Shown piece after piece: positions 1 to 64,000 of a stretch of DNA of 64,000 bases. The stretch covers positions 1,860,001-1,924,000 of the forward strand of contig JAHRHY010000003.1 of NCBI GenBank assembly GCA_019671135.1, in the 5' to 3' direction. The stretch's first letter is position 1; each line of letters opens with the position of its first letter. The notes under the pieces are model-generated. The model had not been told where the DNA came from. It made no database searches and saw only the letters and a list, made by a program, of their open reading frames with translations. The DNA is from Linnemannia hyalina. Its lineage: Eukaryota; Mortierellomycota; Mortierellomycetes; Mortierellales; Mortierellaceae. The position numbers were made by a program, and so were the translations under genes.

Positions 1-2214
1 AACGACGCTTGAGATCGGCAGCGAGGGTGGGGAACTCGGCAGAGTACTTCTCGAGGAGAGCATCCCACTCGTAGTTGATGGCAGCACCCTTGGTGGCCTT
101 GGCGTGGTAGAGGTCGTAGGTCGACTGGGGAACATGGAAGGACTCCTCGGGGTTGAAGCCCATAGCCTTCTTCAACTGAACAATATCGTCAGCCTTGAGG
201 GGGGATCCGTGAACCTTCTCGGAACCGGCCATCAAGGAACCGAAACCGATGGTGGTGAAGACCTTGATCAAGGTGGGCTTGTCGGTGACCTTCTTGGCCT
301 CCTCGACAGCCTTAGCGATGCTCTCGAGATCGCTGTTGCCGTCCTTGACGACAAGAACGTGCCAGCCGTAGGACTCGAAACGCTTGACAACGTCCTCGGT
401 GAAGGAGACCTCGGTGTCACCATCGATGGAGATGTGGTTGTCATCGTAGAGAGCGATCAACTTGCCCAACTGCAAGTGTCTGTTAGAAAAAAGAATGTAA
501 AAGAACAAATTACAAAGAGAGTTGAGTTTGGGGCTTGTGCTTATCTTACTGGCTCACCAACATATTTCGCTATCCATTTTGTGGATCTTTGAGCCCCAAC
601 ACAAAATGTGGAGAAGGTTGCCAGGAAAAACCTGCACTCTCGCGATGGGTACAGATAAAGACTTACCCGGCAAGGGAGGCAGCCTCGCTGGCAACACCCT
701 CCTGCAAGCATCCGTCACCGGTGATCATGAAGGTGTAGTTGTTGAAGAGCTCGAAGCCTGGCTTGTTGTAGGTGGCAGCCATGTGGGCCTCACCGATGGC
801 CAAACCGACAGCGTTGGCGAAACCTTGACCGAGGGGACCCTATTTGTAGGATGAAACGTTCCATTGGTGAGAAAGAAGAAAGGGATGATCCGTTGGAGGC
901 GAAGCGTGGGAGAGTAAAGATGTTAAGATGCACTTACGGTTGTGACCTCGATACCCTCAGTCATGTGGCACTCGGGGTGACCGGGGGTCCTAGGAAGAAG
1001 AGGAGGATCACATGGTTAGATAGCGCACCAATTGAAAAAAAGGGCGAAGTGGATGGGTAATGTCGGCACTATGGTTGCTGGGGGGATTGTACCCTGGATT
1101 GACAGATGATGTTGTATGTCGGCGTTTTGTTGCGTTGTGTTCGCCCCAAGAAGATAAAGAAAATGAAAGGGACACAGAGAGGAGACACTAGGGTGGGGAC
1201 GCGATCTGATTCGCAGTCCACAATAAAATAAAATAAAAACGGTGGGTGACGCATAGAAAGAAGAAAGATCAAATAAAAAAATAATCTCTCCGCTTTGGAG
1301 TTACTTGGTCATCCATTCCCCAACGACACAACAAAACACAACGTCTGCTTCCACCATGTCCCCCCAAAAAACCATCATCCTCATCCTCTTTTATGTTGAT
1401 TGAACACTTGATGCGAACATGTTTTCTCTCGCTCGAAGAAAGTGCCTCTCTCACATCAATTGAGAAGAGACATCCCAATCGCGTATCCAAGAGAGGTTAG
1501 AGTATAGGTGGGAGAAAGAGTAAAGATGAGACGTCACGAAAATGAACAAAGAACTTACTTGCTGTGGAGCTGACGGAAAGACTTCAAGTCGTCCATGGTG
1601 GTGGGGTAGCCCATCAAGTGGAGCAAGATGTACTGGAGAGCGCAGGCATGTCCGTTCGACAAAACGAAGCGATCACGGTTGGCCTAATACCATCATTAAC
1701 GACGATCGAACAGAAAAACAAAGAATACAAACTGTCAGTTTGAATTGTCGTTGGGTGTACTTATTCAGGGCAGATTTGCTAAGTCAGCTGTCGAGTCCGC
1801 TATCCTTGGTAGTTTCACATTGTCAAAAAGAATAAAAAGAGGGTTGAAGTTTTCATCGCCTTACCCACTTGGGGTTCTTGGGGTTGTAGTTCATGAAGCG
1901 GGAGAACAACAAGTGAGCCATGGGGGCACAACCCATAGGGGCACCTAAGAAGCGCAGGACATTACAGATGAACGCAGGCAAGGCGTTGTGAGAAAAAGAG
2001 TCAGTAAAAAGGAGAGAGAAAAATGGTGCTTGCGCAGGCGTGGTGGAGAAATAAAGTAGCAAAAGTAGATCTTCTAAATCGCGTTTGAGGTTGATTCTGA
2101 GAAAGAGAGACAAGGTAACTCACCAGGGTGTCCAGAGTTGCTCTTGAAGACGGTGTCGGCGGCGAGCACGCGGATGGTGTTGATGGCATGGGTGTCCTCT
2201 TGGGTGAAGCTCAT
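1..2214 (-). CDS. TKL1: Transketolase, 5' half (3' end beyond window)
   Basis: Transketolase moves two-carbon units between sugar phosphates in the pentose phosphate pathway, in the cytosol, using thiamine diphosphate. Six exons are visible on the minus strand: 2214-2124, 1944-1865, 1683-1559, 989-938, 839-667 and 479-1. All introns are GT-AG and the frame holds across every junction, giving 333 codons of an enzyme that is usually about 680. The ATG at 2214 opens [20 protein letters not shown], the typical N-terminus, followed by SNSGHPGAPMG. The thiamine diphosphate motif runs from GDG (residues 157-159) to Asn188 in DDNHISIDG. The rest of the PP and the Pyr and C-terminal domains lie outside the window. 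No break is seen in this half. The identity is firm; the choice of TKL1 over a paralogue is by convention only. Confidence 0.95.
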
Positions 2215-2369
2215 GTTGGCGTTTTTGGGTGTGGTGAAGAAGGGTTGAAGAGTCTGTCTTCTCTTTTCATGCCTCATAAATCAGTTACCAATGCAGTGGC
2301 TTAGCATTCCTCTCCATTCCAACGGACGCATCGCACGTGACATAGGTCAGATCCTGTGCCTGAAGCGAG

Positions 2370-2468
2370 GGGGCTTTGTCAAAAAAAAAAAGCAAGGGGG
2401 CTTTGTAACAAAAAAAAAAGCAAGAGGGCTTTGTAACAAAAAAAAAAAAAAGCAAGAGGGGGGCTTTG
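2370..2468. repeat. A-rich tandem repeat, about 3 copies
   Basis: Three successive units of roughly 30-36 nt each combine a run of ten or more A residues, AGCAAG and GGGGGCTTTGT. The copies differ in A-tract length and in AAC at the junction. The array lies about 160 nt upstream of the transketolase start codon. Confidence 0.85.
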
Positions 2469-3696
2469 ACTGAGCAACATTCATCTCTTGATCCGTTGAA
2501 GAAAAACTATAAACGCTGTTCACCATTGCAGCAAATAGAAACAACAATAAGAGACGTTAGACATGGTCGTTGGAAAGAAAGGAAGGGGATACACCACATT
2601 CCGACGCGTGCCCACCAACCAATCGTCCAATTGACGTCAAAAAGAGCACGTCCACTAGATTGTCAAGCAGCTAGTGTCAAAAATAAAAAAATCGACTGGC
2701 GGGAGAGAAATTTAAGAGTAGTGGTAAGGGATAGGCGTGCTATCTTTTTTTTTGTCTTTTGTTTGCTCCTTGTTCTAACGATCCCATTATGCTCTCCTAG
2801 GCATCAAGACAGTAGATCTGGATCTCGTGTCTGTCTACAGAAGTTAATCCACAAGGGCAGTTTATTAACACATCACACAAAACGCGCCATACATACTCCC
2901 TTCGGTCACATCCTCGCGCTTACATTTCTCCGACAGGTTAGAGCAGTGCAAGAAAAAATAAGCTTAGGTGGTAAGATAGAGTGGATGACCCGGGAAAAAT
3001 AAACAAAAATGAACCAAGATCGAAATCCAGACAACACAAAAAAGCGTACCAAACAGCAGAAAAATGAAGCGAAGGATGGAAGAATCGGCAAAGGAAGAGA
3101 GAGAGCAAGAAGCGAGTCCAGATGCTTCTTCAAACGGTCTTTTCTTGTCCAACACGACTTTTTCTTTCCTCATTCGTCTTTTTTTTGTTGTTGTTTCTCC
3201 TTCATGAACTCCTCGCCTTCCTCCGCACCACCCACACCTGTCGGTTGTACGACTGATTATTATTTTTGGCGATATTTGTCCATTAGGACAACGAGATGCT
3301 CACTCAAAACGGACGGAAAGAAGGAGGATGGGTGGAGTGCCATCTTGTTTTGTCGTTGATGGCGTCTTTTTTTATTTGTTTGATGTCTATGTAGTCTATG
3401 CGTATGTATATTTGCCGATTTGTTTTATCTGTCGGCTTTGGTAAACAAGGTTTTTCTTTTGTCGTTGGACAGCACGCTGCAAGTGAAGAAAGAGAGCACG
3501 ACCCTTTTTTACGTTTTTCTTCAGTCCGATGGCGACGATCTTTGCAAAATGACGAAATTTTCTCTAGTTCGATTTGCTCAGAACCATAAATACAAGAGAA
3601 GACTGAATACAAAAAAAGGAGGAAGAGTCACCTGGCTTGTTCAGCGTACACATTCATTTCATTTGCAACGAATAAGCCGGTTCATAATTCAGAATT

Positions 3697-3697
3697 T

Positions 3698-3730
<33 letters not shown>

Positions 3731-3790
3731 AAGATAGGGAGAGATATAGAGAGAGATACAGAGAGAGAGATATAGAGAGAGAGAGAGATC
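3697..3790. repeat. GA/GATA microsatellite
   Basis: An uninterrupted (GA)n tract from about 3698 to 3726 continues into interrupted GAGATA-type repeats to about 3790. Confidence 0.9.
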
Positions 3791-4565
3791 AAGTTTAAAG
3801 GGACGATACAAGAGGGGCAAAGAAGGCGGTTGCCGGGCTGCTACTGGGCGAGAAGACAAAAAGAACGATACTGAAGCAAGGAGAAAGAAGACGAGAGTGG
3901 CAGAAAGAGACAGTGATTAATCACTCGATCAAGAAACGGCGAAGCATTTTTCGAAGATGGGCGAGGAGGGGGTGTCCAGGTCGGCGAAAGTGATCAATGA
4001 AAAGGTGTGGAGTAATCAGGCCGAGCAGCGAGGGATGAGACAGAGGGAGAAAAAAAAAAAAAAAAAAAAAAGAACGAGTGATCAGTAGTGCGAAATGAAT
4101 TGATTTGAAAGAAAGTGATCCGATGCAGCCTATCGCATGGCTGCATGATTGCAAATGATGTGATCGTAAGCCTACATCTATCTCTTTATCTCACTGTCTC
4201 GCTCTCTGTCTCTCCTTAGGTGCTTATGAGGACAAGTGAGGTTTTGTTTATTGTGCATTGAAAGGAAGGATGGTGATGTTCATCCGCATTCGTAAGTCTT
4301 TTGTCCGTGGAGTGCAAGTGAAAGGAGGTGTCAGTGCTCACCGAGATGTGCAACAACAACATGAAAAAGATGTGCGGTTGGATAGAAATTTGTCGAAAAG
4401 GAAGGTCTTCTCTCTCGTTTTTGCCTCATTTCCGTTGTGTGAGTGTGCTCTCATCTTTCTCCTTTGGTGCCTTTGTCCCATTTGCCCACTGTGCTACTAC
4501 TCAACTGGCTATCTTCTATGCTATACCACCACCTCCAGCCTGTCATCGTCGTCCTCTTCTTTTCA

Positions 4566-4574
4566 TATAAAAGG
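4566..4574 (+). promoter_or_regulatory. TATA box of sulfate permease gene
   Basis: TATAAAAGG lies in a pyrimidine-rich context 336 nt upstream of the permease ATG, followed by a long C/T-rich leader. It is a good match to a TATA box. The transcription start is inferred, not seen. Confidence 0.55.
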
Positions 4575-4909
4575 AACCCCACTCCCCGCCTCCTCATCGA
4601 TCGTTACTCATCCCCTTCCCTTCTCTCCGCCTTCACCAATCCTTCCTCTGACCTTATTTTCCTTTCTTCGCTCTTCACGACTCGTCCGATCTACTCCAAC
4701 CAATCACCACCACCACCACCCTTTTCTTGCACTTCCTCGTGCTTCACTCCCTTTCTTTCTTTCTTTCCTTTCCTTTCGACACTTGCTCTCCTTTTTTACT
4801 TCTCTTCATCCAACAAACCATCCATCCCTCTTCCCCCCTTTAATACCGTCAGCATCTTCCTCAAAGGCACAGCACCTCCTCCTCCTCCTCCCCTACACCA
4901 ACAATAATA

Positions 4910-7660
4910 ATGGCTGACCAACAATTGCGCGACTTTGGTCGCAACGTCGGCAGCTGGTTCAAGTCCTTCCCAAGAAATTTCCCCCGCTATGTCACAGAAC
5001 GTCTTCCCATCATCAAATGGTAAACACACATACAACTCTCTCCTACCCAGTCGCATGTACCCTTTGCTGCCTCCTTCGTAAATCACGATCTCGCGCTCAT
5101 ACCTCTCTGCCAATTTATCTTTCGATTCATGCAAACAAAAAAAAACCTATCAGGTTGCCAAGATACCAATGTGGATGGGCAGCCAGGGACATCATTGCAG
5201 GTGTCACAGTCGGCCTAATTGTGGTCCCGCAAGGAATGTCCTATGCCAAGGTCGCCGGTCTTCCGGTCCAACACGGCCTCTACTCTGCTTACATCGGTGC
5301 CATCTTTTATTGCTTCATGGGAACCTCCAAGGATCTGACCATCGGACCCACTGCTGTTATCTCGCTCGTCACTGGAGAACTGGTTGCTGAACTCGCCGGA
5401 AAGATGACCCCTCCCGAAGTTGCTGCCATGTCCTGCCTTATCGTCGGTGTCTTTACTATGCTCCTCGGTGTTTTCCGCCTCGGTATTATTCTTGATTTCT
5501 TCCCTACCACTGTCTTGGTCGGCTACACAACCGGTGCGGCTGCTACGATTATTATCCAGCAGGTACCCAAATGGCTCGGAGTACCTGGCATCAATAACCG
5601 TGCACCTGTCTACACCATCATCATCACCATGTTCCAGGCCATCAAATCCCTCTCTTGGCTCGATCTCGTCTTCGGACTCGTCGCCATGTTCATCCTGCTC
5701 TCGATCGGTCTTGCGGTCGATCGATGGGGCCGTGGTCGGTTCTCGATCCAGTTGATCAAGATCTCGCGCTTCTTCTTTGTCACCGTCCTCGCCACCGCTC
5801 TCTCCTACGCCGTCAACAAGAATGTTCCCCTCGACGGCAAGGGTCAGCCCATCTACCGCCTCTCGATCTTGAAGACTGTTCCCTCGGGTTTGCCTCCACC
5901 CGCTGCTGGTACGCTTCCCGCAGATCTGGTCTCTGAGGTTGCACCCAAACTGGCTGCGATTGCATTGGCTACTATTCTTGAACACATTGCTATCGGCAAA
6001 GCCTTTGCCAGAAGGAACCGCTACCAAATCGACTCGAACCAGGAGCTGTTGACCCTTGGATTGGCCAATGTTACAGCTTCTTTCTTTGGCGCTTACGCCG
6101 TGACGGGGTCATTCTCGCGCTCTGCTGTTAAGTTCCAATGTGGAGTCAAGACTCCCTTTGCTGGCTTTATCACTGGTGCTCTTGTCCTCCTTGCCATCTT
6201 CTTCTTGACACCTGTGTAAGTTTTTTTCTATTTTTTTAAGGGATCATGCATGCATGTTCTGTTGTATGGTGTGAGGGCGTGATGAAGACAGCAAAAGCTA
6301 GCTTGAGGCCCTCTTAGTCCAGGGCTAGTTGCAATTTGTTTGGCCACATGGATGGTCTTTTACTGCTACGCAAAGTCAAGATGCATGACTTCATGTACCG
6401 GGTGTAACCTCGCAAAACACTAACCATCCTCTCCACATCCTTTCTCTTCCCTCGTGTCCACGCTTTTTTGTCCTCACCCCTATCTTTGTTTTGCAACAAC
6501 ACAGCTTTTTCTACATCCCTGATGCTGCCCTCTCAGCAGTCATTATGGTCGCCGTGTCGACTTTGATCTCTCCTCCTTCAGTTTTCTATCAATTCTTCAA
6601 GATCAACCTCTGGGATTTCCTCTCCTCCCAGGTCGCCCTCTGGATCACCATCTTTGTCTCTGTCGAGACCGGTATCGCCGCCGGAGTCGGTTTCTCTCTC
6701 GTCGTCCTCCTCTTCCGTGTTGCCCGGCCTAACTTCCATGTCCTCCGTCAGGTCAAGGACCGTCCTGATGTCTTTATTGACGCATCTGTCGATAGTACCC
6801 TCGACACCATCCCAGCACCCCATGGTGTCTTGGTCTTCCGTATCGAGGAGTCGACTACCTTCCCCAACACCGAGACCTTCAAGACCTGGGTTGTTGATGA
6901 GACCTACAAGTATACCCGTTTCGGCGGCAAGGTCAAGTCCGCCACCGAGCGACTGTGGTCCGACGATCTCGAGGTCCATATCCATGGGCTCCGCAAGACT
7001 GCTCATGGTACCGAGTCCAACATTACAGATGACGATCTCCCCCGCCTCAGGGCTGTTGTACTCGACTTCTCGGCCGTGAATAACATTGACTCGACCGGTC
7101 TCCAGGGTCTGTTTGACCTGCGCGAGATCTTGAAGGATTATGCTGGTGTGGCGGATTACCCACAGTACTTTTTTGAGCTTCACTTTGTCGGCATCCAAGC
7201 AAACGTCCTCCGCATCCTCGAACTGTCTGGTATCACCAGACCCGTCGGCCCCATCGCCCTCCAGGAGGTCCAGGTTCTCGAGCACGACGATGGTTCCAAC
7301 AGCCACAGTACCTCGCCTCTCTCCCGCGCGAGCACTAACAACAATGGTGGCGAGATCCGTCTTCAGGACATCGAATCTGATGACGGCAGTGAGCTCCGCA
7401 GGGCAGATGGTAGCGCTAAGGGTGGAAACTTCAATGTTGAATCGACCAAGGAGCGCCCCGCTCCTGGTGACATTGGTGCCGCTGCCTTGTCGGTTAACGG
7501 TCTGGGCTCGAGCCCCTTCTTGAAGGAGGAAGGGTTGGTCCACTTGACTGTCCGTGATGCGATTGATTCGATCTTGGTCCGCTCTTCACAGTGGGGTGGT
7601 GCGAATGTCGACGAGGAGGAGCGACGATCCACTCACAAGATCGAAATCCGCCACGTCTAA
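4910..7660 (+). CDS. Sulfate permease, SulP (SLC26) family with STAS domain
   Basis: Plasma-membrane sulfate uptake transporter feeding sulfur assimilation, by family knowledge of fungal SUL1/SUL2/CYS-14. There are three exons, 4910-5019, 5154-6215 and 6505-7660, with GT-AG introns of 134 and 289 nt, giving 775 aa, a usual length. The ATG at 4910 opens MADQQLRDFGRNVGSW. The SulP signature region follows (about residues 45-75), with GVTVGLIVVPQGMSYAKVAG and then GLYSAYIGA. Many hydrophobic segments follow up to about residue 460. A cytoplasmic STAS domain covers roughly 470-620, with VVLDFSAVNNIDSTG near residue 573. A polar tail rich in Ser and Asn follows. An AATAAA polyadenylation-type signal sits at 7740. 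The substrate is inferred from the family; related anions cannot be excluded. Confidence 0.95.
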
Positions 7661-8096
7661 ATCAACCTTACTGCACGACCTAGCCATAGCGCATCTATAC
7701 CCCTCACATCTCCAGCAAGAAGTTATACTTTACCCACTTAATAAAACCAACTGAACAACAAGACAACCCCTTGCCCTTTCTTTTTTTCTTTTTGTCTTTT
7801 TTTCTTTTTTTCTTTTTTTCTTTTTTGGCACAAAGTCCAGGGAAGTGAAAAAATTTCCACAGAGGCCAAAACTGTCTTCCTGAGGTCCATTCGAAGTCGA
7901 GGGCGATGTTCTCCTTGCCTCTCTTCTCTTCTCTTGTGATCACAATGACCAATGTTCACTCTGTCTACGAAATGACCTTCAAATCTCCTTTCACTCTATC
8001 CTCAAGGACAAAATCTTCTTTGCAGGTAGTAACTTTCAGATCGAAACAACAACCTTCAATTCCATATGATATTTTCTTTTTCTTCAAGAAGAATGT
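7661..8096. other. Convergent intergenic region
   Basis: This is 3' flanking sequence shared by the converging permease and mitochondrial carrier genes. It holds an AATAAA signal at 7740 and a long T/C tract near 7778-7826. No gene is seen. Confidence 0.7.
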
Positions 8097-9593
8097 TTAT
8101 TTGCGAGTAGCGTTGGGCTCGTAGTCCAAAGGCATCAAGTTCTGCTTCATAACCTCGTATGTCGAAAAGAAGATCGAGCAAACACAGAACCACCACAGAC
8201 TCCTGGGGATCGCACCAACAAAGAAGGTACTGTAAACACTCTGTCCATGTCGCATGCTCGCCACAAACGCATTCGAATGGACACTCTTCTGGGCGGCCTG
8301 GACCGTCGCCTGGTGGTACATCTCTCGACTGATTCCGGTCATTGTCAAATCCACTACTGACTTCAAAGACTGGATCGATCCTGTAGTGGGTCCTGGAGTG
8401 ATGACGGCAGCGGATTTCTTGAAGGTCATGATCCGGGTCCGGATGACATCCATGGGCGTTGTGAAGTAGCCTGCCAAGAACCCAGAGATCCCTCCAAACA
8501 ACGTAGAAGTCATGGGTGGGATCTTGACCTCGACAGGCGAAGAGGCGATATAATTCGGGTCGGACGTAATCTGGATCTGGAGGTTGCGAGTATGATAGGC
8601 CTTGAAGTTCTCATAGGTCGTAAAGAGGATCACCATGAAGGGACAGTCCCGAGCGGTGGTGCTCCAGAAGCCCCTGAACAGGCCTCGTACGCCTTCTTCC
8701 CGGAGTACTGCCCTGAATACATATCCTGCGTTGACGCCGCCCTCGATGTTGGAGTAGTATCCGGTTTGGAGGCGGGAGGTAATGACTTCTCGGGGGACTT
8801 TGATTACTGAGGAAGCGAGGTCGCCGATGATGGCAGAGATGGCTGTCGCGGGGATGGGGGAGAGGGTTGGGAGGAACCAGGGGTGTTGAGGTGGGGTGTT
8901 GCCGGTTTGGAAACGGGATGTTGGTGGGAGGAGGTATGATTTAGTCAATTCGTAGAATGAGAAGCGCGCTCCACCCTAATCATCGGTTCCATGAAGATAA
9001 CGGAAGAGAAGAGATATAAAGTTTAGAATTTTCAGGTGTCAAAAAAAAAATAGATGCAAAAATGGAGATGGCAAGGGATGAGGGTGATGGGTCATGTTTC
9101 GTAGCAAAGGAGAGGGGCAAGATAAAGGAGAGAATATTACCTGGAGACCGGCACCAATGGAGCTGATGAGGAAGCCCTTGCCAAGGAGACGGACAGTTTC
9201 GCGGGTGAAGACGGCAGACCAGGCGATGCCCTTGCCGCCGGGGACCTGCATCCTTGTCTTGAGGGTGTCGAGTGGGTGCATGACTGCATATGAGAGCGAG
9301 AGGGATACTGCACCGGCATGGAAGTGGTCTATAGGTGGAGTAAATCGATAGTATCATGGCGGTGAGATGAGAGAAGGAGTGAAGACGGTAGATTGGTGGA
9401 CACTGATCCACATTGATGAAAAGATCCAGTTGCTTGTCGGTAAGCAGAGAGAGAGCGAGGACTTACTCTTGAACTTTTGTGTTTGAGTGTAGGCTGGTTT
9501 CCGTACTACTGAGGCAGCAGCCAGGTGGGCGAGCTGTGCTGCTGGCTTTGAGGAGTGGGTATATGGGTAGTTCTGTTGTTGTTGCTGCATCAT
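8097..9593 (-). CDS. Mitochondrial carrier (SLC25), SAM carrier/Mme1-like
   Basis: Solute carrier of the inner mitochondrial membrane. Three exons, 9593-9467, 9328-9141 and 8975-8097, join in frame to 397 aa. All three family signatures are present: PLDTLKTR from Pro61, PREVITSR from Pro166 and PMDVIRTR from Pro279. Each starts a tandem carrier repeat of two helices. The second repeat, with GDLASS then PREVITSRLQTGYYSN, resembles the S-adenosylmethionine carrier/Mme1 branch, so the substrate is a guess at subfamily level. The N-terminal 45 residues are Gln/Ala-rich and lack carrier homology; they may be targeting sequence. The third Px[DE]xx[KR] motif has Arg where Lys is common, which is tolerated. 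The gene converges on the sulfate permease gene. Confidence 0.9.
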
Positions 9594-11263
9594 GAGAAGC
9601 TGTGTTGTTGTTGTAGTTGTATGTGTGTGTTGTTGTTGTTGTTGTTGTTATACAAGTGAAGACAGAAAGGACAAATGCAATTGAAAAGTGGAATTGAATG
9701 CTAGAGAGTGTGTATTAGGTCGTTAAGATAGAGAGGGAGAGAGAGGGGTGTGCTGATCTATTAAGAGAGAATTCAGGAAGGATATGTCTATGCCGATGTA
9801 AAGAGTAGAGAAGGCAGTTACTGAATTCGAGGGTGGAATGGTGAAGTGAACTTGAAAGTGTAGAAAGAGAAGAAAGAAAAAAACAAATCCGACGGATTGC
9901 TCGGAGATAAATAAGACAAACAGGCGCGTGCAAGTGGTAAGCATCTGGGCCAATCAGAGGCTGTCCTCGGGGAAGTGACCCTTATCATTCATCCAAGAGC
10001 AGTGACTGGCCTTCTTTATTACACGATTGACTCATTTGTGTACGCTTGCTAGAGCAGCGGTACGGTGCTAGCACAGGTAGGCTAGCACGCCCTGCATTTT
10101 GCTTCCTGCTCTGGTGTGTGCGCAAGAGAAAGGGGACTAATGACCTTATTACGATTAGCTTGGATTGTTGATTTTTTTTTTTACCAGCATACCTCACAGA
10201 CAGCGGATAAAGACAAAGACGGCGATCCTTCAGCTGCCATTCTTTTCTTCTTCTCCTTCTTCTTCCTCCACTACATACATCTGACTGTACTTCCAGATCC
10301 TTCTATCACTATCTCTATTTACCATTATTACTACCACTATACCTCTCTCTCCTCGATCATTGACTCAGTGCACCAGACGAATAGTATACAAAAAGGCACG
10401 GAGGTTCCAGCTAAGTTAGCAAGACGCGTAGAAATGGCGCACAATAGACTGAACGAGCCTTGTATCTCTTCACTCTTTTTGTTCTTACCATATCTTTATC
10501 TTCCTTCCCTTGCTCTCACCTTCGTTCATACTTTACTCTTCGCTCGCTCACTCTCGCTTCTCATGTTCTCGCTTTGGTTTACTTATTCATCCACACACAC
10601 TCTTTTCATTGTTTCTCAGTCCCATGGGGACGGGCGACATCAGTGCCGCATTCTGCCTTTTCTTTTGTCGTTCAAATACGAAATCATCATGCAGATTATG
10701 TTGGAGCACTTTAATATGATCTCAGATGCGAACGGAAGACGTAGTGCCAAATTCTCAAATGGGAGTGAAGAAAGAGGAAAAAGTCAAGACAAAGGATACA
10801 TGCTACGAACAGCGTACATGGTAGCAATAGTAAAGAGTCGTCTTGGATCATCGCTCTCTTTTTTACTCGTCGCTGACATGCATCCCTGACAGCGAAAGGC
10901 CGAATTGACAATGTCGAGTCCAAGGGTGCGAGCACGAAAAATTGAATTCCTTTTCCTTTGGATCTCAGGAGGGTAAGGTGGTGGTGGTGGGACCATGATG
11001 GCAACAGACGGAGAGAGTGTTGAGAGAGCTTGCTTCAAGGTTGTCTTGATTCCTTGCTCTCTCTTTCGCTCTTGCCCAGTGTATATTGGTTAAAGAATAA
11101 AGTATCAGCTGCAGATGGTGGCTCCGCCGTTGCCCTTGAGAGACGTTTGTTCCTACGAGAGAGCCGACGTTATTTTTTGTCTTCTTATTTTTTGTCTTCT
11201 TATTTTTGCGGCGTGTTAAAGGAACCGCGACACTACACCTTTTCAATCCTCCCTTCTCGCATA

Positions 11264-11295
<32 letters not shown>

Positions 11296-11305
11296 TATAT
11301 TACTT
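9594..11305. other. Intergenic region upstream of mitochondrial carrier and MCT pseudogene
   Basis: No supported gene is seen. A 257-codon open frame on the plus strand near 10116-10889 is low-complexity and has no family features. The stretch holds a CAA/TTG repeat near 9629-9649 (5' leader of the carrier), a 17-nt unit repeated in tandem near 11174-11206, and a CA dinucleotide array at 11269-11294. Confidence 0.6.
11269..11294. repeat. CA dinucleotide microsatellite
   Basis: About 13 uninterrupted CA/AC units directly precede the transporter pseudogene. Confidence 0.9.
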
Positions 11306-12450
11306 ATGTCTAATCCAACAGCCTCCCACTACATTGAACAACCTGCAAACCAATGTGACCCACACACTCGACTCTGAAAACCATTTCCTTATTGGATCTG
11401 GATCACAGAGTGCCCTCAACCTTCTCGACCTTGAGGATGGAGCTCTCATCGGCTGGGTTGTTGTCTTTGCTGGATTCATGTTGCATATGGTACCCATGGG
11501 GTTCTATAACGCCAACGGTGTATTTCAAGTATATCTTTAGTCTGTTGTTTGCACTTGAAACTCTGCTATGTGGTTTCATGGAGCGCTGTTGTTTTGCAGT
11601 CGCTATGTCGTGAATCGTTCTCGCTCTCAAAAATACTTCTTTCTCCCCTCGGTAGCACTACTGTCTGACAGAGACACCCCGAGGCTCGGCATCGACATTC
11701 CAGTTTGCATGGATCGGTACCTTATCATGGGTCTCAAACGAGTTCGTCGAACCCTTCACTGGCGCCATCTGCGACCATTTCGGCCACCGTGAAGCAACTC
11801 TAGCAGGAGTCACTATCATGACTCTCTCATTAACCTCCGCCGCATTCCCGACAAAAAAATCCGGCAATTCTTCCCCACCCAAGGAGTCTCCTACGGGATC
11901 GGTGCCAGTCTGGCCCACTTTTTCCTCCATCACCTTGCCGGCGCAATGGCTCAATAAGCGGTGAGGTCTTGTAACGGGGATTGTTCTGAGTGGCGGTGAG
12001 TTTGGCAGGCTTTGGTTGTCACCATTGGTCAGGGCATGGCGTAGACATCGCCACTGCAAAAAATAGTCGGACTCATCAACGGCGGATCAGAATTCGGTCG
12101 AATCATCATGGGTCAAATATCCGAAAGGATCGGCTACATACGTCCTCTTCCTCGCCACCCTCGCCTCCTCCTTCTCCCTCCTCTTCATTTGGACCTTCGC
12201 AGCCTTCTCAGCCATCTACGGTCTCTGTTGTGGACCCTACTTGGCTTCAACAGTTTCGGTCGCGGCGGTCGTCTGTGGGCTGGAGATGAGCGTTGGGGAT
12301 TGGGTTAGTTTGGGGTCGCCGATCTCCGGGTTTTGTTGGGGAGGAAGTATTGGGCGGTGGTTTTGTGGGCGGGTTTGATGATACTTATGGGGAGTTGCTT
12401 GCAGTTTGGGATTAAGTGTATGGCTAGTAGGAGGGTCTTCGCCAAGGTAG
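11306..12450 (+). pseudogene. Monocarboxylate-permease-like MFS transporter, decayed
   Basis: Fragments in different plus-strand frames align in order to the fungal monocarboxylate permease (MCH-type) fold. First comes TM1 with DGALIGWVVVFAGFM and a following GVFQ (about 11430-11528). Next is STFQFAWIGTLSWVSNEF with TGAICDHFGHR (about 11690-11800), then a frame-shifted FFPTQGVSYGIGASL (about 11866-11914). PAQWLNKR then runs into an in-frame TGA at 11962-11964, where the family has a second Arg, and reopens as GLVTGIVLSGGEFGR. A GQISERIGYI segment near 12110 and late transmembrane helices to about 12430 follow. I see one nonsense codon and at least two frameshifts, so no intact product is possible. 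Substrate specificity cannot be assigned. The gap near 11530-11660 may hide a former intron or a lost exon. Confidence 0.75.
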
Positions 12451-13305
12451 GAGATGTTGACGCGTTTTTTTGTGTTAGGGATCGACAGCATCCAACTTAA
12501 TAAAAGCTCCGCTTTTCGTTTCCCTGGGGGGTATATAGCTTTTTCTATGAGCGTGGTTGAAGGTGGATCGAATGTATGTTGTCAGCTCCCGGTTGATAGC
12601 GCACATATGTTCAATTGATGCAACATTGCCGAGGATTCTTACGAACCATAGAGCTAGAGATGAATACGTGAGAGAGCGAGGGGAAAGGCACAAGGGCGAA
12701 AAGCGTTCGTGTCCGTGGGATGTTTTCATCCAAACGACCGAGGGTGACTGCCCTGTCTGCATCAATGTGTCAATGGTCAGGTGACAGAATGCTGCCACCA
12801 AACTTCCGATCAGCCTGGCCATAAATGAAAAAAGGGAAGGGATCATTCCCTCTCTTTCCTCACTCTTCCCCACACTTCCATTCCCCTCCCTTCTTCCCTC
12901 CCGCCTCACCCCTCGGTTCCCTTCATTACCACATACAGCTTGACCAACCTCGGGATCTCCTTCTCTCTTTCCTTATCATAACACGCCTAAGCAGCTCATG
13001 ATCTCGATCCCCCTCTAAAATCCTTGCCTCTGTTTCAAATCCCTCTCTTTTATACATTTCAGGTACGAACTTGGTCTGATCAGAATGATCTCGTCAAAGA
13101 GGGAGAGAAGGACAACATATGGACGAAGACCAGAGCTTGTTGAGGAGGGCACGCGACAGGAAACTAACCAACGATTTATCTTTCTCTGCTTTCCACTCTT
13201 CGGTCTATATGATATTATTGTTCAATCCTTGATCTGTTTGCATGGATTAATTCCGTACTTTCTTTCTCCTTGGGGTTTCCCTCCGGTCTCTTTCTGGCTC
13301 CAGCT
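12451..13305. other. Intergenic region and CLU1 promoter/leader
   Basis: No coding exon is supported. A CT-rich leader near 12838-12990 and sequence from about 13000 onward probably include the CLU1 promoter and 5' UTR. Confidence 0.6.
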
Positions 13306-16300
13306 ATGGCCGACCAACAACCCGAACAGCCCGTTGCTGACACCGTCGTCGACACTGAGCAAGGTGAGTCGAGTGCCTGCACAACAAACAGCCATCCTAC
13401 ATACTACATTGATGGCCACTTGTTTACCTGCATTCATCACTCAGACATAGATTCTAAACTCCCACGTTACTCTTTACCCCTTTCACAAACAATAGTGATC
13501 GAAGAAGCCGGCGCCGAAGAGTTTTACCAGATCACCGTCAACCTTCCCAACAAGGACGGAAAGGTCCAGGTCATTGTAGGTGCACTTTCTATCTACTCTA
13601 ATCGAACAGGATCAGGACTTGATTGTTGCGATATTTCACACATGGTGCTAACATCTCATCTTGTTTTTTCTCACTCGATGATCTACGTGGTACTTGCCTG
13701 TGTCTAGGCCAGCCCTCGTGAGGCCATTCAGGATGTTCGCCAGTCAATTGTCGAGTCAACAGAGACTTGCATTCACTCGTGCTTCTCTCTTGCCTTCAAC
13801 GGTGTCAAGTTGAACGACTTTATGGAGCTCGGCGATGTTGAGGGTATCACCCCTGATAGTGAGCTGGATTTGGTTCTGAGTATGTCCAAGTGAGATTGAG
13901 AGAGCCCTGTTCCATGCTTGTTGTTGTTTTTACTTTGGTTTTACTGTGCATCGAGCTGCACAACCCAAAAATGGATGACTGACTGACCATGCAACAATAT
14001 TATTTACTTTGTGAAATAGACAACTACACTGAGCGCGAGGCAAGGATTCACGTCAACCGCCTTCGCGATTTGCTTGCTGGACCTGCCAAGTTGAACGTCA
14101 ACGCTGTCGGAATCGACCCTGCCATGTCCTTCCTCTCGACTGTGTCTGGCCATGTTGGTAAGATAGAAAGGTGCTTTTGAAGAGGACATTCGATATGACC
14201 TCAATTAACAACACGAAACATGGACTGACATCCTATGAACATGTCATTTTTTACGCTACCTGTAGAGGAGATTCCCGTGGATAACTCAACCTATGAGACC
14301 GCCCCCAGCACCGTTTTCTCAAAGTTCGACGTCAACGCATCCGCTGCTCTCTCGGATTTCGTCCCCAAGGGTCTCGAGAGAACCCCCGTCCAGTGCGTCA
14401 AGAGCATCGCCTTGTCGGGATGGAACCCTCCCCCTCACCACCTTCGCCTTCGCGGCGATCTTATGTACTTGATTGTCACCACCTTGGAGGGCGAGACTGT
14501 CCAAATCACCTCGACCGCCACTGGATTCCATGTCAACAAGTCGACCTCCAACCATTTTGACCCCACCCCTCGCCAAGACTCCAAGGCTGCCAGCGACCAC
14601 TCGTTGATTGTCCTCTTGGAGAAGGTTTCGCCCATGTTTGCTACCAACTTCAAGAAGCTCCAGGAGTTCATTACCCGCCACCATATGCTCGAGGTTCTCC
14701 CTGTCACCACTGCTCAGCCTGCCTACCCCTGGGCCATTCAGCCTGCTCCTCACACCTTCGACCCCACTCGTCCCTCGGAGGCTTACCTCAACTATGGCAC
14801 TGACTCGGTTGACAGCCTGCGCGACTGGAACGACGAGCTTCAGTCTCACCGTGAGCTCCCCCGCACCAACTTGCAGGAGCGCGTCATGCGCGATCGCTTC
14901 CTTAACAAGATCAGCTCTGACTTCGCCGATGCTGCTGTCCGTGGCGCCATGGATGTCGTTAACGGCAACGTCGTTGCTCTGAACCCCTTGGAGCCCGAGG
15001 AGTCGCACATGTACGTCTACAACAACATCTTCTTCAGCAAGGGCTTTGACGGCCGCAACACCTTTGAGAAGTTGGGAGGCGACGATGCTGCTCACGTTGC
15101 TACCGGCAAGGATTTGGAGGGTGTCCGTACCTTGAACGGCGTCGACGTTGAGGGTCTCTACACCTTGGGAACAGTCGTTGTCGATTACAAGGGTATCCGT
15201 GTCGTCGCTCAGTCGATTGTCCCCGGTATCTTCAGACAGCAGGAGGAGTCATCGATCGTTTACGGTTCCGTCGACAACGGTCCTCAGGTCAAGTCGGACG
15301 AGAAGTTCCACGAGATTTTGGGCCAGGCCGCCAAGGCCCTCCACATTGCCGAGCACGCTGTCGAGGATGGCGAGGGCAAGTCAGCCAACCTTTGGACTTC
15401 GTTCGACACTAAGGGACTTATGGGCGCTGACGGCCGTCGTTACCTCTTGGATCTTTACCGCCTTAACCCTGTCGATGTCGAGTTCTTGGAGAACGATATT
15501 GCCGCCAAGGACAATATCCCCGAGTACCCCCACAAGCTGACCTTGATGAGACCCGAGTTGATGTTGCTCTTCTGGGAGCACAAGTTGCGTGCGTGGGTAC
15601 AGGAGCGCGCCCTTGAGATCCAGAAGCGTGCGGAGGAGAAAAAGGCATTGGAGGGCGACAAGGAGGCCAAGGAGACCAAGGAGGCCACCGTCGAGTCGTC
15701 GGAAGAGAAGAAGGAACAAGAGCCCAAGGAGGAGGCTACCCCCTCGAACCCCGAGGACGATGTTAACATTCTGGACTTTGATCTTTCCTTCAACGTCGAC
15801 GCCTTCACCTCGGTCAAGACCCCTGCCGACAGTGCTGATGCCAAGACCCAGCAGGAGCAGACCGTTCGCGAGGCTTCCAAGTTCTTGCGCGAGGACGTTA
15901 TCAATGTTCTGGTAAACATTCATATCATATGTTTCTTTTATGTCTTCTTCGATGATGATCATCCGTTATTCACATTGTTTTTCTACATCCAATGTTATAG
16001 CTCCAGGACTTTACCGCCTATGTCGTGTCACCCATTGACGGTGGCAGCTTGACCAAGGCCATGCACCGCCGTGGTATCAACATGAGATATCTCGGACGTA
16101 TTGCCAACTTGGCCAAGGAGAGCAAGGGTCTTGCCCTTGTCCACATCCACTACTTGGCCATGCAGGAGATGGTTGTCCGTTCCGTCAAGCGTATCATTCG
16201 CAAGGCGCTCCGCGGTCTCCCTACCACCCACATTGCCGACTGCATCTCCCACATCCTCAACTGCTTGTTGGGCCATGAGCTCAACGCCAACCCTATCGCT

Positions 16301-17801
16301 ACGTTGGCTCAGGACGGATATGCTTATGCTCTTTTCACCCCTGAGAGCTTGCGTGATGCCATCCAGTCTGAGGTTTTGTTGCGTTACCGCTTCGAGTTGC
16401 CCGAGAACTTTGTTAAGAACATTGCTAAGGAGAAGAAGGTCCCACTACTGCGCGATGTCTGTCTCCGTGCTGGTATCCAGGTCGAGGCCCGCGATTACAT
16501 CTTCTCGCCCCTCTCCGAGTCGACCACTCCCGAGCCCATTGTTGCTGCTACCGCTGAGCCCGTCGCCGCTTCAGGAAAGAAGGCTGCCAAGCAGGACAAG
16601 GCCGACAAGAATCACGACAAGCAGTCGCGCAAGATTGCAAAGTCAAAGAAGCGTGCCGTCACCTTTGAGCCCAGCGATGTCTTGACTCTCCTCCCTCTCG
16701 TCAAACAGGCTTCGACTCGCTCCACCTATGCTGATGAAGCTTTCGAGGCCGGCAAGACCAGTTTGGCCCAGGGCCACCGTCAGTTGGGTCTCGAGTTGTT
16801 GTTGGAGTCTTTGGCCCTCCACGAGCAGACCTATGGCTTCTTGCACCCCGAAACTGCCCGCTGCTACCAGGCTTTGGCTATGATCTACTACCACGCCGAC
16901 GACAAAGAGGTTGCCCTGGACTTCCAGCGCAAAGCCGTCATTGTTTCTGAGAGAACCCAGGGTGTCGACTCTCCCGAGGCCATTCACAACTACTTGAACT
17001 TGGGATTGTTTGAGCACGCCTCTGGACGCACCTTGACTGCGCTCAAGTACCTCAAGCACGCTATCCAGTATTGGGATTTGATCTATGGCAAGGGCCACCC
17101 CGACTCTTCCACTGCCGACAACAACGTCGCTGTCATGTTGCAGTCGCTCAGGGACTTTGACAACTCGTGCGTGTTCTTTGAGCGCGCCAAGGCCACCCAG
17201 GAGCTTGCTCACGGCAAGGAGCACACCAACTTGGCCAACTGCCATCACGTCCTTGCCAAGGCCTATGCCCTCAAGGGAGACTTTGAGACCTCTGTCAAGG
17301 AGGAGCAGCTCGCCTACGACATGTACCTTAAGCTTGTAAGTCCAGTTGGAGATTTTTGTGTCATGCATGAACTATTGTTTTCTTCTTTTCTTGTGTACTA
17401 ATCGTCTGTGTCTTGCCTTGTTGTTGTAGGTTGGCGCTGAGGACATGAGGACCAAGGAGGCCGAGGTTTGGTTGTCGGAGCTCAAGAACACTGCCGAGTA
17501 CACAGCCAACCAGGCTTTGTATGAGAAAGCTGCGCTTGAGCAGCAGGCCCAGCAGTTGCAACAGCACCAAGTCAGCCACAAGGCCACGTCTCTCTCGGCT
17601 GCCGCTGCAGCTGCCACCAAGTCTGCTTTGGCTGAGGCTGCTATCCGTGCAGCGAATGCAGATGCGCAGGTTGGATCGAAGGGTCATTTGTCATTGAACG
17701 AGTTGATGGACTATATTAACAGCCAGCCCCAGGGATCGTCTGCTGGAGGAAAGAACAAGAAGTCCAAGGCTCAGGCCTCGAAGCGTGTTCAGAAGAAGTA
17801 G
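13306..17801 (+). CDS. CLU1: Clustered mitochondria protein / eIF3-associated p135
   Basis: CLU1/TIF31 is a large cytosolic protein needed for normal mitochondrial distribution. It associates with eIF3 and binds mRNAs for mitochondrial proteins (family knowledge). Seven exons, 13306-13363, 13496-13575, 13708-13879, 14020-14157, 14266-15911, 16001-17335 and 17430-17801, keep frame through GT-AG introns. The product is 1266 aa, close to the yeast protein. The order is a ubiquitin-like N-terminal domain, the CLU domain in the long fifth exon (with DWNDELQSHRELPR and ERVMRDRFLNKISSDF), an eIF3-p135 segment (VLLRYRFELPENF), a Lys-rich linker and C-terminal tetratricopeptide repeats (ETARCYQALAMIYYH, AIHNYLNLGLFEHASG). 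The last exon is Ala/Gln-rich and ends in a Lys-rich tail. Third positions in exons favour C and G, as in a well-expressed gene. Confidence 0.96.
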
Positions 17802-18904
17802 AGCGGGAGTGAAGGTTTTTATGTAATTTCCTTGGTTTACCTTTTGTTCACGTTCAATTGTTTTTGGGTAGTTCTTATTCCCTAGTGGTATAGAGGTCTT
17901 TTTTCTTGTGTTTTCTTCTTTTTTTCATTGTAAACTTTTCACTGTCATTGTCATTATCATCACCATGTTTTCCACCTTTTGTCGTGTTTTTGGCTGTTCA
18001 TATCCATTTTATCCATTCTCATTTCTTTTCTTTCTTCAATAAAAAGAAAGAGGCGACTAATTGTAATCAAGGTGACTATGTGTTCGTGTGTGAAGAGAGA
18101 GAGAGCGGGTTATGGATGTTGCGGTTTAGATGGAAGGAATCGTCGCATCTCCTCTTTTGGTTGTCTTTTCTTTTCTTTCTTTTGTTTTTTCATATGGCGC
18201 TCTTCTTCCCCAGTTTGACGTAGGCACACACGCCCGTAGTTCTTGGGATACCTTAGACCGTCGAATTAAAACTCCTATGCACCCGGTGGCACCTCTAGAA
18301 TGAGTTTTAGCGCTGTTTTTTTCTTTTGTTTGTGTGTTTGTTGTCTATTGTGTTATGCTCGTAGTAGCGTAGTGCAGCAAAGATGTCCTGCTTCCAATGA
18401 CTCCTTCCATTTGCACCTTCTTCCACTGTCAAAAGAGAGAAAAAGAAAGGGGATGCGCCGTGGGTCGTTGCCTTCTTGGGAATACATCTGATAAGTGGCT
18501 TGGGAACTGTGTGTCTCGTTTGGCTCCCCACTTTCCATCTGATAAAAAGGTGAATGCAGTTCAATCAGATAAGCCAAAAAAGTGCCCTTTTTGTTTTTCT
18601 TTTCTCCTCTCAAACTTCTTTGTCTTCTTTTCTTTCCTTCCTCCTCTCCCTTTACGCCCTCCCTCTCTTTCTCCTCCACAATAAGAACACTCGCTGTATA
18701 TTTCTTCCTTGTCTGTTCTCTTTGTCCCCTCCTCCTCACCCTCACCTCTCCCACGAATCGACCTTTCTTTTTTTTTTTCTTCATTCATTCATTCATTCAT
18801 TCATTCATTCATTCATTCATTCATTCATTCATTCACACACCTCGACATCGCATACACACCAGCATACATCACATTCCCTCACATACATACAAATACCACT
18901 AGCC
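17802..18904. other. Intergenic region between CLU1 and FTR1
   Basis: No supported gene. The stretch is T/C-rich and ends in an ATTC microsatellite just upstream of FTR1. Confidence 0.65.
18781..18834. repeat. ATTC tetranucleotide microsatellite
   Basis: About 13 perfect tandem TCAT/ATTC units lie 70 nt upstream of the FTR1 start codon, so within or next to its leader. Variation in copy number could affect leader length. Confidence 0.95.
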
Positions 18905-20376
18905 ATGACGTTGTCCTTTTCTCTACCTACGTTTTTCATTATTTTTCGAGAAACGACCGAGGCAGCGATCATTGTCTCTGTGTTACTCTCGTTCCTGAGC
19001 CAGGTTTTGTCTGAGCCCAAGGACCAGGCCCTGCGCCAGCGTTTGGCTCGTCAGGTAAGGGATAAGGGCGTGAAAGGCAATTGAAGTAGTTATGAGAGAG
19101 AAGGAGGCGGGAAGGGCTAGTGTCGGTTTATCCTTGCTCCCTTTCAGGTCGTTGGATAATAGGGGTAGAGGGAGAGGAGAAAGAGTCGATTCTGCTCGCT
19201 CAAGGGGGTGGGAAAGGATTCTATCTATGTTGTCTATTGTGAACTTGTCGAGTTGTTGATGTGGTGAACTAACATAAATTGCACTTGCTGTTTGTCTTGC
19301 GGATCGGGTAATCTAGGTCTGGGCAGGTACTGTGCTGGGGTTGGTGGTATCGCTCATCATTGGGGCTGGTTACATCGTTGTCTGGTAAATATCCCTTCTT
19401 TTTTCTTTTTTTTCCTGTAAAATACTCTCACGATGCAAACATATGCTCTCCTGCGCATGGCATACTAACCCACAATAATCCATCGTTATTACTGCGAATA
19501 ATAAATAGGAACTTGTATGCGACCAACCTGTGGGCGGCAAGTGAGGGTATCTGGGTCGGATGCTTCTCGTTCGTCGCAGTCCTGATGATCACCGTCATGG
19601 GTCTGGCCATGCTCCGCACCAACCAGATGCAGGCCAAGTGGAAGACAAAGCTCTTCAAGGCCCTTGACGAAGACAACCACAACCAGATCTCCAACAGCAA
19701 CTCCAAGGGTGCCGGCCGCTTCGCTTATCAGTCCCGGAAATACGCCCTCTTCCTCCTCCCCCTGGTCACCGTCCTCCGTGAGGGTCTCGAGGCCGTTGTC
19801 TTTATTGGAGGTGTTACGTTCAATGAGGAGTGGGAAGCTATGCCTTTGGCTATTGTTGCTGGTGTTGCTTTGGGTTGGTTGGTGGGATTTGCTATCTACC
19901 GTGGAGGAAACCATATGCGTCTGCACCGGTTCTTTGTTGGCTCGACCTGTTTGCTTCTCCTGATCGCTGCCGGGTTAGTCGCCAAGGGTATTGCTGCCTT
20001 TGAGTCGGATCGCTGGAACCGCCTGACCAACGCCCAGGGTGATGATGATGGCACGTATGATCCCCGTGTCAACCTCTGGGCGCTCAAATGCTGTGACCCC
20101 AAGAAGCCTGATGCCGGTTGGTGGGGTGTCGCCAACGCGTTGGTTGGTTGGAGCAACATTGCCTCGTACTGGACTGTGGGCTCGTATATTATCTACTGGG
20201 GTCTCCTCTCGGCCTGGTTGTTCCGTTTGGATGCCAAGAGACAGACCAAGGCTGCCATCTCGGGCGAGCAGAGACCGCTGTTGCACGGCGAGGGTTCTGA
20301 TGCTGTTGCGACTGGCAGTGGCGAGGGAAGCAGCAACAGCCGAGGCAACAATGATCTCGAGATCACTCCTGCCTAA
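18905..20376 (+). CDS. FTR1: High-affinity iron permease
   Basis: FTR1 carries ferric iron across the plasma membrane after oxidation by a partner multicopper ferroxidase of the Fet3 type. Three exons, 18905-19054, 19317-19384 and 19509-20376, join in frame to 361 aa. Both iron-binding REXXE motifs are intact: RETTE at residues 15-19 in the first helix and REGLE at 163-167. About seven hydrophobic helices follow the OFeT family plan. The C-terminal tail is short and rich in Gly, Ser and Asn. A loop with KCCDPKKPDAGWWG precedes the last helices. No ferroxidase gene is adjacent in this window, although FTR1 and FET3 are often divergent neighbours in other fungi. No iron-regulator site was identified. 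Confidence 0.96.
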
Positions 20377-20946
20377 ATCCCATTTACCTTGCTGTTGTTT
20401 GTTGTGAGTGCGTGCCTCTCTCCCCCCAACCCATGCAGGACAGTGTGTCCTGCGGACCATGGTGGGGAGGGGAGGGAGGAGGCGAACTCGCCGACTTTTA
20501 GCACCTTGTATTTTGCATACCACAATATCACATAAATAAATACACGCTTTCCAAAAAGAAGCAGAATTGCGAAGGATGCTGTGAGGGTGGGTGAGGAAAG
20601 AAAAGTGCGCCGTTGCGCCTCGTCAAAAACCACAACCTTATTTCAACTCTCCTGTGTGTGCGCAGTGAGCATGGTCACATACTGGATGTTTGTTTTTTTT
20701 TCATTTCCCAAGCATAGTCTCGTCAAGACCCTCTTTATCTCGCCTCCGTCGTCCATGCTCAAGTCGCAACTATATAAACCGCAAACCTACAACGAACGTA
20801 GACAAAAACTTAACGCGCCATGGGAAAAAGAGAGGAGAATGGAATAGAAGAGCAAAAAGGTTGAATGCTTCACGCGTTCCGAAAAAAAGGGAGTTTCAGC
20901 ATTGAATATGCACGCTCCCCCCTCCCCCCTCCCCCCTTTTTTCCCT
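20377..20946. other. Convergent intergenic region with C-tract
   Basis: This is 3' flank of FTR1, with AATAAA at about 20534, and of the FAD monooxygenase. It holds three consecutive CCCCCC tracts separated by single T at about 20913-20937. No gene is seen. Confidence 0.7.
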
Positions 20947-23201
20947 TTATATGACCGTGGCATTTGTTGCTGCGGAGTTCTTGAGTTGTTCATGCAAGTA
21001 GCGTTTTGAGGGCTTTTGGGGCATGACATGACATGTCCCTCGGTCGGCGACGAGGGGCAAGAAGGATGCTTGGGGTCGGTAGGCCATTCCTTTACTTGAC
21101 GCCTTGGCCTGTACCGACATGGGCATATAGTTGAAGATCAAATGCCGTGCGCACCGTTCCAGGAACGTCTACCATTTCAAGGACCAGGAGTGATACCAGA
21201 AAAAAAAATGGACGTGACGTAGAAAGGGAGTAAAAAAAAAAAGCATTTTGAAGATTCGTTACGTTATCGTTATGGTTTCAAAATGGAGGGAGCTGTGCAT
21301 GAAGAGTACGTGTGGGGTTACCTGGCCGTAGATCAGTTTGGCGTTGACTTTACTGGCCTCGTATTGCTCCTGGACTTGAGAGAACCGTTCGTCTTTGTAG
21401 ATTTGAAGTGCTTCTTGGATGTGGTCTGGCGAGAAGGATTTTAGTTCGTAGAGGCAGTTTGCTAATGCGACGGCATCCTGCATCGCTGTCACTGCTCCTT
21501 GTCCTGAACTTGGGAGCAGCTAGTTGGATTAAGAACCACCAAGGATAAAAATATGAAGATCTCACTATCAAAAAAAATTACACATCCAGTATCCAAGTCT
21601 TTGTTTTTTATACCTTATGACACGCGTCGCCTATAAGGACTGTCCGACCAGCGTGCCGGGTCTCGAACAACTTGTCCTCCAAAAAGACCCTAGAGATTAT
21701 GTCCGTAGGTGTGGCCGAGATCAATTCGCCCATGGTGCCTCTAAAGGGTGTCAGAAAGTCCTTGACTTCGGCGATCATGGGTTCTGTTGTTTGAGGGTTC
21801 CATTCCGAGTTTCGAAATTTCTTATCGACGGCTTCTTGGAATGTTGCGAGTTGTGAGACGACGTTCCAGCATATCCTGTTCCCCGGCACCGAGAATGCGC
21901 TCCACTATGAGGTAGGAGGGCAATTGCAATAGAAAGATAAACAAAAATAAGGTAGCAAGTATCCACATTAATACCGGAGCGAAAGAAAAAAAAGGAGGCA
22001 TTGGTTCACGTACGGAATATTTTGATTTCTTGCCAATGACTTGATACGCGCTGGAGACTTCGCCATCGAGACCGGGTAATGGACTGAGTTAAGAGGCTCG
22101 GTCGTGCCAACCATACATATGTATCCTTTGCTCAACTCCAGTGCGTCCGAGGAAGGGAGCCGTCCTATCTTTTGGAGTTGTCTGTACAGACCCTGTCGCA
22201 CACCTACAGAATGGATATATTGGAACAGCGAGGTTGAGAACGGTGGTACGTGAATCGAATACACTAGAGAAAAAACTGGTCAAATGGTTTTAGGCAAAGT
22301 TGCTCTACCTGAATAGGCGCCATCGGCACCGACGATAATGTCGCCATAGTAGGTTGTGCCATCACTACACAGGATCATGGCCCCATCCTGGTTCTGTTCA
22401 ATCGACACGACCTTTTTGTTGTAATGGATCTTTTCTGAGGCCACCCTTGCCATCAGGAGGTTGTACAGCCCTGGCCGTGAAAACACCATCCGATCGTACC
22501 CCACTCTATTGGGGGACGACACACATGCATGCATGCGAGCACATAGAAAAGGAGAATATATATATTTTTTTATATTAGAGCCCGTCGATTTTCTCTTTGC
22601 ACTAAACCATGATTACAATCGTCAACCTGCATGTCAATGTTGAAGCCTGAACAAGAATGCGAACAACACAAAAACAACATGCAAAAACGAGGGACGTACA
22701 ATTTCTTTTCACCTTTGGTCTTGAGGGTGGCAATCTTGGCCATGCCTCCACTGTAGATGTTGAACTGTTGACTGGGAAACGAGACGTTCTGAAACTCCTC
22801 ATAGATCCCGAGCTGCTCAAGCGCCGGAAATATGCCCGCATTCAGCGTTATGATCCCTCCTATTTTATTAGCAAAAGTAAATGATATTTTTTTTGTTGTC
22901 TCGTCAATTGATAATCACCACTTCAGCCATTGACGAGAAATGACATGAAGCGAAGGGGATGAGAATCGCACATATGATATGTCTCGTTGTTACCAAGGAG
23001 CCGGATCTTTTTGGATCGTTCGTAGATCTCCCAGGAGATGGAGGCTTGGTCGAGTAGGATCGCGAGTAGGAGTCCAGCCAGTCCCGCTCCTACAATCACG
23101 ACGTGAGGGGGTTTCCCGTCGTTGACGCGTGGCGGCGGTGGACGTTCGTTGTGATGTTGTTATTGCTGTTGTTGTGATGGTTGTTCATTATAGCCGTTCA
23201 T
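20947..23201 (-). pseudogene. FAD-dependent monooxygenase, disrupted N-terminus (copy 1)
   Basis: Group A flavoprotein hydroxylase-type gene. Seven exons are recognisable: 23201-22994, 22859-22700, 22505-22309, 22263-22014 (or 22010), 21904-21614, 21519-21322 and 21168-20947. The FAD dinucleotide fold shows VIVGAGLAGLL, the DG motif shows GDIIVGADGAYSG and the second FAD motif shows GRTVLIGDACHK. The ATG at 23201 is in frame with this, but codon 14, inside a run of CAA codons, is TAA (23162-23160). No ATG or splice acceptor rescues the GxGxxG motif downstream. In exon 4 a shifted frame (GEVSSAYQVIGKKSKYS) looks more family-like than the in-frame reading, suggesting a second, one-base lesion; a weaker donor at 22009 would avoid it. 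The last exon ends normally. The substrate is unknown. A sequencing error at the TAA is possible. Confidence 0.8.
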
Positions 23202-24175
23202 GTTGTTGTGAGGATTCAAATGAAAGTGAAGCAAACGGGAAAAGGAAGGGGTTATGGATTAATCAGGAAGAAAGCGAGGAAGGGAAGATGATAAAGAAAG
23301 TGAGAGAAGGGGGGATGGAGAAGACAGTGAACATAAAATGGCCCAGACCGAAGAACATGAATGTGAAAACGAAGGACGTGTATGGTGCTTCGGCTGAAAG
23401 GGTTAAAGGTTGATAGTTGAGTGGCAAAATGGGTTCGAAAAAAATGCAAGAGCTGTCTGGGCGTAACGTCGCACAAACAAACACCTACAACGACGGAAAG
23501 AAAAACAAAAAATTGCTCAGAAAAAAATACACCATAAGGACCCTCGCGTGGGGACATTGGATGAACTGATTCGTTTCTCTTGTCAGGTCGTTGCTTCCAT
23601 CGGTTTTTGTTTAATTGCCCTGCTGGGTCGTGGGTTAAGAAGGTAGCTGAGCAGATAGAGAACATACCGGTTGTTGTTTCTTCGATAACTTTATCCGCTC
23701 GTTCCTTGATGGAGATATTTTTGTGCATGGTTTAAGCGTGGTGCGTGTGGTTCTTTGGTGGGTGCAGACGAGAGAGAGGGTAGTATCCTTACGTTCTCGT
23801 ATTGAAAAGTTGACGTGCCATTGACGAACTCGAAGCACAAACCGGTTTATGGTTCAGACCTCCCTTCGGGGTTGCGACAAACGGGCATCATTGGAGTATG
23901 AAAAAGGCACTCCTTCCATTTTGTTTTTTTTTGAGCTCAACAAAGGTTGCAACAATAACAAAACAAAAAAAACTTGTTCAAGTAAAAGACCACGAAGGGG
24001 GTTCAGAATCCAGCAAGCGGTTGTTCCGATGCCGAGTGCGCTTATTTACCACCTGTTTGTCTTTTCTTCTTTTCTTTTTCTCCTTTTCTCTCCTCCCCTT
24101 CCTCTCTACTTATCTCGTAACCCTTTTCACTTCAAACACTTCGGATCGATTCCATCCGCTGCATGCCCCTCCAAC
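23202..24175. other. Divergent spacer between two FAD monooxygenase copies
   Basis: This spacer separates the head-to-head FAD monooxygenase copies and holds their promoters. On the minus strand a short frame, 23728-23640, starts with MHKNISIKERADKVIEETT and ends at a GTATGT donor-like site, but I could not attach it to another exon. The TC-rich stretch at 24058-24110 is a plausible leader for the plus-strand copy. Confidence 0.55.
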
Positions 24176-24601
24176 ATGTCTCCATCGAATAACGCAAATA
24201 TCAAGCCGCCCCAAGTTCTAATTGTAGGTGCCGGCCTGGCAGGCCTCCTCGCCATTGCCCTTCAAAAGGCCAACATCCCCTTTGAGATCTATGAACGATC
24301 CAAGTTTGTTCGTCCTCTCGGTAATATCTACACTTCCCCCTCCCTCTTCTTCATCCCTACCTTTGATCCTTGCAGACTGTCATCACAACGTGAAGCAGAA
24401 AGGCAAGAAGCACTTACCGTTGTTCATTTTCGTCATTTTAGGTGGAATTATGGCACTCAATGCAGGAATCTTCCCTGCGCTGGAGCAACTCGGCGTGTAC
24501 GAGGAGCTCTTGGAGATCTCTATCCCGAGTGCCGGATTTAATATCTACAGTGGCGACATGTCCACGATTGCATTGCTGAAGATCAAAGGCGAGAAAGAAC
24601 T
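24176..24601 (+). pseudogene. FAD-dependent monooxygenase, N-terminal remnant (copy 2)
   Basis: Exon 1 (24176-24320) starts MSPSNNANIKPPQ and carries the dinucleotide-binding VLIVGAGLAGLL with EIYERSKFVRPLG. Exon 2 (24442-24601) continues GGIMALNAGIFPALEQLG to KGEKEL and ends at a GTAAAA donor. Exon 2 is 160 nt, exactly as in the minus-strand copy at 22859-22700, so the two genes share exon structure. After this donor the expected third exon (VGYDRMVFSRPGLY in copy 1) does not follow. The next kilobases are repeats and transposon remnants. The matching C-terminal exons appear on the same strand only at 38010-38480. Exons 3 to 5 are absent. The upstream part has an intact start and fold motif but cannot make a complete enzyme. 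Confidence 0.85.
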
Positions 24602-24666
24602 GTAAAAAGGGTCTTTCACGGCGTCTGTTAGCTATGAAAATGAGGTTTTTTTTTTTTTTTGGATCA

Positions 24667-24703
24667 ATCAAATTGCAGTACATGGGTGGTACTGCAATTT
24701 GAT
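24667..24703. repeat. Perfect hairpin, 15-bp arms
   Basis: ATCAAATTGCAGTAC at 24667-24681 is followed after 7 nt by its exact reverse complement at 24689-24703. It lies just inside the island boundary and may be part of a transposon end. Confidence 0.9.
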
Positions 24704-24803
24704 CGCACAGTACATTTCAGTACAATTCAGTACATGGATTCTACGCCGTGTAACATTCAGTACAACTTGGTACATGGTTTGTACCCCGTGTAACCTATTA
24801 GGG
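24704..24803. repeat. Degenerate tandem repeats with GTACATGG and CCGTGTAAC
   Basis: Two copies of a unit containing GTACATGG, a variable TAC and CCGTGTAAC lie about 43 nt apart. Several CAGTACA words surround them. They follow directly after the hairpin and are probably a sub-terminal transposon repeat. Confidence 0.6.
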
Positions 24804-25147
24804 AACCTAATACCATTTTTACTCTATAAACCCTCCACACCCTATCCGCTTTGTATCATCTTTTCCCCATTATTTGGTGCACGTTTTCGTTCTTTCCTCT
24901 CCTTCTTTTCACAACCTCAACCTCTTTCCTTCTTCGTTTGCCAAGAGCAATTGACGACTTATTAAAACACCACCAAATAAAAATAAAGTAACAGTAAGAA
25001 GGTCAGGGTTATTTACTTCTTTAATGATTTCTAGATCCATCCTCGCAGCCTGCTCTACTTTCGCCATTACCTCAATGCTGCCGTATTACTGGCATTTTGA
25101 CTTCTCAAGCTCCTTCTCCCTCGTTAGCCCTTTCTTGGCCACTCTCA

Positions 25148-26680
25148 TCACTGCTTTCTCGACCACGGCCTACTTCCCCTCTCATTGGACTTCTTCACGG
25201 CCCCCTTCGCCCTTGGCGCAGCCAACTTAGGGCACTTCTTGATTTTGTGGCCAGGCTTCTTGCAGTGGGAGCAAGTGTGAGATCGCTTTCTCTTCTTGGC
25301 TGGATCCTTGCCGTCCAGAGTTTGGAGTCTCTGATAGTAACTACGTTGAGCGCGGGTTCGGTTGGGATCCTCGAGTTTGCTCCTGTGACGTCTATTCTTC
25401 CTTCGCCCTCGTTCTTTCTTTCCCTCCTCAGGATCTTGGACCATCACATCTCGACAGCCTTCAGCAGGACTCATCTCATAACAACTATCGCCAGAACCCT
25501 CATCACTGGAATCCTCGTCGCTGGAGCTCTTCGAAAGGGGCATGTCGTTTAAGGAGCCAACCTTGTCATCACACGTATGGCGTGCGCTACCTCTAACTGG
25601 ACCCTTGCCGACGGAGCTCTCGTTTCCTGACCTCTCATCATCAAATCCTTCCCTACTGGATCCCTCATCGATAGACCCTCCATCTCGAAACCCCTCATCG
25701 TCTGAAAGGGTATTGTCGGGACTCTCTCGGACGGGCTTCGTCTTGATGCGATACCCACACCTAGAGTTGACTGTCAAGTCATCGTGAACTTATGTGTCCT
25801 CACTGCTATCGTCTGACACTTCAGAGGGAGTATATCCATCGATTAGTCTCCTCACACTCGCTGCCATCCTCTGGAAATGGGTTGTCGTCTACCGCTTGAT
25901 GTGAAAGAACCTTGACGCGCTTCCTTTTCGATGCCTGGCGATCGCAATCCTTCCTGAGCTCCTCAAATCCTTCTTGATCAAGATCTGTTGCCTTCCTTTT
26001 CATCTGCAAAACGTGGTTGTCGATCGCCTCAAAGCGCCTTGAAATAACGGCAGCTGACAGAGGTGGACGGACCGCATAGACTTGTTCCGGAAAGAAATAC
26101 AAGTAGGTCGTCAGGAACTGGTCGTCCGGTAATATGTCCTCGGGAGCGGATTTGAACTTGTCTGCGTGAATGAAAGGCCTTGACATGATGTCCATTGAGC
26201 TATAATCGCGTGTAACATAGGGAACAAAGAGTACATAAGCACTCTTCGTTCCTGAATAAACAGATCCCTCTCTTTGTTTCGTTATTCCATTTTCCCCATA
26301 ACCTCATTGATTATCGCAACCCCGGTTATTATTTTCCACTCGGGAGCGGATTTGAACTTGTCTGCGTAAATGAAAGGCCTTGACATGATGTCCATCTCCA
26401 TGCTGACCGAGTCCTGCTTTTCTTCCTTGAACCAACGTCGATTCGTTAGCCTAATGTGGTATCGGCACTCGGCACATGCTCTCATTACGGAGAAGAAATG
26501 GGAGCAGACTATACCCTTGTTTTGGAGCCGCCGGCAGGTGCACAAATGCGCACCTCCTTTCAGCAGCATCACAAAGTGAGGGGAATGTGGGGCCATGTCG
26601 CGGTACACCTGGAATATATCGGCAACATTACGGAAAAAGTGTGATAGTATCGTAGACCGTTGTGATAGTATCATAATCAT
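25148..26680 (-). pseudogene. MULE-type transposase C-terminal remnant (SWIM and CCHC fingers)
   Basis: Reading on the minus strand, the first block (about 26680-26340) holds a SWIM zinc finger, CTCRRLQNKGIVCSHFF, with the CxC...CxH spacing found in Mutator-like transposases and FAR1 relatives. A second block (26195-25830) gives LPDDQFLTTYLYFFPEQVY and a basic helix. A third block (25777-25148) is acidic and ends with a CCHC zinc knuckle, CSHCKKPGHKIKKCP. The blocks are broken by a 200-bp-period duplication at 26140-26395 and by frame changes. The catalytic DDE part is not visible, so this is a dead 3' fragment. MULE assignment rests on SWIM plus knuckle order; a host FAR1-like gene is a less likely alternative. 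Confidence 0.65.
26140..26395. repeat. 56-bp direct duplication around 144-bp insert
   Basis: The 56 nt at 26140-26195 recur at 26340-26395 with one difference (GCGTGAATG against GCGTAAATG). The 144 nt between them do not continue the transposase frame. They contain AATAAA and TC-rich sequence, like an inserted terminal repeat or filler. Confidence 0.9.
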
Positions 26681-26698
26681 AGTGTCACAGGATCATAG

Positions 26699-26975
26699 TG
26701 TAACAGGATTGTAGATTGCCTCCTGCTTTCTACTGCCTTATTCCTTACTTACCTTGTTAATATCTTGTGTGTTTGTCTTACACATTACCCCTGCTTATTA
26801 TTACCTCGCCAGCATGCCTAATATCATAGACGTATAAATACCCTCTCTCTCTGTACAATAAACCTGATCCATTTTCTAGCCTTTCCTCTTGTCCCTCCTA
26901 CTACCTCGTCCTTCCTCTCGTCCTTATCACTCTCTCTGTCCTTTGTTCATACACTCTTGCTCTGCTCCTGTTACA
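26699..26975 (+). mobile_element. Probable solo LTR
   Basis: The 277-nt segment starts TGTAACAGGA and ends with the exact reverse complement TCCTGTTACA, giving the TG...CA ends of an LTR. Inside, in order, are TATAAATA (about 26834) and an AATAAA signal (about 26859), as expected for the U3-R region. No clear 5-bp target duplication is seen (CATAG against GTAGC), and no partner LTR or internal coding region was found nearby. Confidence 0.6.
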
Positions 26976-27763
26976 GTAGCTTTAGATAAATAGACACGCA
27001 ACACCATAATACATCTACATCTCTTCCTTCCACTCCTAACAAAGTTGTAAGGAGATTGCTGCTGTTGTAGCAAAGGGGAGTTATGATAATAAAGTAGTGA
27101 GGGAAAGGTGTAAAAAAGGATGTGTCAAGGAGGTGAGCGGGACAGAAACATATCCTCTTTATTTTGGAATCTGTCTATCTTAAATAACCCCCATAGCACG
27201 TGAGTAAACATGCACCTACTGCGACTAGCAGATGCTAAACATCTCACACATGTTGTGCACGTATACAACAGCTGCAATGATCAGACAGGACTCGGAAGAA
27301 TGTGTATTGCTTTTGTTATATTTTATTATGAAGGAAAAGAAAGGGATAAGAAGAAAGTGTGCAGAAGAAAGGCAGGGGACAGATGGAAGTGAGTTATTGT
27401 AGACTGGGGAACAAGACAGGGGAACAAGGGGTCTATTTATGCTAAGGGCCGGATGAATAGAAGTAACCAAGGCGGCGCTTGGACTTTGAACGGGCATTGG
27501 ACGGGGCTTGGACGTTGGACGGGGCTTGGGACTTTAGACAGGGCTTGGAAAATGGGGCGGGGTTTTGGATCTTGGATGGGGCTCAGTTTGTGGCGGAAGT
27601 CACGTGATGGGAAATATGTGGTTGTCTGAGGGACATAGGGGTATTAACTGGCTTGTGGCAGCCAAGCGTTCATAGCGACGTTGCTTTCTGATCCTTCGAT
27701 GTCGGCTCTTCCTATCATACTGAAGCAGAATTCAGTAAGTGTTGGATTGTTCACCCACTCATT

Positions 27764-27817
<54 letters not shown>

Positions 27818-27831
27818 ATGAAATGTTGTTG
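26976..27831. other. Non-coding stretch between solo LTR and MITEs
   Basis: No supported gene. The stretch includes the G-rich minisatellite near 27474-27587 and, after it, unique sequence. Confidence 0.6.
27474..27587. repeat. Degenerate G-rich minisatellite
   Basis: About six imperfect units of 18-20 nt built on GGGGCTTGGAC and TTGGAC repeat head to tail. The G-rich strand is the plus strand. Confidence 0.75.
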
Positions 27832-29592
27832 CAGTAAAGTGCTCCAATCAATTGATCACGATTTCGTCCTTTTTTATTGAAATGGTCATTCACCAATGTT
27901 CTAAATGGCCCTCAGATTCCTGTCATTCATTCTCTTGATTCGTAACCTCATTCATCACAGATTGCCTTTTTTTGCATGGACCGACATTGGATCATCGCCG
28001 GAATTGAAATGCCCGATGTTGCTTGATCTATTAATTGGATTACATGCATCATGGTTTTCTTTTTTTAGCTTGCGGGGTCTTTTTAGTTTCTATCTACCTT
28101 AAAACTTCAATGACTTACTTCCTCAATCGTGTAAGACCTTCTATCAAAGTTTGGATCTCCTACCCAAAGTCTTTGTGTTTGAACTATATGCATGACTTTA
28201 CATGGGTTTAGCACGCATTAAGCTGTTTTTTTAATACCGCAAGCTCAATACACTTTCTACAGATAAATTGAAAGCAGTTCCATACAAACGATATCAGGTG
28301 TGATGTAGAAATCAGGAAAAGTACGGTACATTTATATCATTTATTGAAGATATCGTTAAAGTATTTTGTTACATGGATCTAGCATGATTTCACTCATTTT
28401 CATGATATTACACTCAACTAAGAAAGGCTGGTCTCGAGTATCATAGATCTTTAGATCACACTTGGCGCCTTTTGTACGGAACTGCTTTCAATTTATCTGT
28501 AGAAAGTGTACTGAGCTTGTGGGATTAATAAAAAAGATTGTTCCGTGTTAAGCCCATGTAAAATTTTACATAGAGATCACTCGCCATATATGGCGAATGA
28601 CAAAAATGATATTCAATTCCGGCGATGAATCGATGTCGGCTCATGCAGAAAAAGACAAGTGATGATGAATGAGGTTATGAATCAAGAAAATACACGACAG
28701 GAATCTACAGTGCTCCAATCAATTGATCAACCAAAACGCGATTTCGACGTTTTTTTGAAATGCTCATTCATCAATGTTCTGAGCAACCCCCAGATTCCTG
28801 TCATTCATTCTCTTGATTCGTAACCTCATTCATCACCACTTTTCTTTTTTGCATGAACCGACATCAGATCATCGCTAGAATTGAAATGCTTGAAATTGGT
28901 TGATCAATTAATTGGATCGCATGTAGTGGCGAATGATTTCCATGTAAAAATTTACATGGGTTTAGCACGGAACGAACTGATTTCTTGAATACTACTATGT
29001 CAATGCACTTTCTTCAAGCAAACTGAAAGCAGTCCCATATAGAGCACATTAAGTGCGATCTAATTTCTTTGATGTGCGGAGCCAGCTATTCTCAATAGAG
29101 TGCAATATCATGACAAAATGTAAAATTGTGCTAGATCCATGTAACAAAACATACTTCAACAATACCTTCTGTAAATGATATAAACGCTTTGTAGATCACA
29201 TACCATGTCCTTTGTATGGAACTGCTTTCAGTTTGCCTGAAGAAAGTGCATTGACATAGTGTATTCAAGAAATCAGTTCGTTCCGTGCTAAACCCATGTA
29301 AATTTTTACATGGAAATCATTCGCCACTACATGCGATCCAATTAATTGATCAACCAATTTCAAGCATTTCAATTCTAGCGATGATCTGATGTCGGTTCAT
29401 GCAAAAAAGAAAAGTGGTGATGAATGAGGTTACGAATCAAGAGAATGAATGACAGGAATCTGGGGGTTGCTCAGAACATTGATGAATGAGTATTTCAAAA
29501 AAAAACGTCGAAATCGTGTTTTGGTTGATCAATTGATTGGAGCACTGTAGGGGTTAATCGGAACATTGATGAATGAGCATTTCAAAAAAAAA
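27832..29592. mobile_element. MITE A, host of a nested MITE
   Basis: The left arm starts CAGTAAAGTGCTCCAATCAA at 27832. The right arm is an imperfect reverse complement of it, interrupted at 28707 by MITE B and resumed at 29550-29592. Arms share GATTCCTGTCATTCATTC, the AACCTCATTCATCAC region and GCACGCATTAAGC-type inner sequence. The extreme right end is missing or too diverged. There is no coding capacity. Similarity to MITE B shows that both belong to one family. Confidence 0.75.
28708..29547. mobile_element. MITE B, Tc1/mariner-like, 840 bp, TA target duplication
   Basis: The element begins CAGTGCTCCAATCAATTGAT and ends with its reverse complement, ATCAATTGATTGGAGCACTG. It is flanked by TA at 28706-28707 and 29548-29549. 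The CAGTG terminus and TA duplication are characteristic of Tc1/mariner elements. Terminal inverted repeats extend for roughly 330 bp per arm with few mismatches, leaving a unique centre near 29045-29210. No transposase is encoded. It inserted into the right arm of MITE A. Confidence 0.9.
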
Positions 29593-30423
29593 GCTAAATT
29601 CACAAAAAGAGTGATCATTTTTGTCGAACACTTTAGAAAGAAATACGAGGCATGGAGAGAGAAAGAGAGAAAACAATGAGAAAGCAAGAAGAGAAAAGAG
29701 AGAGAGAGTGAGCTTATTCTTTTGTTTGTGTCAAGTTTTTTTCATGCACGAGAGCAATGTTAGGGTGAAGTTTTGGGATGAAATATCATGGGCGATAGTC
29801 CGTCTTGACCAAACGAACCGGTGAACGCTTTCTTTTGGAACTCCTGTCATTATTGTGTGAAGTTGTCGATAGTTGTTCATCTTTATTGCAGCAGGCAAGC
29901 CATTTTCATTTTCGTGAATATGGAATGGAAAGGGGATATTGGTGACAGCTACCAGACGATGTTATATCAGATGAGCATTTGCTTGTTGGGTTTCAGCCGT
30001 TGGGAACCTTGTTTGTCGCACAAAGAGAATAAGCTCGCATAGGCTCTCTCCATTGCTCTCCAGTGGCATCAAACAGGTCTTCTCAACATCGTAATGGCTA
30101 TTTGTTATCGTCTTTTCTCGTACACACGGCGCCTTCGATATAAACTACAATTTGTAGCTTATATCGAGGGTGGAGTGTACAGGAACACGATGAATTTATT
30201 AGATTGAGACCCACCGCACACGCTTGAAGCATACGATGACTTTGAACTGGTTTGTTGAGGAATAATTAGATTACTCAGGTACACCTCGACATGTTGGATT
30301 CATGTTAGTTCTTGTTTGCCCAAGAGAAAGAGAAAAAAAACACGATTTTTATTTACTATTCCCTGAAATATAGAGGAATAAAAAATGACGGCAAACGAGA
30401 TCCAACACAAAGTAATGCCATCT
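29593..30423. other. Non-coding stretch downstream of secreted-protein gene
   Basis: No recognisable gene. An imperfect hairpin with about 16-nt arms, TCGATATAAACTACAA against TTGTAGCTTATATCGA, lies near 30137-30170. The 3' UTR of the secreted-protein gene is at the right end. Confidence 0.55.
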
Positions 30424-30834
30424 CTACTGGCAGTACTTCGGAGTGTCACAACCACACGAATGGCTGACACCAATGGGACAGGGCTGGTTGACAAGGCAGA
30501 ATGGGGGCTTAACGACCGTGTTAATGGTCTTGCAGGTGCAGACGTCATAGGTATTAGCATACCACACCTCGACACGGTTTTCAACTCCACCGTTCTCACG
30601 GTCGGCGCTCTTGGGGAACCTGATGCAGAACACGCCATCTCCAGAGCAGACCTGTTGACCACTGTAGGGCTTGGCCTTAAACTTGCCGTCGTATTTGTAA
30701 CAGTTTGAGCGAAGGCGGGCTTCATACAGGGCATCGAGGCTCCAAATGAGGTCGATTCTCCAAGCGAGGACATTTCCTACGAGAGCGAGGAGGGTAACCA
30801 AAAGAAGGAGGAGGATCTTGGAGGTGGCAGCCAT
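30424..30834 (-). CDS. Small secreted cysteine-rich protein
   Basis: An intronless frame of 136 codons starts at 30834. The first 24 residues, MAATSKILLLLLVTLLALVG and on to the Ala before WRIDLIW, form a clear signal peptide. The mature part has ten cysteines in about 110 residues, including CTC and CGC pairs, so it is probably disulfide-bonded and extracellular. I recognise no family; length and cysteine content fit fungal small secreted proteins, but effector function is not shown. A TATA-like sequence stands about 90 nt upstream, and the frame is free of stops although it lies inside a transposon island. No other gene is adjacent. It may be a host gene carried or surrounded by elements. 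Confidence 0.7.
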   Translation of the reverse strand: MAATSKILLLLLVTLLALVGNVLAWRIDLIWSLDALYEARLRSNCYKYDGKFKAKPYSGQQVCSGDGVFCIRFPKSADRENGGVENRVEVWYANTYDVCTCKTINTVVKPPFCLVNQPCPIGVSHSCGCDTPKYCQ

Positions 30835-30920
30835 GGTGAGAGTCGTGAACTTGAGTTGATCAGGGAGTGGAACAGAGAAGAGGTGTTGAGTGATAAAAAA
30901 AAAGAGAAAAGGGTGGTTCT

Positions 30921-30929
30921 CTTTTTATA
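30921..30929 (-). promoter_or_regulatory. TATA box of secreted-protein gene
   Basis: TATAAAAAG on the minus strand lies about 87 nt upstream of the ATG at 30834, a usual promoter spacing allowing a short leader. Confidence 0.6.
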
Positions 30930-32618
30930 CTTGTCGTTCTAATGAGTGACTGTAGCTGTTCTGTTGCAGCACGGGTTTATTTTATTTATCCCTTTTTATT
31001 TCACGAAGAAATAGCTCAACCGAGCGTGCCACACGACAGTGTTTCTTATCGAATCGACGAATCTTGCTTTCGTTTAGTTAAGCCCGTACTAAGTGCCTGT
31101 AAATGGTCTTAACGAAACGTGTTATCGAACCAGAACCCGTTTGTTACGAAACACTGTCGCACGAGCCGAACACTGTCTCTCCCCTCTTATTGGCGCCATT
31201 TTTTTCCCTTCTGTTTCAATCTCCTTTACCAATATTACGGTACATAAAAGAATGAGCAGTAATGATGAGTAACGAGGAGAGGGAGAGAAAGATGGTGTGC
31301 AGGAAATCGCCCAAAAAAAATGTCTGCCTAGTTTAACCGCATTTTATTTAACACAAGAGAGAGACCTACAGTACTTATCTCATTGCTATAGTTATTATCA
31401 ACGACTTTGTCTGGTTTCTTGTTTCCTTGCGACGCCTGGAGACTTTCGCACAATCAGAAATGCGACTATACAAAAACAAACAAACGAGAGCGCAAATAAT
31501 GAGGGTGCATATAGTCAGAGGGGGAGGCGAGAGAATTAGCAAAAAAGATCAGGGCTCAAGGATAAGAACAATCGCATCGCGCGCTTTCTTGTGTCTTTTA
31601 CACACGCCATGCCTATGACATACCTTGGAGCAGCAATGGTGTCACTCGAAGCTAAATTTTGGGCGTTCAATTTTTCTGGTATTTTTTGAACTCAAGTCGG
31701 CATGACTGGCAACTCGCAATTGGAACTTGGCTCAGATGCATGACAGGGAGAGTTGAGCTGTTGGCGTGCATGGACGAGTCACAGAACCTGAGCAATTCAC
31801 TTCTCTCTCTCTCTCTCTCTCTCTACAGTGTTGGTAAAAACCCTTTACCGACAAATTATTCTGCATAGAGTCGGGCCCTTGGGTGCATGTGGAACGGAGA
31901 GTCTTCTAGACTGCCTGCACATGCAGCTCTACATAGGTCGTTATCCTTTTACGAGAATTACGGATAAATACCTTGGGTGAATTGTTTTGCATAAGTCTCG
32001 ATGAGGCAGGTCCCCACCAAAGCACAATAGTCTGTGATCAAGTCAGAATGCGTCTAAGTCGGTATTGTCAAAGTACCAAAAAATAGATTTCGTGTGTTCC
32101 TAATGAGAGGTGGATGATTTTCCACAAAAGGCTCTCTTAGATTCAATGTGCGAATGTGATCTTTAAGATTTGGCCTATGAAGGCGTGCACTTAAAGCGTT
32201 CAAAGTTCGATTGGCGAAAATGCTCTTTTACCCAGAACTAATAGATGCATGCGTGCAGCAGTGAGAGACCATACACTATTTGCACTTCCCATTTTTTTCT
32301 TTTGTCAATTGCATTTGTATGCCAGACCAGAGGTGCAATTCGCCAACGCCCCAAGTCCATTCTCTGCGCTCTTAAAGCCTTGCCCACTCTTACTCCCACA
32401 CCCTACTCATAGTTCATAAACCATTGCAGGGAATAAATTTCAATGCCATGGTGCCACGAAACAGGCAGAAAGGTGGAAGGGTGTAAGGAGAAGGATGTAC
32501 TTAGGCTAGTGGATTTATTGTAAGACAAGGTTAATAAAGAAGGAAGACTGACGGTCTACTTATACTAGGAACGAGGGACGACTTTAGTTACTAGAAAAAG
32601 GTAGGTTGAGACTAATAG
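30930..32618. other. Non-coding stretch with foldback element
   Basis: No supported gene. It contains the foldback at about 31030-31163 and a CT microsatellite near 31801-31824. Sequence from 32440 to 32618 is the 3' side of the Fanzor region. Confidence 0.55.
31030..31163. mobile_element. Small foldback/MITE-like element
   Basis: CACACGACAGTGTTTC near 31030 is matched in inverse orientation by GAAACACTGTCGCACGAG ending near 31163. Inner segments with CGTTTAGTTAAG and CTTAACGAAACG also pair imperfectly. The size is about 135 bp, with no coding capacity and no clear target duplication. Confidence 0.5.
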
Positions 32619-32664
32619 GCGTGCTAAACCCGTGTAACGAATCTGCGTGCTAAACCCGTGTGAC
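32619..32664. repeat. Twin 20-nt repeat downstream of Fanzor
   Basis: GCGTGCTAAACCCGTGTAAC (32619-32638) and GCGTGCTAAACCCGTGTGAC (32645-32664) differ at one base, with a 26-nt period. They lie about 90-130 nt beyond the Fanzor stop codon, where the guide RNA and element end are expected in Fanzor loci. Confidence 0.85.
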
Positions 32665-32752
32665 AGTGGAAGAAAGCACTGCCCCACAATCTTCACGTTA
32701 TAGAGTGGGTGCAACACTCAAAAAAATAAAACCTATCTACTCATTCCTCCCA

Positions 32753-35342
32753 TTAGTCCGCCTCCTCCACAGCCTTGCGCTTCGACAACCGGGTTGGACT
32801 TGGCGGGGGCTGAGTGTCATCGATCGCCTTGCGCTTCCTGGACTGCCGAGGTTGACTTGACTTGGGCTTGGCATCGGTGTTGGGTGAGGTACTTTTGCTA
32901 CTTCCAGCTCCGTCTGCGCTGCTACTGAGGTCCTCCTTCCAAGGATATCGGCCCTGTGCATCGACTGGTTGGAGGTAGTCGGGTCTCTGTTGGCCCAGAA
33001 GGTGGCCGCGAACCACATTGGCCATGTTGTGTGCCGCCATCTCATCCCTGTGGAAGTACATACTACAGGTCTTGCAGAACAATCTCCGGATCGTAACCTG
33101 CGCCACGAAGGCCTGGCAGCGAGGGCACTTCTTCGAGGAATAGTATTCATTGATACCGACAACGATGTATCCAAGCGAACGGGCCCAAAAAGACATAATG
33201 GTGATATGTTCGGCAAGTTAATAAATGAAATGTGCCCGCCCCTAAAAGACAACGCCGATGTTATGAAACACCTACCAGGCACACAAAGAAAGCGAAGAAC
33301 GTTCCGTGAAGAGATGTTAATCTTGACTGGCTCGCAAATCGCCCTAACCCAATGCCGATAACGGCCATAGTGCTTTCGTTTCTCTTTGCACCGACCGAAC
33401 CTCCAATCATACTCAGCAGTCGATCCGCAATTGTCCGGAACTCCTCCTCTCGAGCGCGGCTGGCATCGAAATTGTGGCGGTGGTATCGCATGTTGTTGCC
33501 ATTGTAGAATTCGTTCAACTGGTCCTCCGCCCTTTGGATCTCCTCCACGTAATCCATGATACTCGCATCGTCACCTCGGAGAGGGGGCAAATTCGACTCG
33601 ATTTCTTCAACCGACTCGGTGGCGCCTGCAGGGACAATCCGCTTCTGCTCCTCTGTCCATCGCCGGAATTTGAAAGATGGTTGAGAGACTGCCTTTTGTT
33701 TTACCGATAGGTTATAGAAAACCTGAGACTGAGGGCTGGTTAATGTGGTCACGGCGGCCAGAGTCGAGGTGGTTGGTATGTCCATGGCAGTCGAGGCGGC
33801 ATGGTTCTTTCCCTTGCTAGTATCGTTCGAGCGTGTTGAATCCGGCAATGAGGCGTAGGCACCCACGACACAGGCTTGACCCAAGTCCAGACACAGAATC
33901 TTGATCAGATCGGGCGCACAATTCGGCCACAACTGTGCAACGTCCTCCTTGGTCCGAACAATGTTGCGAATCTCCGTCAGGTAATAGTCCAATCCGCCCA
34001 CTGTAGTCGTCAAGCGAGGCGGCAGACGATCTTCTGGTAATCTCCTAAACCGGACCGCTTGCAGTTCCCTCAACTTGAAAGCGGCCAGTTGAATACTGAA
34101 ACCATTCGTCCGAATGGAACCGCGGAGCACATACCCTTTCGTGGCATATGTTCTAGGGTCGAACGCTGGCTGGCGGATGGTGAGGAGATGGGCTTTGATT
34201 TCCGAAATGGTCATCAACTTGACAGCGGCTCGATATCCTACTTTGCCCTTCTGTCGACTTGTTAGATCAACAGGGGCAACATCGGAAAGAGGGCTCTTGA
34301 TCACGAAGCCTGGCTCTCGGTCGCGCAACCAGATATCCGTCACATCCGTCAATGCCAGACAGCCAGGGAACACGGGCGTTACCAACTCCAGAATCTTGAC
34401 CTTGAGGGTGGGTCTCTTCCAGAACAATGTGATAATCTCTTTTTCTGAAAAGGACACAAATCCATCTTTGCTAGCGGACATAGGGATAATCCGGCGCGAG
34501 TTTCCGCTCATTCTGTTGAAGACCAGAAAATTCTCCACTGCTGTCATCTCTTTGCGAATCTCCAGGTCACATCCTACCAACGAGCCCTCAACCTTGTCCT
34601 TTCGTCTCTTCAGCTATGATAAAAAAAGGTGAAGATATTAAACACATAGTATTAAAAACTTGCTTTCAGAACGTTACATACAAACTATGTTTTCAAAGAC
34701 AATATGATCTACTCGTACCTGCTCTTGTATCTCACGCGTTCCGTTGCTGTACATCTTCTTGAGTTCAACCGTCAGCTGGGAAGATACAGATCGCACAAGT
34801 TCGGTGGGCGGAAATGCTGTATTCTCGCGCAAAGCAGATCTCTCGCGCAAAGGAGACTGCCGCAAACGATCAAACAAGCCCATTCCCTGGAGTCGCTGAA
34901 TGAATCCATTGACGGATCGGCCGACACCTTGTTCGCGTGGATAGTTACCAGAGTATAGAAAGCGCAAGAACCCGTTCAGAAACTGCTGCTGGCGATCCTT
35001 TTTGGCGTCGTCGTCATCGTCCGAATTGATGTGTGCAATGTTGTCACTATTGTTGGACTCCTCAGGTACGATCCTTGGGCAGAGAAGATCTAGATACTCG
35101 CGATCGGCAGGAATGAGATCACCGACGGCCATCCTCTCAACATACATCACTACAATCCTCTGTGCCCGCCTCTTGACCCCATATGCCTCATGAACCGCGT
35201 CCTGCAAACAAGTAAAGGCCTCCTTGGCAACGGCGACATCGTCCTTCAATGCACTTTTGACGTTTTTAGACAGCGTTCCAACACGGAGCAATGCCGGTGG
35301 GTGTTCCCACCCAAGTGCCTGGACGACCTGTTTTTTGTCCAT
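32753..35342 (-). CDS. Fanzor (eukaryotic TnpB-like RNA-guided nuclease)
   Basis: Three coding blocks are read: 35342-34719 (208 codons), 34613-33276 (446 codons, joined by a good GT-AG intron in phase 0) and about 33196-32753 (147 codons). Block 1 starts MDKKQVVQALGWEHPP and is helical. Block 2 ends with the first RuvC segment, CLDLGQACVVGAYA (Asp codon 33887-33885), and GIGLGRFASQSRLTSLH. Block 3 holds NEYYSSKKCPRC (Glu codon 33148-33146), the second zinc pair FCKTC, and HRDEMAAHNMANV (Asp codon 33046-33044). The Glu lies 34 residues before the last Asp, as in Fanzors with a relocated catalytic Glu. A Lys/Ser-rich tail follows. The total is near 800 aa, within the Fanzor1 range. The block 2/3 join changes frame and lacks a clean acceptor, so the copy may be inactive. 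No transposase of its own is seen. Confidence 0.85.
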
Positions 35343-35543
35343 CCTGGCCCACCCTTGCAAGCGGATCCCAATCTGGTGGCGATTCAAACTGCCTGGAGTG
35401 CCAATAGTGCAGCCAATCAGGCCGCCTGGAATACGTATAATGCGACTCATCAAGCTGCTTGGATCTCTTATCAGGAGTCACAGCGTGCAAGTTGTGCTGC
35501 ATACTGCGAAGCTTTGGCAGTGTGGGAACAACTGAAGAAGTAA
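35190..35543 (+). other. Open frame antisense to Fanzor 5' end with QAAW repeats
   Basis: A 117-codon plus-strand frame overlaps the opposite strand of the Fanzor N-terminus. Its second half reads as a short imperfect repeat with QTAW, QAAWNTY and QAAWISY spaced about 11-12 residues apart. That composition looks coding and lies upstream of the Fanzor start. I know no family for it; it may be a 3' fragment of another gene or element. The part that overlaps Fanzor is probably just its shadow. Confidence 0.3.
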
Positions 35544-35596
35544 CCGGGAAAATAGAGTAGGACTAGGTAGCACGATTATTGAAAGCAAGCGAAGGC

Positions 35597-37436
35597 TTAG
35601 TTTTTGTTGCGTTTTGATTTCCGCACGCCTTGATTCTGAGATGAAGAGGAAATGTGGGAGGGCATGACACCATCGGTAGCCAGCCTTTTTCTTTTGTTCG
35701 ACGTGCCCTTATTTTTGTTATTGTCTTGTCTCTCGTGGGACACATTGTCCAGGACATATGGAGGAAGCAATTGCTTTCTCTGCTGACGCCAATAGTTACG
35801 TACTATTTGGATATCGTCAAAGTTTGTAAACGGAATCCAGCTATTGTGTTCATGACCATACCTTTTCCAACGCACATAGTAGTGGACATATGAGGATTTT
35901 TCTCGTCTTGTGTATGATCGAGAATGGCTTCAACGTCATACGATTCTATTATAGCGGTTGATTCTGAACTCTTTTCCTCACTGGTTGTGGGGAGCTGTGA
36001 ACTATGTCTTCCATAATACTTCAATTGAGAAGGAGCATAGCGACGTGAAAGTGGTGAACCTGTGCCATCAAGCAAGATATATGAATTATCATGATATCTA
36101 TCACCAATCATGAAAGGACCTTTAAGCTTTGGAGCCGTAGTTCCTTCGGTGCGTTCATCTCTTGCCATGACCATGGTACCATTCTCATAATTAACAAGCT
36201 TGTGTGTCTTGTTGAACCTGGCTACCATTTTGTCTTGCCTTTCCTTGCTCTTTTCCGATATCGCTGGATAAACCAACTGAGTCAGGTATCGTAGCCTTGT
36301 TTCAAGATCTTCGTCGGTAACAGATTGCTTTCCGTGCCACTGTGATCACTTGGGCGATGGAAAGGACGACCAAGAAACAGGCTGAATGGCGAAGAGTTAT
36401 GGAGACTCGACACACGTGCATTGATCTGCAGCTGTACAGCTGGCAGATGTCGATCCCAATCCGTAGGGTTTTCTTGCGCCATTTTTCTCAGCATGTTTTT
36501 GACGTTCTGAACGGATCTTCCGGCAACACCATTGGAGCGAGGATGATAAGGAGTGCAGAGGTGATGTTCTACTTTCAATTTTGATAGGACTTCCTGGAGT
36601 AGTTTGTTTGAAAACTATCCACCATTATCACTTTGAATAATTTTAGGAAAGCCTATGAAGCAGAACAGATCAAAAAGATGACGAGCTATACCAGCAGCAG
36701 TCTTGTCTTTTATTGCATGGAGGAATACGAAGCGAGTGCATACGTCTACGACGATAAGAATATGCACGTCGTCTCTGTTGGAAGGTTCCAAATCAACGGC
36801 CAGATCAATAGCTAGATGCTCTCCAGGCATGGTTGCATAAATAGCTCGCATGGGATGATAACCCTTTTTAGCAATATTGACCCTTTGGCAAGTGATGCAG
36901 GTTTTAACATATTCACAGCAATCCTTTTGCATGTTGTTCCATTTGATGCCGCGTTCATACAATTCCTGAATCATGGCATGATGACCATTGCGACCGAATG
37001 CGTGAACTTCTGTAAGTAGTTCTTCCCTTTCTTCAGGAGAGGGCATGAAATATTCGGTGTCATCCATCATGTTTTGGACGAAAGAAGCATTGGATTGTGC
37101 CTGTAAGACTCTTTGTGGTAAATTAGAGCTGCCCATAGAGGGCGACGATTGCAATTGTTCATTCGAATGAGAAACACTCATAATATTAGAAGAGTTTTTT
37201 GTTACTCTTGTATGTTGACTGGTCCTGCTTTGAGTCACTTGTTTATGATGATCATCCTTTAGAACACTCTCGGGAACTGCTCGAGAAAGAGTGTCAGGAA
37301 TAATATTGAGGAGGCCTGGACGATAGACAATGTTGATCGTGAACCGCAAAAAGGTCTTCTTCCACTCAGCCAATTTCTGATTGGAGAAGGATTTTTGACT
37401 GGTAAGAAAAGTCAACGGTTTGGAGGCCGTCCACAT
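35597..37436 (-). pseudogene. Ty3/gypsy chromovirus remnant: RNase H end, integrase, chromodomain
   Basis: On the minus strand the order is that of a chromovirus pol 3' end. The tail of RNase H (SKPLTFLTSQKSFSNQ, VYRPGLLNIIPDTLSR) comes first, at about 37436-37270. An H2C2 integrase finger follows (NGHHAMIQELYERG, CCEYVKTCITCQ), then the integrase core with LIVVDVCTRF and SDNGG, and a C-terminal chromodomain (VEAILDH, RWKRYGHEHNSW). It is dead. A TAG follows SDNGG at 36617-36615. NGVAGRSVQ has Gly where the catalytic Glu of the DDE triad belongs. One-base frameshifts are seen near 36297 and near 35893 inside the chromodomain. Reverse transcriptase, protease, gag and LTRs are not visible; the element is cut at the palindrome at 37422. 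Some third-position bias remains. Confidence 0.85.
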
Positions 37437-37909
37437 CCCTATAGTTTAACATGAACTGCAATGCAGACATAACCTATTGGGTCTTACCATAGTACTAGCA
37501 TATATAGCAATACCCATATACTGTTGTTGATGAATGGAAGTTGTATGAACTATCATCCCAATCTACCCCAAATCAACGCCCTTTAGTAGATGTAGACGAG
37601 TCATCTCCATTAGCCACAAATAAGTTTCGGAAAGAAAAGTTGCCTGTTGAACGCGCGTGAACTGTGTAAAGTCAGCGCGGATTTCAGGCAACTTTTCTTT
37701 CCGAAACTTATTTGTGGCTAATGGAGATGACTCGTCTACATCTACTAAAGGGCGTTGATTTGGGGTAGATTGGGATGATAGTTCATACAACTTCCATTCA
37801 TCAACAACAGTATATGGGTATTGCTATATATGCTAGTACTATGGTAAGACCCAATAGGTTATGTCTGCATTGCAGTTCATGTTAAACTATAGGGATGTGG
37901 ACGGCCTCC
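37422..37909. repeat. Perfect 225-bp inverted repeat with 38-nt spacer
   Basis: The left arm, 37422-37646, and the right arm, 37685-37909, are exact reverse complements by eye over all 225 positions, with no indel. The spacer is 37647-37684 and is itself partly self-complementary (GCGCG...CGCGC). The left end overlaps the first codons of the chromovirus remnant; the right end abuts sequence leading into the FAD monooxygenase C-terminal remnant. The arms carry no recognised domain. Confidence 0.95.
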
Positions 37910-38009
37910 TAAGGTATGGGAGATGACCTGAATACTAGATGAGGAGGTTTTCATGGTTAAACGAATGGGATATTCACTCTCAATCTGTGATGGTTCATAT
38001 TCCAATTAG

Positions 38010-38480
38010 TTGCTACCTAGTTCAGGACATGGGGCGGTGGCATCTATGCAGGATGCAGTTGTGCTTGCTAGCTGCTTGTATGACTTGACTTCGCTCACAT
38101 CCGAGGGCATCCAAGAGGCGTTCCAGGCATACCGCAAGAGCAATTACTCCATGTCAAGGAGCAATACGAAGCGAGCCAGATCAACGCAAAGTTGATCTAT
38201 GGCCAGGTACAAAAATTAAAACGGCTTACTATTGCGCAACCTTCCCTTCCCCCTTCACGTTCAATGGCTCGAATTTAACCATTCATTTTTTTGTGCTTAT
38301 GAGTAGACGCTTCTGGAGAGATGTGCGAGGTACCTGATTTTCAACTATATGCCGTTGTCAATCCAGGCCAAGGCGTCGAGCAAAGGGATGGCCTATAGAC
38401 CTCAGGTCTTGTTCCTGCCTCTTGTCCCCAGGCTTGGGACTGGTTATGAAGAGTCACTGAAGGGCACCATTGCCGTGTGA
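38010..38480 (+). pseudogene. FAD-dependent monooxygenase, C-terminal remnant (copy 2)
   Basis: The exon at 38010-38206 starts after an intact acceptor (AATTAG) with LLPSSGHGAVASMQDAVVLA. The last exon, 38307-38480, gives TLLERCARYLIFNYMPLS through KGTIAV and a TGA stop. They match exons 6 and 7 of the minus-strand copy (21519-21322 and 21168-20947). This exon 6 is 197 nt against 198, and the frame breaks after the AYRKSNY codons, resuming as VKEQYEASQINAKLIYGQ, so a one-base deletion is present. It is on the same strand as the N-terminal remnant at 24176-24601 and probably belongs to the same former gene, now split by the transposon island with exons 3-5 lost. An independent fragment of another copy is the alternative. 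Confidence 0.85.
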
Positions 38481-38670
38481 AAAGTTTAAAGCGAGCTAAT
38501 TGATCAACTGAATTTTATGAAATAAATTGGGTCAACAAAGCCACCACAGCACCAGTCGTGTCTCAGTTGGAGCTGAGTTCGACGACGACCTAGGCCCTTT
38601 TTTGTGCTGGTTCGCTCTTTCGTAAATTCATTTCATTCCTTACCCGAAAACAAGGAGACATCCATCAACC

Positions 38671-41482
38671 ATGAAGCAAAGGAAACGCCCCGCCCCCGTC
38701 CTGGGTTCATCCAACGGAAACGAAAGTAACAACAGCAACGGACAAGGACCAGACTCTGCATCTGCATTCTCCTCCTCAACAGCCTTCCACACATCCACAT
38801 CAACTTCCTCTTCTTCCACCTCTTCAACCGCCCCGTCATCCAAGACCACCGTCAAAAACGACACCACCACAACTACGACTACAACAAAGTCCAAGACAAG
38901 CTCCAACAAGGCAGATGCCAAGGCGGGACAGAAGCCGGCAGCGGTCCACTCGCAGACCATGCTCCTCGAACTTCTTGTGACCGTCACCCGCTCTTCCTTG
39001 GTGATTGTCACGCCCTTGGTCGCGGGGATGATCCTCCGCGTGGCGCCCACTATGATGGAACCTATCTACGGGAGCATCTTTATCGAGGAGGGCTTCCTTG
39101 AGTATTCTCTCGCTTCTGTCATTGTAGGTGTCGTGCTGGCCATGATCTACACCTTCCTTCTCAACAAACGTGCAGCCTCCGCCACCGCCGTTCCTTCAAC
39201 TTCAATAGCCGCAGGAAACACGCATTTGACCGTGGAGGATCGATTGGCTGCCGAAGCGACCACTGCAGGACTTCGTAAGGATGCAGGACTTCGAAGAGGT
39301 ATTGTGTCCAGTCTGGATCTGTGTGGACTGGTCCTTGCGAGCGCGTTCCTGACGACTCACGTTATGTTCAAGCACAGCGGAGAGTTTGGACCCTGGAGGG
39401 GTCCTCACTTGACCCAGTTCGTCCTTGCATACCCGCTCCTGGCGCTTTTGGGGTTCGCCAATACTCTGGCCTGTGTCCTGCGGTCGTATGAGCGTGTCCA
39501 CATCAGGACATGGATCAGTTGCGTTTTGATCCAGGTCGGTGCGATCCTGGGACTGACACTGGTGGTCTTCCAGATGGCACCTCAGGGGCAGAGCTGCCCC
39601 CGCGTCTATTCCTCTGCCATCTTGGTTGCAGTCATCTCCAGTCTCCACAAGTGTAAGTCTCTTCCTCAATTGTGCTCTCAAAAAGAAATAATAATTTTGA
39701 TTGTGATTTCCCCTGTCCTTATCCACTTTCTAATCTATCATTTGATCGCTGTTGTCTTTATCCGTAGTGCTGGCATTTATCCACGGTGAAGTCGCCCTTC
39801 CAGATGAACGCCTTGAGAGCAGCAGGAGAAAGCCCCAGACGGCGTCTAGCCGAGCATCGCTGGCGGTGAGCTTTATCCCTCTGGTACTGGTTCTAGCCCT
39901 GACGGCTCAGAATGTGACCCGCAACCCTCAATGCCAGGCATCGGTCGTCAAGGCGCACAACGCAGTCAATGGCAATTACACCATCCTGGCAAGAAACGAG
40001 AGTGTCACTGGATGGATCAGCGTTGTCGATGAGAATATCAGTAGGAGGAATGATCTTCATATCCGTGTGATGCGTGCTGGACACTCACTTATCGGAGGCA
40101 TGTATGCCGAGACTGGAGACTCCATCTTTGGAAGCTTTTATATCCCCGAAGGTAATAACCAACCGAGGCGCAATCATACACAGGAGAACAATGGACAATG
40201 GAACAGGCAGTAGATGACTACTGCGACACGTCAACTGACAACATGATTAATGACTCTGTGTTTACGCCTAAAACTACAGCTGTTCGTCTGATCAAGAACC
40301 GTGAGAAAGGCCACCAAGAGACCGTTCTGCAAATGTAAGTGATCGATTTGTTTTTATTTTGTTTTGTTTTGTTTTCTAAGCACCGATAGCGTTGTTTGCA
40401 ACAACGAAGGAGAAAAAAACTCGTTTGCCCGCACTGAAGATATCCGATTGGAAAAAAAAACACACAAAACAGAACCTGACCAGCTGACCTGTGTTTTTCT
40501 TTGGTTTCCCCAATATATTATTATTTTACTTCTCGCTGGGACAACATTTTGCTCACTCTCCTCACCTCACCCATCAACTAGTGGCCTTGGAGTGGGAATC
40601 GCCTCAGGGTCGTTAATCCAGCACGGCTTATTGGTGGATATTGTGGAGATCGACCCTGCGGTTGTCGACTATGCGACCGAGTACTTTGACTGGCCTGCAC
40701 CCCACGAAAAGTTTATCCAGGATGGCCGACAGTTCATCAGGAACGCGCCTGAGGGCAAATACGACTATGTGATTCACGATGTCTTCACAGGCGGCGGCGT
40801 CCCACCCTCGCTGTTCTCCCTTGAGGCATTGCATGATATTCAGCGGATTATGAAACCCGATGGCGTGCTGGCCATGGTAAGATGACTCGTTTTATTTTGG
40901 GGAGGCTGTTGAGGAAACGCGTTGCGTATGCCATTATTGTCACCTTTTCTTTCCTTGGTCCACTTCCTGTCTTAGGTTGCTAAGGATTTATTAATTCGGG
41001 TTTCTTTCTGTACTTGTTCAATTATTTAGAACATGGTGGGTTCAGAGCATCCGATCAAGGCTCAAGCCCTCAACTCGGTCCGGCGCACCCTCCACACAGC
41101 ATTCAAGCATGTCGTTGCCTTTAAAGAGTCTCCCGATGACGACGATGACTACCAAAACATTGTCTTTTTTGCCGCGCAGTTCCCCATTGAATTCGACCAA
41201 TACGAGCCTCCACCATTCCCCACTCAGGAAGAGATGGATTTCTGGAAGAAGCAACATCAAGAAGGTGGACATAATGGTCATGCCCTCCGACCGAGTGATA
41301 TGCGAGACTGGATCTTGAGCTCATTCCAAGATTGGCCGTTGAAGACACCGTATGACCCGTCGAAGGGAGAGCTGATTCTGGATAGGAATAATACGTTGAA
41401 TGGGATGCAGCGTTTGGGGGCCGAGGATCATTGGCATGCGATGCGTTCACTGCTGCCTCTTGATTTTTGGATTAATTACTAA
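38671..41482 (+). CDS. Membrane protein with spermidine-synthase-like domain
   Basis: Five exons, 38671-39652, 39768-40151, 40280-40334, 40582-40876 and 41030-41482, join in frame to 722 aa. Residues 1-90 are a Ser/Thr/Lys-rich disordered head with a poly-Thr tract. Several hydrophobic helices follow (about 95-390). The C-terminal half is a Rossmann methyltransferase-like domain of the spermidine synthase superfamily, with GLGVGIASGSL (SAM-type glycine loop), VDIVEIDPAVVDYA and DYVIHDVFTGGGVP. The fold binds decarboxylated or ordinary S-adenosylmethionine. Fusion to a membrane domain suggests it is not the cytosolic housekeeping spermidine synthase, and its substrate is unknown. The frame is clean although it starts about 200 nt from the broken FAD monooxygenase. 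Confidence 0.85.
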
Positions 41483-42043
41483 GATTTTTTTTTGGGGGGG
41501 TGGATACTAGATAGATACTATTTCTACGAAATAGGGTTGCGTAGATTCATTTTAAACAAAGAAAGATGATATGTAACAACACTCAAGGTTTAAAACACAG
41601 AAACAAAAGACGCGTACACAGATTGCGTGTTTTCGATCGAATCGAAGGGAGGACTCGTCAGCAAGGAGTGGATCCCGACAATAGGTCCATTTGTCTAAAT
41701 GTACTCTACACGTGACTTGCACCACTTCGCCCACCTGGACAGCGATCGGACGGGAAAAAAAAAGTGATCGTGGAAGGTGAGCACACACGAACACACTGAC
41801 ACACAAGGGGCGGTGAGCTCGCCACTCTTTTTTTTTTTTTTGTATTTTAATCCTCTGCTTGTGCCTGTGGACTTTTGTCTGTTGGATGATTTTGCACAAC
41901 TTGTCGCCATTTTTGTTGATTGCTTTTCTTTTTTTCTTTTGTTGCTCTATCGCTCTCTTCTTTTCTCTTCTACCATCTCCCTTCTTTCTCTCATCGATCA
42001 TTCTTCTCCACTCCCCATTCTCCACTCTCCCCACTCAAACAAA
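41483..42043. other. Intergenic region before ubiquilin gene
   Basis: No gene seen. Pyrimidine-rich sequence from about 41920 is the probable ubiquilin leader. Confidence 0.65.
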
Positions 42044-43234
42044 ATGACCTCCTCCTCCTCCTCCTCTCCTCCTTCCACCACCTCTCCATCGCCCTCGCCC
42101 GCTACAATCTCTCCACTCATAACCCTAAATGTTCGCGCATCAAAAGATAACATCTACCCTATCACCCTCTCCCTCACAGACACGGTCCTCCATCTCAAGG
42201 AGCGAGTCGCATTGGCCTCAAACACTGCCTCGGACAGAATGCGACTCGTCTTTTCCGGCAGGGTCCTCAAAGATACCCATTCCATCGAGAGCTGTAACCT
42301 GACCCATGGGAATGTTGTTCATATGGTCCGGAGTCCAGCAGCAACAAAAACAACGACAGCAATGGCAGCAGCGAGCGCAGCTGTAGGCGCGCAGAGACCT
42401 ATACCCTTCAGCAGCTCACCTGCATTCTCTGTAGCAGCCCCTTTTGCTATCCCAGATAGTCGGCAACAACCTGCAGGTACAGTCATCAGCTTTCGCGATT
42501 GTGAGTTATTTCACTTGTGAAAAAGGAAGAGGACGGGCGTCTAAATCATTTAAACCAACCTCTTCAATTCTTGGTTTTCATTAATAGGCACGTTTGGCAC
42601 CCGGACTGGATTTACTTCAACAACACCAACAACACCAAACCCAACAGCAGCACATCCGACGAACGCGCAAACAGGATTTGGATATGGAGTTGGCAATGGA
42701 CAACGAGGTCAGGGAATGGAGGGGGCGGATGTGATGAGCCAGATGATGCAGGACCCCACGTTTGCACAGTTCATGTCGTCGATGCTGCAGAACCCTCAGA
42801 TCCTTGAATCGATGGTGGCGACCAATCCGATGTTGCAGGCCATGCTGGGACCTGATATGCGACACATTCTGCGGTCACCCCAGTTCCAACAAATGGTTGC
42901 TAGCCCTGATGCGTTAAGTCAGGTTGCTCAGATGAGCACCCAAATGAACAGCAGCGGCAGCAATGTAGGCGCGCGTCCGACCAGTCCTATTAACGCCACG
43001 GCAGCATCGCTACCAACAACAGTGCCATCACCAACAATGATGCCACATGGAATGGCAGGAATGCGGTTGCCGTCGTCGCTGATTGCGGCGAATGCGCCGG
43101 AGAAGCGGTTCCAGGTACAGCTGCAACAGTTGAGTGAAATGGGGTTCTGGGATCCAACCAAGAACATGAGAGCACTTCAGGTCACTGGAGGGGATGTCAA
43201 TAGCGCCATTGAAATTCTGTGTTCAGGGGTTTGA
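42044..43234 (+). CDS. DSK2: Ubiquilin, UBL-STI1-UBA proteasome shuttle factor
   Basis: Dsk2/ubiquilin carries polyubiquitinated proteins to the proteasome. Two exons, 42044-42500 and 42588-43234, join in frame to 367 aa. After a Ser/Pro-rich head comes the ubiquitin-like domain (about residues 26-98), with LITLNVRASKDNIYPI and RLVFSGRVLKD. The middle has an STI1-type methionine-rich repeat, VMSQMMQDPTFAQFMSSMLQ and NPMLQAMLGPDMRHILRSPQ. The UBA domain is at the C-terminus (about 323-367), with QLSEMGFWDPTKNMRAL and GDVNSAIEIL. All three parts and their order are diagnostic. The ATG at 42044 was chosen because it directly precedes the Ser-rich head and follows a pyrimidine-rich leader; an in-frame open stretch extends further upstream but is low-complexity. 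Confidence 0.95.
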
Positions 43235-44059
43235 ATTTGGCGGCAAAAAGAAAAATAAATAAATAATGATAATTCTAATGAATGTAATGGTGTGGTGTTG
43301 TTTCTTTGTGCTCATTTTCCTTGTGCCCTCCTCCGTGTTTATTGTGCTTTGTGATGTTTGTGTGGAGGAAGAGGGGGAGTGTGGCGAGAACACAGAGAGA
43401 GAGAGAGAAGAAAAGAAAACGCGGAGGTAGGGTAAGCAAGCATGTGTGCGTGAGTGTCAGCTTGAAGACAACATGTTATTTGAAAGCAGTTAATTAAAGA
43501 ACTGATCGTGCCTGAACAACATCTTCTTGAAATTGGACCAATGAGTGTTGTGTCTGAAAAACAGTTAAGCTTTTCGTTTGTTCAGGAACAACAACTCACA
43601 AGGACACGAACAACGAGGACTTTTCCCTTGTGCCAAAGAGGAGAAAGGAGAGCGACTGAGCGCCCATTCAGTGGTCATCATCTCCTTCTCCTTCATCCTT
43701 CTTTTAGCTTACCTACTCCCCTTCCTCTCTTCTTTCCTTTTTCTCATCCCTTTCTTCCTCTGCTCTTCCGTCATCCGCCACCTTCCTCTCCCTTTCTCAT
43801 CCTCAACCCCGAGGCATGCACTTCCGCCCAACTGCGTCCACACACTGTTGAACGTCCCTTCCTTAACTTTTCACATTCACTTTCACCTCACACCCATACC
43901 ATTCCTTTTTTTTTGTCATCCCGACTTTCACCTCTTTCGGGCCCATTCCGTCTCACTTAAACCTCATACTTCCCTTCGCGCAAAGATACTTCCTTGTTCG
44001 TCTTCCAACAACCATACCTCTCATCCCTTTACACATATTTATAAAAGACCTTCCTCAAC
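43235..44059. other. Intergenic region before kelch gene
   Basis: No supported gene. It is strongly pyrimidine-rich from about 43680. A TATA-like TTTATAAAAG lies at 44038-44047, only about 13-22 nt before the kelch ATG, which is too close to serve that ATG if it is a real TATA box. Confidence 0.6.
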
Positions 44060-47000
44060 ATGGGTCTCTTCACCAAGAAAAAAGAGGACAAGGACACATC
44101 CTCCGCCAATCACAACAACACACAGCCTGCAAAGCAACGCCCACCACCCTCTCCAAACGGACTCAACGGCATCTCCAACAGCAGCAGCAGTCTCCAGAAT
44201 GGCATGCCTTCTAACGGCGGCCCAAACGGTGGCGGTTATAACAGCGGATATGCCTCTGACTCGTTTTCCAATAACGGTCCAAGGAGTCCCATGAGCCCCT
44301 CCTTCCCCCACCACCAGAACGGTCATCCTCCTCCTCAGTCACCCACGAGTGGACCCCCTTCACCGTTGCAATCTCGGAACTCTGGTGGACCCCCAGGCTC
44401 GACGGCAGCAGCTGCAGGACTCTTGGCGACCCCACAACTGTTCTGGGCCCAGCGTCGGATCCTCGGCACCAACCCTTTCCCAAGGTTCCAACACACTAGC
44501 TCTATTATCGCCAACGGGACTGATATCTTTTTGTATGGAGGCGCTCAACGTGGAATTTCAAAAGGGGACCTCTTTGTTATTGACTCTGGTAAGTGGGAGG
44601 AAACCCTCAAGTTTTGTTTGAAAACAGGTTGAGGACGAGCACAGAGAAGTGTCGAGCATGTGCTGTTTTGGAAAATGAGGAGGAATGATGTTCTCTTGGG
44701 GCGGGTGCTTTTGTGCCCAAGAGAAGGTTTTTTATTACGAAGAAACCTTGTGCGAACAGAGAGTCCAGTAGAGCTAGCTCGCTCTCTTCCTCTAGCAACG
44801 TTGTGATTCCTGCTACTTTTCGTAGTGTTTTATTCTCTTTGGGCTTGTTTGCATTTAATTTTCTCTCTCCCTCTTTTTTTTTTTTGCGTTCCATTGGGCT
44901 CTCTTGCTGTCAACAAAGTAAAGTGTTGAAGCCAAGTGGAAACCCGAGTCTGACTTAAGAGCAAAAAAAGGGCTCAGTCCAAAAAAGAGAGAAAGGAGAG
45001 AGAACCACTCTGTGAGCGTTAGGCTTGCTTTTTTAGATGCTACTCCAGACAGAAAAAAGCGCGAAACACTTAAATGAATGTGATATGGATGGTAACACAG
45101 GGAGGGAGAGAGGATCAGAGGAAGGATGAAGAGTGACGACCCCCCCAACCACCACGCGCCGATAAAATAATGAAATAACACGCCAACGGGCACTAACTCG
45201 AAAATCCACCTTCGTTGAAATAACCCACTTTTTAGTTTCTTTGCAGTGCCAGGCTGTCGCTGTTGTTGGTGCCGATGCACCCATGCCAAAGAGTGGGCAC
45301 TCTGCCGTCAGTATAGGCCAATATATTCTCTGTAAGCAACCTTCTGCATAGTTACTGTTGTGCATTTTTTGCATGTGAGCCATCAAAAAAAAAGTGACAT
45401 TCAGGTACTGTCCGTGTTGTACAACATCGTACTGCGCTAACACGCTCTCCATTCCTTGTTGGTTCATAAATTAGATTTCGGCGGTTGGGACTCCATGTCC
45501 GGTCAATGCGATGATACCCTGCACGTTTTGCACACGGCACGAAAGGAATGGAACAGGCCGCCCCTCCAAGGACCCTTGCCTACCCCTCGCCACTCTCACA
45601 CTGGATGCAGCGTTGGAACGACAATGTATATCTTTGGAGGACAGCTCGACAACTTTTACCTTGACGACATTGCAGCCTTTGACATGAAGACCAGTAAGGA
45701 ACAAAACTATGATTGGCCGTGCTTGCCTTCAGTTTTTTGTCGATACTGTTACTCACACTCATAACTCATTACCATCCACAATGTAGTTACCCAGAGTCCA
45801 AGGTGGGAAAAGCTGGAGCCTCAAACAGAGTCACCCCCAGGTCGTTCCGGCCACTGTGCGGGTGTTCACGATGGCAAAATTTACGTTTTCGGAGGAGCAG
45901 ACGCCGACTACTTCTACAACGATATCTGGTGCTTTGACCCTCGCGCTCTCACATGGACCCCGATCCCGGCATCTGGATACTTGCCCACTGGTCGTCACGG
46001 ACATGCCTGTACAGTTACCGATGGAACAATGTACATCTTTGGCGGAAACAGCCCTGATGGCACCGAGCTGAACGACGCCTATGCTTTTAAGATTCACGGT
46101 AACCTTCTTGGCAAATGATATTCCCTATGTGATGCAGATGATTGTGCCTTTGATTCAATTTTCACTCACGCAAACGTCTTACCGTCATTTTTAAATACGA
46201 TAGAGCGCCGGTGGTACTTGTTCCAGAACGTGGGACCTGTTGCTAGCCCTCGCAGTGGTCATACCATGTGCGCTATCAAGGACAGAATCTTTGTCCTCGG
46301 AGGAGAATCGGAGCAAACCAAGCAGGAAGACTCCGCCTTGATCCATGTCCTCGAATTATGTAAGCCCAAGACTGAGCTCTGAAAACTTAAACGACTTCCA
46401 TGCATAATGCTGAAATAGCAAGGAGCCAAGGACACTGACCAGGTGTATCTCTTGTGAATACTGCTATCATCGTATCTAGCCAAAATACGCTATCCTGACA
46501 TGGGACCCCAGGTGATCCCTCAACGTCAAGCATCATCTCAGCAGCCACCCTCAATTGGACAACAACTTTCTGATGCGCCAATCTCGACAGGCCCACCAGA
46601 ACGCCCTGACAGACCTGATCGCCCCGATCGTCGACACACACAGCGACCCTCTTCACCTGCGACCTTTGGGCCCGGACCTGACCGCCAAGGCTCGTCGACC
46701 AATATTAGCATCTCTCAGCAAACCAGCCAGTTGATGAACCCTCAACTCGGTCAACGACCGCTGACTACCTTTGGAGCACCACCACCACGCGGAGCTAGTG
46801 CCGGTTTCCAGAATGCAGGCGGGGCAGGAAATCAGTCCACCAACTATCAAGCGGAGGGTCTCTCTATTGCTACCAGGCGCCAGACTCTGAAGGACGATTT
46901 CCAAGGTGGATATGGAGGCGCTGTGATTGGAACTGCTAATGTTTTGAACAGTCCCAACGGTAGCCGCAGGACGATGCACCAGATGCCCATGACCCCGACT

Positions 47001-50000
47001 TCAGGAGAGGCCAGCCCCTCGCCTTTGCGTGTCATCAACGTCTCCTCCAGCAGCCCTCCAATGTCGGCACGACCTCTTCCAAATGACAGCAACAATCACA
47101 ACCACCAGTTTGCGAATGCAAGTCATGGTTTGGACGACAATGCGCCCATCGAAGAGGAAATCAACCCTTATGCCATGGAGGCCATCACGACAAGCCCACC
47201 TGCACCGCTCAACACCACCCCTCCCCCTCCCAGCGTTAAAACAGCACCTAGTTATATCCCACCACCTCCTGGCGCTGCGAACTCTCCTGTGGGTCCCATC
47301 AGCCCATTGACAACTCCTCCACCATCCGCCAGCTTCATGCGCAGCAACCTTCCTCCTCCACCCAGCACTCCTTCTCCCCCCGTGTCAGGAGCGATTAACA
47401 TCCCCGCTGTTGCCGAGAAGAGACCTGGTCAGATCTTGCCACCCCCAAGCCAGCAGCAGCCTCAACCCCCACAACCTCCATTATCATCGTCATCATCCTT
47501 GGCGCCAGGAGGATCGACACCTATCCCTGGAGTTATCGAGAGCAGATCTTCGTCTCCTGGAGCCGGTCGCTTTGTTACTAGGGGATCTGGTGGGTCCACG
47601 TTTGGTTTGGGTATCGGACCAGCCCCATCTTCGCCCATTCCAACGACAGCCGGCGGTGACATGACCGCACGGACATCCGCGTCGGATATGGCCAAAATCA
47701 AGTCACTCGAAAACCGCGCCGAGGCTGCCCAGGACGAGAATGAGCAACTGAAGCTCGAGATTGAAAAAATGAAGAAGCGCGAGAACTGGCTGGTGACCGA
47801 GGTCATTTTGGCTAGAGACACTTTGCTTTCTTCGGGCAAGAAGGATCCCACTGTTTCGCATAATGCTTCGATGCAGGCCAAGAGGATGTCAATGATCGAG
47901 TTGGAGCAGCAACTTGATAATGCTCAGTTGGAGGGTCAGCAGCTCAAGATCACTAAGGCCTTGATTCGGGTTAAGGAGGAACTCAAGACCACCAAGGTAA
48001 ACTTTCACAACACAACGAGGTATCGCTTTCCTTGTCAACAGACACTCGGATACAAAGGATGTTCCTAACTGTGTGCTTATTGAAACGCGCATGTTTTCTA
48101 GATGGCGATTGCAACGCAGGCTCAGTCTGCATCTCTCAAGATCAAGGAGGCTGAGAGGATCAGGACCGGTGCCTTGCAGGAGGCGGCGTACTTGAAGGCC
48201 AAGCTTTTGTCAATGTCAAATGCTCAGCAAGACCCCGATGCGCTGGCTCGCGTCGAGATAGAGCGGGCGACCGATCTGGAGAAGCGTTTGACAAACGCGC
48301 TGAACGAGCTCGACACTCTCGAGTCCCAGTATGCCAAGGTTCAGGAGACTCTGGAGCAGGAGAGAGCTTCTCGTCTTTCAGCCGAGGAGCAGTCGAGTGG
48401 TTCTGCCCTCTTGGCCGAACAGGCTCAGTCAGCCCATACACGCGCTTTGTCCGAGCTTTCTTCCCTCCATACTAGGGCCGCCAAGGCCGAATCCGAGTCG
48501 AGGGAGTATGCAACCCAGCTTGCTGAAGTCCAGGCAGGATTCTCTGGACACCAGTCTCAGTCCTCAGGATTGCTCCAGAAGGTCACGAGTCTAAAGCAGC
48601 AGGTAGAGCAACATGAGAAGGCTCTTGAGCGAACCCAGATGGCCTACTCTGCTGCCAATGAGCGAGCCATCCGTGCCGAGACTCAGTCCGAGGTTGCTTC
48701 AAGCAAGGTTGAGAAATTGGAGAGCATGCGATTCCAGCTCTCGAGTGACGTGGGTCGTTACAAGGGCGAGGCCGAACGGTTGCAGTCCAAGGTCGAGGAA
48801 CTCGAGACAAGATGCCAGGTCACCAAGGATGAGGTCGTGACGCTCCGCAAACTGGTCGAAGATGGTCTCGGCGCCTTCAACCCCCGTGGCAACCAACGGT
48901 CGGCAGAGAGGAAGCATGACAGCATCGCTATCCTGAGCACCGTTTCCAGGGTCTCTGAGCTTGAGCACGAGCTGGGTTCGCTCAAGAGGTTGCATGCAGC
49001 TTCGCAGGATTCCGCTTCCAGGTCGGCCTCAGAATTGGCCGAAAATATGATGGAACTCTCTCGTCTCGAGCAGTCATCGATGCAGGCCCGTGCAGAGACT
49101 ATTTCGCTGCAAAAGATGTTGTCTCAGGAGCGGGAGGCATCATCCGAACTCAGGAGCGAATTGATAAGAACCGAGGCCGAGTTGGAGAGCAAGGTTAAGG
49201 AACTGGAGGCTCATGAGGTTCAGCTTGGTCTGCTCAAGAATGTGATGCAAGAGAAGGGCATCATTGCCGAGGACGTCGTTAACCATGCTCGAGCTCGCGG
49301 TACTGGTGAATATGCTGCTACGCTGGAGGAGAAGGTGCGCGAGGCCGAGGAGAGGATCGGGTCGCTTGAGCAGGACCTGGTCGATTCGCGTGACTACCAT
49401 ACCCAGCAGCTTCAGACCTTTGAAGCCCAGCGTCAGGCGACTATCCAGCACTCAGAGAAGACAGGAATGTTGCTCCGCAAGCTCAAGGACGATCTTGCAG
49501 CAACGATGCGGGAGAAGGACGACGTCGAGCAGGAGTTGAACCAGTTGCAGCAGGAGCACTCCCATTGCCACGAAAAGGCCCTCGCGTACTCCAACTCGCA
49601 GAAGGGTCAGAAGGCCCAGGACGACGAGCGTGTTCAGATGCTTCAAATGCATTGGGACGAAGAGCGCCGGGAGTTGACTCAACAGACGAATGATGTCCAG
49701 AACCGTCTGATGGAGGCTGAGTTGCTCGCTGCAGAGCTCTCTCAGAAGGTGATCTCGATCACCGAGCGCTTGGAGGAGGTCGAGGGTCTCAACGAGTCCA
49801 TGTCGGAGGAGCTCGAGTCGATGCAAGATCAGGCCGAGGCGATCAAGGTCAAGGCCACGCAGAAGGAGGCTCAACTCAAGGCCGATGTCGAACGTCTCGT
49901 CAGCGAGATCCACCAGACCCAGGAGGAGCTCCACAGCAAGCAGCAGGAGCTCGAGGAGACTGTCGAGATGAACGAGCAGCTCGAGACCCAACTCGACCGG

Positions 50001-51176
50001 GCTCTTCAAGCTCAGGCTGCTGCCGCCGCCGCGCCTACCAGCAACTCTAATATGTCCCAGGAAGCCCAGAGGAAGTTGGAGCAACAGCGTCAGGATCTGG
50101 AGCAGCGTTTGAAGAAGGCTCAGGAGACCATCCACGTCTTGGAAGGTGACAACTCGGTCTTAGAGGCAAGACTCTCGGACTCTGAAAAGAAGGTCGCCTT
50201 GCTATTGGAAGACATGCAAAGCAACGTCTCCAACCCCAACTCTCCCTTCAACTCTACCAACCTCACCAACAACCTTGCCAGCGTGTTGAGCACTCAACAG
50301 CAAAAACAGCAGCAAGGTACACCTGTCTCGATTGCCTCCCCTGTGGCCAGCGCCTACCGCTTAGCCGCTGGCAGTGTCACCAAGAACCATAGCAGTGTCA
50401 GTAGCAGCCCTGCCAATGCTCCTTCCAGCTCGCCCCTAAGGAAGACCCCTACCGCCAACCAGGGCTACATGTCGTACAACCACGATTATGAGGACTCGAC
50501 TCTGAACCTGCAGAAACAACACCACCATCAACAGCAGCTTCATGCGGATGAGGACAGCGACGACGATGTCCAATATGGCCATGCAAGCTATAACCACTAC
50601 GGTAACATGAGCACCAAAGGACAGCAACAGCAGCAGCAGGGTCAGAAAGAGACTAGCTCTCGCCGGGACTCTGTCGATTCCATCACACGGGAGCTCGAGT
50701 TGTTGAAGGTTCCATGGAACAGCACCAAGCCCGCGACCAGTCTTCGCGGATTTGGGGGAGCAGCCTCAGTAGCATCGTCCCTTTCCGCCTCACCCGCGGC
50801 ATCCTTGCCTCCACCCCCTCAACAACAACCCCCTCAGCGCCACCAGAGTCCTGTGGCCCCCCTCTCCCAGAGCCATCAGCCACAGCAACAGAGCTATTCC
50901 TACGGAGCAGGAGCAGGAGGACATAGCCAAGACATGCACACCGGCAACCAATACTATGGCTACGGCGAAGATGAGGACGACAGCAGCGATGGCGACAATG
51001 AGGAGGAGTACTTGAATCATCTCCGTCAGCAACAAGAACAGCAACAGCACCAGCAACACCAGAAGCAGCAAAAGCAGCCACCGCACGATACCCACAGTTT
51101 TAACGATAGAAGCCCCTCGCGGTTGAAGGAGTACGAGCAGATGATTGACGAGATTGAGAATGCTCGGATGCATTAA
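44060..51176 (+). CDS. Kelch-repeat and coiled-coil cell-end protein (Tea1/Kel1-like)
   Basis: Seven exons, 44060-44588, 45236-45331, 45475-45693, 45787-46098, 46204-46359, 46480-47996 and 48102-51176, join in frame to 1967 aa. A Pro/Asn-rich head precedes a six-bladed kelch propeller (about residues 130-440), with repeated GG and R.GH motifs such as PKSGHSAV, YFGGWDS, RHSHTG and YIFGGQLD. A Pro-rich linker follows, then a long coiled coil (about 760-1550) rich in Leu, Glu and Gln heptads, and a Gln/His-rich tail. This architecture matches Tea1 and Kel1/Kel2, which mark growing cell ends and link polarity to microtubules or formin. The exon 2 acceptor was set at 45235 because it alone keeps frame and restores VSLQCQAVAVVG. 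One-to-one orthology is not claimed. Confidence 0.9.
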
Positions 51177-54100
51177 AAAAACAACGACTCTCGATCCCCA
51201 TATCCCCTTCTTCACTCCCTCCTCCGCCCACGAAACACGAAACAACACCTTTTTTCTTCTCACCCATTTAACCAAATAAATAATACTCTTAATGCACTCT
51301 GTTCTCGTCCATGTCAATATGTCAATGTCTAACGTGTACAAACAGTGAGCCGTGAAGCTCCTTGACTTTTTTGTACTCCCCCTTGTTTTCTTTCCGTGCG
51401 AATTTTGAAATGATCTTTCTCTTGTTCACTTTGTCTCTCTCCTTGTGTGCTCCTATTCGTTTTCTCTCTCTCTCTCTCTCGCCTATCTCTTTTTTGCGGC
51501 CTCCTCACCCTCTCACACATACACGCACCCTCTCTCTCTCTCTTGCCTGGCCACTTTCTCTGTCTTGCCTTCGCTTCCCTCTCAAGAAAATAATATACTT
51601 CCTCCTAACGAACGAAGGTATGGAACGAGCAGTAAATAATATCGGAACCATTCATTGTACCCCCAGTTCTACTCCGTTTTATTATCCCAACATGCAACGA
51701 CCAATCCTGTAACACTTTGGGCTAGCTTCCTGGACGCGTTGACCCTTTTAGCACACCCCCCTGACTTTGCATACCATATTGACCCTGTAAATAAACAAAA
51801 AAGGACAGTGTCCTCATATGCGTTGTGTGCGTTGATGAAAGAAGAGTCCGTGTCCTGCGTTTCGTATTTCTTTATCTTCGTCGTCCGTTGGCAGTAGGCC
51901 AATAACGCCTATCGGCCGCTAACGAACGACAAATGACAACTAAACAGTTTTTATGCTGGCGGAATAGATGGAGTGCAAGATTGTCACTGCTCCCCGTTCC
52001 TTGCGACAAATGCAAAAGAAAGGGAGTCTACGTCGTTGTCAGTAACAAACGAGTGCAGGAAACCGTGCATAAAATAGGATCCACCAACCCTATTTACTGT
52101 TTGACAGATGATTATCCCTGCCTGGCATGATATCGAGTCCATGCAGACCCTCTTCTATCTTCTTCCACCTCCACTCCACCCTTCCCTTCTACACTCTCCC
52201 CCCTCTTCCTTCCTTAATCATACAACCCCTTTCGTCTCAAACAGTCCAAATGCCACAACCCTGAAGCCTGCAAGGTGCACACAAATGTCCATATGATCCA
52301 CGGTTCCCATTTGTGCAAGGTTGCCAGTTCGTAAATGGAACGAATCTGCTCAGTTGGACGCCCCTTTTATTTCTTTCCCTTCGTGGTGATTAATCCCTCG
52401 TCAGAGTGTTAGGCCTTGTGAATGGGTGATTGGACGTGCTGGTTGAAGGTGCCGTGGACTACGGTTATGGTGTCCCTGGCTTGGGTTGAGCTTTCCAGGG
52501 ATGAAATAAGAAGGATGAAGGTTTGTTTAGGTGGCTATATAGGAGAGGACTCCTCAAACCATGATCAGTGAACTGCTCATTACGCACCACATCCAAACCC
52601 CTCCCCTCGTTCATTCGCTTTTTATCCCTTTTTTCATCTGTTGGACGTTAACTCGTCATGTATCCCAAGTATCCTAAGCAAGCCCTTTCACTCATCGCTC
52701 ACCTTCACTTTATATTCTCATCCAACGCGCTCAGTTCTTAAACTTCTATCTTCTAATATCGTCTTTATACTTTCCTCTCTTCCTCTCCCTCGCTCTCCAC
52801 GCTCTCCTGCCCCTCTCTCTTTCACTCTCTCCCCTCTGTCCTTTTTTTCTTCATCATCCCTCAAGAAAACGCTCTGCTAGCCTTGCTATTTTTCAGTTGC
52901 CTATCATTCCCTGGTACCTATCTTTGTTCCGTCGGTCACCTTGTATATTTTGCCATTCCCGTCGCTTTTAATATTGAATTGCTTTATGTCCATCGCCTCT
53001 CTCACACACTGACTCGCTCCTCCACGTCCACAATTATCCTTGTCATCCCTCACGCTCGCTCTCTTGATCTTGCCTCACATCGCACCCCTCGTTTTTTGTC
53101 CCTCGAAATTACCTGCACCTCCGTGCTAGTCCACCCTCTCATATTCTTCATGTATAACTGTATTACTTCACCATTTTTTATATCTCTTTGCACCCTCTTC
53201 CTTCTCACTTCTCTTTTCTTCTCTCCTCTCCACTCTTTCTCTCTCTCTCTCTCTCATCTCATTCCTCATCCATTCATTCTCTCTCTCCATCTATCTCCCG
53301 CCTTATTCTCTTAACTATTACTTTGTTGTACTTACATATATACTTAATTTCTTCTCTCTAATTGCCCGCAATTACCTTTGTCATTTTGTCTGGCATTCGC
53401 GGTTCACATATTTACTTTCACTCCTCTTCGCATCTCGCACTATCTCAACGTACCTCACGCACTCACCTCCTCCATCGTCACCCACCATTCCCTACTTGTG
53501 AGTCTTCCCTCCCTATCCTTCTCACCCTCTCCAACAGTGGATCCTAATTTATTTTTGTGATCAAACCCTCATGGTCTCAATCACTGATGGTACCTGGTTC
53601 AGTCTTGCCAAAGGGTTTCGGATTGGGGGCGTCTCGTACTTTGATCAACAACGCGCTGGACTACAACTAACAACGACGAAAGGGGACACAACACAAAAAG
53701 TTGACGGACAACACCAACCTCTTCTTACAACTCTCATCCAACTCCTTATCACACTACGATATCAAGTACTTTTCTCCCTTTCACGTCTAAGACACAACAC
53801 AGACGGGGACGTTCTGGACCCCACCTGATCTCCTTGTCCTTCTGTCTGCACGCTTCCACACTCCTACACTCATGTGTGAAGTTGGGACCCAATGCCATTC
53901 AACTTCCATCTTTTTCGATCACTTTCTTTCCCTACTCCTCCTCCCCTTTCTCCACCTCCTACTCTTGTTATGTCCTTCTATCCCCACCGTTTTTCTCCAC
54001 CTCCTCCTTCACCTCCTCGTCCGTCTCCCTTTATTGTCCATGTCATCCTGTCCTCTTGCCCAAAAGAAATAGAGAAAAAGTCGTTCGAGGTTGTTTTGGG

Positions 54101-54969
54101 CAATTTAAATTAGCACCTCATGCGGGGCCCTGGCTTTGCCCAAAAACCATTTTTTCTTAAATGCCCCTTCTCTTCCCTTCCCTGCTTTGCTTGCCTAGTC
54201 TGATCTGACTTGGTCTGTGTGAACAAGCAAAAAAAAAAAAAAAAAGCACCCCCTTGAACGCCTCCACCTCACCCCCCCTTGAGAAAAATGAGACAGAGAA
54301 AAACCGGAAGAGGGGACGACAATGAGTTTGTTATACGCGTGCTTTTATGCCGGATCCACATTTTGAGTGAGGGGAGAGAAAACGAAAAGATGTTGAACGT
54401 GAAATGCGAAGGAAGAAAGGAAAAAAGGCGAAAAAGATGGACGAAGGAGAGGGAAAGGAAAGAGGATGAAGACAGCAGAATTGGAGGGGTGGAGATGCAG
54501 ATAGTGAGATTGGGAGGGGGAGGGAAGGAGAATAATGGGCATATGAGGAAGGGTTGGTCGTTCATAAGCAACAGAGCCTGGTCTCTCTCTCTCTCTTTGT
54601 AGGGAAAGAACGGAGGTTCGAACTAAGAGAAAGAGAGGGAACGGGTTGAGTAATATCGTTCTTTCTTGGACCATGCAGTGCGCAAATTGACAATGGTACC
54701 CTTTTTACTAACACCTTTAGTTTTTGTTAACATTCACTTCGTTCTTAGTGAAAGAACCGCTCTTCTGGTTCCAATTGCTTCTCAATATACCCTCCATTCC
54801 CGCCGTATTATTTCGGCGTTGGCTCGACAACCAAGGGAGACACTCTTACTTGCTCAATCCACCCATTCGATACCCTTGCCTCTCTTGCTGATCAATCATC
54901 CATTGACCATCGTCATCGCCAGCCTTCCAACCGCCACTTTTTTACTACCACTTATAATACCTACACATC
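51177..54969. other. Large intergenic region upstream of kinase gene
   Basis: These 3.8 kb contain no convincing exon. They are rich in CT microsatellite (51460-51545, 53231-53252), pyrimidine runs and an A tract at 54229-54245. Open frames here are short and low-complexity. A long regulatory region or an unrecognised non-coding RNA is possible, but nothing specific supports either. Confidence 0.55.
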
Positions 54970-57900
54970 ATGGGAGCAGGCTGCTGTAAAGAAGAGGCTA
55001 TTGACTTTACCTCTGAGAGTAAGTGACACCTTTGCCAAGCACGAAAAAATCCAACAGTTCATTTGCATGGACCCCCCTTTCTTATTTGATTCATGCATCA
55101 TGATAATTGGCCACGCCACATGGCATATTGAAGAGTCTTTCCAACACCAACCCCTGCATTCATCAACCCCATGTTGTCATTTCCACACTGATGTGATAAG
55201 ACATGCGGTGTTTCTGCGACGTATGCTTATACACGTATTCACCCCTGAAATTCAACTCACACACATCCTCACCACTTATTCTATTATCCCATTTCTCGTT
55301 CCTCTCTCCTCATCTCAGTCGAGCTATCGCATTTCCACCTCCTCCGGTCAGTCGGCAAGGGAGCTTTTGGAAAAGTCCGCGTCGTCCAGCACAAAAAAAC
55401 CAAAGAAATCTACGCCCTTAAATACATCAACAAGGCCAAATGTATCCGCATGCGGGCCGTCGAGAACATCATCCAGGAACGCCGACTCCTCGAAGAGGTC
55501 GAGTTTTCGTTGATTTGTAATCTGCGGTATGCGTTTCAAGACGATGAGAATCTGTTTATGGTGCTGGATTTGATGTTGGGTGGTGATTTAAGATTTCATC
55601 TGGAGCGTGCGGGGCCGATGAAGGAGGAGGTTGTGAGGTTTTATGTGGCAGAGTTGGCTCTTGCTTTGGACGCTCTGCATTCTCGGAGGATTATTCACAG
55701 GTAAGTAACTTTGACAGACAAAGAATACAGCGAGGGAACATTATGCTTGTAGTGTTGGCGGATGTAAAGCTGACTACCTTTTTCTTTGTTTTTTTATTCC
55801 CATCCATAGGGACCTAAAACCGGATAATGTGCTGCTGGATGAGCACGGCCACGCTCACTTGACAGATTTCAACATCGCGGTGTACTACAACCCCTCAAAG
55901 CCGCTGGTCTCAATAGCAGGGAGCATGGCATACATGGCGCCAGAAGTGCTTATGAGGAAAGGATACTTTGAATCGGTTGATTGGTGGAGTCTAGGCGTCG
56001 TTATGTTTGAGCTCCTCTTTGGGCGGGTAAGTCCTCTCCTCCCCTCCTTCTTTTGTCATCAGCGTTGTTTCTGGGTTCATGCATCTAAATAGGGTGTTTT
56101 TTTTTTTGGCTTGGTGTTTATTTTTATTAGCGTCCATTCAGGGGAAAGAGTAATGACCTGCTCACGAATTCGATCCTGCGAGACCCCTTGCCATTCCCAG
56201 AGAATGTCGATGACATTATCAGTGCCCCTTGTTTAGACGTACTCTCCAAGGTAATTTGCCTCGCTCCACGACAATGTGTTGAGCAAATGTATACGCATCC
56301 CACACTTCTTTGAGAGAGTAAGACAAACCCCCAACTGACAAATGTACGTTAATTTGAAATAGTTATGCGAGAGAGATATTAGCAAACGCTTGGGATGTAC
56401 GCCGGAGGGACTGGACGCGTTTAAGCAACATCCTTGGTTCCAGGGGATTGAATGGGACAAGTTGGTCACCAAGGAAGCGATTCCTCCTTTTGAGCCTGAT
56501 GTAACTCCTTTTCTTGTCTTTCCTAGGTCGTGTGTCACAATGTAATCCCGCTAATGGATCGAATGTTCTAACATCTGTCCTTTTTCGCCTCTGAAAAACA
56601 AAAAAAATAATCTATAGTCGAAAAAGGCAAACTTTGACGCGACGCACGAGTTGGAAGAGTTGCTGATGGAGGATAACCCGCTCAAGGCCAAGAAGCGCGC
56701 CCAGACATCCCCCGAGGTCGAGCTCTCGAGTGAGATGCAGTTGATGGAGGACAAGTTTATCATTTACGATTTCTCAAAAGTCAAGAGGTCGCATTCACTT
56801 AGTCGACCCACTGGTGCTTCGGGGGGCGGGAACAAGAACTTGCCTCGGTCGGGGTCTGCTGGTCATGGGCATGTACACGGGCAACATCATGAGAGCAAGA
56901 TGAGCATGAGTAGTGCGACGTTGGATGGGGTTCTGACTACGAGGAACAGTTCTGGACGGATTGAACATTTGCCGTCGATGGCAGGCGCTAATGCGACAGG
57001 CCCCGGGGCAGCAGCGGCTGCGCAAGGGCCCACGAAGATGTATCGGTCTGACAGTCCGAGTGATTTGGTGGGGCGGGAGAGGTTTAATCCAGATGAGGAT
57101 CAGCTCATCACTACGATCTTGACGGTGACTACGTCAGCGTCCGGTGAACAGAATGTCGATCCAGCTCCTCCTTCGACCTCTCAGAGTCTTCAGCCGTTGT
57201 CAAAGACGCCTTCGAGAGAAACCCAGGATACTGTTGTCCAGCCAGAGGAGGAGAGTGAGTTTTTGCAGGAGGAGCAAAGAGGAGTTGAAGAGCCTGTTGC
57301 GGCAAAGTCAGTCAAGCCTACATCGGCCGACTCGCGAACCCTAGGGGCCTCACAACAACAACAGCAGCAGCAAGAGCAACAACCCGCAACATCAGCAAAT
57401 GTCCCTTACGCAGCCTCAACAACCCCATCTTCACCCTCCAACTCCTTGGGTTCATCCACTCTCTCAACTCCCTCCACAACCTACAACAGCTCCCCAGCGC
57501 CCTCTCACCCACATAAGCATGGTGCCGCAGGAACCGTCTTGTTCACGTCACCCGATTCTGGAACCTCCCTGTCGACGATGGGGGGGCCTTTCGGGAGTAG
57601 TGCGACGCCTTTGATGGACTCGGTGACGATTTCAAACACCCCTGTGACGCCGAGATCTAGAGCATTGAGAGGACGGGAGCCTTCGCAGGGTAATACTGGA
57701 AGTGGGGTGCTACCCAAGGGCGGGCGGGCCTTTGAACTGAGCTCACAGGCGCAAAATGAACGCCATCATCATCTTCAAGGACAGCAGCAAGTACAGGCGC
57801 CCAACCAACAACAACGACAGCAGCAACACCACCTGACACATCAAAAAACCGCCAGCCAGATCTCATCCGTCCACGGACGGCCCATGAGCGCCTACACAAC

Positions 57901-58237
57901 TAGCACCAGTAACGTCGGGTCCTTCCACGAGGCCATGATGGAATTCCAAGAGACCCGATCGATGACCTTGGCCTATCAGCCTCACCCCTTCCGGGCGTCC
58001 ATCTCGGGTGGGCTTGAAGGTTTGTCGGGCGGGTTAAGAAGGGGTTCCTTGGACGGAATGAGTTCTGGTGGGAACAATAATAGTTTGCCGCCTCCTTTGC
58101 CGTCCAACACTGAGTCCAAGGTGATGGCGCCGAATGGAGGGAGCCATGTTGCGGTGGCGACTGCAGAGTCGGCTTTGTCGGAGGAAGGTATCAAGACTAG
58201 TAGTGGTGGACCTGGTATGGCGACCATCTCTTTGTAA
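54970..58237 (+). CDS. AGC-type Ser/Thr kinase, STK32/YANK-like, with long tail
   Basis: Six exons, 54970-55018, 55319-55700, 55810-56026, 56131-56250, 56363-56500 and 56618-58237, join in frame to 841 aa. The N-terminus MGAGCC has Gly2 and two cysteines suited to myristoylation and palmitoylation, so membrane attachment is likely. The kinase domain spans about residues 22-285: GKGAFGKV loop (29-36), Lys51, HRDLKPDN (127-134) and TDFN (146-149). DFN in place of DFG is typical of STK32/YANK kinases and supports that group over PKA. The activation loop ends MAYMAPEV. The last 540 residues are encoded by one exon and are disordered, rich in Ser, Gln and Pro, and longer than in animal STK32. Substrates are unknown. 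Confidence 0.92.
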
Positions 58238-58530
58238 ACAACCTCTGTCGTCTCCCCCCTCGCTCACTCGCATTTTGCTTCGAGTAGAATAAAAAATACC
58301 ATTACACTTTGCATGTTCAACCACGGAGCAAGTTGTCGTGTGAAAGGAATTGAGAAATCCTCTTTTTTATAATTCTATCGTCTAGGATGATTACATATGG
58401 ATACAAGATGGATGGGAGAACAGAAAATGCAAAAATGAAGAGAGTGGAGTGTGTGTGGATGAAAACATGAAGAAGGTATCAAAAGAAATGAGATGAAATA
58501 ACAAAAACAAAAACGGAGCCAAAACTCCCT

Positions 58531-61500
58531 TTAGTCAGAGTCAGAGTCGGCAGGCTTGGGGGTACCCTTGTCGGAGGCCAACCACTCCAAGTGGCGGAGA
58601 CGGCGACGGACCTCCTGTGCCTTGACCTCGTTTCTCGACTTCTTCTTCTTCTTGTTGACGACCACGATGGGCTTCTCGGAATCTTCAAAGTTGCCCTCCA
58701 GGACAGCGGACTTGCCGTTGCTGGTCAGCAATCCGGCGTTGACAGTCCAGGTCTCGGGGCAGAGGGCTCCCAAGAACTCGGTGTTGTGGGAAATCATGAT
58801 GACGGCTCCACCCCAGTTGCGGATGGCGACAGCAAGACCTCCGAGGGACTCACGATCCAAGTAATTGGTAGGCTCGTCCAGGACCAACATATGAGGGTTG
58901 TTCCACATGGCGGCAGCAATGACGACCTTGACCTTTTGTCCTCCAGAGAGACCGTTGATCATGTTGTGATCAGCAATATCTCCGTCGAGACCAACATCCT
59001 CCAAGTGCTTGCGGATAGAGGCTGGGGAGAGGTCACGGTAACCGAGACCCTCGCGAGAGGCCTCACGGTCATCGAACTGGCGGATCAACTTGTCGAATCC
59101 GAGCTCGAGGAGCTTCTCGCGGGGCATCCAGGTGTTGAACTTGTGGACATGGTTCTTCCACTTGACCTCGTACTGGAACGACTTCTTGAGCTTCTGACGA
59201 CCCATAACCATCTCGACCTGGCGCTTGGAGCCATCGCCTCCGATGACCCAAGTCTCCATCTGCTCGAGCTCCTCGGGGGTCATGGCGACCGTGGGCTTCT
59301 CGAGGATCTCACGATCGGCACCACCCTGGTAACGCCACTGGATGTAGGCGTTGGGGGTCTTCTCCAAGTGCTGCTCGAGATGGTGGAAGGCATGCTGGGC
59401 AACGTATCCGATACGGAGGTTGGGATGTCTCCAGACGGTTCCCTCCTGGGGGTAGGTCTCTCCAGTCAACAACTTGATCATGGTCGACTTTCCGGCACCG
59501 TTGGGTCCGATAACACCGACACGGGAGGAAAGGGAGAGCTGGACAGAGACGTTGTGCATCGAGGGCTTGGCGGCTCCGGGGTAGGTGTAAGTACAGTTGG
59601 TCATTTTCATGATCGCCTTGGTGTTAGACTTGACACCGACCAAGAACGAGGGCTTGGGGAACTCGAACTTGACGGTCGTGGCGGCGAGGGTGTAGTAGGA
59701 CTTTGCCTCGGGCTTGACCTTGACAAACTCGGAGAGGTTACCCTTGTACATCTTCAGCTTCTTGCGCTCGTAGTGGAGAATGTTGGTGCAGACGTTGTCG
59801 AGGAATCCAGAGTCGTGAGAGACGATGATGGAGGTGACGTTGGTCTGGCTGATGAGGTAGTCCTCGAGCCACTTGATGTTGGCGACATCCAAGTGGTTAG
59901 TAGGCTCGTCCAGCAACAAGATATCGGCGTTCATCAACATGGCACGGGCCAACTCCAGCTTCATCTTCCAGCCTCCAGAGAGCGACGAGACAGTGTTCTT
60001 TTGCATCTCGTCGTTGAAGCCGACAGTCCTGAGGGCATTGACGACATCCTCGTGGGGGGTCGAAGCAAGCTTGGGATCCGAGGCAACAAAGTCAACAATC
60101 GCCATCTCGCCCTGGTCACCCTGCAAGGAGTGCTCGACAAAGACAGTGCGGAGGACATCGGACGAGGGGAATCCGTCCAACTTGCCCAAGGAAATGGCTC
60201 TCATCAAGGTCGACTTTCCGGCTCCGTTGGGGCCGCAGAGACCATAGCGGTGTCCACGGTGAAGTCTGAGCTTGGTGTGGTTCAACAACATCATTCCTCC
60301 GTAGGCGAGCGAAAAGTCAATGTTGCAGAGCTCCTCGCCTTCCTCGGTATCCTCGACGTTCTTCTCTCCGTTCATCTTGCGGTCTGCCTCGACGTAGTGC
60401 TCAGCAACGGTGTTGACAACAGCCTTGCCGTCGGCGGCGGGCATGAAGGCAGCAAAGTAATCGCCAAGGATCGAGATCCACTCACGGGGCGACAAGTTCT
60501 CCTCCTTGACCAAGACAATCGTCATCAGAGAGACATGGGCCTTGACGGCATCAAAGAAGGCAGGGAAGAATCCAAACTTGCCAACGGCCTTGTCGACAAC
60601 AGCACGAGCCACGGCCTCGGTGGGGACGATCGAGTCCGACTGGGCAGCGGGGTCGGCCTTGGTAGCACCTCCAGCCTTGATGAGGGTATTCCTGGCAGCA
60701 GTGGCCAAGGCACGAATCTCGGGGACGGCGGCAATATCGATAATACGCTCCAAACCGGGCAAGAGCTCGGGCAAGAACTGACCGGCCTCAGCGGGATCTT
60801 TGACGAGCTTACAGAGGTTGTCGACAATGATGGTGGTCTGACGTTGAACATGGGCGGAGCGCTCGTTGAGGGCACGGACGAGAAGGGGGACCATGATGGC
60901 AAGGGCGGGACCGTTCATGTCGGCAACAAAGGTAGTGGCGGACAGCTTCTCCATGACCTGGGGCACATTCTCGGGATGGGCCATGCACTCGCAGAGGTCC
61001 TTGAGATGGCGGGCGATATCGGGGTTTCCACCGACGTTGCAGACACGCAACATGGTCTTTGTGGCCTGGTCAGAAACCTACAATTGAATAAGAAAAAGAT
61101 GCATATGTTTAGCGGGACAGGATTCTTTCTTTCCGTCATCGTCATTGCCAATCACTCCTGCAGCGGGCAATTGGATACTGAATTTAATGTAGAACCCCTT
61201 GGAGAAGGTCTAGAGGCAGATAGTCCAAAAGAATTCCCTCTTTCTCTTATCGGTCGCAAACAAAAAAGCCGGATTAAGAATCAAAGTCAGCCACACCTTT
61301 CTCTCTTTTTTTCTTTTCTTTTGCTGCCTTGTGTGTGGAGGTGCCCTCCTTCCTTATGCCTCGTTCCTATGCCCTTGCTCCTGTTGGCTGATTGTCCGCT
61401 TCTTAATCCTGTGTTTATGTCGAATCAGGTCCATTGCTCGCTAACTCGTGGGCAAAGATATTGGCGCAGAATTCTTTTTTCCCCCTCTTTGCGTTATCGT

Positions 61501-62436
61501 ACAAGGGGGAAGGGGGCAAGGAACAAAAAACCACCGATATGAAAGCGAGACAAAGGGAAGAGGGAAGGGGCACAGACATGATGCGATATAGAAATAGAGC
61601 ACAGACAGTTGGGGGTGATATAACTTTGCAAGGAAAAAAGGGGGGACAGGAATATAAAACAAAAAAATGATGCGGACACACATGCAACCAGCATTCCTTT
61701 TGTTCTGCGCTTCTTTGTACTTCCAATGAAAAATCCCGATCCCTTCACATGTGCGAGACAAACGGGAGAAAGTGAAAATAGGCGGAGTAGCTCACAAGAA
61801 AAACACTATCTCCGTTTGAGAATAATAACAATGAGCAAAGAAAAAAATATTTACCTCCTTCTTGGTATCAGAGAGGCAGTCCTTGACAATGGGAATGATC
61901 TCGGGAAGGGCGATACCGACTTGGATGGGCGAGGAGTTTGAGAGATCGGCAAGGATCTGGAGAGCGCCGACCTTGGTCTGCCACTTCTTGCCGGGACCAC
62001 CGATGCTCTGGAAGAGAATGGGCAAGACAATGGGGGCAGACTGCGAGGGCATGTTGGCCATGATGGCCAAAGCGGCTCTGGAGGCAGCATCCTGAACGAC
62101 GGGGCCCTTGTCAGCATAGAGATCGAGGATCAGGGGCAAGAGGGGCATCAAGAAGGGCTCCGAGGGGCGGCCAAGGACATCAGCAAGGGCACAGATACCG
62201 ATCAGGGCACCCTCACGGGCAAGACCGGACTTCTTGTTCTTGCACTCGGCCTCGAGGTTGGTAAGGATGTCGCTGGTCTTGAGGGTGATGAGACCCTCCT
62301 TTTGGACACGGGCGGCCATGTGCCTGGCGATAGCATCGCATTCTTCGGAAGTGGAGGCGGTGTAGAGCTGGGAGAGCATCTCGGTGAGCTCGTTCATCTC
62401 GGCCGCGGCACCGCTTTGCATCTCAACAGAAGGCAT
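58531..62436 (-). CDS. YEF3: Translation elongation factor 3 (ABC-F ATPase)
   Basis: EF-3 is the fungal-specific ribosomal ATPase that helps release tRNA from the E site in each elongation cycle. Two exons, 62436-61855 and 61077-58531, with a 777-nt intron, give 1042 aa, against 1044 in yeast. N-terminal HEAT repeats (to about 320) are followed by a four-helix region and two ABC cassettes. Walker A GPNGAGKST occurs at about 476-484 and 718-726. Signature motifs are LSGGWKMKLELARAM and LSGGQKVKVVIAAAM, and Walker B motifs are LLLDEPTNHLD and LVLDEPTNYLD. The chromodomain insertion of the second cassette (FQYEVKWKNHVHKFNTW) is present. The tail is basic and ends in DSDSD. Strong third-position C/G bias fits high expression. 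The unusually long first intron may hold control elements. Confidence 0.98.
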
Positions 62437-63809
62437 AATATATATGTATGTGGGGGGTGTGAGAGGAGGAAGACGAAGAGAGAGGAAGTGCAGTTGCTTA
62501 AGGTCGTTGTTGTTACAGCGGTTCAAGCAAAAGTATTATTATTGGCGGGGAGTAGGCCAAAAAGGAGGTCGGGAGAGAGGAAGAGAGTGGGGAGGGGGGG
62601 AAGGTAATGAGATGGGGGATGAAGAATGGGAAGAGGAAGAGAGAGAGAACAAAGGAAGGAATGATGAGAAGTTTTTTTTATGGGGGTGTGGTTGGGACCA
62701 CCAAGGCCATGGCCAGCTTAAGTGGCCTGGAGGCTGATAGGCTGATAGGCTGAATGACCGAAGGTGAACGGACTTTTCTCCTTTTTTTTTTTTTTTGTTC
62801 TTTCAAACACCGCAGGAGAGATGGAAAAAAAAAAAAAAAAGAAAAAAAACGAGGCTCTTAGTAAACAACAGTAGGACTGCTTAATTAAGAGTTCCATCCA
62901 GGCACCATCAGTGCGATATCACTGATACCATCCCCATGAGGATCAACAACTGGGTCGCAATAGGAACAGGGAAGTGAAAACACATGATGGTGTTAAATAA
63001 CGTTAACATGGACCGCATTATTTCATTTCATGAAGCGGTATGCATGCATTGCAATTTCATGCCTATTTCTGTATCATCAATAATACCGCTCCTTCCACTT
63101 CCTTCATAAACAGGCTATCCTTCAACACATACACTATCGACCTATCATTATCAATTGGCGATCACACTGGTACTTTGCTATGTATCTATCATTCACTCAT
63201 AGCTACATATTCACAGAGACTATTAGCGAACTTTTTATACGTTGACAACACTCTGGCAAGTTATTCGCAACTGCATTGATCGAACATGTACCTACTTTGA
63301 CTTTAGAAAAAAAGACGACTGAGTGTGATGATGGTCTTATCATCGTGCCAGTCTATCTGTTCTCTTCCGACAAGCCTTCTAAATTGACACAACAGACAAT
63401 AACCTGCAATCATCTCAACAAAGGCAGGAGTATTGCGTGATCTCGGATATCCATCGTCAGTTTTTAGCATAGGAGACATGGTAATGAGTCCTCTCAGGCC
63501 GTTGGAGCCGACATAAGGATGTCTGCCTCAGTATTTAGCAACGATAGGAAGCTTCAAGCAGTTGCTAAGCAAGAATAGGTTTTCCTATGGGCGCGTCCTT
63601 CCCAATCACCGTTCCCCATTCCCCGCTGTTTGCTACTGTACTTATTTGATGTGGGTGGGAAAGGAGGAAGAGACCAGCCAATCAGGCGGCGTGGATTAAG
63701 ATATGTTGAGTCATCCAAGCCACCGACAACAAAGTGAATAAAGAGAGAACCACGCACGCAAGGTCAGTCGGCTTCAGTACTCTCTCCTTTCTGCATCATA
63801 TTCGACATT
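62437..63809. other. Intergenic region upstream of EF-3
   Basis: No gene recognised. It contains a GA-rich leader of EF-3 (62560-62660, minus-strand TC-rich), T and A tracts near 62780-62850, and a short unstructured AT-rich stretch. Confidence 0.6.
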
Positions 63810-63819
63810 ATGGCTGACG
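63810..63819 (+). CDS. Possible first exon of a further gene (partial)
   Basis: ATGGCTGACG is followed at once by a strong donor, GTAAGC, and preceded by a pyrimidine-rich leader ending TTCGACATT. A tiny first exon coding MAD plus one base, followed by an intron, is common for translation and cytoskeleton genes in fungi. The next exon is outside the window, so the product cannot be named. Confidence 0.4.
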
Positions 63820-64000
63820 GTAAGCACTCAACGCCTCCACCAGCACCAGCAACCATGCAGTCAGTCAGTCAGTGAGTCAGCCAGTCAGTCAACAACAGCC
63901 AGCATAAACACGCACGCACGACATCTATAATGGCCAAATGATTACCAACAAACGAACACAGACATAAAGTACACAACAGGATCCGGAGTGTGAAGACAGA

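Follow-up and report, generated by a model that had tools for sequence, protein, structure and literature searches.

A broken Fanzor gene in Linnemannia hyalina and its Mortierellaceae relatives with a predicted N-terminal 5′ nuclease domain

The window analysed here is a stretch of 64,000 nucleotides (C23:1860001-1924000) from the 51.5-Mb genome of Linnemannia hyalina. On its minus strand, 32753-35342 holds three coding blocks with the motifs named in a first-pass annotation, and in the order given there: CLDLGQACVVGAYA with the RuvC-I Asp in exon 2, then the zinc ribbon (CPRC/FCKTC) and then HRDEMAAHNMANV with RuvC-III in exon 3. That annotation took the interval for a spliced Fanzor gene in an island with MITEs, a chromovirus and MULE debris, and proposed looking for a guide RNA from 32450-32760. 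The features on which we draw are as follows.

35343..37445, minus strand: chromovirus fragment (integrase, chromodomain), 92% to region L054 as far as 37422; it borders directly on the truncated Fanzor
34719..35342, minus strand: what is left of exon 1, coding for the Fanzor's N-terminal part; the upstream linker and FEN/EXO1-like domain are gone
34614..34718, minus strand: intron 1, GT..AG, 105 nt
33276..34613, minus strand: exon 2, open, with the RuvC-I Asp (residue 451), the DLG motif and TNG at the Fanzor1 TDG site
33185..33275, minus strand: intron 2, 91 nt by homology, with a GT donor and GG in place of an AG acceptor
32753..33184, minus strand: exon 3, with the RuvC-II Glu E667 (rearranged), C4 zinc ribbon, RuvC-III Asp D701 and PF07282; stop at 32753-32755
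32672..32752, minus strand: remnant of the 3′ flank, lacking the conserved end motif
32452..32671, no strand assigned: dispersed MITE-like repeat adjoining the Fanzor, 89% to C4:1730464-1730686

The identification as a Fanzor holds, on the evidence of domain, homologs, active-site layout and the fold of a relative. In the profile search proposed at the outset, exon 3 hits the zinc-ribbon family of Fanzor and TnpB, PF07282 (E 1.9e-10, 41.2 bits, cut-off 26.3); the L. hyalina genome has 91 matches to this family, 90 of them above the curated cut-off. Against PDB chains, exon 3 matches the TnpB-like L79 (E 4.7e-4), and exon 2 has no match by sequence up to E 1; the solved Fanzor1 chains were not among the sequence matches of profiles A3 and A1 and came from fold comparison alone, in which P0010, a relative with 41% identity, matches the fold of a solved Fanzor1. 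The conceptual window protein of 797 aa retains D451, E667 and D701. It fits the published definition of a Fanzor, D-X(125,275)-[TS][TS]XX-[C4 zinc finger]-X(5,50)-RD (Bao and Jurka 2013), through D451, S670 S671 K K C674, C694 and RD at 700-701. A further fingerprint, an alternative RuvC-II Glu six residues ahead of the zinc ribbon (Yoon et al. 2023), is found by regular expression at E667; the same expression matches 21 of 64 collected homologs, many of the others being partial. DPG at RuvC-I has been described as near exclusive in Fanzors (Yoon et al. 2023), and the window reads DLG, so that we file its Fanzor as a variant and not as a standard member. In the 50 of the 64 homologs where the DxG pattern was found, the middle residue is L in 29, G in 10, A in 6, P in 4 and I in 1. 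At the site of the Fanzor1 TDG motif in the WED domain, the window has TNG; several relatives have TDG, and T and G are invariant in 15 rows. Database homologs number at least 54 (best E 0, with part of the candidates scored), the nearest among the matches listed being a Mortierella hygrophila protein 81% identical over 99%. All organism-named homologs (47 of the 54 in the main search, plus those of further protein searches) belong to genera of the Mortierellaceae, which does not imply a distribution confined to that family, as the searches rely on word sharing and the main one scored part of its candidates.

The window copy is nevertheless broken in three ways, in its 5′ part, at the acceptor of intron 2 and at its 3′ end, and 32753-35342 are the coordinates of a truncated remnant, not of a working gene. 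At nine loci and in fragment L016, a further 88 to 208 codons of open frame precede the residue aligned to the Met at 35342, and the window changes to chromovirus sequence at 35343; this Met is therefore not the true start. About 430 N-terminal residues are missing (433 with P0010 as guide), and they were not found elsewhere in the window, where the relatives' linkers gave at best E 0.43 and the nuclease domain E 0.60. The spliced structure stands for intron 1 and fails for intron 2, which ends TTTTGG and in which, besides an AG within the donor, the sole other AG leads to an in-frame TAA; the remaining exons are otherwise open. An AG is present at the acceptor in 7 of the 8 related loci read there (L040 and L043-L048) and absent from the eighth, L049. 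The closest paralog has GG as in the window, many lesions and a Val in place of the RuvC-I Asp. In L049 (3430-3470) the acceptor is altered in a copy otherwise 98% identical to L048, and acceptor loss has therefore occurred more than once. Downstream of the stop, the flank is homologous to the L043 fragment as far as 32678 and to L058 as far as about 32686; the L043 fragment keeps a piece of hairpin (E 0.005) directly past the point where it diverges from the window. The conserved 3′ end motif described below is absent from the window at up to 5 mismatches, and the best match of an RNA covariance model there (E 0.098) is hardly better than a chance-like second match (E 0.26). The guide RNA envisaged at 32450-32760 thus finds no footing, and 32452-32671 is a separate dispersed repeat.

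The surroundings are rich in repeats. The chromovirus expected beside the Fanzor is indeed there, and at the outer edge of its fragment 37419-37646 and 37685-37912 are perfect inverted copies, 228 nt long and 38 nt apart, which reflect either a recent palindromic duplication or an assembly artefact. Direct and inverted repeats are dense at 27857-29599, including one 243-nt pair at 100%, and 29000-29635 within this nest is common to L018 and L050. The C4:1730464-1730686 copy of the MITE-like repeat adjoins a copy of the Fanzor-element end motif, and the L055 copy ends in that same motif; as the motif is common to both, the repeat and the Fanzor elements may share a transposase. On C6, two separate 79-bp pieces of this Fanzor's 3′ exon (L019, L022) have identical borders and look like cargo of another repeat.

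What has the window copy lost? From gene models and domain profiles, full-length Mortierellaceae relatives are predicted to carry an EXO1/FEN1-like 5′ nuclease N-terminal to the Fanzor in one chain. Both profiles, for the 5′ nuclease domain and the Fanzor core, match 33 of the 64 collected homologs, with the nuclease first in 32 and the order reversed in P0053; of the rest, 29 match just the core profile and 2 just that of the nuclease, and many of the entries are partial. The nuclease match spans at least 150 residues in 26 of the 33 two-domain proteins and fewer than 100 in 6. In the L. hyalina genome, tblastn places a nuclease-domain match on the same strand upstream of 60 of the 91 PF07282 loci (spacing of 1.5-6 kb allowed), at 2.2-4.0 kb with a median of 3.1 kb; the two controls, downstream and on the opposite strand, each give 2 of 91. 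The remaining 31 loci, the one in the window included, have no such upstream match. The relatives' domain matches the Rad2-type fold, and its catalytic carboxylates are near-invariant: 15 of the 17 rows that cover all seven metal-binding positions have D or E at every one. The domain is about 16% identical to EXO1, and in the fold comparison FEN1 tied with EXO1 in Z, so that the fold cannot tell an exonuclease from a flap nuclease; Pfam XPG_I shows in 5 of 8 proteins and is below cut-off in all 5. One L. hyalina model, P0013 (KI688_009753), has an unrelated N-terminal region where the 5′ nuclease is expected, and is either mis-joined or another fusion.

Two relatives are complete elements, with short inverted ends and target-site duplications of 10 bp in L044 (TCCCTCCAGG) and 8 bp in L043 (AGGCATCC); the window copy retains neither element end. 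MuDr/MULE transposons make duplications of 8-11 bp. MuDr-type Fanzor1 elements in Rhizopus, Phycomyces and Mucor have terminal inverted repeats and duplications near 9 bp, and encode no transposase (Bao and Jurka 2013). The ends of L044 and L043 are in line with this type, two cases not being proof of a superfamily.

The relatives also share a 3′ end. Of the 20 regions L039-L058, 14 contain CTTCGGTGACGTMATTWWGGCGCCCATT or a near variant, with 16 copies in all, mostly directly past the Fanzor stop; L050-L054 and L057 lack the motif at up to 4 mismatches. Genome-wide, a 24-letter form at up to 2 mismatches gives 165 sites; the reversed pattern, used as a control, gives 1. Among the 100 of these sites that were listed, 23 follow a PF07282 match at a distance of 143-479 bp, all on its strand, and none precedes one; the other 77 have no such match within 1 kb upstream, and the motif is therefore probably also the end of elements without a Fanzor gene. 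In the Fanzor elements, a hairpin and next CATTAGTG lie just ahead of a long terminal hairpin, and the end motif itself forms the 3′ arm of the latter. A covarying RNA structure is present at this end: eight aligned sequences, amounting to only about five independent families, give 26 predicted pairs, 8 with changes on both sides, and on each of five measures the alignment scores above every one of 500 shuffles and every slid version. Single-fold z-scores at 11 loci run from -0.55 to -5.95, six of them at -4.78 or lower, with -1.67 for the window stretch. A 13-row alignment (A6, RNAalifold) was set aside, having 5 pairs and no covariation because its 5′ arm was misaligned. Outside its training set, the RNA model finds a minus-strand element in L041 (1e-31, close to L044), the second element of L044 (3e-11), L047 (6e-9), L039 (9e-6), L056 (0.004) and the L043 fragment (0.005). 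It scores poorly on one Fanzor fragment with the motif (L058, E 0.96) and has no match on another (L041:4784); at motif sites away from a Fanzor it gives nothing up to E 10 (L055) or E 7.3 (L039:9801). Two tandem copies of a cUUCGg hairpin motif lie at the 3′ end of L047 (5443-5581). Terminal inverted repeats have been predicted to be part of Fanzor1 scaffolds in the Fanzor literature. The 3′ structure looks as an omegaRNA scaffold should, and we infer that it would serve as one in intact relatives.

In total, these observations are consistent with a reading to which we give a probability of roughly 0.7, namely that the copy in the window is dead and doubly truncated, that it derives from a Mortierellaceae transposon in which a 5′ nuclease-Fanzor1 fusion is the only gene recognised, and that its intact relatives would couple a guided cut to resection. 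In other Fanzors, RNA from the right end of the element guides RuvC cleavage of DNA. In the intact relatives, the 3′ RNA structure would be the omegaRNA scaffold, flanking host sequence would serve as the guide, and the RuvC domain would cut an allele or site that does not carry the element. We posit that the fused EXO1/FEN1-like domain would then strip 5′ strands from the cut; the resected cut would be a substrate for recombination, and repair would copy the element in from the uncut chromosome. We speculate further, and hold this to be possible rather than probable, that these transposons are single-chain, two-nuclease homing machines in which an RNA-guided Fanzor cut and EXO1-like resection in cis together steer repair. 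If so, the two-nuclease chain would be a natural counterpart of engineered fusions of guided nucleases and exonucleases.

Could the fused domain do something other than resect? It might serve transposition, by excision or by removing flaps at the ends, or RNA processing; we think this role possible but less likely than not. FEN-type enzymes cut 5′ flaps, FEN1 and EXO1 were equal as fold matches, and no transposase came to notice in the elements. The 77 motif sites without a nearby Fanzor weigh on the other side and do not decide the matter: elements that lack the gene apparently spread as well, so that the nuclease domain would not be needed in cis. It is also conceivable, if improbable, that gene finders joined what are two adjacent genes within a single transposon. 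The fusion is known here from gene models and from tblastn exon spacing, with many proteins marked partial; however, 32 proteins from several Mortierellaceae genera are modelled as single chains in which the nuclease precedes the Fanzor, and at 4 of 9 loci the open stretch ahead of the Fanzor part contains no Met.

Two further alternatives concern the window copy and the hairpin. Exons 1 and 2 are open across 654 codons, and a short Fanzor starting at Met 35342, ending early for want of the acceptor, might still be made and act as a regulator. We regard this as very improbable, since such a product would stop short of the zinc ribbon and of both the RuvC-II Glu and RuvC-III Asp, and chromovirus sequence lies directly upstream of its Met. 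As for the conserved 3′ hairpin, its 3′ arm belongs to the terminal inverted repeat, and Helitron2 elements, some of which carry Fanzor1, have terminal hairpins (PMC3627910). It may accordingly be a transposase-binding or Helitron-like terminal structure and not an omegaRNA, although we lean away from this: the structure covaries, and the RNA model finds next to nothing at L055 and L039:9801, where no Fanzor is adjacent, with the proviso that the decayed Fanzor fragments L058 and L041:4784 fail as well. The reading as a dead transposon with a fused 5′ nuclease is the one that we retain.

A 5′ nuclease-Fanzor combination was not found described before, and other literature may have it. The open-licence literature yielded no clear report of such a fusion, and no paper there came up that names Fanzor together with Mortierella, Mucoromycota or XPG; by term search, the main texts of four Fanzor papers (PMC3627910, PMC10432273, PMC10711439, PMC11423790) do not mention the domain. 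One viral passage is ambiguous, as its “Fanzor flap endonuclease homologs (Fendons)” on viral contigs may or may not mean a fusion (PMC11071296). PMC12719977, considered as a possible report, names Fanzor in its reference list only. A fused 5′ nuclease with its catalytic carboxylates complete is a direct clue to the step that follows a Fanzor cut, and it would provide a naturally occurring guided nuclease that resects ends itself.

How do these elements compare with known systems? Like the MuDr-type Fanzor1 elements (Bao and Jurka 2013), they have early-diverging fungal hosts and terminal inverted repeats, and their duplications of 10 and 8 bp in two Mortierellaceae elements compare with lengths near 9 bp; a 5′ nuclease domain is not mentioned for the MuDr-type elements in the main text of that paper by term search. 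Human EXO1, FEN1 and XPG are 5′ nucleases of the Rad2 family, whereas the relatives' domain, at about 16% identity, is predicted to be fused to an RNA-guided nuclease and borne by a transposon. Close, too, is Fanzor1, in particular PpFz1 of Parasitella parasitica (PDB 9cf0), to which the Mortierellaceae family would add the N-terminal 5′ nuclease domain, and in most members of this family DLG, DGG, DAG or DIG replaces DPG (DPG in 4 of 50).
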